Shown: piece after piece, positions 1 through 64,000 of the stretch
How positions within the stretch are numbered: the stretch's first letter is position 1
How the letters are laid out: every line of letters starts with the position of its first letter
Source of the DNA: Nostoc sp. ATCC 43529
GTDB lineage: Bacteria; Cyanobacteriota; Cyanobacteriia; Cyanobacteriales; Nostocaceae
DNA length: 64,000 bases
NCBI GenBank assembly: GCA_003326205.1
Contig: LWTK01000001.1
Location: 229,752-293,751, forward strand
Direction: 5' to 3'
Translations under genes and position numbers: made by a program
Notes under the pieces: generated by a model
The model's database searches: none
Told to the model about the DNA's origin: nothing
What the model saw: only the letters and a program-made list of their open reading frames with translations

Positions 1-148
1 TTTGGAAAAATATTTTTTTTAAGGCTTACGGCAAGCATCAAAGAATCACAGAAAGAGGAAACCCACCCCTTCAAGGGATGGGAGGATATCAAAAAAGGAC
101 TGTTAACCGTCAACGTGAATCCCATGCCCTTTTAGAAGTGAGATTACC

Positions 149-769
149 TCAATTCCTTCCTTGCCAGCGCTGAATTGGGATACAGTCAATATCTAATTGA
201 TCTAAAGCACGGGCAACTACAAAATCAACTAAATCCTCGATGGTTTGAGGATTGTGATACCAAGCGGGAATGGCAGGGACAATTCTCACCCCAACTTCTG
301 CTAAGGAAGTTAAGTTACGCAGATGAATCAAGCTAAAAGGGGTTTCACGCGGTACAAGCACCAATTTCCGACCTTCTTTGAGTTGAACATCAGCTGCGCG
401 TTCTAGTAAATCGGAACTCAAGCCAACTGCTAGCTTTGCCACTGTACTCATGCTGCATGGAATAATTATCATCCCCAGAGTAGCAAAGGAACCGCTGGCA
501 ATTCCAGCACCAACATCACCCCAAGGATGACAGCGTAGCTTACCAGAAAGTGGGACTCCTGCTTGCTCTCGCCAAAATTGTTCTTGCGCTGTTGGTTCTG
601 GTGGCATCCGAATTTCCTGTTCTGACTGCCAAACCATGTAAGTTGATCTAGAGGCAACCAGTTCAATACTATATTCTGCTTCCAACAGAAATTTGATAGC
701 GCGAACGGCGTAAATCAGACCAGATGCGCCCGATACGCCTAAAATCAGTGGCTTAGTTTTATTCGACAC
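149..769 (-). CDS. ubiX: Flavin prenyltransferase UbiX
   Basis: UbiX-type flavoprotein of 206 aa. The family prenylates FMN to make the cofactor used by UbiD decarboxylases, for example in quinone biosynthesis; it is a soluble dodecamer. The N-terminus carries the Rossmann-like glycine motif GVSGASGLIYA (about residues 11-21), followed by ELVASRSTYMV, and the C-terminal half has the conserved LVLVPRETPFSLIHLRN stretch. Length is normal for the family. It lies 17 bp downstream of the exoribonuclease gene on the same strand, so the two are probably cotranscribed. The start codon ATG is the only good candidate before the glycine motif. Confidence 0.93.
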   Translation of the reverse strand: MSNKTKPLILGVSGASGLIYAVRAIKFLLEAEYSIELVASRSTYMVWQSEQEIRMPPEPTAQEQFWREQAGVPLSGKLRCHPWGDVGAGIASGSFATLGMIIIPCSMSTVAKLAVGLSSDLLERAADVQLKEGRKLVLVPRETPFSLIHLRNLTSLAEVGVRIVPAIPAWYHNPQTIEDLVDFVVARALDQLDIDCIPIQRWQGRN

Positions 770-786
770 ATAAATCCTAAATGTAT

Positions 787-3141
787 TTACTCGTCCTCAC
801 CATAAGGGTCGAGGTCATCACCTTCAATGTCGTTTGCTAAGTAGAGGTCTGAAATATCTTCATTAGAGCCACTACCAGCTAAACCTTTGGGTACACCATC
901 GCTACCGACAGTTACCAAATCAATTTGCTGACGGTAATAATCGACACTCTTAACTTGTACGGCGACGCGATCGCCCAATCTATAGGAAGCGCGATTTTTG
1001 CGACCAAATAGTGCTTGCTGTCTGGCGCGATATTCATACCAATCATCTTTGAGAGAACTGACGTGTACCAATCCTTCCACTCTCAGGGGTACGCCAGGAT
1101 TATTGCTGGATTCAACCGCCTCTGCTGGTACTTCAATTTCCACAAAGAAACCATAGGACTGAACGCCGGTAATCACGCCTTGAAATACCTCACCAATGCG
1201 CTGTTTCATCAGTTGGGCTTTTTGCAGTCCTGCTAAATCAGCTTCGGCTTCTTGGACTTCTTTTTCTCGGTCGTTGATTTGGACAATTACCCTAGTCAAA
1301 TCGCTTTGCAGTTCTTGTTGTAGTTCTGGGGGTAAAACGTTCCAGTTAATTTCTTCGTGGCTGGAGGAATGGCGCAAGTTAACTCGCTCTCTTACACGGG
1401 TGTTACGGCGATCGCGTCCATGTTCCAGTAATGTATAATACACTCTCTGCATCAACAAGTCTGGGTAACGCCGCAAGGGGGCGCTAAAGTGGACATACTG
1501 CCCTAGTGCCAGACCAAAGTGAGATCCTTTGGTAGTACTGTATGCAGACGGTTTGAGAGTATCTTGCAACAAATAGGTGAGAACTTGTTCAGAGGGAGAT
1601 TCGGCAAAAGCTCTAGTCAAATGTTGATAATCTAAAGGTTGAATATCTGCTTCTGGGTCTAGGCTTAGGTCAACACCTAAATTGATTGCCAATTTCAGCA
1701 TTTCCTGGACATCTTCGATATCCGGTGTGCCTTGGACTCGCCAGATAGCGGGAACACCAAGGGCGTTTAAGTGAGTCGCCATCAGTTGATTAACTAGCAG
1801 CACCAACTCAGTCAGTAGCGATCGCACTGGTAAATCATTTACCACTACAGCCCCCAGAATTCCCTCATCATAATACGGGTTTTGGCTGGGTGGCAGATTC
1901 AATTGCAGGCTACCGCGATTTAACCTTACTTGTCTTAAATCTCTTTGCAAGGCTTGGAGATTTTGCAGGATTTCCAGCACTTCTGGGGATTGATTGTGAA
2001 ATTCACCTGCAAGAATTTCTTCGGCTTGTTCTGTGGTTAGTGCAGTCTCGACTTTGATGACGCTAGGTTGAATTTCCCACTCTACTATTTGTCCTGATTT
2101 CGGATCGATGGTAATTAAGAAAGAGATGGTTAAGCGATCGCTTCCCGGTACTAAAGAACAGCGTTCTGCCACAGTTGGTGGCAACATTGGCAGTATTAAT
2201 TCTCCCAAATACACTGATTTGCCTCGTTTGAGTGCTTCTCTATCTAGGGCTTCATCAGGTTGCACGTAGTGAGAAATATCAGTGATATGAACTCCTAAAA
2301 GCCAATTTCCACTGGGGTTTCTTTCTAAACTAAAAGCGTTTTCGATTACTTTTGTGTCTCCATTTAGACCTTCAATGGTGATAGTAAACACATTACGTAA
2401 ATCTAAGCGATTTTTCAGGTCTGCTTTTAAGAGTTTTTTGGGCAACTTGCTAGCGGCTTCCAAAACGTTATCCGGGAAACCACGGGATAAATCGTGCTTG
2501 CATGTTACCAAGTCTATATCAGCAGCAGCTTCGGCATCACTGCCGAGGATTTGCACCACCCTACCCAAGGGGGGGTATTGAGCTAACGGATAACGCAAGA
2601 CTTCCACATGGGCGAGGTGATCGATCGCGTCTTCTAATTTTGCACCATTAGGCTGAATCTTGAGTTCAAACAGCAGTCGATCGTCTAGAGGTACAGCTCG
2701 AAAACCGCTTTCTACTTGCTTAATTCGTGCTAATAATGTGTGGTTGGAACGTTCTAAGATGAGCTTCACTTCTCCTTCTGGAGAGCGACGGCGACTGCCT
2801 TCTTTGAGGACTCTTACCAAAACGCGATCGCCATTCCAAGCATTACTCAGATGACTTTCACGAATGTAAATATCCTCAGCACCTTCCACATCTTGAATCG
2901 CAAAGCAAAAACCTTTACTAGAACAACGGAGTTTTGCTTCGATGATTCCCTCTTCCATAACACGGCGATACTTGCCCCGTTCTTTCACCAAAATACCGAT
3001 TTTTTCCAGGACATCTAAGGCTATGTGAAGTTTTTGTAAGCTTTTTTCATCTTCACAACCAAGTTTCTTTTCCAAAACTTTACGAGCCACCAATTTATCA
3101 TCGGTGAAATTGGCAAGGAGTGTAGCGATTGAAAATTCCAT
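787..3141 (-). CDS. RNase II/R-family 3'-5' exoribonuclease
   Basis: Exoribonuclease of 784 aa, VacB/RNase II type, which degrades RNA processively from the 3' end. The N-terminal 60 residues look like a winged-helix RNase R-type segment, followed by cold-shock-like OB domains, the RNB catalytic domain (about residues 240-580, with GVHITDISHYVQPDEALD and LILPMLPP) and a C-terminal S1 domain (about 665-750, with GVITGVQSYGFFVEIEV). An acidic tail ends the protein. Cyanobacteria usually carry one or two members of this family; which of RNase R or RNase II it corresponds to cannot be settled by eye. It is followed at 17 bp by ubiX. Confidence 0.92.
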   Translation of the reverse strand: MEFSIATLLANFTDDKLVARKVLEKKLGCEDEKSLQKLHIALDVLEKIGILVKERGKYRRVMEEGIIEAKLRCSSKGFCFAIQDVEGAEDIYIRESHLSNAWNGDRVLVRVLKEGSRRRSPEGEVKLILERSNHTLLARIKQVESGFRAVPLDDRLLFELKIQPNGAKLEDAIDHLAHVEVLRYPLAQYPPLGRVVQILGSDAEAAADIDLVTCKHDLSRGFPDNVLEAASKLPKKLLKADLKNRLDLRNVFTITIEGLNGDTKVIENAFSLERNPSGNWLLGVHITDISHYVQPDEALDREALKRGKSVYLGELILPMLPPTVAERCSLVPGSDRLTISFLITIDPKSGQIVEWEIQPSVIKVETALTTEQAEEILAGEFHNQSPEVLEILQNLQALQRDLRQVRLNRGSLQLNLPPSQNPYYDEGILGAVVVNDLPVRSLLTELVLLVNQLMATHLNALGVPAIWRVQGTPDIEDVQEMLKLAINLGVDLSLDPEADIQPLDYQHLTRAFAESPSEQVLTYLLQDTLKPSAYSTTKGSHFGLALGQYVHFSAPLRRYPDLLMQRVYYTLLEHGRDRRNTRVRERVNLRHSSSHEEINWNVLPPELQQELQSDLTRVIVQINDREKEVQEAEADLAGLQKAQLMKQRIGEVFQGVITGVQSYGFFVEIEVPAEAVESSNNPGVPLRVEGLVHVSSLKDDWYEYRARQQALFGRKNRASYRLGDRVAVQVKSVDYYRQQIDLVTVGSDGVPKGLAGSGSNEDISDLYLANDIEGDDLDPYGEDE

Positions 3142-4321
3142 GCAGTGAACCGACCTTTGGTCAAAACATCATTTTTTTAATCTGGTTCTTTCCTGTATGC
3201 CCTCACCAAAGAAGGCGAAAAGTGACTGCCGATTGACAAAGGGTAAAGCAGAAAGGGAAAAAAGACCAGTCTTAAGACCCTTCCCCTTTTCCTTTAAACC
3301 TTTCCCTTCTTGTGTTTTCCCTTTCACCTTTACCTTGATTAAGAGCTTAAAGGGTTTTGAAGGCTTACAGAAACAAGCTGGAAACGAATTGGCCTAAGGC
3401 AAGGCTTCCTAATTTCCAAGGAAAGGAAGCCAACCTCTTGCGGGAAACTGCTCTTGAAGTTGTGTTGAGCCGAAGAAGCCGACCAACGAACAACTCTGAG
3501 CGTCTTTTGGACTTCTCACTGCACGATGCTCTCAAAGTTTGTTTGGGTTTAAATTCCTTCATCTAACCAAACTGAGAAAGTACACCTGATTCAGATCTCG
3601 CCCCGCTAGGTAATTATGCGACGGTTTTTGAGAAGCTGGGTTTGGAGAATCCATGCTGCCCAAAGCGCTATGCAGGGAAGCCACTGCGGTCTTGAGTCCT
3701 CCCCAAGTGGAGGAGGCAGTGACGGCTACGCAGGGGAGCCACTGGGTTGGACGGGTTCCCCGGCTTGTACCGCTAACGCGGAACCCGCAGGGTAGCATGT
3801 GGCGTGGTTTCCCCCATGAGCAACTGTCATCAAGTGACGTGGAAACCACAGGTGTTTGATTGTCTAGATTGAAGGTAATTTTACGCCATTAGACTCTGAT
3901 TTTTAACTAGGAGGAACTGCTGGTAAACCCAATTTTTCCACACGTAGAATCGGTAACAATTAGGCGAACAGCTTAATAAGCAGTGAGGGCGAACCTTATC
4001 TACATTATTGTAGATTTAGAGCGCACTTCCAGAAAATAGTTATAGACATTAAGTTGGGTAAATAGTATAGCATTACAGACAAAACTACCCAGGTAAGTTG
4101 ACACTAGCCAAAAATTTCCTCAAAAAAGAGCTACTGCTACAATTGGGACACGGGGCAAAGCAAGAATATTACTTTCGGGCATTGGGCATGGGGAGTGCTG
4201 AGTTAGGAGTTAGGAGTTAGGAGTTAAAAGTTAAGAGTAAAAGTTATTCTTCCCCTACTCCCTCATCTCCCCATCCCCCCATCTCCCCATTCCCCACTCC
4301 CTTTAGATTGGTAACAGTACT
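3142..4321. other. Long repeat-rich intergenic region
   Basis: About 1.2 kb with no credible gene. It has a purine/pyrimidine-rich stretch near 3235-3350, a GC-rich mosaic of short inverted repeats near 3640-3850 (for example CCTCC..GGAGG around 3695-3715 and CCGCTAACGCGGAACC around 3770) and heptameric GAGTTAG-type and CCCCATC-type repeats at 4195-4300 just upstream of the next gene. Open frames in the 3640-3850 element exist on both strands but are low-complexity translations of palindromes. Confidence 0.6.
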
Positions 4322-5206
4322 ATGTTGGCTCAATTCCAGAGCTTGTATCCCAACGGCAGCCTGATTTCTGAATTAGTCCAAATTTTTCAAGGAAAATATA
4401 TTGTCCGGGCAAGCGTACAAATTGAAGGTGTAACCCGTGCTACGGGTATGGCAGCAGCTGAAACAATAGAAGCAGCAGAAGACCAAGCCAGAACCAGGGC
4501 GTTGACGGTTTTGGGAATTACTAATGCACCACAGGAATCAATTTCTCAAACACAACCAAATCCTTCGTTGAACGCTAAAGGAGGATTGAGTGAGTCTACT
4601 CATTCTCCTGCAAAAAATGAGGATTTTGTTGCTCCTCAGTGGTCATCTGTCAGTGACAAAGAAATATCCACACCATCCTCTAAACAAAGGAATATCAAAC
4701 TAGAACCAGTAACAAACGAGAATTTAGATCTGCCAACGGCTAGCAGCAAAATAGAACTGACAGCTGACACCCCAAGCACAAGCGAGACTTATAGCCAAGA
4801 TTTAGGTCGAGAGTTTGCTTTGACTGCTAACCGACAACTAGAATTTGATTCTCCAACTGAAAATTTCCAAATTGAATCTGGTAAACAGATAGAAAATCCA
4901 GGCTTTCCAGGAATTTCTGGCAGTAATGTCACACCATTTACACCCCGGAATTATAGTCCTCAAGAGGATGCAGTTCCGCAAATGAGTACAAGCAAGAGAA
5001 AGAAAAAAGCTGAACCTGTAGATTTATCTGATGTAATTGCCAAAACAGATGTTGAACTTCAGCGCTTAGGCTGGACACCAGAACAAGGACGGGAACATCT
5101 AATTAAAACCTACGGCAAGCGGGGGCGTACTTTGCTCAGTGAAGAAGAATTACATGGATTTCTCCAATATCTCCAATCTCAGCCAGACCCGCTAGCGGGA
5201 TTTTAA
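4322..5206 (+). CDS. Hypothetical protein, dsRBD/Rad52-like N-terminus and LGW..YGKR C-terminal module
   Basis: Unrecognised protein of 294 aa. Residues 1-66 (with GKYIVRASVQIEGVTRATGM and a helix rich in A/E ending in LTVLGI) have the beta-beta-alpha feel of Rad52-type or dsRNA-binding folds. Residues 70-235 are low-complexity, Ser/Thr/Asn/Pro-rich and probably disordered. Residues 238-294 form a compact module (TDVELQRLGWTPEQGREHL, IKTYGKRGR, then EEELHGFLQYLQSQP) that recurs twice in the next gene. From memory, similar C-terminal modules are appended to Rad52-like and other cyanobacterial proteins, which would suggest a nucleic-acid role; that is inference. It is 87 bp upstream of its partner on the same strand. 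Confidence 0.7.
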   Translation: MLAQFQSLYPNGSLISELVQIFQGKYIVRASVQIEGVTRATGMAAAETIEAAEDQARTRALTVLGITNAPQESISQTQPNPSLNAKGGLSESTHSPAKNEDFVAPQWSSVSDKEISTPSSKQRNIKLEPVTNENLDLPTASSKIELTADTPSTSETYSQDLGREFALTANRQLEFDSPTENFQIESGKQIENPGFPGISGSNVTPFTPRNYSPQEDAVPQMSTSKRKKKAEPVDLSDVIAKTDVELQRLGWTPEQGREHLIKTYGKRGRTLLSEEELHGFLQYLQSQPDPLAGF

Positions 5207-5293
5207 TTAGTTAATAGTCATTTGTCTTTTGTCATTTGTGATTTGTAAGGACTAATGGCAAAAGACACAGGCTATTGAAATACTAATTAAGGT

Positions 5294-5857
5294 ATGGAAC
5301 CTTTTAATTTCTCTAAAGTAATAGCTCAAACAGATGTCGAACTTCAGCGCTTAGGCTGGACAACAGACCAGGGGCAGGAATATCTGATTAAAACTTATGG
5401 GAAGCGATCGCGTTTGTTGCTGACCGAAGTACAATTACTAGACTTTCTCCAATACCTTGCATCTCAACCTACACTAGTATTAAACGAAGTTCTATCCGAT
5501 CAAGTACAATACTCCAACTATTTGGAGCCAGAATATGAAGAGTTCCAACATTTCTCTACATTCTCGGAAGAATCAGAAAATATCTGTTTGGAACTAGAAT
5601 ACGAAGAGTTACAAGATTTTTCTACATTCTCGGAAGAATCAGACAATCTAATCTCTAGAATGTCTTCTGAGGATTTATCTCAGGTAATAACTAAGACTGA
5701 TGTCGAAATGCACCGCTTAGGCTGGACACAAGAACAGGGACGGCAGCACCTCATTAAAACCTACGGCAAGCGAGGACGTTTTTTGCTGACTGATGAGGAA
5801 TTATACGAATTTCTCGAATACCTCCAATCTCAGCCAGAAGACCCATTAGACATCTAG
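5294..5857 (+). CDS. Hypothetical protein with two LGW..YGKR modules
   Basis: Unrecognised protein of 187 aa consisting of two copies of the module found at the C-terminus of the upstream gene: residues 9-59 (TDVELQRLGWTTDQGQEYL, IKTYGKRSR) and 131-181 (TDVEMHRLGWTQEQGRQHL, IKTYGKRGR). The linker holds an acidic direct repeat, residues 77-97 and 99-119, each with the core EYEE then STFSEESEN or STFSEESDN. There is no signal peptide or membrane segment. Placement and domain sharing with the preceding gene suggest tandem duplication and probable co-expression. Function is unknown. Confidence 0.7.
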   Translation: MEPFNFSKVIAQTDVELQRLGWTTDQGQEYLIKTYGKRSRLLLTEVQLLDFLQYLASQPTLVLNEVLSDQVQYSNYLEPEYEEFQHFSTFSEESENICLELEYEELQDFSTFSEESDNLISRMSSEDLSQVITKTDVEMHRLGWTQEQGRQHLIKTYGKRGRFLLTDEELYEFLEYLQSQPEDPLDI

Positions 5858-5885
5858 TGAAATTAATTCTGCCTCACCCAAAACC

Positions 5886-5919
5886 CTTGTAGAGACGTAG
5901 CAATGCTACGTCTCTACAT
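5886..5919. repeat. Palindromic TAGAGACG-type repeat
   Basis: A near-perfect inverted repeat with arms TGTAGAGACGTAGCA and TGCTACGTCTCTACA and almost no loop lies downstream of the two-module gene. Variants of the same TAGAGACG...CGTCTCTACA design occur at about 14371-14402 and 47110-47140. It could form a hairpin and may help end the upstream transcript, but it has no clear T-tract. Confidence 0.6.
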
Positions 5920-6000
5920 TGATTTTCATCAGATGTCTATTAGCTGGATTTTAGTATAGTTATGAGTGCTGAGCAGAATTTCAATTCAGCACTCAGCACT

Positions 6001-6606
6001 TTAGACTAGGGCTACCGGACGGCTACCAGCTGCGTGACGGTCAATTACTTGGTCAATCAAGCCATAATCTCTAGCTTCTTCTGGCGACATAAAAAAGTCG
6101 CGTTCGGTATCTTCAGCAATACGCTCTATTGGTTGACCTGTGTGTTCGGCTAAATACTCGTTTAGCCGGCGCTTGTGGTAGAGAATTTCCCGCGCCTGGA
6201 TTTCAATCTCAGTCGCCTGTCCTTGAGCGCCGCCTAGAGGTTGATGAATCATAATTCGAGAATGAGGTAGACTCATCCGCTTACCCTTGGCACCAGCACT
6301 CAGGAGGAAAGCGCCCATACTCGCTGCCAATCCGGTACAAATTGTACAGACATCAGGGCGAATTTGTTTCATAGTATCAAAAATGCCCATGCCAGCCGTC
6401 ACCGAACCACCGGGAGAATTGATATACATATAAATGTCTTTCTCCGAGTCTTCAGCATCCAAATACAGCAGTTGGGCGACAATCAAGTTTGCCAGATTGT
6501 TGTCAACTTGTTGTCCCAAAAATACGATGCGCTCACGCAACAGCCGTGAGTAGATGTCAAAGGCGCGTTCACCTCGGCCCGATTGTTCAATAACGATAGG
6601 AATCAT
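6001..6606 (-). CDS. clpP: ATP-dependent Clp protease proteolytic subunit
   Basis: ClpP serine peptidase of 201 aa, forming the barrel that degrades substrates delivered by ClpC/ClpX ATPases. The triad is complete: Ser96 in [10 protein letters not shown], His121 in [10 protein letters not shown] and Asp170 in [20 protein letters not shown]. Conserved [13 protein letters not shown] and length are typical. Cyanobacteria carry several clpP paralogues and the paralogue number cannot be assigned here. No clpX or second clp gene lies beside it, and the gene appears monocistronic with 425 bp of non-coding sequence upstream. Confidence 0.95.
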
Positions 6607-7032
6607 TGGAAAGGTGTTTGTGGCTATATTAAATACATTTTATCGATGAGAACAGGAAACTGGAGTCGATCGCTCCTGTTCTCTGGAAGATAGGAAATAG
6701 AATTCTAACTTTTTTAATCGTTAGTTGCACTCAGGGCACTTTTTAACCGCAAAGGCTGTCTTTCAATATGTCCCTGTTTAGGGAAGGACAATCAAAGAAC
6801 TCCGAGCGTTGCCAAGGTCATATTTCAACGTTTGCTGTATGACTTTGGTCACTTACTGATTTGACTTGTTGGGAAATTCTATTAAATGAAGGTAACATTT
6901 TAAACATTTTTTCAGGATTTACCTCGACATTTGTCAAATTATTTTTGTTAGATTCGGTAAATCGATAGTACGAGGTGTATTTAGAATAACCAGTCCTAAT
7001 TGAAATGCTATCCACTTAGAGAGAGACGTGCC
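6607..7032. other. Intergenic region upstream of clpP
   Basis: About 425 bp between the divergently oriented clpP and a doubtful small ORF. It should contain the clpP promoter but no convincing -10/-35 pair or operator was recognised by eye. A short minus-strand open frame here has no coding character. Confidence 0.4.
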
Positions 7033-7191
7033 ATGCGGGAAAAACTTCTACAAGCCGCCATCATCACCTTCTTGCTCCACCTGATAGCAGGACTTAGCCC
7101 AAATACTATAGCTCAGACAAAAACAGCATCACCTGTGCCCCAAACGCCAACAAACATTATCGTCAGTTTGTTATTGCGTACTTTTGAGTAA
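7033..7191 (+). CDS. Small hypothetical protein with signal-like N-terminus
   Basis: Possible 52-aa protein starting at an ATG preceded by a GAGAGAGAC purine run that could serve as ribosome binding site. The N-terminus (MREKLLQAAIITFLLHLIAG) looks like a signal peptide or membrane anchor and the rest is a short Thr/Pro-rich tail. An in-frame upstream ATG at 7000 is also possible. There is no recognised family. A terminator-like hairpin lies 155 bp downstream. It may be real or chance. Confidence 0.3.
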   Translation: MREKLLQAAIITFLLHLIAGLSPNTIAQTKTASPVPQTPTNIIVSLLLRTFE

Positions 7192-7346
7192 AAATAATTT
7201 ACGAATTGCACAGCTGTAGGTGATATTCAAAACTTAACACTAGTGCCTTTTACTCCAATAGGCTTGGGTTATCCTCAGGTTGCCTATGTTCCTTAGCTCA
7301 ACCTGCATCAGTTTTAGTTTTTAGTCTTAACTAAACTGTATTTTTT

Positions 7347-7382
7347 CCTACCTAAGGAATAATCTTATTGTAGGTTTTTTTG
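7347..7382 (+). terminator. Possible rho-independent terminator
   Basis: Arms CCTAC (7347-7351) and GTAGG (7370-7374) enclose partly pairing AAGG/CTT bases and are followed by TTTTTTT. The stem is short, so this is tentative. It would end transcription of the small ORF before the DUF255 gene. Confidence 0.45.
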
Positions 7383-7461
7383 TTGTGTACATAGCAATTT
7401 AGACGAACATTCCTGGCAACAAGCTAGACTGAGCAAAGAAGGCAACTATTTGCATTTGATT

Positions 7462-9531
7462 ATGACTAATCGCCTTGCTGAAGCTAAGAGCCTGTACCTG
7501 CAAAAACACGCCGAAAACCCGATTGACTGGTGGCCTTGGTGTGACGAAGCACTTGCAACTGCAAAAGCGCAAGATAAACCGATTTTTCTCTCCATTGGTT
7601 ACTCTAGTTGCCACTGGTGTACTGTTATGGAAGGCGAGGCTTTTTCCGATTTAGCGATCGCCAACTACATGAATGCCAACTTTCTTCCCATCAAGGTAGA
7701 CCGGGAAGAAAGACCCGACATCGATAGCATCTACATGCAGGCTTTACAGATGATGAGCGGTCAAGGGGGTTGGCCTTTAAATGTCTTTCTTTCCCCTGAT
7801 GATTTAGTGCCGTTTTATGCTGGTACTTATTTTCCTGTAGACCAACGTTATGGTCGTCCTGGATTTTTACAAGTTTTACAAGCACTACGTCGTTATTACG
7901 ATACAGAAAAAAAAGATTTACAACAACGCAAAGCCATTATCATTGAGTCGCTGCTCACATCTGCGGTATTGCAAGATGCTACAACCAATGAGCTAGAAGA
8001 CCATGAATTACTCCGACAAGGTTGGGAAACCAGCACAGGCATAATTACTCCTAATCAAGCTGGCAATAGCTTTCCGATGATTCCCTATGCAGAATTAGCA
8101 CTGCGGGGAATTCGATTTAATTTTGAATCTCGGTATGATGGCAAGGAAGTTTGTACCCAGCGGGGTCTAGACCTCGCACTGGGAGGGATTTATGACCATG
8201 TGGGCGGCGGATTCCATCGCTATACTGTTGACCCGACTTGGACAGTACCCCACTTTGAAAAGATGCTCTATGACAACGGACAAATTGTCGAGTATCTAGC
8301 TTCTTTGTGGAGTGCAGGAATACAAGAGCCAGCTTTTGAAAGGGCGATCGCTGGTACTATACAATGGCTGAAACGAGAAATGACCGCCCCTGAAGGTTAT
8401 TTCTATGCGGCTCAAGATGCCGACAGCTTCACTGAACCCACAGCAGTGGAGCCAGAGGAAGGAGCCTTTTATGTCTGGAGTTACAGCGAATTACAAGAAC
8501 TGTTAACTTCTGAAGAACTCACGGAATTACAACAACAGTTTACGGTAACCCCTAACGGCAACTTTGAAGGGAAGAATGTCTTGCAAAGACGCTATACCGG
8601 GCAACTGACTGCAACACTGGAAACAGCACTGAGCAAATTATTTACAGTTCGCTATGGCGCTAGCCCTGAGTCACTTGAAACTTTTCCCCCGGCTCGCAAC
8701 AACCAAGAAGCAAAAACCACTAACTGGCCTGGTCGCATTCCCTCTGTGACAGATACGAAAATGATTGTCGCCTGGAATAGCTTGATGATTTCTGGGTTGG
8801 CTAGGGCTGCGGGAGTATTCAAGGAAGCCTCATACCTGGAATTAGCAGCACGAGCAGCGAATTTCATTTTAGATCGTCAATTTGTTGATGGACGCTTCCA
8901 GCGACTTAACTATCAAGGAGAACCAACTGTTTTAGCCCAGTCTGAAGACTACGCCTTTTTTATTAAAGCTCTTTTGGATTTACAAGCTGCCAACCCTGAA
9001 GAGAAGCAATGGTTAGAAAGAGCGATCGCCATCCAAGATGAATTTAACGAGTTTCTCTGGAGCGTAGAATTAGGGGGTTATTACAACGCATCAAGCGATG
9101 CTAGTCAAGATTTAATTGTGCGCGAACGGAGTTACGCCGATAATGCCACAGCATCAGCCAATGGAGTGGCGATCGCTAACCTTGTGCGTCTGGCTTTACT
9201 CACCGATAATCTACATTATTTAGATTTAGCAGAACTTGGTTTAAAAGCTTTTAGAAGTGTAATGCATCGCGCTCCCCAAGCTTGTCCCAGCTTGTTTACA
9301 GCCTTGGATTGGTATCGGAATTCAACTTTGATTCGCAGCACAACAGAGCAATTAAACTCTCTGATTCCCGACTTTCTACCAAGTGCTGTGTTTAGTGTGG
9401 TATCTGATTTACCAGAGGGAAGCGTTGGTTTAGTTTGCCAAGGTTTGAAGTGTCTTGCACCAGCAGAAAGTGTAGAGAAGTTATTGCAGCAAGTTGAACA
9501 AAGTCAAAATCGGGGAGTAGGGAGTAGGTAG
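7462..9531 (+). CDS. DUF255 thioredoxin-fold / YyaL (SSP411)-type protein
   Basis: Protein of about 689 aa from ATG 7462; an in-frame TTG at 7450 would add four residues. The N-terminal thioredoxin-like domain (about 1-165) has [11 protein letters not shown], a CHWC redox motif at residues 50-53 and [12 protein letters not shown]; the rest is an alpha/alpha toroid resembling GlcNAc 2-epimerases or glycoside hydrolases, with [26 protein letters not shown] and [11 protein letters not shown]. The family is widespread and poorly understood. Its C-terminal residues (QNRGVGSR) are encoded by GGGGAGTAGGGAGTAGG repeat sequence, so the stop codon lies in an intergenic-type repeat. mobA follows 34 bp later. 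Confidence 0.9.
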
Positions 9532-9565
9532 TAGGGTGGATACAAAAGAAAGCGGCGCTGTTAAC

Positions 9566-10162
9566 ATGAGTTGCGGCAAATTAACGGCAATCGTGTTAGC
9601 TGGGGGTCAAAGTTCTCGCATGGGTGAGGATAAAGCCGTGATTCCCATTCAAGGAGTGCCATTGTTGCAGCGGGTTTGTGCAATTGCTAAAGGCTGTGCC
9701 GATAGTGTTTATATAGTCACTCCCTGGCCGGAACGCTATCAACATTTGCTATTGCCTGGTTGTGAGTTTATTCAAGAAGTACCTTCGCCTTGTACCTCTG
9801 TTGAGACACACGGCCCTTTAGTTGGGTTTGCCCAAGGACTAGCCCAAGTAGAGACAGAATGGGTATTGTTGCTGGCTTGCGATTTGCCGAAATTGCGGGT
9901 TGAGGTGTTGCAAGAATGGGCAACTAGACTTGATAGTGTGAGGGATGATGCGATCGCCGCTTTAGCTCATCATCCCAAAGGCTGGGAACCTCTGTGTGGT
10001 TTTTATCGCCGTTGCTGTTTGCCACAACTCTTGGATTTTATCAATCAAGGAGGGCGATCGTTTCAGGGGTGGTTGCGACAATATCCTGTGGAAGTTTTGC
10101 CGCTACCAGAACCCGAAATGCTGTTTAACTGTAATACACCAGAGGACTTGGCTTTAAGTTGA
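9566..10162 (+). CDS. mobA: Molybdenum cofactor guanylyltransferase MobA
   Basis: MobA transfers GMP from GTP to molybdopterin to give the guanine dinucleotide form of Moco. About 198 aa from ATG 9566; an upstream in-frame GTG at 9536 would add ten residues without family similarity. It has the nucleotidyltransferase signature LAGGQSSRMGEDKA, the metal-binding ACDLPKL and the C-terminal LFNCNTPEDL. It sits 34 bp after the DUF255 gene on the same strand and converges on the GH10-like gene with only 7 bp between stop codons. In nitrate-using cyanobacteria it would serve nitrate reductase. Confidence 0.92.
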   Translation: MSCGKLTAIVLAGGQSSRMGEDKAVIPIQGVPLLQRVCAIAKGCADSVYIVTPWPERYQHLLLPGCEFIQEVPSPCTSVETHGPLVGFAQGLAQVETEWVLLLACDLPKLRVEVLQEWATRLDSVRDDAIAALAHHPKGWEPLCGFYRRCCLPQLLDFINQGGRSFQGWLRQYPVEVLPLPEPEMLFNCNTPEDLALS

Positions 10163-10169
10163 ATTCTGC

Positions 10170-11669
10170 TTAGCGATTGCGACAAAATTTGCGATCGCTA
10201 TCATCTTGAGGATATTGCCAAGAATAGGCAAAATGGCTAACTCCCTTGAGTTGGGGGGCAAATTGACGAAGTGCTTGCATTTGCACTTCTAGCGGTGGAC
10301 GATTACTAATAGGTTTTCCCCACTGACCGGCTAAAGCAGGGATTATCTGGGTACCCGGTTTTGCCATACTCAAAACCCGCTGCACTTGGGAGACAATACA
10401 ACTAGCATTACCGCAAGTTGCGTAAGACATGGGATGCCATTGCAGTGTGGTGGGGAATCTATCCCAAGGTTGCAAACGAGAATCATAGCCTTGTCCTACA
10501 GTTTGGTTACCATCAGGAAAAAATACTACTCCTGTGGGAATACTTTGCTGTTTTGCTGGATAACTAGCGATGGTGACAAAATCTAGAATTCCTTGCATGG
10601 CGTGGGCAACGGCAAGTTGCCACAATTCCCATTGTAAAAGTGGTTGTCTATTGGTTGCAGGCTGAATAGATTTTTCTGCGGATGGGGGAATGCGTCCTTG
10701 CCAAAGGGGTTCGCCTTCTTGAGGATAAAGTCTATCAACTTCTGCTACGTCCCCGGCTGTGACATATCCCTTGCTCAAAAAGCGGCGAATTAAGTCCAGT
10801 CCTTTGTAATTCTGTGCCCGTTTAAATAAAGCTTCTTGAGTTGCGGGACTAAATAGCCATAAATCTGAGACTTTGGTGGCGATGGAATCACTTCCTGCTT
10901 GTCGGGGATAACGGATGTAGTCCAATAACAAGCCATCTGGACGGCGGCGTAAAACTTCTTGTACTAATTGGTAGTAGTCACGTTTTGCTTGGGGGTTGTA
11001 GGGGTCGATAAATACTTGAGAGCTATTGTCTACAACATATAAGCTTGTTTGACCTTTGCCATTGCGAGCGATCGCAGCTTCTCTATCTTTTCGCTGGGCA
11101 TAAGTATAGCCGAAATTTGTGGTAAACATCCAAGCATAAACCTTCAAACCCCGTTGCCGAGCTTTTTGAATCGCTACAGAAAGCAAATCGATGTTTTCTG
11201 TTCCTGGAGTACGAATTACAGAAGGCCAAACCGTCGGGTTACTAGTTGCTGGCAATAACACTTGCCCGTCGTAAAATACTTCTAAATAAACTTGGTTATA
11301 GCCACCGTTAACAATCCGATCCATAACCAGATCGATTGTTCCTGGCTGAATATCGCAGGGATACAAGCGCAACCAAAGTGCTTGGATTTGCGGCCAAGTC
11401 CTAGAACGGCACTCACGTAATTCCTGTGCCTGTTCTTGTAATATTTTTTGATATCGAGCCTGGGCATTTTGATTGCCTTTGAGGGCTGACAAACGTAAGT
11501 TTTCTTTTTCTCGCGCCGCCGTTGGTGATAACTGACAATACTGTGTTACTTGCGCCCTTGCTGGTTGGTTCCCAAAGCTAGAAAGTAATGAGCTACTACT
11601 GAAAACAACAGCGAATAGGCGTCGCCAAAATAATTTCGATCTTGCAACGTTCAAAGGACGATTAAACAT
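10170..11669 (-). CDS. Secreted GH10-like (DUF187-type) hydrolase-like protein
   Basis: Protein of 499 aa with an N-terminal hydrophobic, Ser-rich export signal (about residues 14-38) followed by a TIM-barrel-like domain of the 'glycoside hydrolase family 10-like' / DUF187 group. Visible motifs are ALWLRLYPCDIQPGTID, GYNQVYLEVFYDGQVLLP, GLKVYAWMFTTNFGYTYA, FIDPYNPQAKRDYY and DGLLLDYIRYPRQ. The substrate is unknown; relatives are thought to act on bacterial envelope polysaccharides. No partner genes are adjacent on the same strand. Confidence 0.85.
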   Translation of the reverse strand: MFNRPLNVARSKLFWRRLFAVVFSSSSLLSSFGNQPARAQVTQYCQLSPTAAREKENLRLSALKGNQNAQARYQKILQEQAQELRECRSRTWPQIQALWLRLYPCDIQPGTIDLVMDRIVNGGYNQVYLEVFYDGQVLLPATSNPTVWPSVIRTPGTENIDLLSVAIQKARQRGLKVYAWMFTTNFGYTYAQRKDREAAIARNGKGQTSLYVVDNSSQVFIDPYNPQAKRDYYQLVQEVLRRRPDGLLLDYIRYPRQAGSDSIATKVSDLWLFSPATQEALFKRAQNYKGLDLIRRFLSKGYVTAGDVAEVDRLYPQEGEPLWQGRIPPSAEKSIQPATNRQPLLQWELWQLAVAHAMQGILDFVTIASYPAKQQSIPTGVVFFPDGNQTVGQGYDSRLQPWDRFPTTLQWHPMSYATCGNASCIVSQVQRVLSMAKPGTQIIPALAGQWGKPISNRPPLEVQMQALRQFAPQLKGVSHFAYSWQYPQDDSDRKFCRNR

Positions 11670-12317
11670 ACCTGGTAGTAGATGGACACAAAAATCAATT
11701 ACTCCAACTCAGATGGTTATAAGCAACTTGTATAAAATTATATAGTTGAGTAATCAGGGTTTTAAAACCTACTTTTTCAAGACTGGCAAACATCTATTTC
11801 TGTTGCCGTATTTTTTTGTAAACATATAAATACATAAACTTGGATATAAAACACATATAGCAGGCAACAGGCAATAGGCAACAGGCAAAAGAATTGAAAG
11901 TCCTTTGATGTCAAGGTTTTATCATCAGTTTATGTCCTAAACTATCCTTCGACTGCTATAAATACAAACCGAGTTTACCCTGGTATGAGATAAACTCTAC
12001 TCTGCCCTAATTATTGAAAATCTGCCAAAATCAATGTGATTTTTGGACTAAGGATACTGTAACTTACACTTAATATTTTTTTAACGTCAAAATGTATACT
12101 TTTAAATTTTCCCCTAGTAGGATAGAAGCTTTGAAACATCATCTAAGGGATTATGAATTAGTTTAGTATAAAATTTTAAATTTTGAACTCAGACTGAGAT
12201 TCAAGTTAAGTAAGGTTACCAAGAGTGGAGGCGGAGTGTCTCCAGCTCCACTCAAGATTGAAGAATCAAAACTTGAGACTGCTGACTCTTAATCATGGAA
12301 TAGGTAATAGTTAAGAG
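11670..12317. other. Intergenic region with CAGGCAA repeat
   Basis: About 650 bp without a gene. A short tandem array of CAGGCAA-type units lies at 11859-11891. The rest is AT-rich and would carry the promoter of the GH10-like gene at its left end and the psb27 3' region at its right end. No terminator or operator was recognised. Confidence 0.45.
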
Positions 12318-12716
12318 TTAACCGCCACGCTTGAGTGCTGATTCTACCTGCTGTAACTCCTTCTCTAAGCGACTTTTGAGTTTTTCGGGTACGGGACGAT
12401 TAGGGTAAGAACTGTAGTGTCCAGCTAGGGAGTTGAGAGCTGTTCGCATAGTTGTAAAGGAGCCAAGGCCAGAAACAGAGTTAGCTCGTTGGTAACGAGC
12501 TGAAAAGTCATTTATTTTTTGACGCGCTTCTGCTTGAATTGCTGCTTTGTTTGGTGAATCTGGTGATAAATTTATGGCCTCTCTCATGATGTTAACCACA
12601 GCCAAAGTGTCTTGGCGATAATCACCAGTCAAACTATCTGGACTGCCAGAACAACCCATCAAGCCGATAGATACAACCAAAACCAGTGCAAGCAGACGCG
12701 ACCAATAGCGCTTCAT
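12318..12716 (-). CDS. psb27: Photosystem II assembly lipoprotein Psb27
   Basis: Psb27, about 132 aa from the ATG giving MKRYWSRLL; another in-frame ATG two codons upstream is possible. A lipoprotein signal (LVVSIGLMGCSGS) leads to a four-helix bundle with TGDYRQDTLAVVNIMREAI, FSARYQRANSVSGLGSFTTM and ALNSLAGHYSSYPNRPVPEK, all diagnostic of the family. Psb27 binds CP43 on the lumenal face of PSII assembly and repair intermediates. Upstream lies an unusual G-tract and heptad-repeat region separating it from cofH on the same strand. Confidence 0.95.
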   Translation of the reverse strand: MKRYWSRLLALVLVVSIGLMGCSGSPDSLTGDYRQDTLAVVNIMREAINLSPDSPNKAAIQAEARQKINDFSARYQRANSVSGLGSFTTMRTALNSLAGHYSSYPNRPVPEKLKSRLEKELQQVESALKRGG

Positions 12717-12786
12717 ATGCATTAACTAAAAGAATACGTAAATCAACGTCCATCGTATCCTGGATTGGTATCTTGGGGATCATTTT

Positions 12787-12872
12787 ACTGGGGAATGGGG
12801 CATGGGGCAGAGGGGCAGGGGAAGCAGGGGGGCAGGGGAAGCAGGGGGGCAGGGGGAGCAGGGGAGGCAGGG
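12787..12872. repeat. G-tract-rich tandem repeat (GGGGAAGCAGGGGGGCA type)
   Basis: Imperfect tandem units of the form GGGGCAGGGGAAGCAGGGG on the plus strand, with many runs of four or more G. It lies just upstream of psb27, on the template strand for that gene. The repeated G-runs with short spacers could fold as a G-quadruplex. Similar GGGGCAT arrays are found at 28190-28235 and 49376-49425. Confidence 0.8.
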
Positions 12873-12881
12873 GAAGAAAAA

Positions 12882-13058
12882 ACTAATGACAAATGACTAA
12901 TGACAAATGACCAATGACTAATGACAAATGACTAATGACAAATGACTAATGACTAATGACTAATGACAAATGACTAATGACAAATGACTAATGACTAATG
13001 ACTAATGACAAATGACTAATGACAAATGACTAATGACTAATGACTAATGACTAATGAC
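12882..13058. repeat. Heptameric repeat array (CTAATGA / CAAATGA)
   Basis: About 25 consecutive 7-bp units, mostly CTAATGA and CAAATGA, running without interruption. It is a classic short tandemly repeated repetitive sequence of Nostocales. Its right end enters the cofH reading frame and supplies that gene's stop codon. A minus-oriented version lies at 19854-19945. Confidence 0.92.
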
Positions 13059-14189
13059 TCTTTGATAAAGCGTATCCCGTTGTTGGTAAGGTCTTCCTAA
13101 AGAAGCGATCGCAGTTTGTAATGCTTCCACTTCCATGCACGTACCGCCTAAGGCACCTGCCATTGTGGTGATGTGTTCTTCCATTAGGGTGCCGCCAATA
13201 TCGTTACAACCCCAAACTAAGGCTTCTGTTGCACCGGCAAGTCCCAGTTTTACCCAACTCTGCTGATGGTTGGGAATCCAATTTCCTAAGTAAATCCGGG
13301 CTACAGCGCCTAATAGTAGTGCATCTTGCAATATCGGTTGGTCGCGTCCGACGCGGCGACGTAAAGGTTTGGGTGCTTCTTGCCCAACGAAGGGTAATAA
13401 AATAAACTCTGTAATCCGTGCTGGATATTCCCGATCGCTGGCTATTTTTTGCAGCGATCGCAGTTTTTCTAAATGCCCAATTTGCTGTTCGTGGCTTTCA
13501 ATATGCCCAGATAGCATGGTACTGGTGGTATGTAAGCCTAGTTTGTGAGCGGTGCTGATAATTTCTAACCAAGTTGCTGTATCAATTTTTTCTGGACACA
13601 GTATCCGCCTGACTGTATCATCTAATACTTCTGCTGCTGTTCCTGGCATTGAACCAACACCAGCATCTCGCAAAGCAGCAATCACATCAGCGTATTCCAG
13701 TCCGTCAAGTCTGGCGATAAATTGCACTTCCTGGGGAGAAAAAGCGTGTAGATGTATCTGAGGAAATTCCTGTTTAATTGTTTCTACTAATTTGAGGTAA
13801 TAGGGCAAAGATTTGCCGTTGATTTGTGCTTGGGGATTTAATCCCCCTTGCATACAAATTTCGGTCGCACCCCGTTGCACTGCATCTGCGGCCTTTTCCA
13901 AAATTTGTGCCCAATCCAACCAATATGCGCCTGTATCGCCATCATCTCGACGGAAGGCACAAAAACTACAGTGTTGTTCGCAAATATTAGTAAAATTGAT
14001 ATTACGATTTATTACGTAGGTAACTGTATCACCTGCTTGTGCGTGGCGTAGAGTATCAGATGTGATACGTATTGCAGCGATCGCCTCTGGTTCGGTTTGT
14101 TGTAACAATACCACCCCTTCTTCGGGAGATAAATCATACCCCATTAAGGCACGCTCAAGAATTTTTTCAACAGAAATTTTTGTTACCAT
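13044..14189 (-). CDS. cofH: FO synthase subunit 2 CofH (radical SAM)
   Basis: CofH, 381 aa, condenses a tyrosine-derived radical with the ribityl pyrimidine in synthesis of the deazaflavin FO; in cyanobacteria FO serves as antenna of some photolyases. The radical-SAM cluster is C70-x3-C74-x2-C77 in [17 protein letters not shown], with downstream [19 protein letters not shown] and [11 protein letters not shown]. CofG, which has a different cluster context, is not in this window. The last residues VISH and the stop codon are read from the TCATTAG heptad array. Confidence 0.9.
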
Positions 14190-14535
14190 TACTTTCTTAA
14201 TCTTCTCTTGAAAATTTTTAATTTATGAACTTGTAAGTAATATAATTTTACTTAAAAAATACATCAAATACTGAAAAATTCCATGCTTAAATGTAAGTTT
14301 TTGTTGGAAAATTAGTTGTTGAAAATTTATTTCGTTTATACGAATTTAATTAATGATTGCAACACATCCTTGGGTTAAGACGCGATGAATCGCGTCTCTA
14401 CAAATGGTCTATTTGTCACATTCTTTTTTCCAAGTTTACATAAACAAAAAAATAGTGTGGCTTTTGTACCACAACTATTTTGACGTATTAATGCAGATTT
14501 TTATCTTGGAAATCCTCAGTCAAGTGCTGATATGA
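14190..14535. other. Intergenic region with TAGAGACGCG-type palindrome
   Basis: About 345 bp, AT-rich. At 14371-14402 an inverted repeat AGACGCGATGAATCGCGTCT belongs to the palindromic family also seen at 5886 and 47110. No gene was recognised. The left end should carry the cofH promoter. Confidence 0.5.
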
Positions 14536-15705
14536 CTAATTTGTCCTTGGTTGTGGTGTTCGTCGATGCTGTATTAGCAATCCAATACCCATACCAATAC
14601 CGACAATGGCAGTAAAGTAGAATAAACCAATCAATCGGATATAAATTGGTGGTGCGATCGCTTCAACTTCAACTTCTTGTGCTACTTTTACTGGTGTAAA
14701 TTGACGGCTAGATCCTGGGTTGGGAGTTGCTTCCACTTCAACTTTATGTGGCGCACCATCAAAAAATTGTTCTTGCCATGTTAACTTACCTTCTTGGTCG
14801 GTAAGTCCTTTGTAGGCAAAGACTGTTAAATTATCTTCTAGAGCGATCGCTCTTACTTGCAAGATTACATCTTTGATGGGTTGTCCTGTGCTGCTATCCT
14901 TCACTTGTAACCCTAAATTCGCAAGTTTACCGACAGTCGCGTTTTTATCTCCTTGGAGTTGAATTTCCAATCCTTGCGATTTTTGAGATGATGGTGCGAT
15001 GGCTTCAGTATCCCTTGAGTGGTGTCCACTGTTATGAGCTTCGGCGACTTCTGCACTAATATTAATAAATAAAAGAGCTAATATAGCTACCACTATCAAG
15101 CTACTTAATAAAAGGCGCACTGATTGGGGTGCAATTTCTCCTTGTTGTATTTCTTGTTGTCCGCCAATAACCCAACCACCAAGCAATCCAACTGCTAATA
15201 AAATGGCTGCGATAACAACAAAATATTTATATTTAAGTGGATTTTCTCTGACATTAAGATTTAAAGTTTGCTCATAGGGAGCAAAGGAATTTGCTACCAA
15301 AGGTGACACTTTAACTAGCAACTGATAATTTCCCCGAATGGGTAACATCTGCTGAATTTCTAGCTTCCCATCAGGTGCAACGGCATCCATTTGCAACAGT
15401 TTTGTTCCCTCAACAATCGGAAAATCTGTTGTTAACCAGGGATTAGATGGCGGTGTCAAAATTTGCAAGTTGATTTTGGCATTTTCTAAAGATTTACCCG
15501 CCGCATCAACAGCTTCTAGTGTTAGATTAACAGGAGATTGATGTCTTTCGGTTCCAGCTTCAAAGGGAAGAATACGTTCTAAAGGTGGGTTTGTAGAAAG
15601 TATCACTCTAGAAGTAGGAATTTGAGAATTACCTACTAGGGAATAAAGAATCGACAAAGTGATGCAAACAGCACTGATAACTCCAAATATTCGATATTTT
15701 TTCAT
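14536..15705 (-). CDS. Membrane protein with Ig-like domains and central His motif
   Basis: Unrecognised protein of 389 aa. The N-terminus has a signal/anchor (FGVISAVCITLSILYSLVG), then an Ig-like region (about 35-150), two membrane segments (about 160-182, YFVVIAAILLAVGLLGGWV, and 202-222), a His-rich stretch AEAHNSGHHSRD after the second one, a second Ig-like region (about 250-350) with GKLTWQEQFFDGAPHKVEVE, and a final membrane segment before a basic tail. The His stretch resembles the C-terminus of the CbtB-like protein encoded just upstream on the same strand. Location beside iron genes suggests a metal-related role; this is inference. Confidence 0.65.
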   Translation of the reverse strand: MKKYRIFGVISAVCITLSILYSLVGNSQIPTSRVILSTNPPLERILPFEAGTERHQSPVNLTLEAVDAAGKSLENAKINLQILTPPSNPWLTTDFPIVEGTKLLQMDAVAPDGKLEIQQMLPIRGNYQLLVKVSPLVANSFAPYEQTLNLNVRENPLKYKYFVVIAAILLAVGLLGGWVIGGQQEIQQGEIAPQSVRLLLSSLIVVAILALLFINISAEVAEAHNSGHHSRDTEAIAPSSQKSQGLEIQLQGDKNATVGKLANLGLQVKDSSTGQPIKDVILQVRAIALEDNLTVFAYKGLTDQEGKLTWQEQFFDGAPHKVEVEATPNPGSSRQFTPVKVAQEVEVEAIAPPIYIRLIGLFYFTAIVGIGMGIGLLIQHRRTPQPRTN

Positions 15706-15911
15706 AGAAGCTGAGGTTGAGGAAGGATGAAGATGCTAATTAACAAGCAACCAATCTATTATTTGATTGGAAAAAAACTTTCTTTTTTTAGCCACCAGTC
15801 GCCAAAATTTAAAATCAATTTTGACGACTGACTCCTGAATTCGATTTTGATAACTTTATTAGGTGTCAAACCATTGTCTAATCCACCAGCAAAATTTTGG
15901 AATTAGATAAT

Positions 15912-16103
15912 TTAGTGACATGCAACGCCTAAAGTGTGATGCCGTGCTGAATGTGCTGCGTTGTGCGCCGCAGGATAGGTGGAGAACAAGGCAGTCCAAA
16001 TAATCAAAGAAGATAGCAGCATATAAAGCGTTATCTGCACTGGCTTGGACAAGGTAATACTTGCGGTCTTCTGTAATACTGAAATATGAGAAAAACTACT
16101 CAT
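15912..16103 (-). CDS. CbtB-like small metal-transport membrane protein
   Basis: Protein of 63 aa with one membrane segment (about 24-45, ITLYMLLSSLIIWTALFSTY) and a His-rich C-terminus, AAHNAAHSARHHTLGVACH. This matches the CbtB design, a small subunit with one TM helix ending in a His-rich motif and terminal CH, found with the CbtA cobalt permease. No CbtA is visible in the window and no cobalamin riboswitch was recognised upstream, so cobalt specificity is unproven. It precedes the His-containing membrane protein by 206 bp on the same strand. Confidence 0.75.
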   Translation of the reverse strand: MSSFSHISVLQKTASITLSKPVQITLYMLLSSLIIWTALFSTYPAAHNAAHSARHHTLGVACH

Positions 16104-16856
16104 TTTTGACCTCGGATAATTAATTTGGGTAATTTATGAATCAAAGGGCATGATACCAATTGATTGCAAAAAGATATACGATAAAGTTCCTATTTGACAA
16201 GTGGGTATGAAATGTCTTGGGTAATTTGCCCTTAGTGAATACTATACTATTCTTTCAAGATTGGCTAATGATATGCAGAAATTTACACACAAAGTCCATA
16301 CAAATAACAAAACAATGACACATGATTTTGAATAACGCGAAAATGACATATCGAGATTAATTAAAAATTAAAAACGTTATGTTGCCAAATATAGAAAATT
16401 CTTTAAGATCCGATTTATTTTGTCGGTCAGCCAATTAAATATGCTACATCTTAGCAACAGGTTCTCGCTGACGTTCGGTTTCCAGGTAATATGATATACA
16501 TTGTTTGAAATTTAATTACTGTTAAAGTAGTAACTATATCAAAAGTAGATATTAGAAATTATCTAATTTTGGTTTTATTTATACTTGTGATTAAGTAAAA
16601 ATGCTGTTAAAAATGAAAAAATTTACCTAGAGTTTTCTAGGACAGCTAATCACAGGAAAATCCCACAAGCAACAAGGAAACAGGAATACTCTACTTTCTA
16701 TTTTTAAAGCAGATTTTAACTTGATGTAAATTGAATCACTTTGGTAACAGTTTTGAAGCATTTACAACTTATTGACAATAATTTTTAATTCATATAATAT
16801 ACACAAGGATAATTGCAAATAATTTTCAATTCTTTCGCTGCTAACTGTTAACTGTC
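16104..16856. other. Divergent promoter region between CbtB-like gene and oxidase
   Basis: About 750 bp, strongly AT-rich, separating two divergent metal-related gene sets. Promoters for both are expected here. The stretch GATAATTGCAAATAATTTTC near 16808 partly resembles a Fur box, but the match is weak. No riboswitch fold or small gene was recognised. Confidence 0.45.
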
Positions 16857-17888
16857 ATGCCCAACAACTTTGCTCTGGGTAACGAAAAACTTTGGAGTCG
16901 CCGTCAATTACTAAAACTGGGCTTAGCAGGTGTGGGAGTGACTGGTGCAGCTGCACTTTGGCAGACGTTAAATCTACAAAGTCAGTCAATAGTCAAGGTG
17001 CCACCATTTGATTTTGATATGGAAGCATCAGATAACGTTGCTAAACCGACGAAGATGCTAAGGGATTTTGACTATGGGACGCTCAAGCAAGAAAATGGGC
17101 GTACTATCCGAGAATTTCAGTTAACTGCTGGTACTTCCATTATTCAACTAAATAGTGCTGTCTCTTACAACATCTGGGATTTAAACGGGCGCATACCAGG
17201 GCCAACGCTACGGGCCAAAGAAGGCGAACGCGTGCGAATATTATTTCTCAATAACGCTGGACATTCTCACTCTTTACATTTTCATGGGGTCCATCCAGCA
17301 GAAATGGATGGTATTCGTCCAGTCAGCAACGGCAAAGCCACAATTTATGAATTTGATGCCGAACCTTATGGCGTTCACTTATACCACTGTCATATTGAAC
17401 CAGTTACCCGTCACATTGCCAAGGGACTGTACGGGATGTTTATCATCGATCCTCCGACTCCCCGTCCGCCAGCTGATGAAATTGTATTAGTGATGGCTGG
17501 GTATGACGTGAATGATGATAGCCATAATGAGTATTACGCCTTTAACGGCCTGCCTCATCATTACATGCATCATCCCATTCCTATTTATCAAAATCAGTTG
17601 ATTCGGCTGTACGTCCTCAACATTATTGAATACGATCCGGCAGTCACCTTTCACCTCCACGCTAACTTTTTTGATGTCTATCGCTACGGCATGAGTATGA
17701 CTGCAAGTGAAAAAACTGATGTGCTGACGATGGGTGTAGCAGAAAGGCACATTTTAGAATTTGCTTTTCGCTACCCAGGTAAATATATGTTTCATCCTCA
17801 TCAAGATGCGATCGCTGAAAACGGTTGTATGGGTCAATTTGAAGTAATTGCTAACAGTAAATCTCAAAAAAATGTTAACAATTCCTGA
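16857..17888 (+). CDS. Tat-exported two-domain multicopper oxidase
   Basis: Multicopper oxidase of 343 aa. A twin-arginine signal (SRRQLLKLGLAGVGVTGAAA, R15-R16) implies export of the folded protein. Two cupredoxin domains carry copper ligands: HFH at 141-143, HLYHCH at 174-179 with the type-1 Cys178, His186 and a following Met, then HLH at 266-268 and HPH at 313-315. The Cys in the first domain places the type-1 site there, as in nitrite reductases and some two-domain laccases. Because an FTR1 permease and a ferritin-like protein follow on the same strand, ferroxidase activity is the likeliest job; nitrite reductase or general laccase are alternatives. Confidence 0.85.
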   Translation: MPNNFALGNEKLWSRRQLLKLGLAGVGVTGAAALWQTLNLQSQSIVKVPPFDFDMEASDNVAKPTKMLRDFDYGTLKQENGRTIREFQLTAGTSIIQLNSAVSYNIWDLNGRIPGPTLRAKEGERVRILFLNNAGHSHSLHFHGVHPAEMDGIRPVSNGKATIYEFDAEPYGVHLYHCHIEPVTRHIAKGLYGMFIIDPPTPRPPADEIVLVMAGYDVNDDSHNEYYAFNGLPHHYMHHPIPIYQNQLIRLYVLNIIEYDPAVTFHLHANFFDVYRYGMSMTASEKTDVLTMGVAERHILEFAFRYPGKYMFHPHQDAIAENGCMGQFEVIANSKSQKNVNNS

Positions 17889-18081
17889 CAAAATCATCAG
17901 TAATTCTTGGTCAAAATACTTAATTCGGAATAAATAGGTTAAAAATTTAAATCAACTATTTGATAAAAAATATCATTATATGCGAAAGTAAATTCTATGA
18001 CAATTCTTCAAAAAAACAACTTTTTAGTAATAGTTTTGAAGTGTTTGAATTAATACGTTTTAAATTGTGTGAGGAGCAAAG

Positions 18082-19122
18082 ATGATAAAATTTCGCTATA
18101 TCTGTTTAACTGTTGCGACTGCGGCAATAATTACCTTGAGTTCCTGTAGCAGTACGCCAACCGCAGAAAATCCCTCAGCCCCAGTTGCTACTCCTCAAGC
18201 TACAGAAGCAGCAGCAAATAATAGCAGTCATAGCGGTCACGGTGGTAAAGAAAAAATCAACATTAATACTGCTATATTGTCAGAATTAGATAAATTTGAA
18301 GCCAAACTAGGTGTACCGGCTTTATCTAACAAAATTCAGGCGAATCGGCCCTACGGTAGTCCAGAAGATTTAGTCACAAAAAAAGTGATTACTCAAGAAC
18401 AATTCGACCAAATTAAAGACCAGGTTGGCGTTCAAGAAGTAGTACTTACAGGTGAAGCCAAAGATGTTGACTATATGTCTAAATTAGGCTTAATGAAAGG
18501 ACATCTTTTAGTAGCAAAAGAACTGCTAGATCAAAATCAGCCGAAACAGGCAGAACCTCATATTGGGCATCCAGTTGAAGAGATTTATGTTGATGTAGAA
18601 GACCAACTTAATGAGCGCAAAGTTAAAGAATTTAAGACAACTTTGGTGAGTTTGCAAGATTTAGTAAAATCTAGTCCCAAGGATAGTAAAGTTAAAACTA
18701 ATTTTACTTCTTCAGTGGCAGCGGTTGATGGAGCGATCGCAGCTTTACCAGCACCAGAACGTTCCAAACCGGGATTTGTATTACAGGTAATTAACGAATT
18801 ACTGGATGCAGCGAACTCAGAATATGGCGCGGCGATCGCAGATGGTAAGATATCCGCAGCAATTGAGTATCAAGACTCTCGTGGATTTGTCATCTACGCC
18901 AATGAATTATACAAAGGAATTTCCAGCCAAGTAGCTCAACAAGATGCCCAAGCAGATAAAGCAATTAATACTAGTTTCGCTGAACTGGTAAAAGTTTGGC
19001 CTGCCGCAATTCCACCAGCTAAACCGGTAAAGACTCCAGAGGATGTTACCAAATTGGTGAAAACCATTGAGGAAAACTCTCAAAAAGTGATTGATAAATC
19101 TAGTTCCCAAGCACAGCGATAA
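18082..19122 (+). CDS. Helix-hairpin-helix lipoprotein of the iron cluster
   Basis: Protein of 346 aa with a lipoprotein signal (lipobox LSSC, Cys22), a short His/Gly segment (HSGHGG, about 50-55), a ComEA-like helix-hairpin-helix (KININTAILSELDKFEAKL, about 57-115) and a long all-helical domain. In the helical part, KGHLLVAKELL and HIGHPVEEIY contain an HxxE arrangement that recalls the metal site of imelysin/EfeO periplasmic proteins, though I cannot claim homology. It lies 193 bp after the oxidase. A periplasmic iron-binding or delivery role is plausible by context; DNA uptake, the usual ComEA role, seems less likely here. Confidence 0.7.
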   Translation: MIKFRYICLTVATAAIITLSSCSSTPTAENPSAPVATPQATEAAANNSSHSGHGGKEKININTAILSELDKFEAKLGVPALSNKIQANRPYGSPEDLVTKKVITQEQFDQIKDQVGVQEVVLTGEAKDVDYMSKLGLMKGHLLVAKELLDQNQPKQAEPHIGHPVEEIYVDVEDQLNERKVKEFKTTLVSLQDLVKSSPKDSKVKTNFTSSVAAVDGAIAALPAPERSKPGFVLQVINELLDAANSEYGAAIADGKISAAIEYQDSRGFVIYANELYKGISSQVAQQDAQADKAINTSFAELVKVWPAAIPPAKPVKTPEDVTKLVKTIEENSQKVIDKSSSQAQR

Positions 19123-19159
19123 CATTTTGATTTAATGGGAAGCTTAGGGTAAGGTGTTT

Positions 19160-19380
19160 AAAATTAGGAGAAAGTTAAGAGTTAGGAGCTATGGAGTCAA
19201 AAGTTAGGAGTTAGAAGTTAGGAGTTAGGAGTTAAGAGTTAAGAGTTAGGAGTTAAGAGTTAAGAGTTATAAGAAATTTTCAACTTCTTACTTTTAACTC
19301 CCAACTCCTCACTCCTCACTCCTCACTCCTCACTCCTCACTCCTCACTCCTCACTCCCAACTCATAGCTCCTAATTCATA
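19160..19380. repeat. Inverted arrays of GAGTTAG and ACTCCTC heptads
   Basis: A run of GAGTTAG/GAGTTAA heptads (about 19160-19268) is followed after a short spacer by complementary CTCCCAACTCCTCACTCCTC heptads (about 19296-19375). The arrays could pair into a long imperfect hairpin between the lipoprotein and ferritin-like genes. Comparable inverted heptad arrays lie at 42000-42145, 43665-43740 and in part at 4195-4230. Confidence 0.85.
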
Positions 19381-19418
19381 ACTAATTACACTCTATTCGT
19401 CACTTCAATTAACAACTG

Positions 19419-19853
19419 ATGCAAGAACTTGACCAGAAAAAGACCATTGATTTGCTCAACGCCATCATGGAATTTGAATTAGCAGGAGTAGTACGGTATA
19501 CACATTATTCCTTAATGGTGACTGGCCCTAACCGCATTCCCATAGTGGCTTTCTTCAAAGCACAAGCAAGCGAATCTTTACTTCATGCCCAACAAGTAGG
19601 AGAAATTCTCACAGGTTTAGATGGCCATCCTTCCTTAAAAATTGCCCCAATGGAAGAAACCTACAAGCATACAGTCAAAGATATTTTGGCAGAAAGCTTA
19701 TCCCATGAAAAAAAGGCATTAGATCTGTATAAAAGTCTCCTAGAAACTGTCAACAATGCCAGCGTTTATCTAGAAGAATTTGCTCGTGGCATGATAGGGC
19801 AAGAAGAGATGCATAATCTCGAACTGAAAAAGATGTTACGTGATTTTAGTTAA
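19419..19853 (+). CDS. Ferritin-like / bacterioferritin-type protein
   Basis: Four-helix-bundle protein of 144 aa. Candidate di-iron ligands are in place: Glu in IMEFELAGVVRYTHYS (helix A), ESLLHAQ (ExxxH, helix B), ESLSHEKK (helix C) and GQEEMHN (ExxH, helix D). This fits bacterioferritin or a related ferritin-like family that oxidises and stores iron. It is somewhat shorter than a classical bacterioferritin (about 155-160 aa). It sits between the HHH lipoprotein and FTR1 on the same strand, which supports an iron-handling role for the cluster. Confidence 0.82.
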   Translation: MQELDQKKTIDLLNAIMEFELAGVVRYTHYSLMVTGPNRIPIVAFFKAQASESLLHAQQVGEILTGLDGHPSLKIAPMEETYKHTVKDILAESLSHEKKALDLYKSLLETVNNASVYLEEFARGMIGQEEMHNLELKKMLRDFS

Positions 19854-19953
19854 TAGTCATTAGTCATTAGTCATTAGTCATTGGTCATTGGTTATTTGCT
19901 AAGGACAAATGATAACTGGCTAATGACAAAGGACAAAAGACAAGGGATAAAAA

Positions 19954-20922
19954 ATGAATTTTAGTACTGCTATACCTACTTTTGTGATTACACTCCGAGA
20001 AGGAGTAGAAGCTGCTCTTGTTGTGGGAATTGTCTTAGCTTTACTGAAAAAAGCTAAAAAATCCAATCTCAAACCTTGGGTATATGCTGGTGTCGGCGTT
20101 GGTATTGCCATTAGTGCCTTGATAGGTGTGCTATTCAGTTGGATAATTCAAGTAGTGGGAGCTGCTAATCCTCAATATACTTCCGTAGTTGAGCCACTAC
20201 TAGAAGGTGTATTTAGTGTATTAGCGATCGCAATGCTCAGTTGGATGCTCATCTGGATGACTCAACAAGCCAAATTTATGAAAGCGCAAGTTGAGGGAGC
20301 AGTTACACAAGCACTGACAAAAAACTCAAATGCCGCTTGGGGTGTTTTTAGTTTAGTTTTTATTGCGGTTGTTCGGGAAGGCTTTGAAACAGTTCTGTTC
20401 GTTGCTGCTAACTTTCAACAAGGATTAATACCCAGCATCGGCGCAGTTGCAGGTTTGACAGTAGCGATCGCCATAGGTGTGCTTTTATTTAAATGGGGCA
20501 TCAAAATTAATATCCGCCAATTTTTTCAGGTAATGGGCATTTTATTAGTATTGATTGTCTCTGGCTTAGTAGTTTCAGCCTTGAAAAATTTTGACGACGC
20601 TGCGGCTAACTTTGCCCTTAGCAGCCGTGCTACACAAAGCCTTTGTTTCTATTACGAACGCTTTACTAAAATCCACTCCTGTATTTTAGGCCCAATTGTC
20701 TCAAATACTTCCACAATTTTGCCAGAAGAACAATTTCCTGGCATTATTTTCAAATCTTTATTTGGCTACAGCGACAAAATTTATCTCGTCCAAGCCGTGG
20801 CATATATCGGCTTTTTACTCGCCATAGGCGGGCTATATTTCCGCAGTCTTGGAGGAGGCTTTTTTCAAGGTCAAAACAATACTTCATGTCGTCAAAAACC
20901 AATCAATTCTGCAAAAGATTAA
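19954..20922 (+). CDS. FTR1-family iron permease
   Basis: Membrane permease of 322 aa with the two hallmark motifs: REGVE at 15-19 in the first membrane helix and REGFE at 141-145 in the fourth. About seven hydrophobic helices are visible, plus a loop (about 205-270) between the last two. In yeast Ftr1 and bacterial EfeU these Arg-Glu motifs carry ferric iron that is supplied by a ferroxidase. Here the multicopper oxidase three genes upstream would be that partner. The gene starts 100 bp after the ferritin-like gene, downstream of a TAGTCAT-type heptad array. Confidence 0.9.
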   Translation: MNFSTAIPTFVITLREGVEAALVVGIVLALLKKAKKSNLKPWVYAGVGVGIAISALIGVLFSWIIQVVGAANPQYTSVVEPLLEGVFSVLAIAMLSWMLIWMTQQAKFMKAQVEGAVTQALTKNSNAAWGVFSLVFIAVVREGFETVLFVAANFQQGLIPSIGAVAGLTVAIAIGVLLFKWGIKINIRQFFQVMGILLVLIVSGLVVSALKNFDDAAANFALSSRATQSLCFYYERFTKIHSCILGPIVSNTSTILPEEQFPGIIFKSLFGYSDKIYLVQAVAYIGFLLAIGGLYFRSLGGGFFQGQNNTSCRQKPINSAKD

Positions 20923-21000
20923 AACAATCTCTTAACCCTCTTTGCGCCTCTGCGCCTCTGCGTGAGACAAAAATATGTCAATTTTTAAATTATATTTACC

Positions 21001-21942
21001 CTAAGTACGCTCTGCTCCAAACAAATCTTGTTTCAACTGCTGACAAGCCTTTTCTATAGCATCTATACTCCCTGGATTCACCAAACCATAATAATCAAAC
21101 ACATAAATTCGGTTCTTTTGAGTCGCTTGTAACTGCTTCCAAAAACTATCTTTTTTCAAAGAATCTAAGAGCCATCCTTCGGAATTACCTTGCGGAGGAT
21201 TAACCAAAACTATCGCATCTGGATTTGCCTCTAAAACTTTCTCAGCCGAAAGCGTCACATAGCCACCAATTGGACTTTTTCCTTGTAATTCTGCTGCTAT
21301 ATTTTTCACCTTAAATTGCCTTAGTAAATCTCCCGCCCAACTATTTTTATTAGGTGCTAAAATTGGTTGACGACTAACCAGCACCAAAGCCGTAAGACTC
21401 TGATTAGGGTCATCTGGCAAAAAACTTTTGTAACGATTTAACAAAGGCTGAGCATCGGCATAAATTAATTCAGCTAGTGTTTTGGTCAACTTTTCGAGAG
21501 ATTCCCAGTTATTAACCTGGGTAAGCAAAGTTGGAATCCCTAATTGCTTAATTTTTTGAATAGGAATAGTAGAAAAACCTTCTGCACCAATAACTAAATC
21601 TGGTTTAAGTGCGACAATTTTCTCTAAATTAGGAGGATTTTGCCCCTCGCTAACACGTGGAATATTTTTAAAACGAGAGTCATCTTTAAATAATTTACTA
21701 CCAGTAATTCCGACAATTTTTGTTTGATCGAGTTGAGCGATAATATCCGCTGATAGAGAAGAAAGAGCAACAACTCTTTTTGCTGATTTTTTTGGTAATT
21801 CTTGCGAATTTGAGTTAGTTTTTTCAGTAGTATTTGCTACTTTTGTTGGTAGCTGCTGATTACTGACAGTGTTGCAAGCAACTAAAGTTATACTCAAAAA
21901 AAATGCTAAAACAGATAAAAGCCAACGATGATACATAATCAA
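21001..21942 (-). CDS. Iron/cobalamin-type ABC substrate-binding lipoprotein
   Basis: Periplasmic binding lipoprotein of 313 aa, peripla_BP_2 (FecB/BtuF/FhuD) fold. The signal ends in a lipobox LVAC near residue 23. Typical motifs are KRVVALSSLSADIIAQLD, KIVGIT, LEKIVALKPDLVIG, the GIPTLL turn and NPDAIVLVNPP. Substrates of the family are ferric siderophores, haem and cobalamin. No permease or ATPase is beside it, so it may work with components elsewhere. It converges on FTR1 with about 80 bp between stops, and its position next to the iron cluster favours an iron complex. Confidence 0.85.
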   Translation of the reverse strand: MIMYHRWLLSVLAFFLSITLVACNTVSNQQLPTKVANTTEKTNSNSQELPKKSAKRVVALSSLSADIIAQLDQTKIVGITGSKLFKDDSRFKNIPRVSEGQNPPNLEKIVALKPDLVIGAEGFSTIPIQKIKQLGIPTLLTQVNNWESLEKLTKTLAELIYADAQPLLNRYKSFLPDDPNQSLTALVLVSRQPILAPNKNSWAGDLLRQFKVKNIAAELQGKSPIGGYVTLSAEKVLEANPDAIVLVNPPQGNSEGWLLDSLKKDSFWKQLQATQKNRIYVFDYYGLVNPGSIDAIEKACQQLKQDLFGAERT

Positions 21943-22610
21943 ATCCGTTGTGAGTTTTGTTCCTCATATAGTTTCGCGCATCTTTACGCAGAATTGCTAT
22001 AAGAATTCCAGAACAAACTCAGCACCATTTAGTCAAAAACTCATTAGTTCTCTTAGTAGTTATACATTCAAAATTAGAAACTAGCTTTGCGGACTTTTGC
22101 CTAGCCCTGCTGATATAAAAAAAGGCGAGTAAAAACATAGTTCAAAATTCCCAAAGAATTTTGTGACTGTTTTACCCCCCAGTATCTATACAAGGTTTTT
22201 TAAAAGGTTTCCTTTAATTATAAATTTATAGTCGTGTAAGTGATTCTTCGCTTATTAATTAACATTATTATACTAATTAGCTCATTATGTTAGTATTTTC
22301 GACTACAAAAAGTTAATATTTAACCAAAGCTTTAACTTGAGCTTGGTATCTTTGAATCAAGTGGCATTACTTAGGAGAATAACTAAACGGACTAGGAATG
22401 CTTGGGTTTGAAGCTCTAAAATTTGAGAACCCTTATCCAGTCCCCAGTCCCTTATAATCCAATACACTTGGTGTTAAGACTAAACTCGCGTAGGTTGGCT
22501 TGAGGAACGAAACCCAACACTTCGGTTGTTTGTTGGGTTTCACTTCGCTCAACCCAACCTACAATTATCCTTAACACCAAGCGTATTGCCTTATAATCCA
22601 GATATTCAAC
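21943..22610. other. Intergenic region containing a MITE-like element
   Basis: About 670 bp between the binding lipoprotein and polA. The left part is AT-rich with no gene; 22461-22587 is a long inverted repeat (described separately). No terminator or promoter was recognised with confidence. Confidence 0.45.
22451..22600. mobile_element. MITE-like palindromic element with 11-bp flanking direct repeat
   Basis: Outer inverted repeats of 18 bp (22461-22478 and 22570-22587, one mismatch, core CTTGGTGTTAAG / CTTAACACCAAG) enclose an inner imperfect hairpin (22490-22562) with arms GTAGGTTGG and CCAACCTAC. The same 11 bp, CTTATAATCCA, lies immediately outside or at both ends (22451-22461 and 22590-22600). 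It encodes no protein. The arrangement suggests insertion of a non-autonomous element with target duplication. Confidence 0.7.
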
Positions 22611-25532
22611 TTACTTAGTTTCCATCCAATTTTCACCCGCACGCGCCTCTACCAACAACGGCACACTTAAGTGTACTGCGTTCTCCATCACGGATTTAAT
22701 TTGCGGTTGTAATTCTTCCCACTCATCAGGAGGGATTTCAAATACTAATTCATCGTGAACTTGTAATAATAAACGCGCCTGATATTTTTGCAAAACCTTA
22801 TGCAGCCGCACCATCGCAATTTTGATAATATCAGCGTTGGAACCTTGAATTGGTGCATTGGCGGCGGAGCGTAGTAAACCAGCATCATAAGCACCCAAAT
22901 TTTTCAATTTACTCAAATCAATATCTTCTGGGTTGCTGCCTTTTAATTGGCGCAAACTGTTGTTGGTAAAATCAAAATAACGACGACGACCGAGGATAGT
23001 TTCTACATAACCAAGAGATATCGCTTCTTTTTTCACTCGCTCCAAATAAGCAAAAACTCTAGGATATCGTTCATTAAACCGCTTAATGAACTCGTTGGCA
23101 ATGCTCTTATCTATCCCAGTTGAACGAGAAAACCTTAGAGAACCCATTCCATAAATCACGCCAAAGTTAATAGTTTTTGCTACTGCACGTTCTTCGGATG
23201 TGATATTTTCTTTTTCAAATACTAATCGTGCCGTCACAGTATGAACATCTTCATTTTGCTGATATGCTTGCACTAATATCGGTTCTTGACTCAAATGAGC
23301 CAAAATTCGCAATTCGATTTGTGAGTAATCAGCAGCCACCATTAACCAACCAGGTTCTGGCAAAAATGCCTTGCGAATTTGACGACTAAAAGCTGTACGA
23401 ATCGGGATATTTTGCAAATTTGGATTAGAAGAAGATAACCTGCCAGTTGATGTAGCTGCTTGATTAAAATCAGTATGTACCCTTTGAGTATCTGGACGCA
23501 CCAATACAGGTAAAGCATCTACATAAGTAGACTTTAATTTAGATAAAGTGCGGTATTCAGTTATCGTTTCAACAAATCCAGTTTGATCGATTTCTTGGAG
23601 TTTTTCTAGCGTTGCCGCATCTGTAGAATAACCTGTTTGAATTTTACGGGAATATTTCGTGCTTAATCCCAACTTTTCAAACAAAATTTGGCTCAACTGT
23701 TTAGGAGATCCCAAGTTAAAGTTTTCCCCAGCAATTTCTATTGCTTTCTCTTTTAATTTGACTAACTCTGTTTCTAAATGCTGCGAAAGTTCTTGTAAAT
23801 AAGCTGAATTGATGCGAACGCCTGTATATTCCATTTGCGCTAAAACTGCTTCTAGCGGCTGTTCTACATCGACTAATAGCTTAGATAAAGCTGGAATTTT
23901 ATCTAATTCTGCACGCAGTTTCGTAACTAAACCAAATGTAGAATAAACATCCATACCACAGTAATCTGCAACTGCGGCAATATCTATATCAGCGATGGTT
24001 TGACCTTTGGGCACTAAATCTAAATAACTTTTCGCCGTTAATCCCAAATATCGCTGCGCTAAATCCATCAAATTATGACTAGAATCTGGATTTAGCAAGT
24101 AACTTGCCAGCATCGGATCGAATACCACTCCATCCAAGTTAATGCCTTGACACTTGAAAACTAAGCGGTCAAATTTGGCATTCTGTAAAGTTTTAGGATA
24201 ATCAGCACTTTCAAGAATTGGGCGTAGTGCTTCTAAGGCTACATCTTTATTTAAATTTTCTCCAGTTTTGTGACCAAGAGGAATATAAGCAATTTCATCT
24301 AATTTCGTTCCCCAGCAGCAACCAATTCCTACTAACTCAGCATCTCTTGGTTCTAAATCTGTGGTTTCAGTGTCCCAAGCAATCGGTGTTTCTGGATTAG
24401 TGAATTTTTGCAAAATTTTCAATAATTCAGTTAACTTTGCTTCAGTATCAATAATGCTTGGTTGAATTGATGATGCAGGTTGTTGTTGTGCAGCTTCTGT
24501 TTCCGCAAAACTAAAAAATGAAAGATCTGGGTCTTCAAATTCTGGTTCTATTTTTGCTGTTTCTGTTTTTGGCGCTTCTTCAACTTGACCGCCAAAACGT
24601 TGCTGTAGGTCGTTGATTTTACCCAAAAATGATTTAAATTCTAATTTTTCTAAAATTGGTGATAAAATGCTTGTATCAAATCCTTTTAATTTGCAATCTT
24701 CTAAATCAAGTTCTAGAGGAACGTCCAAAACAATTTTTGCCAAATATTGAGACTTATAGGCATCTTCTTTCCCCGCTGCCAATTTTTTCTGATTCGCGCC
24801 TGGAATTTCATCTAAAGCAGCATAAATATTGTCAAGAGAAACATAGGTATTAAGCAACTGTACTGCTGTCTTTTCTCCTATTCCCTTAACCCCAGGAATA
24901 TTATCTGATTTATCACCACAAAGGGCTTTGAAATCGACAATTTGTGAAGGTAAAACGCCCAATTTTTGTTTAACTTGTTCTGCCTCAAATTCGGTGATGC
25001 TATTTGTAGAACGCTTTAAGGCATCTGGACTAAAATTTAGAACAGTGATTTCTTTATCAGCATCTATCAATTGAAATAAATCACGATCGCCAGTCAAAAT
25101 CTTTACCCTATACCCAGCAGCAGTAACTCGCTGTGCTAAAGTTCCCAAAACATCATCCGCTTCGTAGCCAGGAGCAGTGTAAATTGGTAAATTCAAGCCA
25201 TCGAGTAACTCGTGCAGATTTTCTAAGTCGGGAATAAAGTCTTCTGGTGTTTCTTTGCGATCGGCTTTATATGTATCATCTGTTTCATGCCGGAAGGTGG
25301 GCAAACCCAAATCAAAGGCTACAGCCATTGCCTGGGGCTGTTGCGTTCCCATTACTTCCAATAAACATTTAAGAAAACCAAAACATACACTCGTGGGAAT
25401 CCCCGTCTTTGTACGTAGTCCTCCATCTCGTCCTTTAGCAAAAGCAAAGTACGAACGATAAGCCAGCGAGTGTCCATCTACGAGGATGAACGTCGGACGT
25501 GTTGGGGTTGCAGTAGCAGTAGTTTCAGACAT
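22611..25532 (-). CDS. polA: DNA polymerase I
   Basis: Family A DNA polymerase of 973 aa with all three activities. The 5' nuclease domain (1-310) has FILVDGHSLAYRSYFAF and ILTGDRDLFQL. The 3'-5' exonuclease domain (about 365-560) keeps its acidic ligands in AWDTETTDLEP, LQNAKFDRLVF and DYCGMDVYSTF, so proofreading should be active, unlike in Taq polymerase. The polymerase domain has DYSQIELRILAHLSQE, RAVAKTINFGVIYGMG and LLQVHDELVFEIP. It fills gaps after Okazaki-primer removal and in repair. It appears to be a single-gene unit. Confidence 0.97.
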   Translation of the reverse strand: MSETTATATPTRPTFILVDGHSLAYRSYFAFAKGRDGGLRTKTGIPTSVCFGFLKCLLEVMGTQQPQAMAVAFDLGLPTFRHETDDTYKADRKETPEDFIPDLENLHELLDGLNLPIYTAPGYEADDVLGTLAQRVTAAGYRVKILTGDRDLFQLIDADKEITVLNFSPDALKRSTNSITEFEAEQVKQKLGVLPSQIVDFKALCGDKSDNIPGVKGIGEKTAVQLLNTYVSLDNIYAALDEIPGANQKKLAAGKEDAYKSQYLAKIVLDVPLELDLEDCKLKGFDTSILSPILEKLEFKSFLGKINDLQQRFGGQVEEAPKTETAKIEPEFEDPDLSFFSFAETEAAQQQPASSIQPSIIDTEAKLTELLKILQKFTNPETPIAWDTETTDLEPRDAELVGIGCCWGTKLDEIAYIPLGHKTGENLNKDVALEALRPILESADYPKTLQNAKFDRLVFKCQGINLDGVVFDPMLASYLLNPDSSHNLMDLAQRYLGLTAKSYLDLVPKGQTIADIDIAAVADYCGMDVYSTFGLVTKLRAELDKIPALSKLLVDVEQPLEAVLAQMEYTGVRINSAYLQELSQHLETELVKLKEKAIEIAGENFNLGSPKQLSQILFEKLGLSTKYSRKIQTGYSTDAATLEKLQEIDQTGFVETITEYRTLSKLKSTYVDALPVLVRPDTQRVHTDFNQAATSTGRLSSSNPNLQNIPIRTAFSRQIRKAFLPEPGWLMVAADYSQIELRILAHLSQEPILVQAYQQNEDVHTVTARLVFEKENITSEERAVAKTINFGVIYGMGSLRFSRSTGIDKSIANEFIKRFNERYPRVFAYLERVKKEAISLGYVETILGRRRYFDFTNNSLRQLKGSNPEDIDLSKLKNLGAYDAGLLRSAANAPIQGSNADIIKIAMVRLHKVLQKYQARLLLQVHDELVFEIPPDEWEELQPQIKSVMENAVHLSVPLLVEARAGENWMETK

Positions 25533-25782
25533 AGCCCTATTCTAGCCAGAAGCTTCCTTGTTTACATAGTGCATCAGTTGGTTTGTTGAAATTCCTGTAC
25601 GTTAAGATACCTTTCTTAACAAAACTTCATATATCTGCGAAAATGTATGTTTTTTAAAGGAATTTGAACATAAAAAATTCACATAAATTTACGTGTATTT
25701 ATCAAGCCTAGAAGCAAAAGTTAAGAGTTAGAAATAATTTAGTAAGCCCGTAATGACTCGTCTTTGAAAAGCATCTTCCATC

Positions 25783-26490
25783 ATGAAAACAAAACTATTG
25801 AACACTCTAGGTGCTGCGACAACTTTAGCAGGAATTGTTGCAACTTCTGGAATAGCTAATGCAGCTTCTATCTCGTACACTAGTTCTAGTAATTACGAGT
25901 TTACAGATATCATTGATGCACCTTTAAGCGTCCAAAAATTTGACTCATCTCTAGGCACACTTCAAGGTGTAAAAATAGAATTTACTGGCGACATACTTGG
26001 AAATGCAGGTTTTGAAAATAGGAGTCCAACTCCAAGTCAGACGACAGTAAATCTTAGTAGTGAATTCAGCTTACAACTAAATGGTCAGTCTTTGTTGGCA
26101 TTCAACCCAGAATATACTTCGAGTTACCAAGTTGCCAAATACGATGGCGTCACCGATTATAGTGGCACATCTGGAAAGACTCTTTCTAACTTAACTGCCA
26201 CACAATCTGGTAGCCAGTCTTTTACAAATAGCACATTCTTGCAGTCTTTTATTGGTACTGGCAGCGTAGACTTTTTGTTCTCAGCCATAGCCAATTCACT
26301 AGTTACAGGATCGGGTAACATGAGATCCTATATTGATACTTATGCCAAAGCAGGTGTCAAAGTAACTTATGACTATGAAGAAGTGAAGTCTGTACCTGAA
26401 GCATCAACTACCCTTGGAATTGGTTTAGTTGCTGGGCTTTGCCTGTTGTCACAACGCAAAAAAATTTTGGTCAAAGTCTTAAATTCATAG
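25783..26490 (+). CDS. PEP-CTERM sorting-signal protein
   Basis: Exported protein of 235 aa. A signal peptide (LNTLGAATTLAGIVATSGIANAA) is followed by a beta-rich, Ser/Thr/Asn-rich body and a C-terminal PEP-CTERM signal: VPEAST, a hydrophobic helix (LGIGLVAGLCLL) and basic SQRKK. Such proteins are sorted to the surface by an exosortase-type system, which is not present in this window. The body matches no family I recognise. A strong rho-independent terminator follows. Confidence 0.82.
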   Translation: MKTKLLNTLGAATTLAGIVATSGIANAASISYTSSSNYEFTDIIDAPLSVQKFDSSLGTLQGVKIEFTGDILGNAGFENRSPTPSQTTVNLSSEFSLQLNGQSLLAFNPEYTSSYQVAKYDGVTDYSGTSGKTLSNLTATQSGSQSFTNSTFLQSFIGTGSVDFLFSAIANSLVTGSGNMRSYIDTYAKAGVKVTYDYEEVKSVPEASTTLGIGLVAGLCLLSQRKKILVKVLNS

Positions 26491-26559
26491 ACTTTTGTTG
26501 AATAGGTAAATCTTTTTTATTCTACCTATCAATCAAGTTTTCTAACTTAAATGTAAATC

Positions 26560-26590
26560 CCCGATTCTTTCGAGAATCGGTTTTTTTTGT
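26560..26590 (+). terminator. Rho-independent terminator of the PEP-CTERM gene
   Basis: Arms CCGATTC and GAATCGG with a short CTTTCGA-centred loop are followed by TTTTTTTT. It lies 70 bp after the stop codon. Confidence 0.85.
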
Positions 26591-26763
26591 TGTGGCTATG
26601 GAGTGGAGAGTAGGGGAGAAAACTTTTTGATTTTTAGTTGGTTTTCCCACGATATACTGTGTTCAAAAACTTTGAGCTAAAGAAGCGTTGTCTTAAACTT
26701 TTCACAAAATCTAAAATCCAAAATGGTATAACCTCTAACTGGAACTTTAAATTTAACGAATTC

Positions 26764-27600
26764 ATGTACAACGCATCTGCCAAAGATATTAAACTACTGG
26801 TTGTGGATATAGATGGGACGATCGCCGGACACTCCAACACCATCAGCGAACCTGTAAAGCAAGCGCTGATTGCGGCACAAGCACGAGGCATTCAAGTGGC
26901 GATCGCTACAGGCCGTATGTATTGTTCGGCCTTGCGCTTTCACCAAGAAATCGGCTCTACCTTACCATTAATGGCTTATCAAGGAGCCTGGATTCAAGAC
27001 CCCATTACCCAAAAAATTCATCGCCATTTAGTACTCTCTAGAGAACTCGCCCACCAACTACTCGATTATTTTGAACAGCCTCAATTGCGATCGCTTTTAT
27101 CTATCCACTTCTACATCAATGACCAACTCTACGTCCGGGAAATAACCGAAGAAACCAAAATTTATGCTGGGCGTTCTGGTATTGTCCCGATTGCTGTAGG
27201 AGATTTGCGCCAAGTTTTAACGAATGAACCAACAAAAATTCTCGCTTTGTGTGATGACACAAACTTCATCAGCGAGGTACTGGGGAATTTGCGCCGCCAA
27301 TATACACCTGCTGAACTTTATTTAACAACATCTGTTGCCACCTTCTTGGAAGCAACTAACGCCTCTGTGAATAAGGGAACTGCTGTACGTTACCTAGCCG
27401 AAGAATTGCTGGGATTACAAATAGCCAACGTTATGGCTATTGGTGATAACTTCAACGACGTGGAAATGCTAGAGTATGCGGGTATTGGTATAGCTATGGG
27501 AAATGCACCACCAGAAGTGCAAGCGATCGCTCAGTGGGTAGCCCCTAGTGTAGACCATGACGGAGCAGCAGTGGCAATTGAAAAGTTTTTGTTCCAGTAA
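26764..27600 (+). CDS. Cof-type HAD phosphatase
   Basis: HAD-superfamily hydrolase of about 278 aa from ATG 26764. An in-frame ATG at 26638 would add 42 basic residues that do not look like the family. Motif I is LVVDIDGTIAG, motif II/III region ILALCDD, and motif IV is GDNFNDVEMLEYAG, with the C2 cap between. The group dephosphorylates sugar phosphates, FMN or pyridoxal phosphate; the substrate cannot be told. The terminator just upstream isolates it from the PEP-CTERM gene. Confidence 0.88.
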   Translation: MYNASAKDIKLLVVDIDGTIAGHSNTISEPVKQALIAAQARGIQVAIATGRMYCSALRFHQEIGSTLPLMAYQGAWIQDPITQKIHRHLVLSRELAHQLLDYFEQPQLRSLLSIHFYINDQLYVREITEETKIYAGRSGIVPIAVGDLRQVLTNEPTKILALCDDTNFISEVLGNLRRQYTPAELYLTTSVATFLEATNASVNKGTAVRYLAEELLGLQIANVMAIGDNFNDVEMLEYAGIGIAMGNAPPEVQAIAQWVAPSVDHDGAAVAIEKFLFQ

Positions 27601-27748
27601 GGGTGTTTTTCCAACCTAACCCATACCAATCAGAAAGGACACCGACGACTGGCCGTGTTTCGTCTCGGTGCCCCTGCTGGTTCGCTCCTCACACAAGAGC
27701 TAATGTAGCCGAGGTAATGCATTGAGTCAATAGCTCTGATGAAAGTTT

Positions 27749-28630
27749 TTATAACTCCAATGGCGCAAAAATTTTCAGCTTTACCTCCAGCACAAATTTT
27801 AATACTGACTGAGTAGCCATAAGCAATCCCAGCCTAGCTTGGGCTAACTTTGGTGACATAATTTTTACTTCACCCCAAATGCGGCAATTACGCCAAAAGT
27901 CTTCAAAAGCTTGGCTCAAGTTCAATGCTGCCTTTTCCCATTTCACAGAACCCCTAACATCACGACACTCTATGTTGTCCACCACCCCCACTAACTCGCT
28001 AATTAAACGACGCTCATCTGGATGATTTAGCCGCAATCTTCCATCGCAGTTGAGCCAAGGTATGGGGTTGGGGGAGATAACATTCCAAAAACTTGGACTA
28101 GTATTTGCAAGTGGTTCTCTAAGCTGAATCAATCTCTCTCGGTGAGCCAGCAGCACTAGCGAACAGCAACGCGCATGGGCATGTTGAATGGGAAATAGGG
28201 CATGGGGCATGGGGCATTGGGCATTGGGTATTCTTTCTCCTCCTGCTTCGCCTACTTTCCCTACTCCTCCACTCTTCTCTACCAGCCTTTGTAACCAACC
28301 TGCTAAGGCTGAGTCAGTTAATTCAAAATGTATCAAACCAGGGGGAACTATTTGCACGTTAAAAACGTCGCCACAGGTTGCAGATAGATGAAGGGCGATT
28401 GCACTGGCAAGCTCCATAGTTTCTCGATTCTGAGAGTTTGACACTTGCAACGCCACACTTGAGGTATACAAAATTTTGCTATTGTTTCTATCTTTGTATA
28501 GAAGAATTTTTTTATTTTTTATGTATTCGTTTTTTATACTTTCAGTATTAATACTTAAATATTCGCTTAAATACTCATATACTAACCGTTTAAATGACAC
28601 ATAGTTGACTGTTTGTATTTTATCAAACAC
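27749..28630 (-). CDS. ArgRS-like protein lacking the catalytic domain (Add-1 + DALR domains)
   Basis: Protein of 293 aa. Residues 65-120 (LASAIALHLSATCGDVFNVQ, PPGLIHFELTDSALAGWLQRL) resemble the N-terminal Add-1 domain of arginyl-tRNA synthetase; residues 150-293 (LVLLAHRERLIQL, then a long helical region to the end, with ALNLSQAFEDFWRNCRIW and LGLLMATQSVLKFVLEV) resemble the DALR anticodon-binding domain. The class I catalytic core with HIGH and KMSKS is absent. About residues 123-147 are an in-frame translation of GGGGCATGGGGCATTGGGC repeat sequence (28190-28260). A tRNA-binding role is inferred. Confidence 0.75.
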   Translation of the reverse strand: MFDKIQTVNYVSFKRLVYEYLSEYLSINTESIKNEYIKNKKILLYKDRNNSKILYTSSVALQVSNSQNRETMELASAIALHLSATCGDVFNVQIVPPGLIHFELTDSALAGWLQRLVEKSGGVGKVGEAGGERIPNAQCPMPHALFPIQHAHARCCSLVLLAHRERLIQLREPLANTSPSFWNVISPNPIPWLNCDGRLRLNHPDERRLISELVGVVDNIECRDVRGSVKWEKAALNLSQAFEDFWRNCRIWGEVKIMSPKLAQARLGLLMATQSVLKFVLEVKLKIFAPLEL

Positions 28631-28761
28631 TAGATTTTACGTAAATAGCTTTGTAAACTATATTTGTTAATTTGGTGTCACCTATCTCCGGATATAGGTT
28701 TAATCTAGATGAAGAAAAATGAGAGTAGGATAAAATTTGATGAATAATCGATGAATAGTGA

Positions 28762-28775
28762 GTAAACTTTACTAC
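28762..28775 (+). promoter_or_regulatory. NtcA-type site GTAN8TAC upstream of the DevH-like gene
   Basis: GTA-AACTTTAC-TAC is an exact match to the GTAN8TAC consensus bound by the nitrogen regulator NtcA. A TATAAC -10-like box lies 20 bp further down (28796-28801), close to the usual class II spacing of about 22. This fits nitrogen-controlled expression of the following Crp-type gene. Confidence 0.6.
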
Positions 28776-28802
28776 CATCATTGTACAGTAGGAAGTATAA
28801 CA

Positions 28803-28877
28803 AAAGAATAGAGAGTAATTCTTTGCTTTCTATTCTTTGGATGGCTGGCGCTGTTAGGCGTTAAGCCTGCATCAGCC
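28803..28877 (+). promoter_or_regulatory. Two hairpins in the leader of the DevH-like gene
   Basis: A perfect 10-bp inverted repeat (AAAGAATAGA at 28803-28812, TCTATTCTTT at 28829-28838) is followed by a second stem with GGCTG at 28843-28847 and CAGCC at 28873-28877, which has inner AGGC/GCCT pairing. Both lie between the likely start of transcription and the start codon, so they could shape mRNA stability or translation. Confidence 0.5.
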
Positions 28878-28893
28878 AACACAAAGACACTCC

Positions 28894-29664
28894 TTGCACC
28901 TTTCGATCACGTCTTTGTCTTCAGCCGAACGCTCTTTGTTACCTATGCAATCTCCATCTTCTTTTTCTGAGGCATCACGGCCTTTTTTAACTTGGCAACG
29001 GATTCTTGACTGGGCTCAGGAACACTACCGCTGCCGCACCTTCAGCAAAGATGAGCGCATTCCAGCCCGACCTGGATTGCTATATTTGGTGCAAAGGGGT
29101 GCAATCCGTATGGTAGGAACCGCCCAGGTTAGCGCCACTGCCAGCCAGCTAACGTCTCGACGAATCAACAGAACTCCAGAGGAAGCGTTCTTGGGTTTTG
29201 TTGGAGCGGGACAGCCCTTTGAAATTGTTGCTCAGTCACCATTCACACTCCAAGCTTACGCTCATGTTGACCAAACTGCGGTGCTGTGGATGTACTGGCA
29301 CGACTTAGATAACTGGCCTCACTTCCGCCGGGAAGTTATGGATGCCTTTAGATATCAGCACCAGCGTAAGCTGCTGTGGCTGAGTGCCTTGGGACAACGC
29401 CGCACAATTGACCGACTCTTGGGATTCCTCACATTGCTGATTGAGGAATATGGAGAGCCAGCAATGAGCGACACCGATCCCGATGTCATTCGTGGCTATT
29501 GTCTGCCTTTCCCCCTTACCCATGCCCAAATTGGTAGCGCGATTGGTTCGACTCGTGTCACCGTCACCCGCTTAATGGGCAAGCTGCGTCAACGTGGCTT
29601 AATCCTTACCCAAGGCGATAATCTCATTTGCTTACCAGCAGAGTCGATTAATAGAGCCAGCTAA
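28894..29664 (+). CDS. Crp/Fnr-family regulator, DevH-like
   Basis: Transcriptional regulator of 256 aa: an N-terminal cNMP-binding-like beta-barrel (about 40-160) and a C-terminal winged helix (about 170-250) with recognition helix in LTHAQIGSAIGSTRVTVTRLMGKLRQRGLI. The sensor has an unusual segment ATASQLTSRRINRTPEEAFL. From memory this matches DevH, a heterocyst-maturation regulator of Anabaena, and the NtcA-type site upstream agrees; orthology is not proven. It does not have the NtcA sensor sequence. It is followed by a convergent PstS-like gene. Confidence 0.82.
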   Translation: MHLSITSLSSAERSLLPMQSPSSFSEASRPFLTWQRILDWAQEHYRCRTFSKDERIPARPGLLYLVQRGAIRMVGTAQVSATASQLTSRRINRTPEEAFLGFVGAGQPFEIVAQSPFTLQAYAHVDQTAVLWMYWHDLDNWPHFRREVMDAFRYQHQRKLLWLSALGQRRTIDRLLGFLTLLIEEYGEPAMSDTDPDVIRGYCLPFPLTHAQIGSAIGSTRVTVTRLMGKLRQRGLILTQGDNLICLPAESINRAS

Positions 29665-29717
29665 AGCACAGTTCAGAGGGGCGATTTCCGCCACTCTGCC
29701 TGAATGCCATCGCAGTG

Positions 29718-30764
29718 TCAGCGAATTTTGACAAACCCAGCTTGGGTAATCAGTTCCTGCCCCTGCTCAGTCAGCAGTAAGTTGGCGTAAGCGACACCTG
29801 CTTGCTGCTCAGTCTGACCATTCTGTTTGACCACCACAAACAGATTGCGGGTAATGGGGTACTTTCCTGATTGAAAAGCCTCAATGTTTAACTTGTTCCG
29901 TTTACCAGGACATTCAGACGGGAGGACAAATGGTTCTTGGTAGGGAGCAATATATTGCCCTTGTGTACGCCCCAACGGCAAGGCTCTAATTGAACATTGA
30001 GGAATCACCTCTGGGGCAGAAGCGTAGTAAATGCCACCAGGACTACCAGCCAATTTTTGCAAGGCTTGGGTGGTTGTGGAGATAAATTCCACATTGGAGC
30101 TGAAAGCTTGACCACCCAAGATGTCTTGGACAAAAAGTTCTACCGTACCGCCATCAACAATTCGGCGGGAATAAGGCTTGATTGGAATATTGGAACCGCC
30201 CAACTGGCTCCAATTATTGATTTTGCCAGTGTAAATTGACTTTAACTGGTCTACCGTTAGTCCTGTTATGTTGAGGTTTGGGTTAACTGCAACTGCTAAA
30301 CCATCAATTGCTACAGGAATTTGTTTCAAAGCGAACCCACGCTGCTGGGCGCGGCTAAACTCTTGGTCTAAAATTGGTCGAGAAGACTGGGCAAAAGCTA
30401 ATTGACCATCTATCAGCGACTGTATACCAGTACCAGAACCAGGAGATGTATTGCTCGGTTCTACATAACGCAGCCTAAATTCTCCTCGCGCTGCTTGAAT
30501 TGCTGGGTCAACTATTAATCGAATTGGTGCCCAAGACGTACTGCCTCCGTAATTGAATAATCCAGTGGGAACATCCTGGACTGAGGTGAAACTGTTGGTA
30601 CTAGGTTGTGCTGATGGAGGTTGGGGTGTGTTGGTGCTACGAGAATTAATTTGATTTAGGTCAAGACCAGATTTTCTACTGAACCACCAAAAACCGCCAG
30701 CTATTAAGCCAACAGTAATTAGGATAGATAAAACAAGAATAAGTATTTCATTTTTTTGGGACAT
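29718..30764 (-). CDS. Phosphate-type ABC substrate-binding protein (PstS-like)
   Basis: PBP-like protein of 348 aa with an N-terminal membrane anchor (ILILVLSILITVGLIAGGFWWF), a Ser/Pro/Thr linker, then a PstS-type binding domain (about 65-348): GLFNYGGSTSWAPIRL, EPSNTSPGSGTGIQSLIDGQ, LAFAQSSRPI, IDGLAVAVNPNLNITGLT, IYTGKINNWSQLGG and PITRNLFVVVKQNG. The ligand is probably phosphate or another oxyanion. No pst permease genes adjoin it. A phosphate-sensing two-component system is present further right in the window (54.7-57.5 kb). Confidence 0.82.
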   Translation of the reverse strand: MSQKNEILILVLSILITVGLIAGGFWWFSRKSGLDLNQINSRSTNTPQPPSAQPSTNSFTSVQDVPTGLFNYGGSTSWAPIRLIVDPAIQAARGEFRLRYVEPSNTSPGSGTGIQSLIDGQLAFAQSSRPILDQEFSRAQQRGFALKQIPVAIDGLAVAVNPNLNITGLTVDQLKSIYTGKINNWSQLGGSNIPIKPYSRRIVDGGTVELFVQDILGGQAFSSNVEFISTTTQALQKLAGSPGGIYYASAPEVIPQCSIRALPLGRTQGQYIAPYQEPFVLPSECPGKRNKLNIEAFQSGKYPITRNLFVVVKQNGQTEQQAGVAYANLLLTEQGQELITQAGFVKIR

Positions 30765-30938
30765 AAAAATTACCCGTGTGTCCGTTTAATACTAGGAACT
30801 GGGCATGGGGTACAAGAGGTAGAGGTCTAGGGTGTGTTTTAAAACCTACTCTATCCTAAAAAATAAGCATCTTTGTGTAGTCACCATGAACATCAAGCCA
30901 GCCTTGAGGATGACTCTCGCACGTTTAGAAATCGCATT

Positions 30939-31457
30939 CTAACGCCCTAATCCTATCTTGTTTTGAGTACCCATCTGGATGCTGCATAAAGCTGGGCTTG
31001 TAGCAAAGTTACAAGTGTAGGTCGCTAAAGATTCTTTTTGATAATTAAATACCCGCATATTGTAGCCAAAGTTTCGTGCAGTGCTACCTAAACGATTGAC
31101 AAAATCATAGCGCTGCACATAGTCTAATAAGCTCCAAATTTGCTGATTGACTATCAAATCAACTCGCGCAGGTTCTTTTTCAAAAGCTGGATATGCTATC
31201 CAATTATCCAATAGCTTTTTCTCAGCATTTTGTTGTGCCCACCATAAACTGGGAACGGTTAATTGTGCTGAGTTAATGGTGTTAGCTGTGATTATATAGT
31301 CTGTTGGCTTGGTCAATAAATCTAGTTCTAAAGGCGCACTAGAAGGTCGTGGTATTGGGGATGTTTGTCCTAGTGAGGGCGGAACTATTAAAGCAGCGAG
31401 GCTAATAGTTAGTAGTAATGAAAATGATTTCTGACCGCACAATTTAGGTATATGCAT
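30939..31457 (-). CDS. Secreted hypothetical protein
   Basis: Protein of 172 aa with a signal peptide (LLLTISLAALIVPPSLGQ) and a short mature domain with LTVPSLWWAQQNAEKKLLDN and WSLLDYVQRYDFVNRLGSTA. It matches no family I recognise; cyanobacterial proteins of this type are annotated hypothetical. It is oriented like the methyltransferase gene, which lies just upstream by 47 bp, so the two may be cotranscribed. Confidence 0.75.
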   Translation of the reverse strand: MHIPKLCGQKSFSLLLTISLAALIVPPSLGQTSPIPRPSSAPLELDLLTKPTDYIITANTINSAQLTVPSLWWAQQNAEKKLLDNWIAYPAFEKEPARVDLIVNQQIWSLLDYVQRYDFVNRLGSTARNFGYNMRVFNYQKESLATYTCNFATSPALCSIQMGTQNKIGLGR

Positions 31458-31504
31458 AACTGATACTAATTCATAATTAAAACACGAGTAAAAATCCGCA
31501 CAAT

Positions 31505-32311
31505 CTAAATTTTAATTGCAACGATGCGAATTCTTCTATAGTCTGCTATCCAACTTCCTTGTTGATACAGTGTTGGCTTAAGATATTCTTCCACGACGCG
31601 AATTACTTGTATTTGTTGCTCCTCAGAAAGTCCTGTTAAAAAACTGCTGGCGAACATCCGAATCCAGTTTGCCATACCAGCTTCTTTTTCTGCTAAAGGA
31701 GTTGGACGAGCAAATAGGGTGCTATAGATGACATCGAAGCCTTGCTGTTCTAATAGGGTGGCGTATTCACCAATACTAGGAAAATACCAAGGATTTCGGC
31801 CTTGTGCGGGGATATTAATTGCTTCTAAAGCGTTGGATAAAGCTGTGGCGATCGCTTGCACATTCCCTTTACCACCAAATTCGGCGACAAAACGCCCTCC
31901 AGGTTTTAGCGCTTGATGTATGGAAGCGATCGCGCTGTCTGCTTGTTTCACCCAATGCAATACAGCGTTGGAAAACACAGCATCAAAAGGCTTTTCAACT
32001 TGAAAGTTACTGGCATCAGCAACATCAAAACCGATATGGGGATAGTTTTCTCTTGCCTTTTCAATCATCCCAGGTGCGCTATCAATTCCCCATACTTGGG
32101 CACCAGTTTGGGCAATTTTTTCTGTGAGTTGTCCAGTGCCACAGCCGAGATCTAAGATTGATTCTCCTGGCTGGGGATTGAGTAATTGCAACAAGTCCTC
32201 GCCATATTGCCAGACAAAGGCGTGTTTATCTTCGTAAAGGGAAGTATTCCAATTATTGCTTGTCGAAATATTATTCATAAACTCTGAAATTACAATGTGT
32301 TGATTCGCCAA
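31505..32311 (-). CDS. Class I SAM-dependent methyltransferase
   Basis: Methyltransferase of 268 aa; an in-frame ATG at 32278 is an alternative start. The SAM motif ILDLGCGTGQLTEKIA (about 50-65) is followed by VWGIDSAPGMIEKAR, FDVADASNF, FDAVFSNAVLHWV and LKPGGRFVAEFGG, as in trans-aconitate methyltransferase-like enzymes. The substrate is unknown. It diverges from a LysR regulator with 185 bp between, an arrangement in which the regulator often controls its neighbour. Confidence 0.88.
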   Translation of the reverse strand: MANQHIVISEFMNNISTSNNWNTSLYEDKHAFVWQYGEDLLQLLNPQPGESILDLGCGTGQLTEKIAQTGAQVWGIDSAPGMIEKARENYPHIGFDVADASNFQVEKPFDAVFSNAVLHWVKQADSAIASIHQALKPGGRFVAEFGGKGNVQAIATALSNALEAINIPAQGRNPWYFPSIGEYATLLEQQGFDVIYSTLFARPTPLAEKEAGMANWIRMFASSFLTGLSEEQQIQVIRVVEEYLKPTLYQQGSWIADYRRIRIVAIKI

Positions 32312-32496
32312 TCGTCAACTATCAGCTTGAGGTTAATGACCGAATTTTAGATTTTAAATTAGGGAAAAGCATTGTATCAATCTAAAATCCAAAATTGTTT
32401 GATTGTCTAATTATTAGAGTAGAAAACATTTTTAATGATGTCCAATATATATTTTGACCTTAACTAATATTTAAAAGATATGAGTTTAGGTAAAAG

Positions 32497-33384
32497 ATGG
32501 AACTACGACACTTGCGCTACTTTGTCATCTTGGCAGAGGAACTGCACTTTGGGCGGGCGGCAGAACGCTTGCATATTGCCCAACCTCCCCTGAGTCAACA
32601 AATTCGGCAACTAGAAGGGGAGTTGGGTTTTGAACTGTTTCACCGCACGAAACGAAATGTGCAGTTAACTCAAGCGGGACAAGTGTTTTTAGGTGAAGTC
32701 CAGCAAATTATGAGGCAATTACAACAGGCAATCCAAGTTGGGCAGCAAACCAGTAGGGGCGAAATTGGACAGTTAGTGGTTGGTTTTGTCAGTTCAGCCG
32801 CGTATAATATTTTGCCAACTATTCTGCGAAAGTTTCGTAGTTTGGTTCCTGGTGTGAGCTTAGAGTTACACGAATTAACTACAGATCAACAGTTAGAGTG
32901 GTTGCGAGAAGGTCGGATGGATGTGGGATTGCTGCGTCCACCTGTTGAAGAAAATAGATTTACTTGGGAAATCATTTTTGAGGAGTCGCTGATGGTGGCA
33001 CTACCTGAAGCACATTTGCTTACCAATCAATCGGATGTGTGTTTGACATCACTTGCCAATGAACCGTTTATTTTATTTCCCAGAATATTAGCACCAGGAC
33101 TCTACGACTTAATTATCAGCCTCTGCCAGCAAGCAGGTTTTAGTCCCAATGTTGCCCAGGAAGCTATCCAGATGCAAACAATTGTTAGTTTAGTAGCAGC
33201 CGAAATGGGTGTGGCGATCGTGCCAGCGTCTTTGCAAAATCTACAACGCACTGGGGTAGTTTATAAAAGTGTGCAAGAATCTACCCCAAAAGTGGGTATT
33301 GCGATGATTTGGCGAAAAAACGAAACATCCCCAATTGTACAGACGTTTGTGGAAATAGTTAGACAAGTTGATCGGCAGTGTTGA
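32497..33384 (+). CDS. LysR-family transcriptional regulator
   Basis: LysR-type regulator of 295 aa. The N-terminal winged helix (1-62) reads MELRHLRYFVILAEELHFGR, AAERLHIAQPPLSQQIRQLE; the effector domain (about 90-290) has GQLVVGFVSSAAYNILP, LREGRMDVGLLRPP and VAAEMGVAIVPAS. It resembles the BenM/CatM-type subgroup. The divergent methyltransferase is the most likely nearby target. Its stop lies 22 bp from the convergent U32 peptidase stop. Confidence 0.9.
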   Translation: MELRHLRYFVILAEELHFGRAAERLHIAQPPLSQQIRQLEGELGFELFHRTKRNVQLTQAGQVFLGEVQQIMRQLQQAIQVGQQTSRGEIGQLVVGFVSSAAYNILPTILRKFRSLVPGVSLELHELTTDQQLEWLREGRMDVGLLRPPVEENRFTWEIIFEESLMVALPEAHLLTNQSDVCLTSLANEPFILFPRILAPGLYDLIISLCQQAGFSPNVAQEAIQMQTIVSLVAAEMGVAIVPASLQNLQRTGVVYKSVQESTPKVGIAMIWRKNETSPIVQTFVEIVRQVDRQC

Positions 33385-33406
33385 ATTTAGAAGCTTGTAA
33401 CAATGA

Positions 33407-36121
33407 TTACCGCAATCCAGACACTCCCATAGGGCCACGAGTCACGCCTAGCTGATTTTGCAACTTCAACTCTCGCCATAGTTGGGAACCTGTAATTTCA
33501 CCTTGCAATAATTGACTGTAGCAATGTATTGTTTTACTCACTTGTTCTGGTGTTTCATCCACAAATTCGATGCGGAAGTGAGTTAAACCAAGTTCTATGA
33601 GACGTTGCACGTACTCGGCTCCAGTTTGAGCAGTGCCGTTAAATACAGTATTGCGGCAACCTACATCTGCTTTGAGGACGTGTTCGCTACCAACGCGGTC
33701 TTTTAATTTCACTTCATGCTTTTCGCAAGGTCGTCCACAGTTAGTGTGGTCTGTTCCCTGAGAGAGGAAAGCACAAAATACACAGTGTTCCATATGGAAC
33801 ATTGGCATATGTTGATGGATTGTCACTTCAAACCATTGGGGCGGGGAACTTGTAAGCAGGTCTTCTAGTTGAGTAATATTCAGATCGTAGGATGCGGTCA
33901 ATCTTTCCAAACCAAAACGTTGGTGAAAGTAGTCTGCTGTTAAAGGGTTGGCAACGTTGAGCGAAAAATCTCCAATACAACGGTCTTGGGCAAAAAATTG
34001 TAGTTGGTCATAGTTTCGCACTAGATAACCATCTGCTTCACAGGCGCGTACTTGCTGCAAAATCCAATTTTCCCCAGGTTTGGTAATTCGGGGTGGCGCA
34101 ACCCAGATGGTGGGGAGTGGGGAGTTAGGATTTAAGAGTGCTGAGTTATGAGTTAAAAGTGAAGAATTGTCTGTTTTGTTTTTTTGGTGTTGTTGGCGTA
34201 CTAAGTGTACGGCTTCTCGGTAGGCGCGGGGGTCTTCAAATTCGCAGTATAGTGTTTTGATACCAGTTTGCAGTGCGGCTTGGAGTTGCTTGAGGTTTCG
34301 TACCAAAACGATGAGTGAAGGAGATAAAGAAGGCGCAAATAGGGAAAATTTCACCGTTTCCGTATATCCTCGCGCCCCTGTGTCCTCTTTCTCCGTATCC
34401 CCTTGTCCCCTTGTCCCCGTGTCCTCTTTTTTAGGGAGTAAGTCTTGGAAGGAGACATTAGAACGTAATTGCCAACGTTTGGGTTGACTTCGTAATTCCT
34501 CCAACTGTGTCACGATGTCACGCCGCATCCGGTTTAATTCACTTACGGGTAGCATGATGGCATCGCTGAGGTGGTTGGTTAGGGTTCCCAGACAGAAGGG
34601 GGTGTTACCGAGACGACCGAATTGTTCTTGTAAACGGGCTGTATCGAGAGGTTTGGTGTGCGCTTCTACTAATGAAATAGCAGACTCTACTTGGACAATA
34701 TTACCAAGGCGATCGCGGGCGATTGCAATCAATGGCTGACCAACTTCTCCATAAATCTCCAAGTCAATGGGACGCTGGAATTGTGGGTTCTCGCCTGCAA
34801 AACTTTGACGCAGTTGCTTATCAAGTTCCGGGTCACTGGTTTTCCAAACCTTATCGCCCACATGTACTCGACGTAAGTTCAAATCATTTCTACCAAAGGT
34901 CAACAGAGTTTCCTTACCTTTGGACACCACCCCATACACGCGTCCGCCTTGTTCCTTCGCCTCTGGATGACCGCAGTCAAACACAATTCCATCTCCTGGT
35001 TTAACAGGCGCTTCCAATTTGATTGCTATCTGTTCGTTGTGGATGCGAGTAACTTCACCTAAGTAAACCCCACGTTTTTTACCAAAACGGGCATGAACTA
35101 ATTTCTGATTATTAATCCCGCTAAACCAGCCCGTGTATAGTCCACGAGAAAATGCCATCTCTAAGTTGTAGTGTTCCTGAGAAGCAGAAATTTGCCTTGA
35201 TACATTCTCCGCGTCCCCGCGTCCCCGCATCCCCGCGTCCAATTCTTCCATCACCCGATCCAAGGCTTGCCGATAAACACGGATAACATTAGCAACGTAC
35301 TCTGGGGCTTTGAGGCGGCCTTCGATTTTGAGAGAAGTTACCCCTGATTTCACCAAATCTGGCAAAACATCTAAGCCTGCAAGGTCTTGAGGACTGAGTA
35401 AATATTTGCGTTCGCGTAGCGTGTGCGAAGCACTCTCGCCTAAATCTACAATTTGACCATCAGCCATTAAATCATAAGGCATCCGGCAAGCTTGGGCGCA
35501 TTCACCACGATTTGCAGAACGTCCACCTAAAGCTTCACTCGTCAAACACTGACCGGAATACGCCACACACAAAGCACCGTGAACAAAAACTTCCAAAGGT
35601 AGCGATGTCTGCTGTTGGGAAATCTGATGCTGAATTTTATTGATTTCTTTGAGAGAACATTCACGCGCCAGTACGACTAATTGACAGCCAAGGGATTTGG
35701 CAAATTCCACCCCAGCCGCACTGGTAATTGTCATTTGCGTGGAAGCATGGATGGGAAAATCAGGTGAAAGGTGACAAATCAGACGACAGATACCAACATC
35801 TTGAACAATTACTGCATCCACACCCGCTGCAATAATCGTCCGGAGATATTGCTGGGCTTCTGCTAGTTCTTTAGGAAATATTAGTGTATTTACGGTGACA
35901 TAACCCTTTACACCCCGAAGATGGAGAAACTTCATCAAGCTGGGTAAGTCTGCTTCTGTGAAATTTTGCGCCCGCATTCTGGCGTTGAAGCGATCTAAAC
36001 CGAAGTAAATCGCATCCGCCCCATTTTCTACAGCAGCTTTAGCACATTCCCAATTACCTGCTGGCGCAAGTAGTTCGGGACGTTGAAAAGAAGGGGAGGA
36101 AGGGGAGCGATCGCTTTTCAT
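33407..36121 (-). CDS. U32-family peptidase / RlhA-like RNA-modification protein
   Basis: Protein of 904 aa. The N-terminal U32 domain (about 10-470) has PELLAPAGNWECAKAAVENG, FVHGALCVAYSGQCLTSEAL and GECAQACRMPYDLM; a DUF3656-type region follows, and the C-terminal part has CVFCAFLSQGTDHTNCGRPC. E. coli relatives (RlhA/YdcP, TrhP) hydroxylate 23S rRNA or tRNA, and the cysteines probably bind an Fe-S cluster; protease activity is doubtful. Three in-frame repeat-derived inserts are visible near residues 293-304, 560-600 and 645-672, each at a likely loop. This makes the protein longer than E. coli relatives. Confidence 0.85.
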   Translation of the reverse strand: MKSDRSPSSPSFQRPELLAPAGNWECAKAAVENGADAIYFGLDRFNARMRAQNFTEADLPSLMKFLHLRGVKGYVTVNTLIFPKELAEAQQYLRTIIAAGVDAVIVQDVGICRLICHLSPDFPIHASTQMTITSAAGVEFAKSLGCQLVVLARECSLKEINKIQHQISQQQTSLPLEVFVHGALCVAYSGQCLTSEALGGRSANRGECAQACRMPYDLMADGQIVDLGESASHTLRERKYLLSPQDLAGLDVLPDLVKSGVTSLKIEGRLKAPEYVANVIRVYRQALDRVMEELDAGMRGRGDAENVSRQISASQEHYNLEMAFSRGLYTGWFSGINNQKLVHARFGKKRGVYLGEVTRIHNEQIAIKLEAPVKPGDGIVFDCGHPEAKEQGGRVYGVVSKGKETLLTFGRNDLNLRRVHVGDKVWKTSDPELDKQLRQSFAGENPQFQRPIDLEIYGEVGQPLIAIARDRLGNIVQVESAISLVEAHTKPLDTARLQEQFGRLGNTPFCLGTLTNHLSDAIMLPVSELNRMRRDIVTQLEELRSQPKRWQLRSNVSFQDLLPKKEDTGTRGQGDTEKEDTGARGYTETVKFSLFAPSLSPSLIVLVRNLKQLQAALQTGIKTLYCEFEDPRAYREAVHLVRQQHQKNKTDNSSLLTHNSALLNPNSPLPTIWVAPPRITKPGENWILQQVRACEADGYLVRNYDQLQFFAQDRCIGDFSLNVANPLTADYFHQRFGLERLTASYDLNITQLEDLLTSSPPQWFEVTIHQHMPMFHMEHCVFCAFLSQGTDHTNCGRPCEKHEVKLKDRVGSEHVLKADVGCRNTVFNGTAQTGAEYVQRLIELGLTHFRIEFVDETPEQVSKTIHCYSQLLQGEITGSQLWRELKLQNQLGVTRGPMGVSGLR

Positions 36122-36318
36122 TAGACTTGGGGTTAACTAGCACCATAGCGATCTTACCTAAGTTGATGGGGGATGGTGGGGGCGATCGTTATTTCCTCTG
36201 TGGCAATTTCATTTTTCTTGAGAAAGGGCAAAAACAAGATGTAATGCTCAAAATCAATATTTTGTATACATTACCCAGTGAGAATAATTACACTTTTAAT
36301 TAGAGACTAAGTTTAAAT

Positions 36319-36480
36319 ATGAAATTAACTATGTCAAAAGAATCTGAAAGTTTAGTGCTATCTGATATTGACAGAGATTTATTTATATTTGTAATGCAAA
36401 ATCCGCCAGAACTGAAAGGAAAGCTCAAATCTGCTATTCAAAAATATAAGCATAAGTATGAGAAACGATGGAAGCTTTAG
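36319..36480 (+). CDS. Small hypothetical protein (53 aa)
   Basis: Short ORF starting MKLTMSKESESLVLSDIDRD and ending in a basic helix (LKSAIQKYKHKYEKRW). It has a plausible second start four codons in. The charged, helix-forming C-terminus is protein-like and the gene lies 95 bp upstream of the coiled-coil gene in the same direction. A small partner protein or antitoxin is possible, but no family was recognised. Confidence 0.45.
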   Translation: MKLTMSKESESLVLSDIDRDLFIFVMQNPPELKGKLKSAIQKYKHKYEKRWKL

Positions 36481-36575
36481 AAGTGTAAGTTAGGCGATCG
36501 CAAATATTTACAACGAGTGATACATCAAGATTATTGCTGGGAATACTGAAATTAAGTCTATTTTGACAACCAATT

Positions 36576-37913
36576 ATGGATAATTTTTTCACTCAGAAAC
36601 CCGAACCATATCCGTTTAAGGGAGGAGAGGCTTCGGAATACGAGGTGTTTATAGGTAAAGCAGGTACTTGGTGTACCCGGTATCGTGTTAGTGGAGAGAC
36701 AATTCAATCCGTTCAACCAGCTAATAATATGTTTAATATTGCTAATCTCGGAATAAATATACTCAATCTTGGTATAGGCATTTATAATGCTGCCCAACTT
36801 CACAAGGCTCAAAAGAAATTAGACCGAAATCATGAGCAGATTCAATCATGTGTTGACAAGTTAGACCGAAATCATAAACAAGTTCAAGTATTATCAGAAA
36901 AATTAGACCGAAATCATGAGGTGATTCAGTCATGTTTTAACAGTATTCAAAATGCCCTTGCTGTTCAACACCGAACTCTTGAATTATTAGTTTGTAATCA
37001 GTGCAACTTAACACAGCAAATGAATATTCTCCGTGAGGAGATGCGTACAGGTTTTCAAAATGTTGTAGAAGAAGTGAAAGATTTAGAAGCACGTAGACGT
37101 AGAGAAGAGTTTGAGACTAGAACCTTTAAACTACTCAAAGCTTATGAACGATTTAGCTATATACTGCCTGAATTACTTGAAGCAGATCAGCTTATTGAAA
37201 GAGCCGAAGATTTAGAAGCTTGGCTAAGAACTCAACTAAATCGCATTGATATAGGCAAACCGGAAAGATTACCACTAATGGTAGCTCTTGCCTTTAGTGT
37301 CAGAGCAAAAGCTGATGCCTTTGAAGCTAAAGGAGGAGATTACAAAACTTTTGCTACTAAAGATATTAGCCTACTAATAAATCAACTGTGTGATGAGGCT
37401 CGTGCATTCTGCGAGGGACAGAGTTTATATACTCTTGGAGTAGAAATGCCAGAAATACTTTACCAGTATGCTCTATTGAATCGTAGTCTACGTAAGGGAC
37501 GTAATTTACAAAGACAAGTAGACTATGAAGTGATTTTTTCGGCAGAGGAGGTAGCTTGGGATGATGGAATGCAAGAATTAAGAGAAATATTTAAACCTAA
37601 CATTGAACATACTGAATTTATAGGTGGCAATCAAGATATTAAGCTAAATACTATGGCAGACTACGATTGGTATATACGTTTTGCAAATCAAGATAGATCA
37701 ACTTTTAACATTCGCTCTCGTTCTTCAATAAAACTTTCTGATATTCTACGAAATATAGGTCATCCAGAACCTCAGACTGGAGGAATTGGAAAAACTACAC
37801 TCAATACTCTTATGTCTTTTGCTCTACCTAAAAGAGTCAATAAGATTTCACATATTATACAAGCAGAGTTTAAGCTAGAGACTCCCCCTAAACTTCTTGT
37901 GGCGTCAAACTGA
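36576..37913 (+). CDS. Unrecognised protein with hydrophobic helix and 14-residue coiled-coil repeats
   Basis: Protein of 445 aa. After an N-terminal beta-like segment (EASEYEVFIGKAGTWCTRYR) it has a Gly/Asn-rich hydrophobic stretch (about 51-71, NIANLGINILNLGIGIYNAA) and three 14-residue repeats at 81-94, 95-108 and 109-122, each starting KLDRNH. A coiled coil continues to about 185, then a helical C-terminal region (about 190-445) follows. There is no signal peptide. I recognise no family. The hydrophobic stretch could insert in a membrane or pack in the bundle. Flanking Uma2 and the small upstream ORF make an accessory or defence-type role possible, which is speculation. Confidence 0.7.
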   Translation: MDNFFTQKPEPYPFKGGEASEYEVFIGKAGTWCTRYRVSGETIQSVQPANNMFNIANLGINILNLGIGIYNAAQLHKAQKKLDRNHEQIQSCVDKLDRNHKQVQVLSEKLDRNHEVIQSCFNSIQNALAVQHRTLELLVCNQCNLTQQMNILREEMRTGFQNVVEEVKDLEARRRREEFETRTFKLLKAYERFSYILPELLEADQLIERAEDLEAWLRTQLNRIDIGKPERLPLMVALAFSVRAKADAFEAKGGDYKTFATKDISLLINQLCDEARAFCEGQSLYTLGVEMPEILYQYALLNRSLRKGRNLQRQVDYEVIFSAEEVAWDDGMQELREIFKPNIEHTEFIGGNQDIKLNTMADYDWYIRFANQDRSTFNIRSRSSIKLSDILRNIGHPEPQTGGIGKTTLNTLMSFALPKRVNKISHIIQAEFKLETPPKLLVASN

Positions 37914-37941
37914 TTTTTAGTCTTAGGGGTAATAAATTTTT

Positions 37942-38577
37942 TTACCCCAATCCCTCAACATCAGTACTTTCTCCTTCCGACTCAACAAGCTCAAAATCTA
38001 CCTTGTTATATAAATCCTGCAATGAAATCTCAAAGGGTACGGTTGTAAGTGCGATCGCTTCATCTTCTTCATCATATTCACGAAGCGTCCATTGCTTTTT
38101 TCCAGTTTTGGAAAATTGATCTACATGAATTCGTGTTTGGTCAATTAATAGATATTCTTGGAAAGTGGAAATAGTTCGATAAGTCTGGAATTTATCTTCG
38201 CGATCGTAGCCTTTGGTAGATTTTGATAAAACCTCAACAATAATCTGGGGATTCAGAATTATATCCTTTCGGTTGTTAAAAAACTCTGGTTCACCCGCCA
38301 AAATCATCACATCTGGATAAGTATAGGTACGCTTTTGGAGTATCCATAGACGAACATCACCCATAAAAACCCGGTAGTTCTGCTTTTTAAATGCGAAATT
38401 TAACTCAGTACTTAAGTTGAGTGCTATTTGATTGTGATTTACTGTTCCACCCGCCATAGGAATTATTTGCCCGTCAATATATTCACTTTTGTAGTCAGCA
38501 GCTTCTTCTAGCTCTAAATATTCCTCTGGAGTATAGTATCGCTGTTGTGTTATTTGCATAGCTCTATGGGGTAACAA
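37942..38577 (-). CDS. Uma2-family (DUF820) PD-(D/E)XK nuclease-like protein
   Basis: Protein of 211 aa of the Uma2/DUF820 family, greatly expanded in cyanobacteria. Motifs are YTPEEYLELEE, SEYIDGQIIPMAGGT, YPDVMILAGEP, NPQIIVEVLSKSTKGYDRE and KFQTYRTISTFQEYLLIDQ; the Asp and EVLS residues match the restriction-endonuclease-like fold. An in-frame ATG at 38559 is an alternative start. The biological role is unknown; it converges with the coiled-coil gene. Confidence 0.9.
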   Translation of the reverse strand: MLPHRAMQITQQRYYTPEEYLELEEAADYKSEYIDGQIIPMAGGTVNHNQIALNLSTELNFAFKKQNYRVFMGDVRLWILQKRTYTYPDVMILAGEPEFFNNRKDIILNPQIIVEVLSKSTKGYDREDKFQTYRTISTFQEYLLIDQTRIHVDQFSKTGKKQWTLREYDEEDEAIALTTVPFEISLQDLYNKVDFELVESEGESTDVEGLG

Positions 38578-38849
38578 TGTTTAACGATATGGAGCGTCTA
38601 GGCACTAAAGATATTTTATCCATGTTTACCGAACAGGTTAACAGGTTAGATAGAGTTTTTATGTTCGCTATCTCAATTCACTAAGTACAATATTCCATTA
38701 ATTCCTAGTCAAATAAATTAGACAAAACTCTGCGTTACTTTGCGTTTCCTTTGCGTCTCTCTGAGTTTAAAAACATTACGATTTTACACAAAACCTACTA
38801 ATTGACTCACTTCATAAACAACCTTTAATTAAGTAGACTAACCCCTTTC

Positions 38850-40681
38850 CTATTGATAACCCGCTGCTTGCAAGAGAAACAATTTTGCATAACGTCCCCC
38901 TAGCTGTAACAGTTCTTCGTGAGTTCCCTGTTCTATAACTTCCCCATTTTCTATTACTAGAATTTTGTCAGCCATTCGTACCGTAGAAAACCGATGAGAA
39001 ATCAAAAGTACCATTTGCTTTTGAGTAATAGCCCGAAAATGATTGAAAATCTCAAACTCAGCTTGGGCATCTATCGCTGATGTTGGTTCATCTAACACCA
39101 AGATATCTGCTTGCGATCGCATAAAAGCACGAGACAAAGCAATTTTCTGCCATTGTCCCCCAGAAAGTTCCTGTCCTCCCTTAAACCAACGACCGAGTTG
39201 AGTCTGGAAGCTTTGCGGTAATTGGTCGATAAAGGATTGCGCCATGCCTTTTTGAGCAGCAGTTTGCCAACGAGTATTATCTTCGAGATGTTCTACATCG
39301 CCGACGCCAATATTCTCACCCACAGTAAATTGATAGCGGACAAAGTTCTGAAAAATCACACCAATGCGACGCCGCAACACATCAACATCCCATTCTTGCA
39401 AGTCCAAACCATCTAAGAAAATTCGCCCAGAGTCAGGAGTGTAGAGTCGGGTAAGTAGTTTGATTAAAGTAGTTTTACCGGAACCGTTTTCACCTACAAT
39501 TGCTAGTTTCTCTTTCGGCTTCAAATGCAGCGAAATATTTCTCAATGCTGGCTTGGAACTTCCCGGATAAGTAAATGATACGTTCTCAAAACGGATACCA
39601 TCTTGGGGATTTAAACCAACGGTTGCTTTACCCCAAGACTTTGGTACTTTCTCTTCCAGAAAATCATAGAGATTTGATAGATATAGGTTGTCCTCATACA
39701 TCCCTCCAATAGAAGTCAAGGCATTGGAGAAAGTAGACTGTCCTTGGCGAAACACAGTCAGATACATTGTCATATCTCCCAAGGAAATCTTACCTAGTAC
39801 TGTTTCGAGGACAATCCAAGCATAAGCTACGTAAAAAGCGCCAGTACTGACTAAACTCAGCAGATACCCCCACAATCCTCGGCGGAGAGTCAAATCGCGG
39901 TCTTCGCCATAAAGTGTATCGAACAGGTTGCGGTAACGTCCTAGCAACATCTCTCCTAGCTGGTAGAGTTTGACTTCCGTGACAAAATCTTCTCTTGCTA
40001 GCAGATTCTCTAAATAGTGCTGTTGACGGGTTTCTGATGCACGCCAACTAAACAAGCGAAAGGCTTCTCCTGCAAACTTTGTTTCGGCAATAAATACAGG
40101 TATGGCAGCCAAAATCAGCATTAGCACCGCCCAAACTGAGAAATTAACTAGCAAAATCCCGTAGGTGAACAGGGAAAGGGCATTTTGCACTAAGCCAAAG
40201 GTGCGGTTTACTAAGGACAGGGGACGAACTGATGCTTCTCGTCGGGCATTGGTCAATTTGTCATAAAATTCTGAGTCTTCAAACTGCCTAAGATCCAGTG
40301 TCAGCGCCTTTTCTAAGATGAGTACATTTACTCGCTGACCCAGTAGCGCCCGCAATAACGATTGACAAATAATGATTCCCCGTTGGCTACCTGCTAGTAA
40401 AATTACAGCGATCGCTTCTAATCCTACATACAATACAGAGGGATAAATATTAACAGAACCATTGCTGCCTGAGCTAACCTGAGAGGCAAATACCACTGCA
40501 TCAACAATTAACTTACTTATGTAAGATATCGCCGCGGGTAAAATACCAGCCACTAAAGTTAAGCTAGCCAGAAAAATAGTAAGCGATCGGCTAGTAGTCC
40601 ATACTAAGCTGACAGCCCGTCCACTGTACCGGAAAACCGTCAGTGATTGGCGTAGAATATTTCTTTTTTTTTAATTTTCAT
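38850..40681 (-). CDS. ABC exporter (fused permease-ATPase) with a frameshift at an A9 tract
   Basis: Type IV ABC exporter. The main open frame ends at 38850 and begins only with a GTG at 40553, but in-frame coding continues upstream (RQSLTVFRYSGRAVSLVW, then a first membrane helix LTIFLASLTLVAGILPAA) until a stop inside an A9 tract (40664-40672). The ATG at 40681, preceded by GGAAAG, joins this frame only if one A is added, which gives about 610 aa. The ATPase domain has GENGSGKTTLI, LSGGQWQKIALSR, ILVLDEPTSA and LLISHRF. Substrate is unknown. It is a real mutation, a sequencing error or a slippage site. Confidence 0.85.
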
Positions 40682-40859
40682 CTTTACTTTCCGCGAGATA
40701 CCCCAAGTGCAGCGGATCTTCCTGACTTTATTTAATCTTTATAAATTGTAGCAAAAAATAACTCATAACTCCGGAGCAAGAATAGCAAGTGTCCGACTGA
40801 GTGGTGACTTTTATACTTAGATTAACAAATATTTTGAATTCTCACTTCTATTTACATTT

Positions 40860-41990
40860 TTATCCCCACAATCTCCTACCTGCTTTCCCATTTAATCTCT
40901 GGTGAGCATCTTGCAATAAAGTTGGAATATCTAACTTTTCCGGACATCTTGGCAAACAATCACCGCATTCTGTACATTGGTTGGCTTTCATTCCAGGAAA
41001 CCAATGGCCGGCATTTTCAAACATTCCATAACGATATTGACCATAGTCTTTCATGTCGTATGCTACTGCAAGATTTCGTAATCGTAATACCTCTGGAATA
41101 TTGATATTTTCTGGACAAGGCAAACAAGCATAACATTGGCTACATTTATTAATTCCCAAAGCAATTTTTTGGTGATTTTCTAATCGTTGAAATACAAAAA
41201 TTTCTTCTGGCGTGAGTTCATTATCTCGGTCAGCAACTTGCAGAAGTTCGATTAATTCATCTGGGTTGGCTGGCCCAACGCTCAAAGTAGTAATACGGTT
41301 GTCTGCAAGTAAAAATCGATAGTTTAATTCTAAGGGTGAATACGGCTGACACAGGTCTTTAAGAGTTTCGGGTGGCGTGTAGAGGCGTCCTCCCTTGTCA
41401 GCAGGGGAAATAATGAAAATCCCCATGTCTTTTTCAGCAGCTAGTTGAATCGCTGGGGCGTGGCGTTGGAAAAAATAGTAATAATGCAGATTGACAAATT
41501 CAAACAAATCTGTGTTGATAGCTGCCTGAATTAACTCTAATGACCCGTGAGTGGAAAAACCAACGTGTCGCACTCGTCCATCGGCAACAGCTTCTTCGAC
41601 AGCTTGCATACAGCCATTTTTGGCTTGTACCCATTCCAAATGTTGCCAAGTATTTAAGCCATGAATGCCTAAGCAATCTAGATAATCTGTTTCTAATTGT
41701 TCTAGGGATTCGTCGATGCACCGACGCATGGTGTCAGCATCTGGTGTAGGTGGCATTTTGGTTGTAAGGTGCAGCCTTGTTCGCGGTACTGATAAACCAG
41801 TTTTTAGCGCCTTACCAAGATATTCCTGACTTTTGCCGTAACCTTTGGCAGTTTCTAGATGATTCATTCCTAAGGTTAAGGCTTTTTCAATGGTTTGCTG
41901 GGCATTTTCAAAATCAGCCAGATAGCGCATTGTTCCCAAGGAAAAAACCGAGAGGCGCAAATTTGTTTTCCCAAAGCGTCGGTATTGCAT
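40860..41990 (-). CDS. Aldo/keto reductase with C-terminal 4Fe-4S domain
   Basis: Protein of 376 aa: an AKR barrel (about 1-270) with MQYRRFGKTNLRLSVFSLGT, HLETAKGYGKSQEYLGKAL, LTTKMPPT and LDCLGIHGLN, then a ferredoxin-like domain with two Cys clusters, CSQCYACLPCP and CTECGDCLPRCP. The usual Asp before the catalytic Tyr segment is Glu here (LETAKGYG), as in some relatives. Such fused AKRs are common in cyanobacteria and may use ferredoxin or NAD(P)H; substrate is unknown. It reads toward the ABC exporter gene, on the same strand. Confidence 0.88.
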   Translation of the reverse strand: MQYRRFGKTNLRLSVFSLGTMRYLADFENAQQTIEKALTLGMNHLETAKGYGKSQEYLGKALKTGLSVPRTRLHLTTKMPPTPDADTMRRCIDESLEQLETDYLDCLGIHGLNTWQHLEWVQAKNGCMQAVEEAVADGRVRHVGFSTHGSLELIQAAINTDLFEFVNLHYYYFFQRHAPAIQLAAEKDMGIFIISPADKGGRLYTPPETLKDLCQPYSPLELNYRFLLADNRITTLSVGPANPDELIELLQVADRDNELTPEEIFVFQRLENHQKIALGINKCSQCYACLPCPENINIPEVLRLRNLAVAYDMKDYGQYRYGMFENAGHWFPGMKANQCTECGDCLPRCPEKLDIPTLLQDAHQRLNGKAGRRLWG

Positions 41991-41999
41991 CGTTAAGAG

Positions 42000-42145
42000 A
42001 ATTAGGAGTGAGGAGTGAGGAGTGAGGAGTTAGGAGTGAGGAATGAGCAGTTGAATAATGTAATTCATAACTCTTAACTCTTAACTCTTAACTCCTAACT
42101 CTTAACTCTTAACTCCTAACTCTTAACTCTTAACTCTTAACTTTT
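42000..42145. repeat. Inverted heptad arrays between the AKR and DUF151 genes
   Basis: GAGTGAG/GAGTTAG units (42005-42050) face CTTAACTCTTAACTCCTAACT units (42068-42140). The two arrays are complementary and could form a long hairpin in transcripts crossing this gap. The stop codon of the DUF151 gene lies directly at the right edge. Confidence 0.85.
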
Positions 42146-42643
42146 CTAACTGTCGCCATTACCAAAGCGCTTGATCAAATCCTCAGGGCGGAGATTGGAA
42201 ACAAATTCACGGAAGGCTTGCTGTTCGGCTTCATCTGCATCGCGGTCAACTGGAATAGAAGCATCGGCGATAACTTCTTCCATTACCCAAATCGGAGTAT
42301 TTGTGCGCAGGGCAATGGCGATCGCATCGCTAGGACGGGCGTCAATTTCCTTTTTCACTTCACCTTGCTGGACAATTAAGGCTGCATAAAATGTATCCTT
42401 TTGCAAGGAATGAATAATCACCTTCTCTAGAGTCATGTTCCAGGTCTCTAGAAGATTCACCATCAAATCGTGAGTCAAGGGTCTGGGAGGCTTCTGATTT
42501 TCCAGTGCGCCCATAATTGCCCTAGCTTGTTCCTGACCGATGTAAATAGGCAAAGCCCGCCGATCTGAAGAATCTTTCAAAAGTACAATCGGGCTGCGGG
42601 TTATGGCATCTAATGCTATGCCAGCGACTTTCATTTCAATCAT
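42146..42643 (-). CDS. DUF151 bifunctional nuclease family protein
   Basis: Protein of 165 aa of the bifunctional nuclease domain family (PF02577; DNase/RNase activity was shown for a plant member). Motifs are MIEMKVAGIALDAITRSPIV, LPIYIGQEQARAIM, TFYAALIVQQ and EIDARPSDAIAIALRTNTPI. The C-terminal tail has an extra acidic UVR-like segment DEAEQQAFREFVSNLRP. It diverges from riboflavin synthase with 340 bp between. Confidence 0.92.
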   Translation of the reverse strand: MIEMKVAGIALDAITRSPIVLLKDSSDRRALPIYIGQEQARAIMGALENQKPPRPLTHDLMVNLLETWNMTLEKVIIHSLQKDTFYAALIVQQGEVKKEIDARPSDAIAIALRTNTPIWVMEEVIADASIPVDRDADEAEQQAFREFVSNLRPEDLIKRFGNGDS

Positions 42644-42983
42644 TGGCTAAGCCTCTACAGTTTTTTGAGAGCCTTGGATTGTGTGTAGCAAATAGTACTC
42701 TTGTCCAGGCGGTTTGGCGACAGTAATAAACATAAGCATTCGTTCTCTATAATTGCTTCTATTAAACTCCGAACTTGGGGTGAACACCAGAGTAATTCAA
42801 ATGGGTCAGCTTAAACAATAAGCTTCTTACCCAAGTATGCCTTGTGAAGGATGATAATGTGTTAATATTCCTCATATAAAAAAAGTCAGAAAATATACTC
42901 AGATATTCTCAATTTATGTGACAATTACTAATTAATTTCTGCCAAAATTAGGCAATAAATAGAGTTAGTTTGGCAAAAAAGCG
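42644..42983. other. Divergent intergenic region before riboflavin synthase
   Basis: About 340 bp carrying promoters of the DUF151 gene and the riboflavin synthase gene. No FMN riboswitch was recognised in front of the latter. The DNA is AT-rich with no visible small gene. Confidence 0.4.
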
Positions 42984-43661
42984 GTGTTTACAGGATTAAT
43001 CCAAGCTTTAGGAACGATGAAACCCTTAGGGGGCGATTCTTGGCAAATTACTTGTGTTAGCCAGTCGGGTGAAGTAATTATGCAAGATTTGGCTTATGGT
43101 GACAGTGTTGCGGTAGATGGCGTTTGTTTGACGGTGGAAAAAGTTTTAAAAGATGGGTTTATCGCCACCGCTTCACCGGAAACCCTACGCCGGACGACTT
43201 TGGGAGGTGAGCAAACCCAACAGCGATATGTCAATTTAGAAGCGTCGCTTAGAGTTGGCAGCAAAGTCGGCGGTCATTTTGTAATGGGTCATGTAGATGG
43301 CATCGGGCGATTGTTAATGGCAGAACAAACGGCAACTTCTTGGGAAATGACCTTTAGTGCATCAGAAGCGATCGCACGTTACATTGTCCCCAAAGGTAGC
43401 ATCGCCGTCAATGGCATTAGTCTCACAGTAGCCACATATGAGCCAGAATTTTCCCAATTCAAGGTGGCGGTGATTCCTCTCACTTATGCTGAGACAAATC
43501 TTCGCTATTTGACTCCTGGTAGTTTAGTTAATTTAGAAGGAGATATTCTCGGCAAATACGTGGAAAAATTCCTTTATTCTGGCAAACCACAGACCACAGA
43601 CCTTGATAATAGTATAAACGACATTACACCCGCATTCTTAGCAGAACACGGGTATTTGTAA
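42984..43661 (+). CDS. ribE: Riboflavin synthase, alpha subunit
   Basis: Enzyme of 225 aa that dismutates two 6,7-dimethyl-8-ribityllumazine molecules to riboflavin. It shows the expected internal duplication of lumazine-binding domains, first MFTGLIQALG to about residue 96 and second from GHFVMGHVDGIG. Conserved DGVCLTVE and NGISLTV occur in the two halves. The start codon is GTG at 42984, which gives the family's invariant MFTG start. It is named ribE in many bacteria and ribC in E. coli. The stop is followed by heptad repeats. Confidence 0.95.
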   Translation: MFTGLIQALGTMKPLGGDSWQITCVSQSGEVIMQDLAYGDSVAVDGVCLTVEKVLKDGFIATASPETLRRTTLGGEQTQQRYVNLEASLRVGSKVGGHFVMGHVDGIGRLLMAEQTATSWEMTFSASEAIARYIVPKGSIAVNGISLTVATYEPEFSQFKVAVIPLTYAETNLRYLTPGSLVNLEGDILGKYVEKFLYSGKPQTTDLDNSINDITPAFLAEHGYL

Positions 43662-43744
43662 TTTAAAAGTTAGGAGTTGGGAGTTGGGAGTTAGGAGTTC
43701 TAAATTAAAAACTCATAACTCTTCATTCCTCACTCTTAATTTTT

Positions 43745-45307
43745 TTAACTCCCTGGTTGCTGGCTTACCTGGGCAGTTCGCAGGGATTGAAGTAACTGGG
43801 CCAGGCCGCCTTGTAATTGTACGCCTGGGTCAGTTGCAACCCACCCATTTGGTGTGAGGTGGCGGACTTCAAAGTGCAGGTGAGGGCCTGTGGAATTACC
43901 CGTGCTGCCAACTCGCCCGATGACAGTTCCAGGTTCTACCCATTGACCGGGTTGAACAAAGATTTCTGACATGTGACCGTAGAGAGTTTGTTGAGCAGAT
44001 TTGTGATTGATGATAACAGCTAAACCATAACCACCCAGCCAGTTAGCTGTTTCCACTTGGCCGCCAGCAGCAGCTAAAATTGGGGTTCCCGTAGGCGCAC
44101 CCAAGTCTGTACCAGCATGGAAGCGTTGGTTACCTGTGATGGGATGAATTCGCCAACCAAACACAGAAGTAATGGAAGCGGGAACCGAGAGTGGGTACAT
44201 CATTCCCGTACCACCATAGGCGATTCTCGGACTGTAGGGAATTTGTGGCAATACTGATGCCAGGGAGAAGTCGTAACTTACAGTGCTGGGGCGGGGTGCA
44301 AGGTTGCCATCTGCCATTGGTGGCGGTAAAGTACCACCACTGGGCGCAATGGGAGTCGCACTCACCTTGGTGGTGCCAAAATCGCTGGGACTAGGAATAA
44401 ATCGATTCTGACGGAATCCAGTTTTATTGCCACTACTAGAAACACTTTGAACAGCACGCCATCTGCCATTGTTACCAGCGCTTGCCACTTGTCGCACTGG
44501 TGGAACTACTGCCAACTGAGCGTTTTGACTTCTGCTAAGCCAACTAGGTGCTGATTTTCCATTAGAATTGGCTACACGCCCAGTTTGGGGGGCTTTAGCA
44601 CAAACCCCACCAGATACGCTTTGCCCTGAAGGCAAAGTGGCTCGGCAGCCACTAGAACGTTCTGTGAGGATTACGGAACTTGGTGCTTGATAAGTGCCCG
44701 TTGCGCCGGTATCATAACTATTGGGGTCAATATAGGCGTTATTATAATCCTTGGCCTTCTCTATGGCTGCCCTGACAGCGCTGTTTGAGTTGTTTGCTGG
44801 TTGAGCAACTTCTGGCAGTTTTTCAGGTAAAGGACGAGGAGCAGTATTAGGTTTTTCTTGTCGTACCCTTGCAGGAGCAATCTGGGATGTTTCTGGTTTG
44901 GGCTGAGACTGTCTGATAATAACAACAGGTTCAGCAGCTTCGATTTTGGGCTTAGACTGCTGAATTGGCTGTTTTGATTGAGCAACTTCTGGCTTGCGTA
45001 ATCTTTGCCTGAGTCTGGTTCGCCGTTGAGCAAAGTCTGGCTGTGTTTGAGCTGTTTCGGGCGCAACAGTCTGTTTTTTCACTGGGTTTGTAAACACCAC
45101 TGCTGGCTGGGAACTTTCAACAGTGGGAACGATGTTATCTATTTGTGTTTCCGTTTGGGCTGACACGAAGCCGCCGCTTAGGAGACTGACGCTGCTTAGC
45201 CAACAGAGACTCTGTGCTGGTAGCGTCGAGGCAAAACGTTTTTTTGTCACACCTCGCTGCCATAAGTAGTGCAAACGATGATGGGCAGAATTTTTGCGCT
45301 GCGTCAT
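43745..45307 (-). CDS. M23-family peptidase (LytM/NlpD-type)
   Basis: Protein of 520 aa with a signal/anchor (about residues 25-50), a long Pro/Gln/Ser-rich low-complexity region (about 60-370) and a C-terminal M23 domain: ITSVFGWRIHPITGNQRFHA with GTDLG (zinc ligands H and D), the central YGHMSEIFVQ, and TGPHLHFEVR. It cleaves peptidoglycan cross-links or activates amidases. A Cys pair occurs in SSGCRATLPSGQSVSGGVCA. The low-complexity part may span the cell wall. It is followed upstream by birA on the same strand. Confidence 0.9.
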   Translation of the reverse strand: MTQRKNSAHHRLHYLWQRGVTKKRFASTLPAQSLCWLSSVSLLSGGFVSAQTETQIDNIVPTVESSQPAVVFTNPVKKQTVAPETAQTQPDFAQRRTRLRQRLRKPEVAQSKQPIQQSKPKIEAAEPVVIIRQSQPKPETSQIAPARVRQEKPNTAPRPLPEKLPEVAQPANNSNSAVRAAIEKAKDYNNAYIDPNSYDTGATGTYQAPSSVILTERSSGCRATLPSGQSVSGGVCAKAPQTGRVANSNGKSAPSWLSRSQNAQLAVVPPVRQVASAGNNGRWRAVQSVSSSGNKTGFRQNRFIPSPSDFGTTKVSATPIAPSGGTLPPPMADGNLAPRPSTVSYDFSLASVLPQIPYSPRIAYGGTGMMYPLSVPASITSVFGWRIHPITGNQRFHAGTDLGAPTGTPILAAAGGQVETANWLGGYGLAVIINHKSAQQTLYGHMSEIFVQPGQWVEPGTVIGRVGSTGNSTGPHLHFEVRHLTPNGWVATDPGVQLQGGLAQLLQSLRTAQVSQQPGS

Positions 45308-45397
45308 TTGTTCTCTCAGTTGTGTGTAATTAGCCTAAAGAGATGATGCTAGTGGTTTGTCTTGCCCAAAGAGCGAAATTTTGAACAAACCTGAAAT

Positions 45398-46243
45398 TTA
45401 AACGGAAGATTTATGGTATCCCAAACTGATTGTACCGGGTTCAATATAAATTTCCGGTGTAATTAGTTCTTTTGTCCCATAATTTTCTAAATCAATTCGT
45501 AAATTTCCTTGAGGAGTTACGCCGACTACAGTACCTGAAAGATTATTGACATACACCTTATCGCCCATGTTTGTAAGCAAATCTAAATAGCGAGATAAGA
45601 GTATGTTTATTCCTTCTTGGAAGAGGCACTGCATACCGGATTCTATTCCTAGTAAAACCCTAGAAGCGAGCATTTCTAAACAAGAAATTGGTCTGGAATT
45701 TTGGGAAGCTTGCCACGATTCCAGATTAATTCCTGTTTCTGGTACTGGGTTTATCCAGTTCATACCAACACCAATTACTGCTTGTGTAATTTGTGCTTTG
45801 TTTACTTTAGTTTCTGTCAAAATGCCGCCTAGCTTGCGGCCGTTTAAAACTAAATCATTGGGCCATTTTATCCCAACATCCACATTGTGCTGGCGCAATT
45901 GAGACGCAATTCCCCAAGCACTAGCAAAAGTTAGCTGGTAGCTGTCGGTAGCTTCTATTTTGTGGTCAAAAGAAATCGCTAGCGAAAGATACAATCCCCC
46001 GACTGGAGAAATCCATTGCCGTCCCCATTGTCCCCGTCCGGCAGTCTGTGAAGTTGCAATGACTACTGTTCCTGAAGTCGCCCCAAGGTTGAGCATGTCC
46101 CAGAGGGTTTGATTTGTTGAAGAAACACTTTCAAAAAAGTGCGGGGAAAATGGTAAATATGGATACTTTCGCCCTGCTTTCAAGGCTACTTCTAAATTTT
46201 GCAGATTAAATTCCACAGCAGTAACCCAAATGGCCTTGTTCAA
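45398..46243 (-). CDS. birA: Biotin--[acetyl-CoA-carboxylase] ligase
   Basis: Protein of 281 aa. It attaches biotin to the carboxyl carrier of acetyl-CoA carboxylase. It has FFESVSSTNQTLWDML, SQTAGRGQWGRQW, SPVGGLYLSLAI and IKWPNDLVLNGRKLGGILTE, with the small C-terminal SH3-like domain. No DNA-binding N-terminal domain is visible, so it is a monofunctional (class I) ligase and should not repress genes. It diverges from the PgeF-like gene with 47 bp between start codons. Confidence 0.93.
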   Translation of the reverse strand: MNKAIWVTAVEFNLQNLEVALKAGRKYPYLPFSPHFFESVSSTNQTLWDMLNLGATSGTVVIATSQTAGRGQWGRQWISPVGGLYLSLAISFDHKIEATDSYQLTFASAWGIASQLRQHNVDVGIKWPNDLVLNGRKLGGILTETKVNKAQITQAVIGVGMNWINPVPETGINLESWQASQNSRPISCLEMLASRVLLGIESGMQCLFQEGINILLSRYLDLLTNMGDKVYVNNLSGTVVGVTPQGNLRIDLENYGTKELITPEIYIEPGTISLGYHKSSV

Positions 46244-46290
46244 GTTAGCATTAATTGGCTGATGAGTGATTTTCTCTTTAGGTTTGGTTG

Positions 46291-47073
46291 ATGATGCACA
46301 CTTGGCACTGGCGAAATTGGGAAGGACTGCCCTATTTGACTTGCAGTATTCTGGAAAATTGGCATCACGGTTTTTTTACCCAGCAGTTTTGGCCGCGATC
46401 GCCACAAGATCTCACACTCATACTCGAACCAAAGGCATCAGTCTATCGCTTAAAACAGGTACATGGCAATACTGTTTTCACCCCCCAAGAAATCGCTACT
46501 AGCACTCTTGAAGATGGTTTAGCTTCGGCAGATGCTTTAATCAGCGAACAGCCTCTACAAGCTGTCTGGGTCGCTAGTGCAGATTGTACGCCCCTGCTGA
46601 TTGGCGATGTGAAAACAGGACAAGTGGCAGCAATACACGCTGGATGGCGGGGTACTGCCAAGAAGATTGTCCCCCAAGCGATCGCCCGATTCAAATCCCA
46701 AGGCAGTAAAGTTGATGATTTGCGTATTGCAATGGGGCCGGCGATCGCAGGTGGAGTTTACCAAGTTTCTGTTGAGGTAGCTGCTGAAATCGGAGTCAGC
46801 ATTATACCACATAATGACGAAGAAAAAATTGTCCAAGGATTACAAAATCTGCCGAATTCACCTTTATTAGCAGACCCCAATCCAGGAAAGGTAAAACTTG
46901 ATGTGCGGCGAGTAAATGTTTTACAGCTGGAAAGTTTGGGAATTAGTGGAGAACAAATTGCGATCGCTCCTTATTGTACTTTCCAAACTCCAGAGCATTT
47001 CTTTTCTTATCGCCGGGAACAAGAGAAAAAGGTGCAGTGGTCAGGAATTGTCAGCGGTAAAATAAGTCGATAG
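46291..47073 (+). CDS. pgeF: PgeF-like (YfiH) polyphenol oxidase / purine nucleoside phosphorylase
   Basis: Protein of about 260 aa, from ATG 46291 (TTG 46288 and ATG 46294 also possible). The zinc ligands are in place: His in VYRLKQVHGNTVF, Cys in ASADCTPLLIGD and His in AIHAGWRGTAKKIV. The family (DUF152) includes enzymes editing peptidoglycan precursors and purine nucleoside phosphorylases. The start is uncertain by two codons. The divergent birA gene shares its promoter region. Confidence 0.92.
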   Translation: MMHTWHWRNWEGLPYLTCSILENWHHGFFTQQFWPRSPQDLTLILEPKASVYRLKQVHGNTVFTPQEIATSTLEDGLASADALISEQPLQAVWVASADCTPLLIGDVKTGQVAAIHAGWRGTAKKIVPQAIARFKSQGSKVDDLRIAMGPAIAGGVYQVSVEVAAEIGVSIIPHNDEEKIVQGLQNLPNSPLLADPNPGKVKLDVRRVNVLQLESLGISGEQIAIAPYCTFQTPEHFFSYRREQEKKVQWSGIVSGKISR

Positions 47074-47109
47074 CCGATATCCCAATACAGTTAATATCAG
47101 ACCAAAAAA

Positions 47110-47142
47110 CTTGTAGAGACGGCGATTTATCGCGTCTCGAAA
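47110..47142. repeat. TAGAGACGGCGA-type hairpin
   Basis: TGTAGAGACGGCGATTTATC and GCGTCTCG form an imperfect hairpin of the same type as those at 5886 and 14371. It sits between the convergent pgeF-like and retropepsin-like genes and may act as a bidirectional terminator. Confidence 0.5.
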
Positions 47143-47143
47143 A

Positions 47144-47596
47144 CTATATCCTCATTACAGGATAGTTAGGATGTTCTGGATTTGGGATAAGTCGCTGATT
47201 TCTACAGTCCACGAGTAAATCTAACGTCTCAAGCACCGTTTGTCCAATCAAAACTATATCTCCTGTAACCAATGTTGCTTCGGTAGTTTCCCGTCCTATC
47301 AATTCAATAATTACGGGTTCAGTTACGCCTATAGATTCTTCACTACCATTGGCGTATTGAGCAATCTGCTGTCCTCGAATTCTTAAGCCAAGTTCCTCGA
47401 CAATAGACATGGGTAGCACAGTACGTACTGCCCCAGTATCCACTAATGCTTCAGTTTCATATACCCGCAGCATATTTGGATTGAGCATTCCCCGGCTGAC
47501 AAGGGCTTCATCAATAGCATTCGTGAGCTTAACTTGGACTCGAATTGCACCCATAGGTTGATTATTGGCAGAATTGGCACGATTGAGATTTACCAT
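47144..47596 (-). CDS. Retropepsin-like aspartyl protease family protein
   Basis: Protein of 150 aa with a single retropepsin-like domain. The catalytic signature is ALVDTGAVRTVLPMSIVEEL, and the second half has VLIGQTVLETLDLLVDC. A dimer would be needed for activity. Members of this clan AA family are common in cyanobacteria with unknown targets. It lies 11 bp after the csaB-like gene and is probably cotranscribed. Confidence 0.85.
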   Translation of the reverse strand: MVNLNRANSANNQPMGAIRVQVKLTNAIDEALVSRGMLNPNMLRVYETEALVDTGAVRTVLPMSIVEELGLRIRGQQIAQYANGSEESIGVTEPVIIELIGRETTEATLVTGDIVLIGQTVLETLDLLVDCRNQRLIPNPEHPNYPVMRI

Positions 47597-47607
47597 AAGA
47601 CGAAAAG

Positions 47608-48654
47608 TTAACTTAAAGCTTCACTCAACAACTCGCGGTGCATTAATGCTCTATCAACTAAAGATTGTATTTGCTCAGGTGATAACGGATCGCCATTAGC
47701 ATAATGTTCCATCCAGGTTTTACCAATCAAATTGGTGTCATCTGGTAAAGTTGCTAAATCCCATCCAGGTATCGCCAATTCTTCCATCAGGCGATTTACC
47801 TTAGGATCGTAACTCAAAGCAAAACAGCGACAACCTTCAGCAGCAGCCATAATTAAGCTGTGCAGGCGCATTCCAATTGCCATTTCCACACCGCGAAACA
47901 CGCCTTTTAAAAGTTGCGGATCTTCCAGACACAAAATTTTGCTGACATCTTTAAGATGCGGTTGAATAGCTTCGGCAATACTTAAATCTTCAGTTTTTTG
48001 GAATGGCAGCAGTAAGATAAACGCTTGCGTGGCTTTTTGAAAATCCACCAAAGCACGAGTCAAGTTAGCCAAACGTGTTTCTGTAAGTTGTGGATGCGAT
48101 CGCAAAGTTACCGCAACTCTCGGCGCAGGTAAATCCCAAAGTCCTGGTACTGGTTTAGATTCCAATGCCCAAACCGGGTCAGGAGCTATGATACAAGGAA
48201 TTTGCCACTCAGCTAATAAAGCAGCACTGGCGCGATCGCGGACACTGACTTTGGTACAATTTCTAAAAGTTTGCCTTGCTAAAAAGCGAGTTTGAGGACG
48301 CACCAAAGGGCCGATACCTTGCGCCCAAGCTACAGTTTTCAAACCGAAATTCTGTGCCAATGACATCAGTCCGCCATAATAAAATGGGCTAATAATACTG
48401 GTAACGTCTTGAATCAGACTCCCACCACCCCAAATCAAGGCATTGCAAGAGCGCAAAGCTTGAAGAACAGGTAAAACAGCCATGCGATTGTGAGTTTCTA
48501 CATTGTAGCGATCGCGCGTTTCCTCTGGATTACCCGAAAGCACCACAGGCGTCACATCAGGTGGTAACATTTGCAAAAGCGTTGCCAACAAAGCTTCGTC
48601 ACCACCATTACCTTTACCGTAATATCCAGACAATAACGCCCGCATCTTTGCCAT
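47608..48654 (-). CDS. csaB: Polysaccharide pyruvyl transferase CsaB
   Basis: Protein of 348 aa of the CsaB/polysaccharide pyruvyl transferase family. It has LLSGYYGKGNGGDEALLATL, NALIWGGGSLIQDVTS, VAWAQGIGPL, FALSYDPKVNRLMEEL and VEMAIGMRLHSLIMAA. In Bacillus the enzyme pyruvylates the secondary cell-wall polymer that SLH domains bind. This window encodes an SLH-domain porin at 58.96 kb, so a similar anchoring role fits. It precedes the retropepsin-like gene. Confidence 0.92.
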   Translation of the reverse strand: MAKMRALLSGYYGKGNGGDEALLATLLQMLPPDVTPVVLSGNPEETRDRYNVETHNRMAVLPVLQALRSCNALIWGGGSLIQDVTSIISPFYYGGLMSLAQNFGLKTVAWAQGIGPLVRPQTRFLARQTFRNCTKVSVRDRASAALLAEWQIPCIIAPDPVWALESKPVPGLWDLPAPRVAVTLRSHPQLTETRLANLTRALVDFQKATQAFILLLPFQKTEDLSIAEAIQPHLKDVSKILCLEDPQLLKGVFRGVEMAIGMRLHSLIMAAAEGCRCFALSYDPKVNRLMEELAIPGWDLATLPDDTNLIGKTWMEHYANGDPLSPEQIQSLVDRALMHRELLSEALS

Positions 48655-48751
48655 TTTAGATTTTGGATTTTGGATTTTATATCAACTTTATTGAAAATTC
48701 AGAACTCCTAACTCCTCACTCCTAACTCCTAACTCCCCACTCCCTACTTCT

Positions 48752-49087
48752 ATGCACGTTCTTTCGATTCCCACCTGGATTATTCATATTTCTAGCGTTA
48801 TTGAGTGGATTATTGCCATTTGGTTAGTTTGGACTTACGGCGAACTCACTCGTAACCGTACTTGGTGGGCATTGTCCCTTGCCATGTTACCAGCTTTGGT
48901 TAGTGCCATGTGTGCTTGTACCTGGCATTATTTCGACAACGCCGAATCTCTCGAATGGCTAGTAACGCTTCAAGCTACCATGACCTTAGTTGGTAACATT
49001 ACACTTTGGGCCGCGGCGTTTTTGATTTGGCGTTCCATAAAGTCTACTAACACTGTTGCACCCCAACCTATTAAATCAAAGCAATGA
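48752..49087 (+). CDS. DUF2499 membrane protein
   Basis: Protein of 111 aa with three membrane helices, matching the DUF2499 family of cyanobacteria and plastids. It has MHVLSIPTWIIHISSVIEWI, ALVSAMCACTWHYFDN and LQATMTLVGNITLWAAA. The function is unknown. It overlaps the next gene by 4 bp (ATGA), which implies coupled translation. It diverges from csaB, with about 100 bp including heptad repeats. Confidence 0.88.
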   Translation: MHVLSIPTWIIHISSVIEWIIAIWLVWTYGELTRNRTWWALSLAMLPALVSAMCACTWHYFDNAESLEWLVTLQATMTLVGNITLWAAAFLIWRSIKSTNTVAPQPIKSKQ

Positions 49088-49377
49088 TGTCTAAAGAAAC
49101 CCTGTTCGCGCTTTCATTGTTTCCCTATTTGGGTTTCTTGTGGTTTATCAGCCGCAGTCCACAAATGCCACGTTTAGCGCTATATGGATTTTACGGTACT
49201 CTTGTATTCGTTTTCGTCACCATTCCCGCAGGAATTTATGCCGTACTGCATTATGGCAAGTCTCTAGCCAATGTAGATTGGTTACACGGTGGTGCAGAAG
49301 TATTTTTGACGCTTACGAACATCTTGATTGTGTTAGGTTTTCGCCAAGCAGTCCAGGAATTAAAAAATAAGGAGTAG
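49084..49377 (+). CDS. DUF3593 membrane protein
   Basis: Protein of 97 aa with about three membrane helices, of the DUF3593 family. It has LFALSLFPYLGFLWFISRSP, PAGIYAVLHYGKSLANVDWL and GGAEVFLTLTNILIVLGFRQ. It is translationally coupled to the DUF2499 gene by the ATGA overlap; a second ATG overlaps the first so start choice may differ by one codon. The fixed pairing of these two families suggests a thylakoid or envelope complex; that is inference. Confidence 0.88.
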   Translation: MMSKETLFALSLFPYLGFLWFISRSPQMPRLALYGFYGTLVFVFVTIPAGIYAVLHYGKSLANVDWLHGGAEVFLTLTNILIVLGFRQAVQELKNKE

Positions 49378-49654
49378 GGCATGGGGCATAGGGCATAGGG
49401 CATAGGGCATGGGGCATGGAAGATGATAAGGAAGATTTAAAAGTGAAAGTTGTGAGCTTCAGAGGCTCAAAGTTGGAGTTCAAAACCTGAACGTTCCAGT
49501 TCAAAACCTGAACATTCCAGTTCAAAACCTGAACATTCCAGTTCAAAACCTCAACGTTCGAGTTCAAAACCTCAACATTCCAGTTCAAAACCTCAACATT
49601 CAAACTTATTTCCCAATGCCCCATGCCCAATGCCCAATGCCCCATGCCCATTTT
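49376..49654. repeat. Nested repeat block: GGGGCAT arrays around six 21-bp tandem repeats
   Basis: Six consecutive 21-bp units fill 49477-49602. Each begins AGTTCAAAACCTGAAC or AGTTCAAAACCTCAAC and ends CATTCC, CGTTCC, CGTTCG or CATTCA. The left flank (49376-49425) has GGGCATGGGGCATAGGGCAT units and the right flank (49605-49654) has the complementary CCCATGCCCAATGCCC units. The flanks could pair around the array. A minus-strand open frame crosses the array but only encodes a seven-residue repeat. Confidence 0.9.
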
Positions 49655-49675
49655 TAAACTGAGAGGAACAAGTAA

Positions 49676-50449
49676 ATGGATGTAATTCCAGCAATAGATT
49701 TACTAGAAGGTCGTTGTGTGCGACTGTATCAGGGAGACTACGATCGCTCACAAGTTTTTAGCGAAAACCCGGCTGATGTTGCGAAACAGTGGGTGGAACA
49801 GGGCGCTACGAGATTGCACGTAGTCGATTTAGATGGTGCAAAAGCAGGTAAAGTAGTAAATCTTCAGGCAATTGAAGCGATCGCTAAAGTGGTATCTGTG
49901 CCCATTGAAATTGGCGGAGGATTGCGCGATCGCACCAGCGTAGAACAAGTGTTTAATCTCGGCGTACAGTGGGCAATTCTCGGTACCATCGCCGTAGAAG
50001 AACCCCAGCTAGTGCAAGAACTTTGCCAAGAATTTCCCGAACAAATTATTATCGGTATTGATGCCCGCAATGGCCGTGTAGCAACTCGCGGTTGGTTAGA
50101 AACCTCAGAAGTTTTAGCAACCCAATTGGCTGTCACAATGCAAGAATTGGGTGCAGCAGCAATTATTTATACTGATATACATCGTGATGGTACTCTTGCA
50201 GGGCCTAATTTAGAAGCTTTGCGAGAACTAGCTAGTGCAATTTCCATACCAGTAATCGCTTCTGGTGGAGTTAGTTCTGTTACCGATTTGTTGAGTTTGC
50301 TGGCGTTAGAACCACAAGGCGTGAATGGTGTAATTGTCGGACGTGCTTTGTATACTGGGGATATTTTACTCAAAGAAGCATTACAAGCGATCGGCCCTGG
50401 GCGAATTCAGGACATACCGCCTAATTTCGGTTTTTCTAATTTTGCTTGA
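49676..50449 (+). CDS. hisA: Phosphoribosylformimino-AICAR isomerase HisA
   Basis: Enzyme of 257 aa for the fourth step of histidine synthesis, a (beta/alpha)8 barrel. The N-terminal [20 protein letters not shown] carries the catalytic Asp8; the second catalytic Asp is in [15 protein letters not shown]. Phosphate-binding [10 protein letters not shown] and [12 protein letters not shown] are present. The ATG is preceded by AGAGGAACAAGTAA with a good Shine-Dalgarno sequence. No other his genes are adjacent. It converges on the nucleoside hydrolase pseudogene, overlapping by 14 bp. Confidence 0.96.
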
Positions 50450-51190
50450 TATTTTCTGCTTTCACTAAGCTGTAGGTTGCACAAATATTTGTCCAACCTA
50501 CACACTTTTTTGATAATAGTGCTTGAATTGCCGCTAAAGGATCTACCCAGATATTAAACTCTCCAACAGTGTTGGTTGAAAATGGAGGATCGGGAAGAAC
50601 AGTGAGATTTCCTGGTACGAAAACTGCGCCTCCCATGATTTGGACAACGGAAATGTTGCTGATAATAGAGGGGTCAAGTCGCAAAGCTTCGGCAATATTA
50701 GTTAAAGTGCCCGTTGCTAAGATTGCCACAGGCTCAGGTGACTCCTTTATTGTCTCCACAATCAGTTCTGCTGCGGATCGCTTTTCAACAGGTGGTGCTG
50801 TATCTGGTAGCTGCACAAAGGGAGACCAAAAAGTGTCTGCACCATCACGAATGAATTCTGGAAAAGCATTGTTTCCAGCTAAAGGATCTGGTCTACCAAT
50901 ACCAACAGGGATACCAGAAACTTCTAATCTTCCTAACATCCGTTCCAGGTTATTCACAAAACTTGTTGGACGAGCAATACCTTAGGCGATTGTAATTGCT
51001 TGAATATCAAATTTGGGATTAGCTAACATGTAGGCTAAAGCTGTCATCCCGTCTTGACTACCATCATCATCAACAATCAAAGGTGTTGCTTTTAAAGCAG
51101 CACCAAGTACAGGTTGAGTAAAAAAGTTGCTGATGTCGATAACAACAGTACAGCAGCCGAAAAGACTTGATACACAAGACGGATATTCAT
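50436..51190 (-). pseudogene. Nucleoside hydrolase pseudogene (nonsense codon and frameshift)
   Basis: The reconstructed protein has a signal-like start (MNIRLVYQVFSAAVLLLSTS), an IUNH-type motif LIVDDDGSQDGMTALAYMLA and downstream VVQIMGGAVFVPGNLT, typical of inosine-uridine nucleoside hydrolases. Two lesions break it: at a T6 tract around 51120-51126 the signal-peptide frame and the body differ by one base, and an in-frame TAA after QAITIA (about 50981-50983) precedes GIARPTSFVNNLERM. A downstream GTG at 50957 could restart only the last 173 residues. Confidence 0.8.
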
Positions 51191-51772
51191 GATTAAACCA
51201 GGGATTCCAGATTTTTCAGTAAAAAAGTTAAGTGAAAGTTATGAAATCTAAGGTATGAATAATGCCATACCTTACAAGAATTGCCGTCACGACCATAGAG
51301 TTTATCATCAACGTTGTCGCCTTGGAAGCGATCGTTACCAGCATTTTAAATGGATATGTCTTGTTTATTAACATCTACTTTTGCTAAAAGATTAGGCCGC
51401 TATCTAAGTTAAGTAGACTCTAAGGTGAATAAAAAAGCAGGTAAAAAATTAATTACACAATATCGTTGCAAATGTAGTATATTCCTCGATGCTGCACATA
51501 GCTGGCTTCCCCGTAGGAGTACGCTTCGCTCAGAATGAGTGTAAGTTAAAGCACAACACATACTTTGCCTATTCTGTCAATGAATAAGCCCTATAATTTC
51601 ATGATTTTGGACTCAAGCAAGGCTTAAGCAATGCTAAAGTTGCGATTCGGTTAGATACTTGTGTCTTGTGTGTCTCTTCTTGATTTAAACTGAAATTTTC
51701 TGTGATAAATTTCTGTAATCGACAATACCCGTGATGTAGATAAAATTATAGTAGACTTCAAAATTTAATATT
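51191..51772. other. Intergenic region with a decayed RTX-like fragment
   Basis: About 580 bp without an intact gene. At about 51282-51352 on the minus strand the sequence reads NAGNDRFQGDNVDDKLYGRD, which has the spacing of haemolysin-type calcium-binding nonapeptides, with no start or longer frame. The rest is AT-rich. It is consistent with a decayed gene next to the nucleoside hydrolase pseudogene. Confidence 0.5.
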
Positions 51773-51892
51773 ATGGCTAGTCAAGATAAAAATTCCCATC
51801 AAGCATTTAATCAAACACAGGCTAATGGAACAAAGAACAAGAAGAAACTACAACCTCCCCCAGACATCAAAAAACCAAAGAAAACAGAATAA
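51773..51892 (+). CDS. Small basic hypothetical protein (39 aa)
   Basis: Short ORF MASQDKNSHQAFNQTQANGT followed by a Lys/Pro-rich tail (KNKKKLQPPPDIKKPKKTE). The start lacks an obvious Shine-Dalgarno. Composition is protein-like, with no hydrophobic part, but no family was recognised. A terminator-like hairpin lies 80 bp downstream. Confidence 0.35.
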   Translation: MASQDKNSHQAFNQTQANGTKNKKKLQPPPDIKKPKKTE

Positions 51893-51974
51893 AAGCTGTT
51901 AGACTTTGTTGTAGAGACTTAAATCTAATTCAGCCTCTACATATATAATGTGGGTATAAAATCAACAGATGTTC

Positions 51975-52007
51975 AGATCCCCGACTTCTTTAAGAAATCG
52001 GGGATCT
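51975..52007. terminator. Hairpin terminator, possibly bidirectional
   Basis: Arms AGATCCCCGATT-like (AGATCCCCGACTTC) and GAAATCGGGGATCT form a strong stem with a short TTTAA loop, followed by TAACTTTTC. It lies between the small plus-strand ORF and the coiled-coil gene on the minus strand and may serve both. Confidence 0.65.
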
Positions 52008-52073
52008 AACTTTTCACGAAGCTTCTGAAATTACTCAAATTATTCTGAATTCTGAATTCTGACTCCTGAATTC

Positions 52074-53186
52074 TTATTTATTTTTCACTTGACTCTTTGC
52101 CTGTTCTAAAGCTATTTCTTTCATTGCCTGATAGGAATTCACATTAGAAGTACCTTCAATAGCTTTAACTGCCAAATCCTGAACTTGTTTAAGGGCAGAT
52201 TCAAGTTGTTTAGAAAGATTTTGAATGCGTACTTCTTGATTAGTAATAGTCTGTTCTAGAGATTGCAGTCTTTGTTCGTAAAAGCGCTTTTGCCCTTCTA
52301 CTTCCTTAGAATATAAATCTGATTTAACCTTAGCTTGGTAATGGGCAATACCTTTGCCTTCTTCTGTAGCTTTTTTGATGGCTGCTTCTTTTTCTTTCGG
52401 AAAAGCCTCTACTTTAGCTTTCAATTCTTCAAATTGTTTTTCTCGTTCAGAAATTGCTTTTTCCCGTTCAGCCCACTGTTTTTCTGTTTCTTGGAGTAAT
52501 TCCTCTAGCTGTTTATATAATGCTTTTTGACGTTGTTCGTATTCGTCATTGTCTAGCTGTCGTTCGAGTTCTAAATTATACTTATACTCTGATGTATCGC
52601 GTTGGCGAGTTTTATTCAAGTTTTCATTCCGTTCTTTTATCGCCCGTTGATGTTCTTCTTGTTCTTTTCCCCAAGTATTTCTTTCATCTGCTATTTCTTG
52701 CAATAACACTTCAGCACGCTGGCTATATTCTTCTTGATAAGCTTTAGAATTATCTTCATATGATTGGATAAGAGTATCCAAAATATTATCAGAAATTTCT
52801 AAATTATGTAACTGTTTTAATTGTTGTATTTCATCTTCCAAAGTTTGTCTGATTTCTTCTAATTTAGAAGCTTTAGTTGTTAATTGCTCCGATAATTCAT
52901 TAGCAGCGCTACCAAAACCTAATTGAATTTTTGCTAAGCTTTCAATTGTATTATTCATTTTTTGTTGGACACTAGAAAGCTGATTCATAGGTGTTTTTTG
53001 TTCTGTTTTAGGCTGTTCTTTAGTTACAGACTTGCTTTCTTTAGCAACTCGATCGAGTTGCGATTTCAGCGCTGCTTGTTCTTTAGCTAACTCCTCATAC
53101 GCCTGAAGAATTTCTACTTTAGTATTCTTCTCAGTCGGTTTTTTCACCACTACAACAAACCTCCTCTTCAGGAATTCAAAATTCAA
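52074..53186 (-). CDS. Coiled-coil-rich protein A
   Basis: Protein of 370 aa, almost entirely coiled coil, rich in E, K and Q. The N-terminal EKNTKVEILQAYEELAKEQA, a central IQLGFGSAANELSEQLTTKA and a C-terminal QKRFYEQRLQSLEQTITNQE region are shared in outline with the next gene upstream; they are paralogues. No signal peptide or membrane helix is seen. Cyanobacterial coiled-coil-rich proteins encoded in adjacent pairs include filament-forming proteins in Anabaena; whether this is one is unknown. It is 26 bp from the end of its paralogue, so likely cotranscribed. Confidence 0.75.
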   Translation of the reverse strand: MNFEFLKRRFVVVVKKPTEKNTKVEILQAYEELAKEQAALKSQLDRVAKESKSVTKEQPKTEQKTPMNQLSSVQQKMNNTIESLAKIQLGFGSAANELSEQLTTKASKLEEIRQTLEDEIQQLKQLHNLEISDNILDTLIQSYEDNSKAYQEEYSQRAEVLLQEIADERNTWGKEQEEHQRAIKERNENLNKTRQRDTSEYKYNLELERQLDNDEYEQRQKALYKQLEELLQETEKQWAEREKAISEREKQFEELKAKVEAFPKEKEAAIKKATEEGKGIAHYQAKVKSDLYSKEVEGQKRFYEQRLQSLEQTITNQEVRIQNLSKQLESALKQVQDLAVKAIEGTSNVNSYQAMKEIALEQAKSQVKNK

Positions 53187-53212
53187 AATAATTAAGACCC
53201 TAGAAACTCAGA

Positions 53213-54238
53213 CTATTTAGTACTAGAACTACCAAAAGCCCTCATAGCTAAGTCTTGTGCTTGTTTTAATGCTGTTTGCAATTGAGCAGAAATACCTTCT
53301 ATTTGCTCAGTTTGTTTCTTGATTGTTTCTTCTAAAGATTGAATTTTTAATTCATAACTCTGTTTGTTAGATTCCCATTCTTTTTCAAATAAATCCGCCT
53401 CAATTTTCGCTTTTTGATTTGTTTCTTTAATTGCTTCTTCTCTAGCTTTCTTAATAGCTTCTTCGAGTTCGTTAGGGAATGTGGCTACTTTTTGTTGATA
53501 ATCTGCAAATAGCGGCTGATGTTGGGTGAGTATTTTTTCTCGTTCGTTCCAGTCTTTCTCTTTCTTTTGAGAATTTTCTTGAATTTCTCTTTCTTGTTGA
53601 CGCTTGATGGCCTCGTAGCTGTCTGTATTAAGTTTACGAGTGGTTTCTAATTTATATTGATATTCTTCTTCTGCTTGCTGGCGTTCTTTGGCTAATAGTT
53701 CGTTATATGCTTGCAGTTTTTCTTCATACTCTGCTTGCTCTTTCTGCCATTCTTTCCGTCTGAGAGCAATTTCTTTCTCTAGAATTTCCTTTTTACTAAT
53801 ACTATCTTGTTCTAAAATTTTGAGCTTTTCTTGGTGTTCTTGGCTTAAAATATCTAAAGTATCAGCAACAACTCTAATTTGCTGAAGCTCCTGTAAGCGT
53901 TGCGTTTCAATTTCTATTGCTTGGTTTAATTCATCTAATTTGGAATTTTCCTGAGCTAGTTTTTCAGATAATGCATTGAGAATACTGCCAAACTCTAGTT
54001 GTAAATCAGCTAAACCTTTGACAATACTATCAACTGTATATGCCGAAGCTGCTTGCAGAATTTCTTGACTTTTTGCCTTTTCTGCTTCCTCTTGTTTAGT
54101 TGCTATTTTAAATTCCAGCTTTTTCCTTTGGATCAGAATTTGTTGAAATGCTTGCATTAGTTGTTGTTTGCTGTCCTTGACTCCAACTGTAGTCATATTC
54201 CAACTCCGTTCAATAGGCAATAATTTATTGGGTAGCAA
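53213..54238 (-). CDS. Coiled-coil-rich protein B
   Basis: Protein of 341 aa, the paralogue of the adjacent gene. Shared blocks are LADLQLEFGSILNALSEKLA (compare LGFGSAANELSEQL), the long E/K/Q coiled coil, the motif ADLFEKEWESNKQSYELKIQ and the ending LKQAQDLAMRAFG (compare LKQVQDLAVKAIEG). It lies upstream in the same direction and is presumably translated first. Likely cytoplasmic. Pair organisation suggests they assemble together; no function can be assigned from sequence alone. Confidence 0.75.
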   Translation of the reverse strand: MLPNKLLPIERSWNMTTVGVKDSKQQLMQAFQQILIQRKKLEFKIATKQEEAEKAKSQEILQAASAYTVDSIVKGLADLQLEFGSILNALSEKLAQENSKLDELNQAIEIETQRLQELQQIRVVADTLDILSQEHQEKLKILEQDSISKKEILEKEIALRRKEWQKEQAEYEEKLQAYNELLAKERQQAEEEYQYKLETTRKLNTDSYEAIKRQQEREIQENSQKKEKDWNEREKILTQHQPLFADYQQKVATFPNELEEAIKKAREEAIKETNQKAKIEADLFEKEWESNKQSYELKIQSLEETIKKQTEQIEGISAQLQTALKQAQDLAMRAFGSSSTK

Positions 54239-54665
54239 GCCATACCAATGACTACCCTATGCAGACATCAGAGTAGCCTTTACATCGTATTTTTAACGCA
54301 GTGTAAACACTGAAATAATCAACATCGGACACTGAGGTATACTAAGAGTTATCCACAGTATTGTCTTTGGTTTTTCTAAGTATATTTTTCCCTTTGGGGC
54401 GATATAGTATTTTTGTACTAATAAATATACCCAAGGCAATTTGCCCTTGTCAAGAGAAAAATTGAAGCTATTTGACTAAAAAGACTATTGGCAACTTCCA
54501 GCGGTAGCGTTTTATAATCGAATTAAGGATCTGTGGCATATATAACTTTTTGTAAAGGAAATCTAAAAGAATTAGCCCTAGTAGAAGCGCAGTTACACTC
54601 AGGCTAGATAATAGATACGATCATCCTAATTGATACAAGCACAGTCCTAGACTTTTGTGATATCA
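54239..54665. other. Divergent region between coiled-coil genes and the phosphate operon
   Basis: About 425 bp of AT-rich sequence holding the divergent promoters of the coiled-coil gene pair and the sphR-type operon. No Pho box repeats or other operator were identified with confidence. Confidence 0.4.
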
Positions 54666-55418
54666 ATGTATACCAGTGAATCGACCAAGTATTCTGCAAG
54701 AACGGACATTGGACAAACCAGCCGAATTCTAGTAGTAGAAGATGAAGAACTAATCCAGGAAATGCTAGCTGTAGCCCTGGAAGAGGAAGGTTACGGGGTG
54801 ATAACGGCACCCGATGGGCGGTCTGCTGTTGAGTATCTCAAAAGTTTTGAAACCAACTCAGGAGAACTTCCCTTTGATTTGGTTATCCTTGATTTGATGC
54901 TGCCTCAAATCAATGGTTTAGATATTTGCCGTTTGCTGCGTCATCAAGGCAACCCAGTACCGATTTTAATGCTCAGTGCGAAGGGTAGCGAAACTGACCG
55001 GGTTTTGGGTTTGGAAGTGGGAGCAGATGACTACCTAACCAAACCCTTCAGTATGCGGGAATTAGTCGCTCGTTGTCGGGCTTTACTGCGGCGTCAACGC
55101 TTAAGTACTTTGCCACAGCTACCAGTATTAAAATTCAAGGATGTGACCTTAAATCCCCAAGAATGTCGCGTGCTGGTTCGCGGTCAAGAGGTGAGTCTTT
55201 CTCCTAAAGAGTTTCGCCTGCTGGAACTATTTATGAGTTATGCCCGTCGGGTGTGGTCGCGGGAACAATTGCTAGACCAGGTTTGGGGTCCGGATTTTGT
55301 AGGGGATAGCAAAACTGTAGACGTTCACATCCGTTGGTTACGTGAAAAATTAGAGCAAGACCCCAGCCATCCGGAATACATTGTGACTGTACGAGGTTTT
55401 GGCTATAGATTTGGATAA
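54666..55418 (+). CDS. sphR: OmpR-family response regulator, SphR/PhoB-like
   Basis: Response regulator of about 250 aa from ATG 54666; an in-frame GTG at 54657 would add three residues. The receiver domain has RILVVEDEELIQEML, the phosphoacceptor Asp in VILDLMLPQINGLD (about residue 76) and the Lys in LTKPFSMREL. The winged-helix DNA-binding domain contains VSLSPKEFRLLELFM and TVDVHIRWLREKLEQD. Histidine kinase and phoU genes follow in the same direction, the arrangement of the cyanobacterial phosphate regulator SphR; the symbol rests on that context. Confidence 0.87.
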   Translation: MYTSESTKYSARTDIGQTSRILVVEDEELIQEMLAVALEEEGYGVITAPDGRSAVEYLKSFETNSGELPFDLVILDLMLPQINGLDICRLLRHQGNPVPILMLSAKGSETDRVLGLEVGADDYLTKPFSMRELVARCRALLRRQRLSTLPQLPVLKFKDVTLNPQECRVLVRGQEVSLSPKEFRLLELFMSYARRVWSREQLLDQVWGPDFVGDSKTVDVHIRWLREKLEQDPSHPEYIVTVRGFGYRFG

Positions 55419-55471
55419 TTAGTTTCGATAGTTGTTAGTTTTGAGTAATCACCAAAAAACTAACGACTCAA

Positions 55472-56797
55472 ATGCTCTTATTGGGATTTTTTCTGGGTTT
55501 AGCGGTAGGCATTGGGTTTTGGGTTTGGCAACAGGTTCAACTTAACCGCTACCTAAAGCGCGTATTCCAACCGTTAACCCCGCATTCTTACAAAGTGGGA
55601 CTGCCGCTGATTCCTGGGTTACGGCAAGAAATTATGCTCTTGAGGCAGCAGCGACAAGATTTGCAACAGTCGCTGCAAAGTTACCAAGATGTGCTGGAAT
55701 TTGCACCAGTAGGATATTTGCAGGTGGATGAAGAAAATCAACTCTTGTGGTGCAATCAGCAGGCGCAGGAAATTTTATATCTGCAAAGGTGGCAACCAGG
55801 GCAAGTAAGGTTGTTGCTGGAGTTGGTAAGGTCTTATGAACTAGATCATTTAATCGAGAAAACTCGCGATTGGCAAAGACCACAGGCTAAGGAGTGGGTA
55901 TTTCACCCGTCTTGTGACAATGCCGCGCAAATACCGACAATCAAATCTCTGACTTTGCGGGCATGTAGCTTACCTTTACCTAATGGGCAAGTAGGGGTAT
56001 TTTTAGAAAATCGTCAACCCCTATTAGATATAAATCAAGCACGCGATCGCTCTTTTTCCGATCTAGCACACGAACTCAGAACGCCTTTGACTTCCATTCG
56101 CTTGGTTGTGGAAACTTTACAAAACCGTTTAGAACCGCCTTTAAATCGCTGGGTTAACCGCCTGATGCAAGAAGTTGACCGCTTGATTAGCTTGGTGCAA
56201 AGCTGGTTAGAACTCACCCAAATGGAAACAAACCCCAACATGCAATTGCAAACCGAAGCTGTAGAATTGCGATCGCTAATTGCATCTGTTTGGGAAAACC
56301 TAGAACCTCTAGCACAGCGACAACATCTGTCTTTGAGTTATTCTGGGCCTGAAAATCTGTGGATTAAGGCAGATCCAGCCAGGATTTACCAGGTTTTTCT
56401 CAACTTGCTGGACAACAGCATTAAGTATAGTCTTCCTTCTACTTCCATTCGCGTCCAAGCAAAAATTATCTCGACGGAGAATAATGGGAGCAATGATAGT
56501 TCGCCATCTCTTGAAATAAATCTTATTGATTCTGGAGTAGGCTTTTCCCAAGCAGATTTACCCCACATTTTTGAGCGATTTTATCGTGGAGATAAAGCCA
56601 GATCCCATTCTCCGCAGGATAATAATTCTATAGGGGCAATTGTTGGCAATGGCTTAGGTTTAGCGATCGTTCAACAAATTCTTCTAGCTCATGGAGGTTC
56701 AATCAAAGCGATGAACCATCCAGAAACTGGTGGGGCGTGGATGCAAATTCTATTCCCAGAAGTGATGGCAAACTCCTTAAGCCAAGACTATAGTTAA
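55472..56797 (+). CDS. sphS: Phosphate-sensing histidine kinase, SphS-like
   Basis: Histidine kinase of 441 aa. An N-terminal membrane helix (about 1-20, MLLLGFFLGLAVGIGFWVW) is followed by a PAS-like domain (about 70-180), the HisKA dimerisation helix with phosphoacceptor His200 in SFSDLAHELRTPLTSIR, and an ATPase domain with VFLNLLDNSIKYS, LIDSGVGFS and GNGLGLAIVQQILLAHGG. It has no large periplasmic sensor, as in PhoR/SphS where sensing goes through the Pst/PhoU complex. It starts 53 bp after sphR. Confidence 0.88.
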   Translation: MLLLGFFLGLAVGIGFWVWQQVQLNRYLKRVFQPLTPHSYKVGLPLIPGLRQEIMLLRQQRQDLQQSLQSYQDVLEFAPVGYLQVDEENQLLWCNQQAQEILYLQRWQPGQVRLLLELVRSYELDHLIEKTRDWQRPQAKEWVFHPSCDNAAQIPTIKSLTLRACSLPLPNGQVGVFLENRQPLLDINQARDRSFSDLAHELRTPLTSIRLVVETLQNRLEPPLNRWVNRLMQEVDRLISLVQSWLELTQMETNPNMQLQTEAVELRSLIASVWENLEPLAQRQHLSLSYSGPENLWIKADPARIYQVFLNLLDNSIKYSLPSTSIRVQAKIISTENNGSNDSSPSLEINLIDSGVGFSQADLPHIFERFYRGDKARSHSPQDNNSIGAIVGNGLGLAIVQQILLAHGGSIKAMNHPETGGAWMQILFPEVMANSLSQDYS

Positions 56798-56825
56798 GAA
56801 TATCTTCACGTTTGAGATTACAAGT

Positions 56826-57494
56826 GTGAAAGCTGTCCGTTACAGTCCCAATTCTCAGAGACCCCAACTGGCACGCGGTATTAGGCGTTTAGAACGGGAT
56901 GTATTACGCATGGGAGCTTTGGTGGAACAATCATTTCGCCTCAGCCACCAAGCGTTATTTGCTCGTAACCTAGCAGCAGCTGAGGAACTTCCCCGATTAG
57001 ATAAAAAAATCGATCGCTTTTATAGACAAATCGAATCAGACTGTACAGCGATTATGACGCTGCAATCACCTACGGCACAAGATTTGCGTTGCTTGAGTGC
57101 ATTTATGCAACTTGTGAGAGACTTAGAGCGTATTGGTGATTATGCTAAGGATTTAGCTGAGATTGCTATTAAAATCTTTCCCTATGCGCCTCATACATCT
57201 TTACCTGATATTGAAGTCATGTCCCGTCACGCTCAGGCAATGCTAGCAACTAGCTTGGTGGCTTTGGCAGAGTTTGATGAAGCTGGCGGGCGGGGTTTAA
57301 AACACTTAGATGATACCGTAGACGATGCCTACGATCGCGTTTATCAGACTTTAGCCCAACAACGAGATGTACCAGGCGTCGTTGAGCCAATTGTACTGTT
57401 GGCGCTGGCGATTCGTTGCTTGGAACGTATGGCAGATCACGCCACTAATATCGGTCAAAGGGTAGCATATATCGTTACTGGTCAACGCTCCTAA
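56826..57494 (+). CDS. phoU: Phosphate signalling complex protein PhoU (SphU)
   Basis: PhoU of 222 aa, a helical protein with two three-helix PhoU domains that represses the kinase when phosphate is plentiful. Motifs are RRLERDVLRMGALVEQSFRL, LDKKIDRFYRQIES, LVRDLERIGDYAKDLAEIA in the first half and LAIRCLERMADHATNIGQRV in the second. The start is GTG at 56826, 28 bp after the kinase gene, so the three genes form one operon. Confidence 0.93.
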   Translation: MKAVRYSPNSQRPQLARGIRRLERDVLRMGALVEQSFRLSHQALFARNLAAAEELPRLDKKIDRFYRQIESDCTAIMTLQSPTAQDLRCLSAFMQLVRDLERIGDYAKDLAEIAIKIFPYAPHTSLPDIEVMSRHAQAMLATSLVALAEFDEAGGRGLKHLDDTVDDAYDRVYQTLAQQRDVPGVVEPIVLLALAIRCLERMADHATNIGQRVAYIVTGQRS

Positions 57495-58219
57495 TTAACC
57501 TCATTAATAACTCTCACTAAAGAAAAATCTAAAACCTTATTTATCAAAGCTTTTAGAAATTTAAGCTTAGGTTGAGGAGCCAGTGTGTTGCGGGGGTTTG
57601 CTTATTTTTGGACTCAATACGACTCCTGCTCCCTTGCCTTCAACGAAATGGGATATTTTTTTATTTGGAAGTCCTCTGTACTCCTACGAGAAGCAAGCTA
57701 GCAATACTTACGCACTCATATCATACAAGCCAGTTAAAAAGGGGGCTTTTGAAGTTCCGCGCTTTTTAACAGAGGCTAGGTGGGATCTAAGTTTGAGGCT
57801 TCAGTGCGTAAGTTCTAGCTAGAATCCAAGCTAGATTTATTTTTTTTCGCCAGAATGAAACAAACTGGTTAACCTAAGCTTACAACAAAAGTGCAGGCTA
57901 ACTCAAGCTAAGTCCTGCTGCATAGATATTTATCAATGGTATAACTTGAAATCAAATACCAGAGAATTAAGTTAACTAAATATTTTACAAAAAGCTTACC
58001 TTTTCTTAAACTTGCACAATTAAAGTAACGGGTGAACAGCTAAATAACTCCCTTGTTTCTCACTATATAGACCGCTTGAACCACAAGCTAATCTCATGAG
58101 AAAATTGTGATTTAGCTGCTGGTTGAAGTTTAAGCATAGATAAATATTAAATATAAATATTAGATTTTTTTAACAAATTCAGCATTAATATTCCCTAATA
58201 GTTTGTGTGGCTACGGTTC
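57495..58219. other. Long intergenic region after phoU
   Basis: About 725 bp between phoU and the Crp-type gene. Plus-strand open frames of 65-79 codons at 57572-57822 show no recognisable family and odd composition; I treat them as spurious. The sequence has no clear hairpin with a T-tract. The right half is AT-rich and probably holds the promoter of the regulator. Confidence 0.4.
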
Positions 58220-58825
58220 ATGATCTATTCCACAATTTCCACTCCAAACCCTTCTGATCTGTCAAAAAACTCTGCTGTAGAAGGACAGGTATCACAATAC
58301 ATATTTACCCGTAGAGAAGTCATTCCGCCTCGAAATGATGTACTTTGGCGCATTGAACATGGTGCAGTTCGTACATTAACGTGGGGCGAAGACGGAACAT
58401 TTATCACTCTCGGTTATTGGGGACTAGGAGATCTAATTGGTTATCCTTTGTCCAGAATTAAGCCATATCAGATCGAATGTCTCACAGGTGTAGAAGTTAG
58501 TGTTGTCCCCGCTCATTTATGGCATCAAGATGTTGATGCTTTATTGTCTCACATCCAACAGGCGGAAGATTTACTGAGCATAGTCCATCGTAAACCAATT
58601 TCCTTACGTTTATGGCAGTTTTTACTCTGGTTAAGTGAAAAATTTGGACGTGACATAGACAAAGGCAAGCTGATAGATCTGAATATTACCCATCAGGATA
58701 TTGCAGAAGTTTTAAATACTACGCGAGTAACAATTACACGTCTGCTACAGCAATTCGAGGAAGAAGGAGCAATTTTACGTCACAAACGCCGCATTATTTT
58801 GCGGTTACCAAAAAATATTAATTAG
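58220..58825 (+). CDS. Crp/Fnr-family transcriptional regulator
   Basis: Regulator of about 201 aa from ATG 58220; an in-frame GTG at 58205 is an alternative. A short cNMP-binding-like N-terminus (about 25-110; QYIFTRREVIPPRNDVLWRI, GYWGLGDLIGYPLSR) is followed by a Crp winged helix with ITHQDIAEVLNTTRVTITRL as the recognition region. The effector-binding residues of true CRP are not evident. The SLH porin lies 135 bp downstream on the same strand, making it a candidate target. Confidence 0.85.
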   Translation: MIYSTISTPNPSDLSKNSAVEGQVSQYIFTRREVIPPRNDVLWRIEHGAVRTLTWGEDGTFITLGYWGLGDLIGYPLSRIKPYQIECLTGVEVSVVPAHLWHQDVDALLSHIQQAEDLLSIVHRKPISLRLWQFLLWLSEKFGRDIDKGKLIDLNITHQDIAEVLNTTRVTITRLLQQFEEEGAILRHKRRIILRLPKNIN

Positions 58826-58978
58826 TAGTTTGAATTCAGCATTGTATTAATTTGCTTGTATTAATGAAAGGACATAAGGTATAATCGGTGCTGTAATTTT
58901 GTGTGAAATAACCCAAAAGTAAAATGTTTTAGGCATTTTACCATTCTTGGATTAGTAGGTGTGAGTGAAACTAAAAAC

Positions 58979-60610
58979 ATGACAAAACAATTCTGGAATC
59001 TTATTAAGGTTAGTCCAATTGTTGTCGCCGCTACATTTTGTACAGCAAATGCCGCTTTTGCTGATGAAGTTAACGACCAAATAACAAATGTTGCTCAGTT
59101 ATCTGAAGCTCAAGAATCTAACAATATAGATCAGGTAACATCAGTTTCTCAGTTTTCCGATGTTCAGCCTACAGATTGGGCATTCCAAGCTTTACAATCT
59201 CTAGTTGAGCGCTACGGTTGTATTGCAGGTTATCCTAATAGCACCTATCGCGGTAATCGTGCTTTGACTCGTTACGAATTTGCCGCAGGTTTGAATGCTT
59301 GTTTAGACAGAGTTAATGAACTAATTGCTACAGCTACCGCTGATTTGGTAAGCAAACAAGACTTGGCTACCCTACAGCGTTTACAAGAAGAATTTTCTGC
59401 TGAATTAGCAACCCTGCGCGGTCGTGTAGATGCTCTAGAAGCCCGCACTGCGGAATTAGAAGCTAATCAATTCTCTACTACTACCAAGTTGGTTGGTGAA
59501 GCAATTTTCAACGTATCTCAAGCTTTCGGTGATACAAGAGCAGTTGCAACTGGCGATCCAACTGAAGATTTAGATGCCAATACTACCTTTGATGACCGCG
59601 TTCGTTTGAACTTGTACAGCAGTTTCTACGGTACAGACCAGTTGCAAATCCGTTTGAATGCTGGCAACATCATTTCCAACGCTGGTGTTACTGGTACTAA
59701 CATGACACGCTTGGGCTTTGACGGTAATACCACGAACAGCGTTTTCATCGATAAAGTGAACTATGCATTCAACTTCGGTGATGCGGTGCGGGTAAAAGTT
59801 GATGCCGTTGGTGGTGAATTATACGAGAACGTCAATACTTTTAACCCTGATTTTGCCAGCTCTGGTAAAGGTGCGCTCTCTCGCTATGGACGTTTCAGCC
59901 CCATCTATCGCCAAGGTCAAGGCGGTGCTGGTGTGACTGTTACTTTCAATCCTAAAGGGGCGATCAGTTTGAGTGGTGCTTATCTAGCTAGAACTGCTAA
60001 CGACCCCACCGTTAACAATGGTCTGTTTAATGGTGATAGCGTTATCTTTGGTCAGTTATCTTTCCAACCTACCAAAGCCTTTAATATTGGTGTGAGCTAC
60101 GCCCGTACTTATCAAACAGATACTGTTGCTAACAACCTTTTCCAAGGTACAGGTAGCGCTTTTGCTAACAACCCCTTTGGAGCTGGTAGTCGTGTTGAAT
60201 CCAACAACTACGGCGTACAAGCTACTTTCCAATTTAGCCCTAGCATAGCTCTTAGCGGTTGGGGTGGTTATGCAACAGCTGATGCGAAAACTGGTGTGAA
60301 TGCGGGTACAGATGCAGATTCTTGGTGGTGGGCTGGCTCCCTTGCTTTAAAAGACTTTGGTGGGGAAGGTAATGTCTTAGGTGTGATCTTTGGTCAACCA
60401 CCCAGAATTTCTGGTGGTAGCATCAAAGATGTTGCTACCAATGTTGACTTAGATGACGATACCTCTTATCACTTAGAAGGTCTTTACAAGTTCAAGGTAT
60501 CGGATAATCTGCAAATCACTCCTGGCTTGTTGGTAATCTTCAATCCAGAAAACAACGATGCTAACAACACTATTTATGTAGGTACTCTACGTACTACTTT
60601 CAGCTTCTAA
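58979..60610 (+). CDS. SLH-domain outer-membrane porin (OprB-type)
   Basis: Porin of about 543 aa from ATG 58979; an in-frame GTG at 58961 would add six residues. A signal peptide (IVVAATFCTANAAFA) leads to an SLH domain (about 55-115; FSDVQPTDWAFQALQSLVER, GCIAGYPNSTYRGNRALTRY), a coiled-coil stretch (QRLQEEFSAELATLRGRVDA) and a beta-barrel ending in a Phe (LRTTFSF). The SLH domain is expected to bind peptidoglycan-linked polymer. The family includes SomA/SomB porins and proposed iron-uptake porins. A strong terminator follows. Confidence 0.92.
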   Translation: MTKQFWNLIKVSPIVVAATFCTANAAFADEVNDQITNVAQLSEAQESNNIDQVTSVSQFSDVQPTDWAFQALQSLVERYGCIAGYPNSTYRGNRALTRYEFAAGLNACLDRVNELIATATADLVSKQDLATLQRLQEEFSAELATLRGRVDALEARTAELEANQFSTTTKLVGEAIFNVSQAFGDTRAVATGDPTEDLDANTTFDDRVRLNLYSSFYGTDQLQIRLNAGNIISNAGVTGTNMTRLGFDGNTTNSVFIDKVNYAFNFGDAVRVKVDAVGGELYENVNTFNPDFASSGKGALSRYGRFSPIYRQGQGGAGVTVTFNPKGAISLSGAYLARTANDPTVNNGLFNGDSVIFGQLSFQPTKAFNIGVSYARTYQTDTVANNLFQGTGSAFANNPFGAGSRVESNNYGVQATFQFSPSIALSGWGGYATADAKTGVNAGTDADSWWWAGSLALKDFGGEGNVLGVIFGQPPRISGGSIKDVATNVDLDDDTSYHLEGLYKFKVSDNLQITPGLLVIFNPENNDANNTIYVGTLRTTFSF

Positions 60611-60629
60611 AATTGTGAATTAGATAAAC

Positions 60630-60662
60630 AAAACCCCACCTTGAGGTGGGGTTTTGTTTTGG
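60630..60662 (+). terminator. Rho-independent terminator of the porin gene
   Basis: Arms AAAACCCCACC and GGTGGGGTTTT with a TTGA loop, followed by GTTTTGG. The stem is long and GC-rich and lies 20 bp after the stop codon. Confidence 0.9.
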
Positions 60663-60672
60663 AAAAAAATGG

Positions 60673-60933
60673 TTATGTAGAATTATAATCTGGTTGACTT
60701 GATAGATCTTTTGGGCGGCGATCGCTACTCCAAGCCCACCACACACAACCACAGTGACAAGAATAGAATTCTTGCCATTTACGACGACGGTCTTCTGTTA
60801 ATACAGGCGATCGGCGATTTAACCAAACTTTTTCAGCTTCGAGGCTACTTGAGGAGCAGCTAGGGCAACAAAACTCGTAAGCATGTATCGCCTTATTTGT
60901 CCATTCAGGTGAGAGGGGAGCAAAAGCGTCCAT
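60673..60933 (-). CDS. Small Cys-rich (zinc-ribbon-like) protein
   Basis: Protein of 86 aa from ATG 60933; an upstream in-frame ATG at 61017 would add 28 residues that look like non-coding DNA. Cys pairs CCPSC and CHCGC spaced by about 35 residues (AYEFCCPSC...FYSCHCGCVWW) suggest a metal-binding ribbon. No family recognised, though similar small proteins are frequent in cyanobacterial genomes. It converges with the porin gene. Confidence 0.7.
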   Translation of the reverse strand: MDAFAPLSPEWTNKAIHAYEFCCPSCSSSSLEAEKVWLNRRSPVLTEDRRRKWQEFYSCHCGCVWWAWSSDRRPKDLSSQPDYNST

Positions 60934-61153
60934 GATTAGGACAGAAAGTAGGGAGTGGGTAGACGCGATCGATCGTGTCTGTACGGAGTAGTATAGTTCA
61001 ATATAATTGAAAAACACTCTGAAATTAGCATATTGATATTCTTACAGTACTTTGCAAATAAATGAACTACACATCTTAATTTGACATCAAATCAGAGAAA
61101 CTTGATATTTTCGGAACTAGTCAGGGTGGACATTATGGCTAATAATTAAAATT

Positions 61154-61756
61154 ATGGAGCCAAATGCTGAAATTCGCCGTTTATTAGATGTCATGCCTGC
61201 TTCTGGTCGGATGACAACAAAGATTGTGAGCAAGCCAGAGCAAGCAAAAGTGATTGACGCCTCCTTTCCTCAACCCTGGAATCAGGCGCGACCGATATAC
61301 ATTAATTTCGATTTGTGGCGTCGCCTAACAAAGCCACAACGAGACTTGCTGCTGTTGCAGGTGGTTAGCTGGTTGACGGGAGTGAGGTGGTTTAAACCCG
61401 ACATTTATCAAGGTGTAGTGTTGGCGGGGTTGTTGGGTGGATTATTGGAAGCAGCACAATCAGATGTGGTGGGTGTAGCCGTGGCTGGAGGATTAAGTGC
61501 TGTTGCTCTTGTTCGCATCTGGCGGACTAACAAATCTCAAGAGTCAGAGTTAAACGCCGATGCAGCGGCAATTAGGGTAGCACAACGGCGCGGTTATTCA
61601 GAAGTTGAAGCAGCACAACACCTGCTATCTGCAATTGAAGCGGTAGCCAAAATTGAAGGGCGTTCCAGTTTAAATTTTAGCGAATTGATTCGCTGCCAAA
61701 ATTTACGAGCGATCGCTGGTTTGTCGCCAGTTGGTATGCCAGAAAATTATCAGTAG
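61154..61756 (+). CDS. DUF3318 protein
   Basis: Protein of 200 aa matching the DUF3318 family restricted mainly to cyanobacteria. It has RRLLDVMPASGRMTTKI, ASFPQPWNQARPIYINFDLW and LLLLQVVSWLTGVRWFKPD, then a hydrophobic hairpin (about 95-120, GVVLAGLLGGLLEAA, VVGVAVAGGLSAVALV) and a helical C-terminus with ELNADAAAIRVAQRRGYSE. The hydrophobic pair may anchor it in a membrane. Function unknown; no operon partner. Confidence 0.82.
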   Translation: MEPNAEIRRLLDVMPASGRMTTKIVSKPEQAKVIDASFPQPWNQARPIYINFDLWRRLTKPQRDLLLLQVVSWLTGVRWFKPDIYQGVVLAGLLGGLLEAAQSDVVGVAVAGGLSAVALVRIWRTNKSQESELNADAAAIRVAQRRGYSEVEAAQHLLSAIEAVAKIEGRSSLNFSELIRCQNLRAIAGLSPVGMPENYQ

Positions 61757-62029
61757 AAATGAAGGATTCAGAATTCAGGAGGCACAATGTCAAAGCTGCC
61801 CCGTCAGTTAATTTCACTGGTTAATATTTGATAGCAGTTGAAGCATAGTTGAGGACATAGGCTAAATGTAAAACCGAGACAACAACAAACTTTCAAGCCT
61901 ATTGCTGTTCCCTGATATACATTTAATTATGTCTATCTTATTAAAAATAAGAATAAAATACTTTACACCTGAAGGTAAATTAACTGTATATATAAATATG
62001 AGAGAAATAAATTTAATTTTACAATAACA

Positions 62030-63574
62030 ATGTTCAAGAACAAAATTATCAAATCTACTTCGAGATTACCTTTTTCTTCTCCTTGGTTTATTATAATTAT
62101 TTTTTCTGTGCTTGGTTTAATAGGTATTCTCAACCATTCGATGTGGCGAGATGAACTAAATCCCTGGCTTATTGTCAGAGATAGTGAATCTTTTGGAGAT
62201 TTAATTGGAAATATTCGTTATGAAGGCCATCCTGTTCTATGGTATTTTTCTCTGGCACTTCTGAGAAAAATAGTTGATAATCCTTTGATTATGCAAATTT
62301 TCCATTGGGGAATTACTGTTGTTTCGGTTACCATTTTTTGTTTATATAGCCCTTTTAATCATCAGCAAAAATTTTTATTTTCGTTTGGTTACTTTACTTT
62401 TTACGAATATCTTTTAATTTCTCGAAACTATGCTTTTAGTATGTTATTTGTTTTCGCATTTTGCACAATATTTTCATCAAGAAAAATAACTTATACTTAT
62501 TTGGCAATTTTATTGGGCTTACTAGCAAATAGCAGTGCTTATGGTTTATTGGTATCATTTTCTTTATCATTGACTTTGCTAGCTGAATTTTGTTTTGATA
62601 GCGAACATCGCCAGCAGTATTTTAGCCAAAGTAAAAAATATGATTTACTATTGAGTATTTTGATTATAATATTTTCTTTTATTCTATCTATTTATATTAT
62701 GACTCCCCCAACAGATAGTTATCTTTATGGTGGGTTAAAGAACGGTTGGGTAATGGAATTAGATTTCCGCCATCTTTTGAGAAGCATAGGTAGAATATTT
62801 GGTGGTTATTTATTAATTATTCCTCAACATAAAAAATGGCTGGACTTAATTATTTGTACAATAATTACTTTATTCATTGCAACTTTAACGTTGATTAAAT
62901 TATCTAAAAAGCCAGTTCCTTTATTCTTATACATTACAGGAAATTTTGTAATACTTGCCTTTACATACTTGAGATTTACAGGTATGCCGAGGCATTTTGG
63001 ACATTTCTATTTAATTCTGATAGCGGCTTTATGGCTGGGAAATTATTATCAAGAGTCTCTAGTTTTACTCAATAAATTTTCTGTTCGCCCAAATTCAATT
63101 ACATTTGTTCATAAATGGCATCATATTGCTTTGATGTTAATTCTTTACGTCCAGTTGTTGGGAGGTATTTATAGTTTTTCAAGAGATTTGGTTTTACCAT
63201 TTTCTGCAAGTCGTCAAACATCTCAATACCTTCAAAAATCTGGGTTAGAAAATGAATTTATTGTTGCTAGTCGAGATGCCAATATGGCACCTTTATCCGG
63301 TTATCTTAACCGAAAGTTTTACTATCCTGAGCTTAAAAAAATGGGAAGCTTTACTTTATTTAACAAAGATCGTAAAGATGTTGAACAAGCTGATATCTTA
63401 AACCAAATTAATTCTCTACTCAAAAATCAAGACGAACAAAAGAAAATTTTGTTAATTTTAAATCAAAAACTGAATGTTAAACGCAATGATTTGAACATTG
63501 CTCCAATTAAAAATTTTGAGAAAAACTGGGTCGATAGCGAACGATATTATCTTTATTGGGTAGATAAAGTATAG
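62030..63574 (+). CDS. Multi-spanning membrane protein, GT-C-like
   Basis: Protein of 514 aa with about ten membrane helices and a long C-terminal soluble part. The N-terminal loop after the first helix has SMWRDELNPWLIVRD, with an acidic pair as in GT-C glycosyltransferases (GT39 or PMT type) that use lipid-linked sugars; a second loop has IRYEGHPVLWYFSLALL. Its codon use is much more AT-rich than neighbouring genes, which may indicate transfer. The sugar and acceptor are unknown. Confidence 0.7.
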   Translation: MFKNKIIKSTSRLPFSSPWFIIIIFSVLGLIGILNHSMWRDELNPWLIVRDSESFGDLIGNIRYEGHPVLWYFSLALLRKIVDNPLIMQIFHWGITVVSVTIFCLYSPFNHQQKFLFSFGYFTFYEYLLISRNYAFSMLFVFAFCTIFSSRKITYTYLAILLGLLANSSAYGLLVSFSLSLTLLAEFCFDSEHRQQYFSQSKKYDLLLSILIIIFSFILSIYIMTPPTDSYLYGGLKNGWVMELDFRHLLRSIGRIFGGYLLIIPQHKKWLDLIICTIITLFIATLTLIKLSKKPVPLFLYITGNFVILAFTYLRFTGMPRHFGHFYLILIAALWLGNYYQESLVLLNKFSVRPNSITFVHKWHHIALMLILYVQLLGGIYSFSRDLVLPFSASRQTSQYLQKSGLENEFIVASRDANMAPLSGYLNRKFYYPELKKMGSFTLFNKDRKDVEQADILNQINSLLKNQDEQKKILLILNQKLNVKRNDLNIAPIKNFEKNWVDSERYYLYWVDKV

Positions 63575-63740
63575 GGTGATGAACCAGATAATTTCAGAGT
63601 TCTGAGTCAGATTATGGCAGTCTAGAGCAAAATATATTTCATGAAAGCTACAGCAAGTAACTAATCCTTCTCTTTTGGGGGGTTTAACAAGGCTATTCCA
63701 TTTGGGAGCATCCCAATTTTGCAAAAATAAAGAAAGAAAA

Positions 63741-63769
63741 ATTATTCGCGACGAATCGTCGCGAATAAT
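63741..63769. repeat. Perfect 14-bp inverted repeat
   Basis: ATTATTCGCGACGA and TCGTCGCGAATAAT flank a single A. The palindrome lies downstream of both the membrane-protein gene and the convergent partial gene and may act as a hairpin in transcripts from either side. It belongs to the general type of GCGACGA palindromes common in cyanobacteria. Confidence 0.7.
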
Positions 63770-63779
63770 AAGGGGGAAC

Positions 63780-64000
63780 TTAATCTTGTGGATCTTCCTC
63801 CTCTTGCTCAGAACCAGAACTAATATCTAGTAGACAATTATCAAGGGTATCAATTATTTTCTGTAGCTCATCCCAAACATAACGTCTGAAAACAGACATA
63901 ACAGCATCAATATGTTCAGTAGTACCAGCTTTGCCTAAATGCTTGTATTTACTCAGTTTTGAAGATGTCACTTGAGGTAAGCAAGGAGTAGAAGCTTGTA
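63780..64000 (-). CDS. Partial hypothetical protein, 5' end beyond the window
   Basis: A minus-strand frame ends at 63780 and is open to the window end. A GTG at 63971 gives 63 aa, but reading upstream continues without a stop to base 64000 (QASTPCLPQVTSSKLSK), so the gene probably starts outside. It has a helical stretch (AVMSVFRRYVWDELQKIIDT) and an acidic end (SGSEQEEEDPQD). No family recognised. Confidence 0.5.
   Translation of the reverse strand, partial: QASTPCLPQVTSSKLSKYKHLGKAGTTEHIDAVMSVFRRYVWDELQKIIDTLDNCLLDISSGSEQEEEDPQD

Follow-up and report, generated by a model that had tools for sequence, protein, structure and literature searches.

Four adjacent genes in Nostoc sp. ATCC 43529 (Table 1) encode a multicopper oxidase, a lipoprotein with a helix-hairpin-helix (HHH) domain, a ferritin-like protein and an FTR1-family permease. 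The question raised by this locus is whether they form a single pathway that oxidizes, hands over, imports and stores iron, as a preliminary description of the window (the whole stretch of 64,000 nucleotides analysed here) had proposed. Open reading frames and Pfam matches over cut-off agree with that description on the position of the four genes and on their common strand, and no EfeB-type peroxidase, which it had likewise reported missing, occurs among the open reading frames called around the cluster. Median intergenic gaps are about 120–200 bp, and a strong repeat hairpin precedes the ferritin gene. An Rfam scan returned nothing above the gathering score; weak matches to microRNA families lay on heptad repeats and were judged to be chance.

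Table 1. Features of the locus, in coordinates of the window
Feature	Position	Strand	Remarks
Promoter-like -35 (TTGACA) and -10 (TAATAT) upstream of oxidase	16772..16800	+	conserved in relatives
Fur-like 7-1-7 box over the -35 element	16773..16787	+	11/14 matches, weak
21-bp palindrome (9-3-9) between -10 and oxidase start codon	16811..16831	+	
Two-domain multicopper oxidase gene	16857..17888	+	ORF, 343 aa; Pfam Cu-oxidase_3 + Cu-oxidase_2
HHH lipoprotein gene	18082..19122	+	ORF, 346 aa; HHH_3; lipobox
HHH domain of lipoprotein	18247..18426	+	residues 56-115; HHH_3; PsbU-like
Helical domain of lipoprotein	18451..19101	+	residues 124-340; predicted EfeO/EfeM-like fold
Ferritin-like gene	19419..19853	+	ORF, 144 aa; Pfam Ferritin over cut-off
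FTR1/EfeU-family permease gene	19954..20922	+	ORF, 322 aa; Pfam FTR1 E 6e-58

The encoded proteins

The oxidase starts with a twin-arginine motif, SRRQLLKL, in which R15 and R16 are invariant among 21 aligned sequences, and this motif together with the two Cu-oxidase domains bears out the earlier prediction of a Tat-exported two-domain enzyme. Its type 1 copper ligands (H138, C178 and H186) all lie in domain 1, Leu191 occupies the axial position, and four HxH motifs (141/143, 177/179, 266/268 and 313/315) make up the full set of trinuclear-centre histidines; domain 2 has HPH where HCH would stand, and the copper ligands are identical in 20 of 20 sequences. The ligand layout had been called nitrite-reductase-like, which holds for the type 1 ligands, placed in domain 1 as in NirK, but NirK has a Met at the axial position of its type 1 copper and no trinuclear centre. 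Leu191 and the four HxH motifs therefore put a copper nitrite reductase out of consideration, as does a score of 73 bits where TIGR02376 demands 296, and the comparison is misleading as to the function of the oxidase. With its full trinuclear-centre histidines and axial leucine, the ligand set reads as that of an O2-reducing enzyme. Type 1 copper confined to domain 1, combined with trinuclear histidines, we take to be the layout of a “type C” two-domain multicopper oxidase. The nearest solved relatives, 3gdc (the closest, E 1.7e-86) and 7rab, are type C enzymes with the same layout, and we know of no FTR1 context for either. A source database labels the oxidase and its close relatives “manganese oxidase.”

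In the lipoprotein, a lipobox ending at Cys22, invariant in 31 of 31 aligned sequences, and the HHH_3 match are consistent with the periplasmic HHH lipoprotein first described. The HHH domain resembles PsbU (4yuu; Foldseek probability 0.99, E 0.53), and the second Gly of its hairpin GxG is replaced by a nearly invariant Pro79. Sources name the protein a “ComEA family DNA-binding protein”; given the lipobox and the Gly-to-Pro79 replacement, a DNA-binding role appears unlikely.

The helical domain matches no Pfam family, and its residues H141, H160, H163, E167, E247, E262 and D265 are conserved in 31 of 31 sequences. Its best whole-domain Foldseek matches are EfeO and EfeM, with E-values that are not significant (best 0.1); EfeO/EfeM/Algp7 chains rank 1–4 and 8 for one model of the lipoprotein and 2, 6, 12, 14 and 26 for the other. 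VIA-align places unrelated helical proteins above EfeO/EfeM, and the HxxE motif sits on a different helix from that of EfeM. Membership in the M75 (imelysin) family was rejected at the level of sequence: of the 31 family members, a single one matches Peptidase_M75 (E 0.087), and a profile comparison with one imelysin (hhalign) gave a probability of 3.5. Searched against solved structures, the lipoprotein profile matched nothing but repeat proteins of artificial design and a single ribosomal protein, and we take these matches to be spurious. The unusual domain mix noted at the outset can thus be specified, at the level of models, as a PsbU-like HHH domain joined to a helical domain whose nearest predicted folds are EfeO and EfeM.

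The permease has the two REGxE motifs attributed to it (REGVE at 15–19, REGFE at 141–145), which together with the Pfam FTR1 match over cut-off identify an EfeU/FTR1 permease, although it scores under the NCBIfam cut-offs (239 versus 304 bits for TIGR00145, 190 versus 255 bits for the EfeU model). In the ferritin-like protein, the helix-B Glu is displaced by one residue. The genome encodes six ferritin-family matches, four of them canonical Dps as read by eye, and by elimination within this family, rather than by alignment to NpDps5 itself, the protein is probably the orthologue of NpDps5 (Npun_F6212). The available excerpts on NpDps5 liken it to bacterioferritin and note its co-expression with an iron permease; it has also been tied to tolerance of light and H2O2 (PMC6116882).

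Distribution across cyanobacteria

All 80 relatives fetched by means of the lipoprotein have FTR1 in the same locus; 78 of them also have the ferritin gene there and 70 have the oxidase, with gene order and strand constant throughout. Two genome samples, 116 from the cyanobacterial phylum and 156 from the class, gave a broader view. Counting oxidase matches of at least 376 bits (12 genomes with weaker matches were left out), the oxidase clade occurs in 22 of the 116 phylum-sample genomes, and the lipoprotein is found in 22 of these 22 as against 3 of the 94 others (Fisher p 8e-21). In the class sample, with thresholds of at least 390 bits for the oxidase (29 weaker dropped) and at least 170 bits for the lipoprotein (7 weaker dropped), 46 genomes have the oxidase, 45 the lipoprotein and 45 both (p 1e-38); since the sequences are related, none of these counts represents independent events. 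The sole oxidase genome without the lipoprotein has its locus at a contig end, and in seven loci without an adjacent oxidase the gene is found elsewhere in the genome in all seven; three lipoprotein genes, intact or broken, were found without an oxidase. The oxidase and lipoprotein, nearly always together, are a pair that forms the core of the cluster. The neighbourhood survey that the preliminary description had proposed therefore shows that the genes do co-occur, the opposite of the case in which they never do.

In the class sample, three genes most often stand together: FTR1 is present in 26 of 26 HHH loci, and oxidase, HHH lipoprotein and FTR1 occur without ferritin in 23. Of the 42 genomes with an HHH-bearing lipoprotein, 41 were testable, and in all 41 FTR1 adjoins it, compared with 1 of 17 in which the lipoprotein lacks HHH (p 2e-13). 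The ferritin gene is paired with FTR1 in many genomes that have neither oxidase nor lipoprotein, and it is present in most Nostocales loci; it is a separate partner of FTR1 that was added in most Nostocales loci. The four-gene pathway from oxidation to storage does not hold up as a unit, the conserved unit being smaller. In a tree of 49 FTR1 sequences, those beside the oxidase or the HHH lipoprotein share one part of the tree, and because this part also holds some ferritin-only and two unassociated FTR1s, and several nodes are poorly supported, we do not claim a clean clade.

A reading in which the genes are adjacent through lineage only, with no joint function, has in its favour the intergenic gaps and the hairpin before the ferritin gene, which are unlike one tight operon. 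This reading is nonetheless very improbable in view of the order conserved in 80 loci, the co-occurrence in both samples, the recurrence of the oxidase-lipoprotein-FTR1 trio without ferritin, and the position of oxidases of a sister subfamily, 0 of 8 of which lie near FTR1.

Loci of the pair lacking HHH have iron-named genes nearby in 12 of 18 cases, taken as a raw count. In one (L106), genes for a FutA-like protein, an iron porin, FeoA, the oxidase and the lipoprotein all lie on one strand; Bfr, Bfr and Bfd are near the pair in L109, Fur and YbiX in L155, YbiX in L162, L163, L166 and L107, and an iron porin in L182, L190 and L191. In 3 of 18 such genomes there is no FTR1 at all, which indicates that the pair can serve something else. 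This last count, the Bfr/Bfd and Fur neighbours and the light and peroxide tolerance tied to NpDps5 would suit a role in protection rather than uptake, in which oxidase and lipoprotein hold periplasmic Fe(II) low, ferritin stores the excess and FTR1 is minor or separate. We regard such a role as unlikely, though not negligible, given the unbroken adjacency of FTR1 to the HHH-type lipoprotein and the FutA, FeoA and iron-porin neighbours, which point to uptake.

CbtB or CbiM (cobalt/nickel uptake) stands beside 47 of 61 Nostocales loci. Along with the “manganese oxidase” label, this might suggest that Mn(II), Cu(I) or Co(II), rather than iron, is the main substrate of the oxidase and that the cluster serves several metals. 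The cobalt genes, however, are confined to the Nostocales loci seen and lie mostly on the opposite strand, no cobalt or manganese transporter was noticed by eye among the listed open reading frames of the 12 iron-flanked loci lacking HHH, and FTR1 and ferritin belong to the cluster, so that we consider another main substrate improbable.

Promoter region

Upstream of the oxidase, the number of -35/-10-like matches in the region is not above that in shuffles. A Fur-like box with at least 11 of 14 matches is found in 58 of 67 relatives compared with 43 of 670 randomised sequences, and from this we infer that a Fur-family protein may control the cluster. In 11 loci without the oxidase, no Fur-like box before the ferritin gene reaches 11 of 14, which counts against common Fur control of the ferritin-FTR1 pair. 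The palindrome, at no less than 16 of 18 matches, recurs in 64 of 67 relatives and in 0 of 670 randomised sequences; it is mostly absent from oxidase promoters beyond close relatives. It was rejected as the mark of a regulon: the genome has only five sites with at most two mismatches, and the other four have no obvious iron gene behind them. NtcA-type sites precede the oxidase in 5 of 67 relatives and are absent from the window. Co-occurrence, the iron-named neighbours of related units and the Fur-like box together back the view that this is one iron cluster.

A proposed oxidase-coupled route to FTR1

We consider it reasonably probable that the cluster is an EfeU/Ftr1-type iron uptake route with the two-domain multicopper oxidase as oxidant. 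The sequences show directly which genes and domains are present, what the copper ligands are, that the genes co-occur and adjoin one another, and that the promoter is conserved; iron as the substrate, the direction of transport, the hand-over and docking by HHH are what we infer. The Tat-signal oxidase would oxidize Fe(II) in the periplasm, and the membrane-anchored EfeO-like lipoprotein would bind Fe(III) and hand it to the FTR1 permease. A lipoprotein with the PsbU-like HHH domain is coupled to an FTR1 permease genetically at least and perhaps also by docking. In Nostocales, the ferritin gene would have been inserted between lipoprotein and FTR1, and its product would store the incoming iron. 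A more far-reaching version, which we offer only tentatively, is that this is a third oxidase-coupled FTR1 system, built from a two-domain oxidase and a new family of iron-chaperone lipoproteins, in which HHH was recruited for docking to FTR1, the form lacking HHH serves other iron systems, and the ferritin of heterocyst formers feeds nitrogenase-rich cells.

Multicopper oxidases are likewise joined to FTR1 permeases in Fet3p-Ftr1p of yeast and FOX1-FTR1 of Chlamydomonas, and an oxidase is encoded with FTR1 both in the window and in the 23 class-sample loci of the three-gene type. Where Fet3 has three cupredoxin domains, the oxidase here has two within its 343 residues, is only distantly related (1zpu, E 1e-10) and carries a Tat signal, and a lipoprotein stands between oxidase and permease. 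With EfeUOB and EfeUOB/M the cluster shares the FTR1/EfeU permease and a periplasmic helical protein, whose predicted fold may resemble that of EfeO/EfeM, but it contains a multicopper oxidase and no EfeB peroxidase, and the lipoprotein, unlike EfeO/EfeM, has HHH and no recognisable M75 sequence or cupredoxin domain. Another cyanobacterial FTR1, compared here at the level of the permease family, is cFTR1 (slr0964) of Synechocystis 6803, the permease of the proposed reduction/re-oxidation route described below.

Among titles and the opening parts of abstracts in the open-access literature, to which the search was confined, we found no description of this cluster. Cyanobacteria have been proposed to move iron through FTR1 by a reduction/re-oxidation pathway; the available excerpts of the papers ascribe the re-oxidation to oxygen and name no enzyme (PMC7676907, PMC11221513). 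For this route the cluster supplies candidates for the oxidase and the iron carrier, along with their permease. If the proposal is true, bacteria would have arrived at the yeast solution using different parts, and a lipoprotein family whose main domain has no Pfam model would gain a role.

The four genes and their products

As the preliminary description had it, the four genes share one strand, and they fall within 4.1 kb, each with a Pfam match (see table). Among the matches listed, the nearest relatives of both the oxidase and the lipoprotein come from Nostoc. A twin-arginine motif is present in the oxidase. Its type 1 copper ligands lie in domain 1, Leu takes the axial position, and there are four HxH motifs; this set of ligands is identical in 20/20 sequences. 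Among solved structures its best matches are 3gdc and 7rab, Fet3 is distant (1zpu, E 1e-10), and an identity as NirK was rejected, with a score far under the NirK cut-off. The two REGxE motifs expected in FTR1 are there as REGVE and REGFE, with Q replacing R of the second in 3 of 50 compared sequences. A second FTR1 of this genome branches in a different part of the FTR1 tree. It lies ~0.7 kb from a CtaE-like gene for cytochrome oxidase subunit III, with an IS-like ORF between, and may belong with a terminal oxidase reported to reduce iron.

Positions of the cluster genes and of other features discussed (L numbers are fetched loci)
Feature	Sequence	Position	Strand	Remark
Two-domain multicopper oxidase	window	16857-17888	+	Pfam match over cut-off
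Lipoprotein with helix-hairpin-helix (HHH) domain	window	18082-19122	+	Pfam match over cut-off
Ferritin-like protein	window	19419-19853	+	Pfam match over cut-off
FTR1 permease	window	19954-20922	+	Pfam match over cut-off
CbtB and 389-aa membrane protein	window	14536-16103		
Heptad-repeat arrays	window	19173-19372		both orientations
Periplasmic binding protein	window	21001-21942	-	BtuF/IsdE/siderophore type
Iron uptake porin	window	58961-60610		NF033921, 664 bits
Second FTR1 of own genome	G000:C36 (L001)	217242-218075		
Small proteins	L123	2687-3818		
Small proteins	L089	5049-7034		
Small proteins	L124	5039-6413		
MsrQ-like haem membrane protein	L126	4492-5001		score under model cut-off
Ferritin-FTR1, imelysin and DHOR genes	G005, L084	4531-7082		

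Neighbourhoods in close relatives

Relatives' loci were fetched with the lipoprotein, and in the best 80 of 168 confirmed candidates gene order and strand are constant, with FTR1 in 80/80, ferritin in 78/80 and the oxidase in 70/80. Three of the 10 loci without the oxidase end no more than 300 bases upstream, and for the remaining 7 an oxidase was found elsewhere in the same genome (7/7). Median intergenic gaps along the cluster are 199, 177 and 121 bp.

The flanks beyond the four genes are variable: in the same best 80 of 168, a substrate-binding protein is found in 54 loci and CbtB in 26. In the window, the periplasmic binding protein adjoins the cluster, as it does in those 54 relatives, and CbtB and a membrane protein without a Pfam family are divergent from it. 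A CbiM/CbiQ cobalt/nickel transporter occupies the CbtB place in other Nostocales, and the predicted cobalt/nickel uptake genes CbtB or CbiM occur, taken together, in 47 of 61 long-flank loci. Between the lipoprotein and ferritin genes, the heptad-repeat arrays fold as a very strong hairpin (-110 kcal/mol, z -9.6), which might attenuate the cluster's transcription or break it in two. Small proteins of ~160-250 aa stand between oxidase and lipoprotein, or before ferritin, in some Nostocales and relatives (a 206-aa type in 10 and a 163-aa type in 6 of 61 loci); those of L123 and L089 matched no Pfam or NCBIfam family. One relative has the MsrQ-like protein, a possible electron-transfer partner, between oxidase and lipoprotein.

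Distribution of the core pair and of the HHH domain

In the phylum sample of 116 genomes, 113 of them with completeness of at least 90% and contamination of at most 5%, FTR1 is found in 45, ferritin in 38 (29 with at least 236 bits), the oxidase in 34 (22 with at least 376 bits) and the lipoprotein in 25. The lipoprotein is present in all 22 of these higher-scoring oxidase genomes, at most 4 kb from the oxidase in 20; in G095 some 15 kb separate the two, which are on opposite strands, and in G110 the genes sit at two contig ends. Three genomes have a lipoprotein without the oxidase, as a divergent copy (G112) or as remnants of 92 residues (G046) and 34 residues adjoining a 24-residue oxidase remnant (G019), and in G019 both genes appear to have been lost while ferritin and FTR1 were retained. 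All but one of the 22 oxidase genomes have FTR1, as do 29/29 ferritin genomes (at least 236 bits) vs 16/87 others (p 4e-16, a value that overstates independence since all surveyed genomes are related). Ferritin and FTR1 are at most 3 kb apart in 25 of the 29, with one of the four exceptions at a contig end. The second sample, 156 genomes of the class with 8 lipoprotein genomes common to the first, has the oxidase in 46 (at least 390 bits; any match, 75), the lipoprotein in 45 (at least 170 bits; any match, 52), both together in 45 and FTR1 in 121; the oxidase of the sole oxidase-only genome, G136, is 280 bases from a contig end.

Adjacency to FTR1 follows the HHH domain. In the first sample, 15 of the 16 lipoproteins that match across the HHH region are beside FTR1, with ferritin at most between, the remaining one sits at a contig end, and 0/7 without HHH are beside FTR1. 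HHH, helical-domain and oxidase profiles were applied to 37 previously unseen loci from the class sample, of which 36 were scored, the L190 lipoprotein being masked by an overlapping ORF. FTR1 adjoins in 26/26 loci with HHH and 0/10 without; in G215, one of the latter, a ferritin-FTR1 pair begins ~1.6 kb downstream. The oxidase adjoins in 23 of the 26 HHH loci and is elsewhere in L192-L194, and a ferritin gene lies between the neighbours in none of the 26. Over both samples, FTR1 adjacency holds in 41/41 testable HHH genomes vs 1/17 without HHH. As a control, sister-subfamily oxidases (275-292 bits) are near FTR1 in 0/8 cases, with FTR1 on another contig for 7.

By raw count, an iron-named gene stands within about three genes in 12/18 loci of the form without HHH, or 8/18 once those with YbiX alone are dropped. 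At L106 a single strand encodes a FutA-like binding protein (2pt1, E 1e-141), an iron uptake porin, FeoA, oxidase and lipoprotein. Bfd and two bacterioferritins are found at L109, which L108 resembles by sequence, and at L155 a Fur-family gene stands upstream, with YbiX downstream. YbiX-like genes occur at L162, L163, L166 and L107, an iron uptake porin at L182, L190 and L191, and ferritin and FTR1 at L172. No iron-named gene was seen within that distance at L105, L110, L159, L169 and L170, and the L104 contig is only 3 kb. FTR1 is absent from the whole genome in three of the 18 (G110, G208, G214). The window itself has an iron uptake porin ~38 kb from the cluster.

A candidate route for iron

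In 67 close-relative loci, the -35 element of the oxidase promoter is overlapped by a Fur-like 7-1-7 box that scores at least 11/14 in 58, vs 43/670 randomised sequences (first-order Markov walk). Lying 41-54 bp upstream of the start codon, a 9-3-9 palindrome scores at least 16/18 in 64, vs 0/670. In 12 further oxidase loci, several more distant, the box reaches at least 11 in 7 and the palindrome occurs in 3. This box, the FTR1 and ferritin partners, and the iron neighbours of the form without HHH are three separate kinds of evidence for the assignment to iron; the uptake direction and carrier role are proposed from the linkage to FTR1 and a weak likeness in fold.

We infer each step of the following route. 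The exported oxidase would oxidise periplasmic Fe(II) with O2, and the tethered lipoprotein would capture the Fe(III) ahead of precipitation and pass it on to FTR1; once imported, the iron would in Nostocales go on to the ferritin-like protein. By analogy, the cluster may work like Fet3-Ftr1 and like EfeUO. As tested, however, it is a member of neither, since its oxidase has two domains, its carrier is without M75 sequence and no EfeB gene adjoins the carrier gene. We file the cluster as a variant form of the oxidase-coupled FTR1 systems. In G005, imelysin (M75) and DHOR di-haem genes stand divergent from a ferritin-FTR1 pair, a group that is an Efe/IrpA-like set.

Helix B of the window ferritin has Glu52-Ser53, with Glu at the Ser position in bacterioferritin-type relatives. 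The pair is invariant in 34/34 of the ferritin-like family, and because its Glu is displaced by one residue from the usual helix-B ligand, the centre may differ from the standard one. The genome has six ferritin-family matches, sorted by eye into four canonical Dps, the window protein and one apparent rubrerythrin relative. From this sorting and the published descriptions, the window protein is probably the NpDps5 orthologue, and if so, the FTR1 of the cluster would sit in heterocysts.
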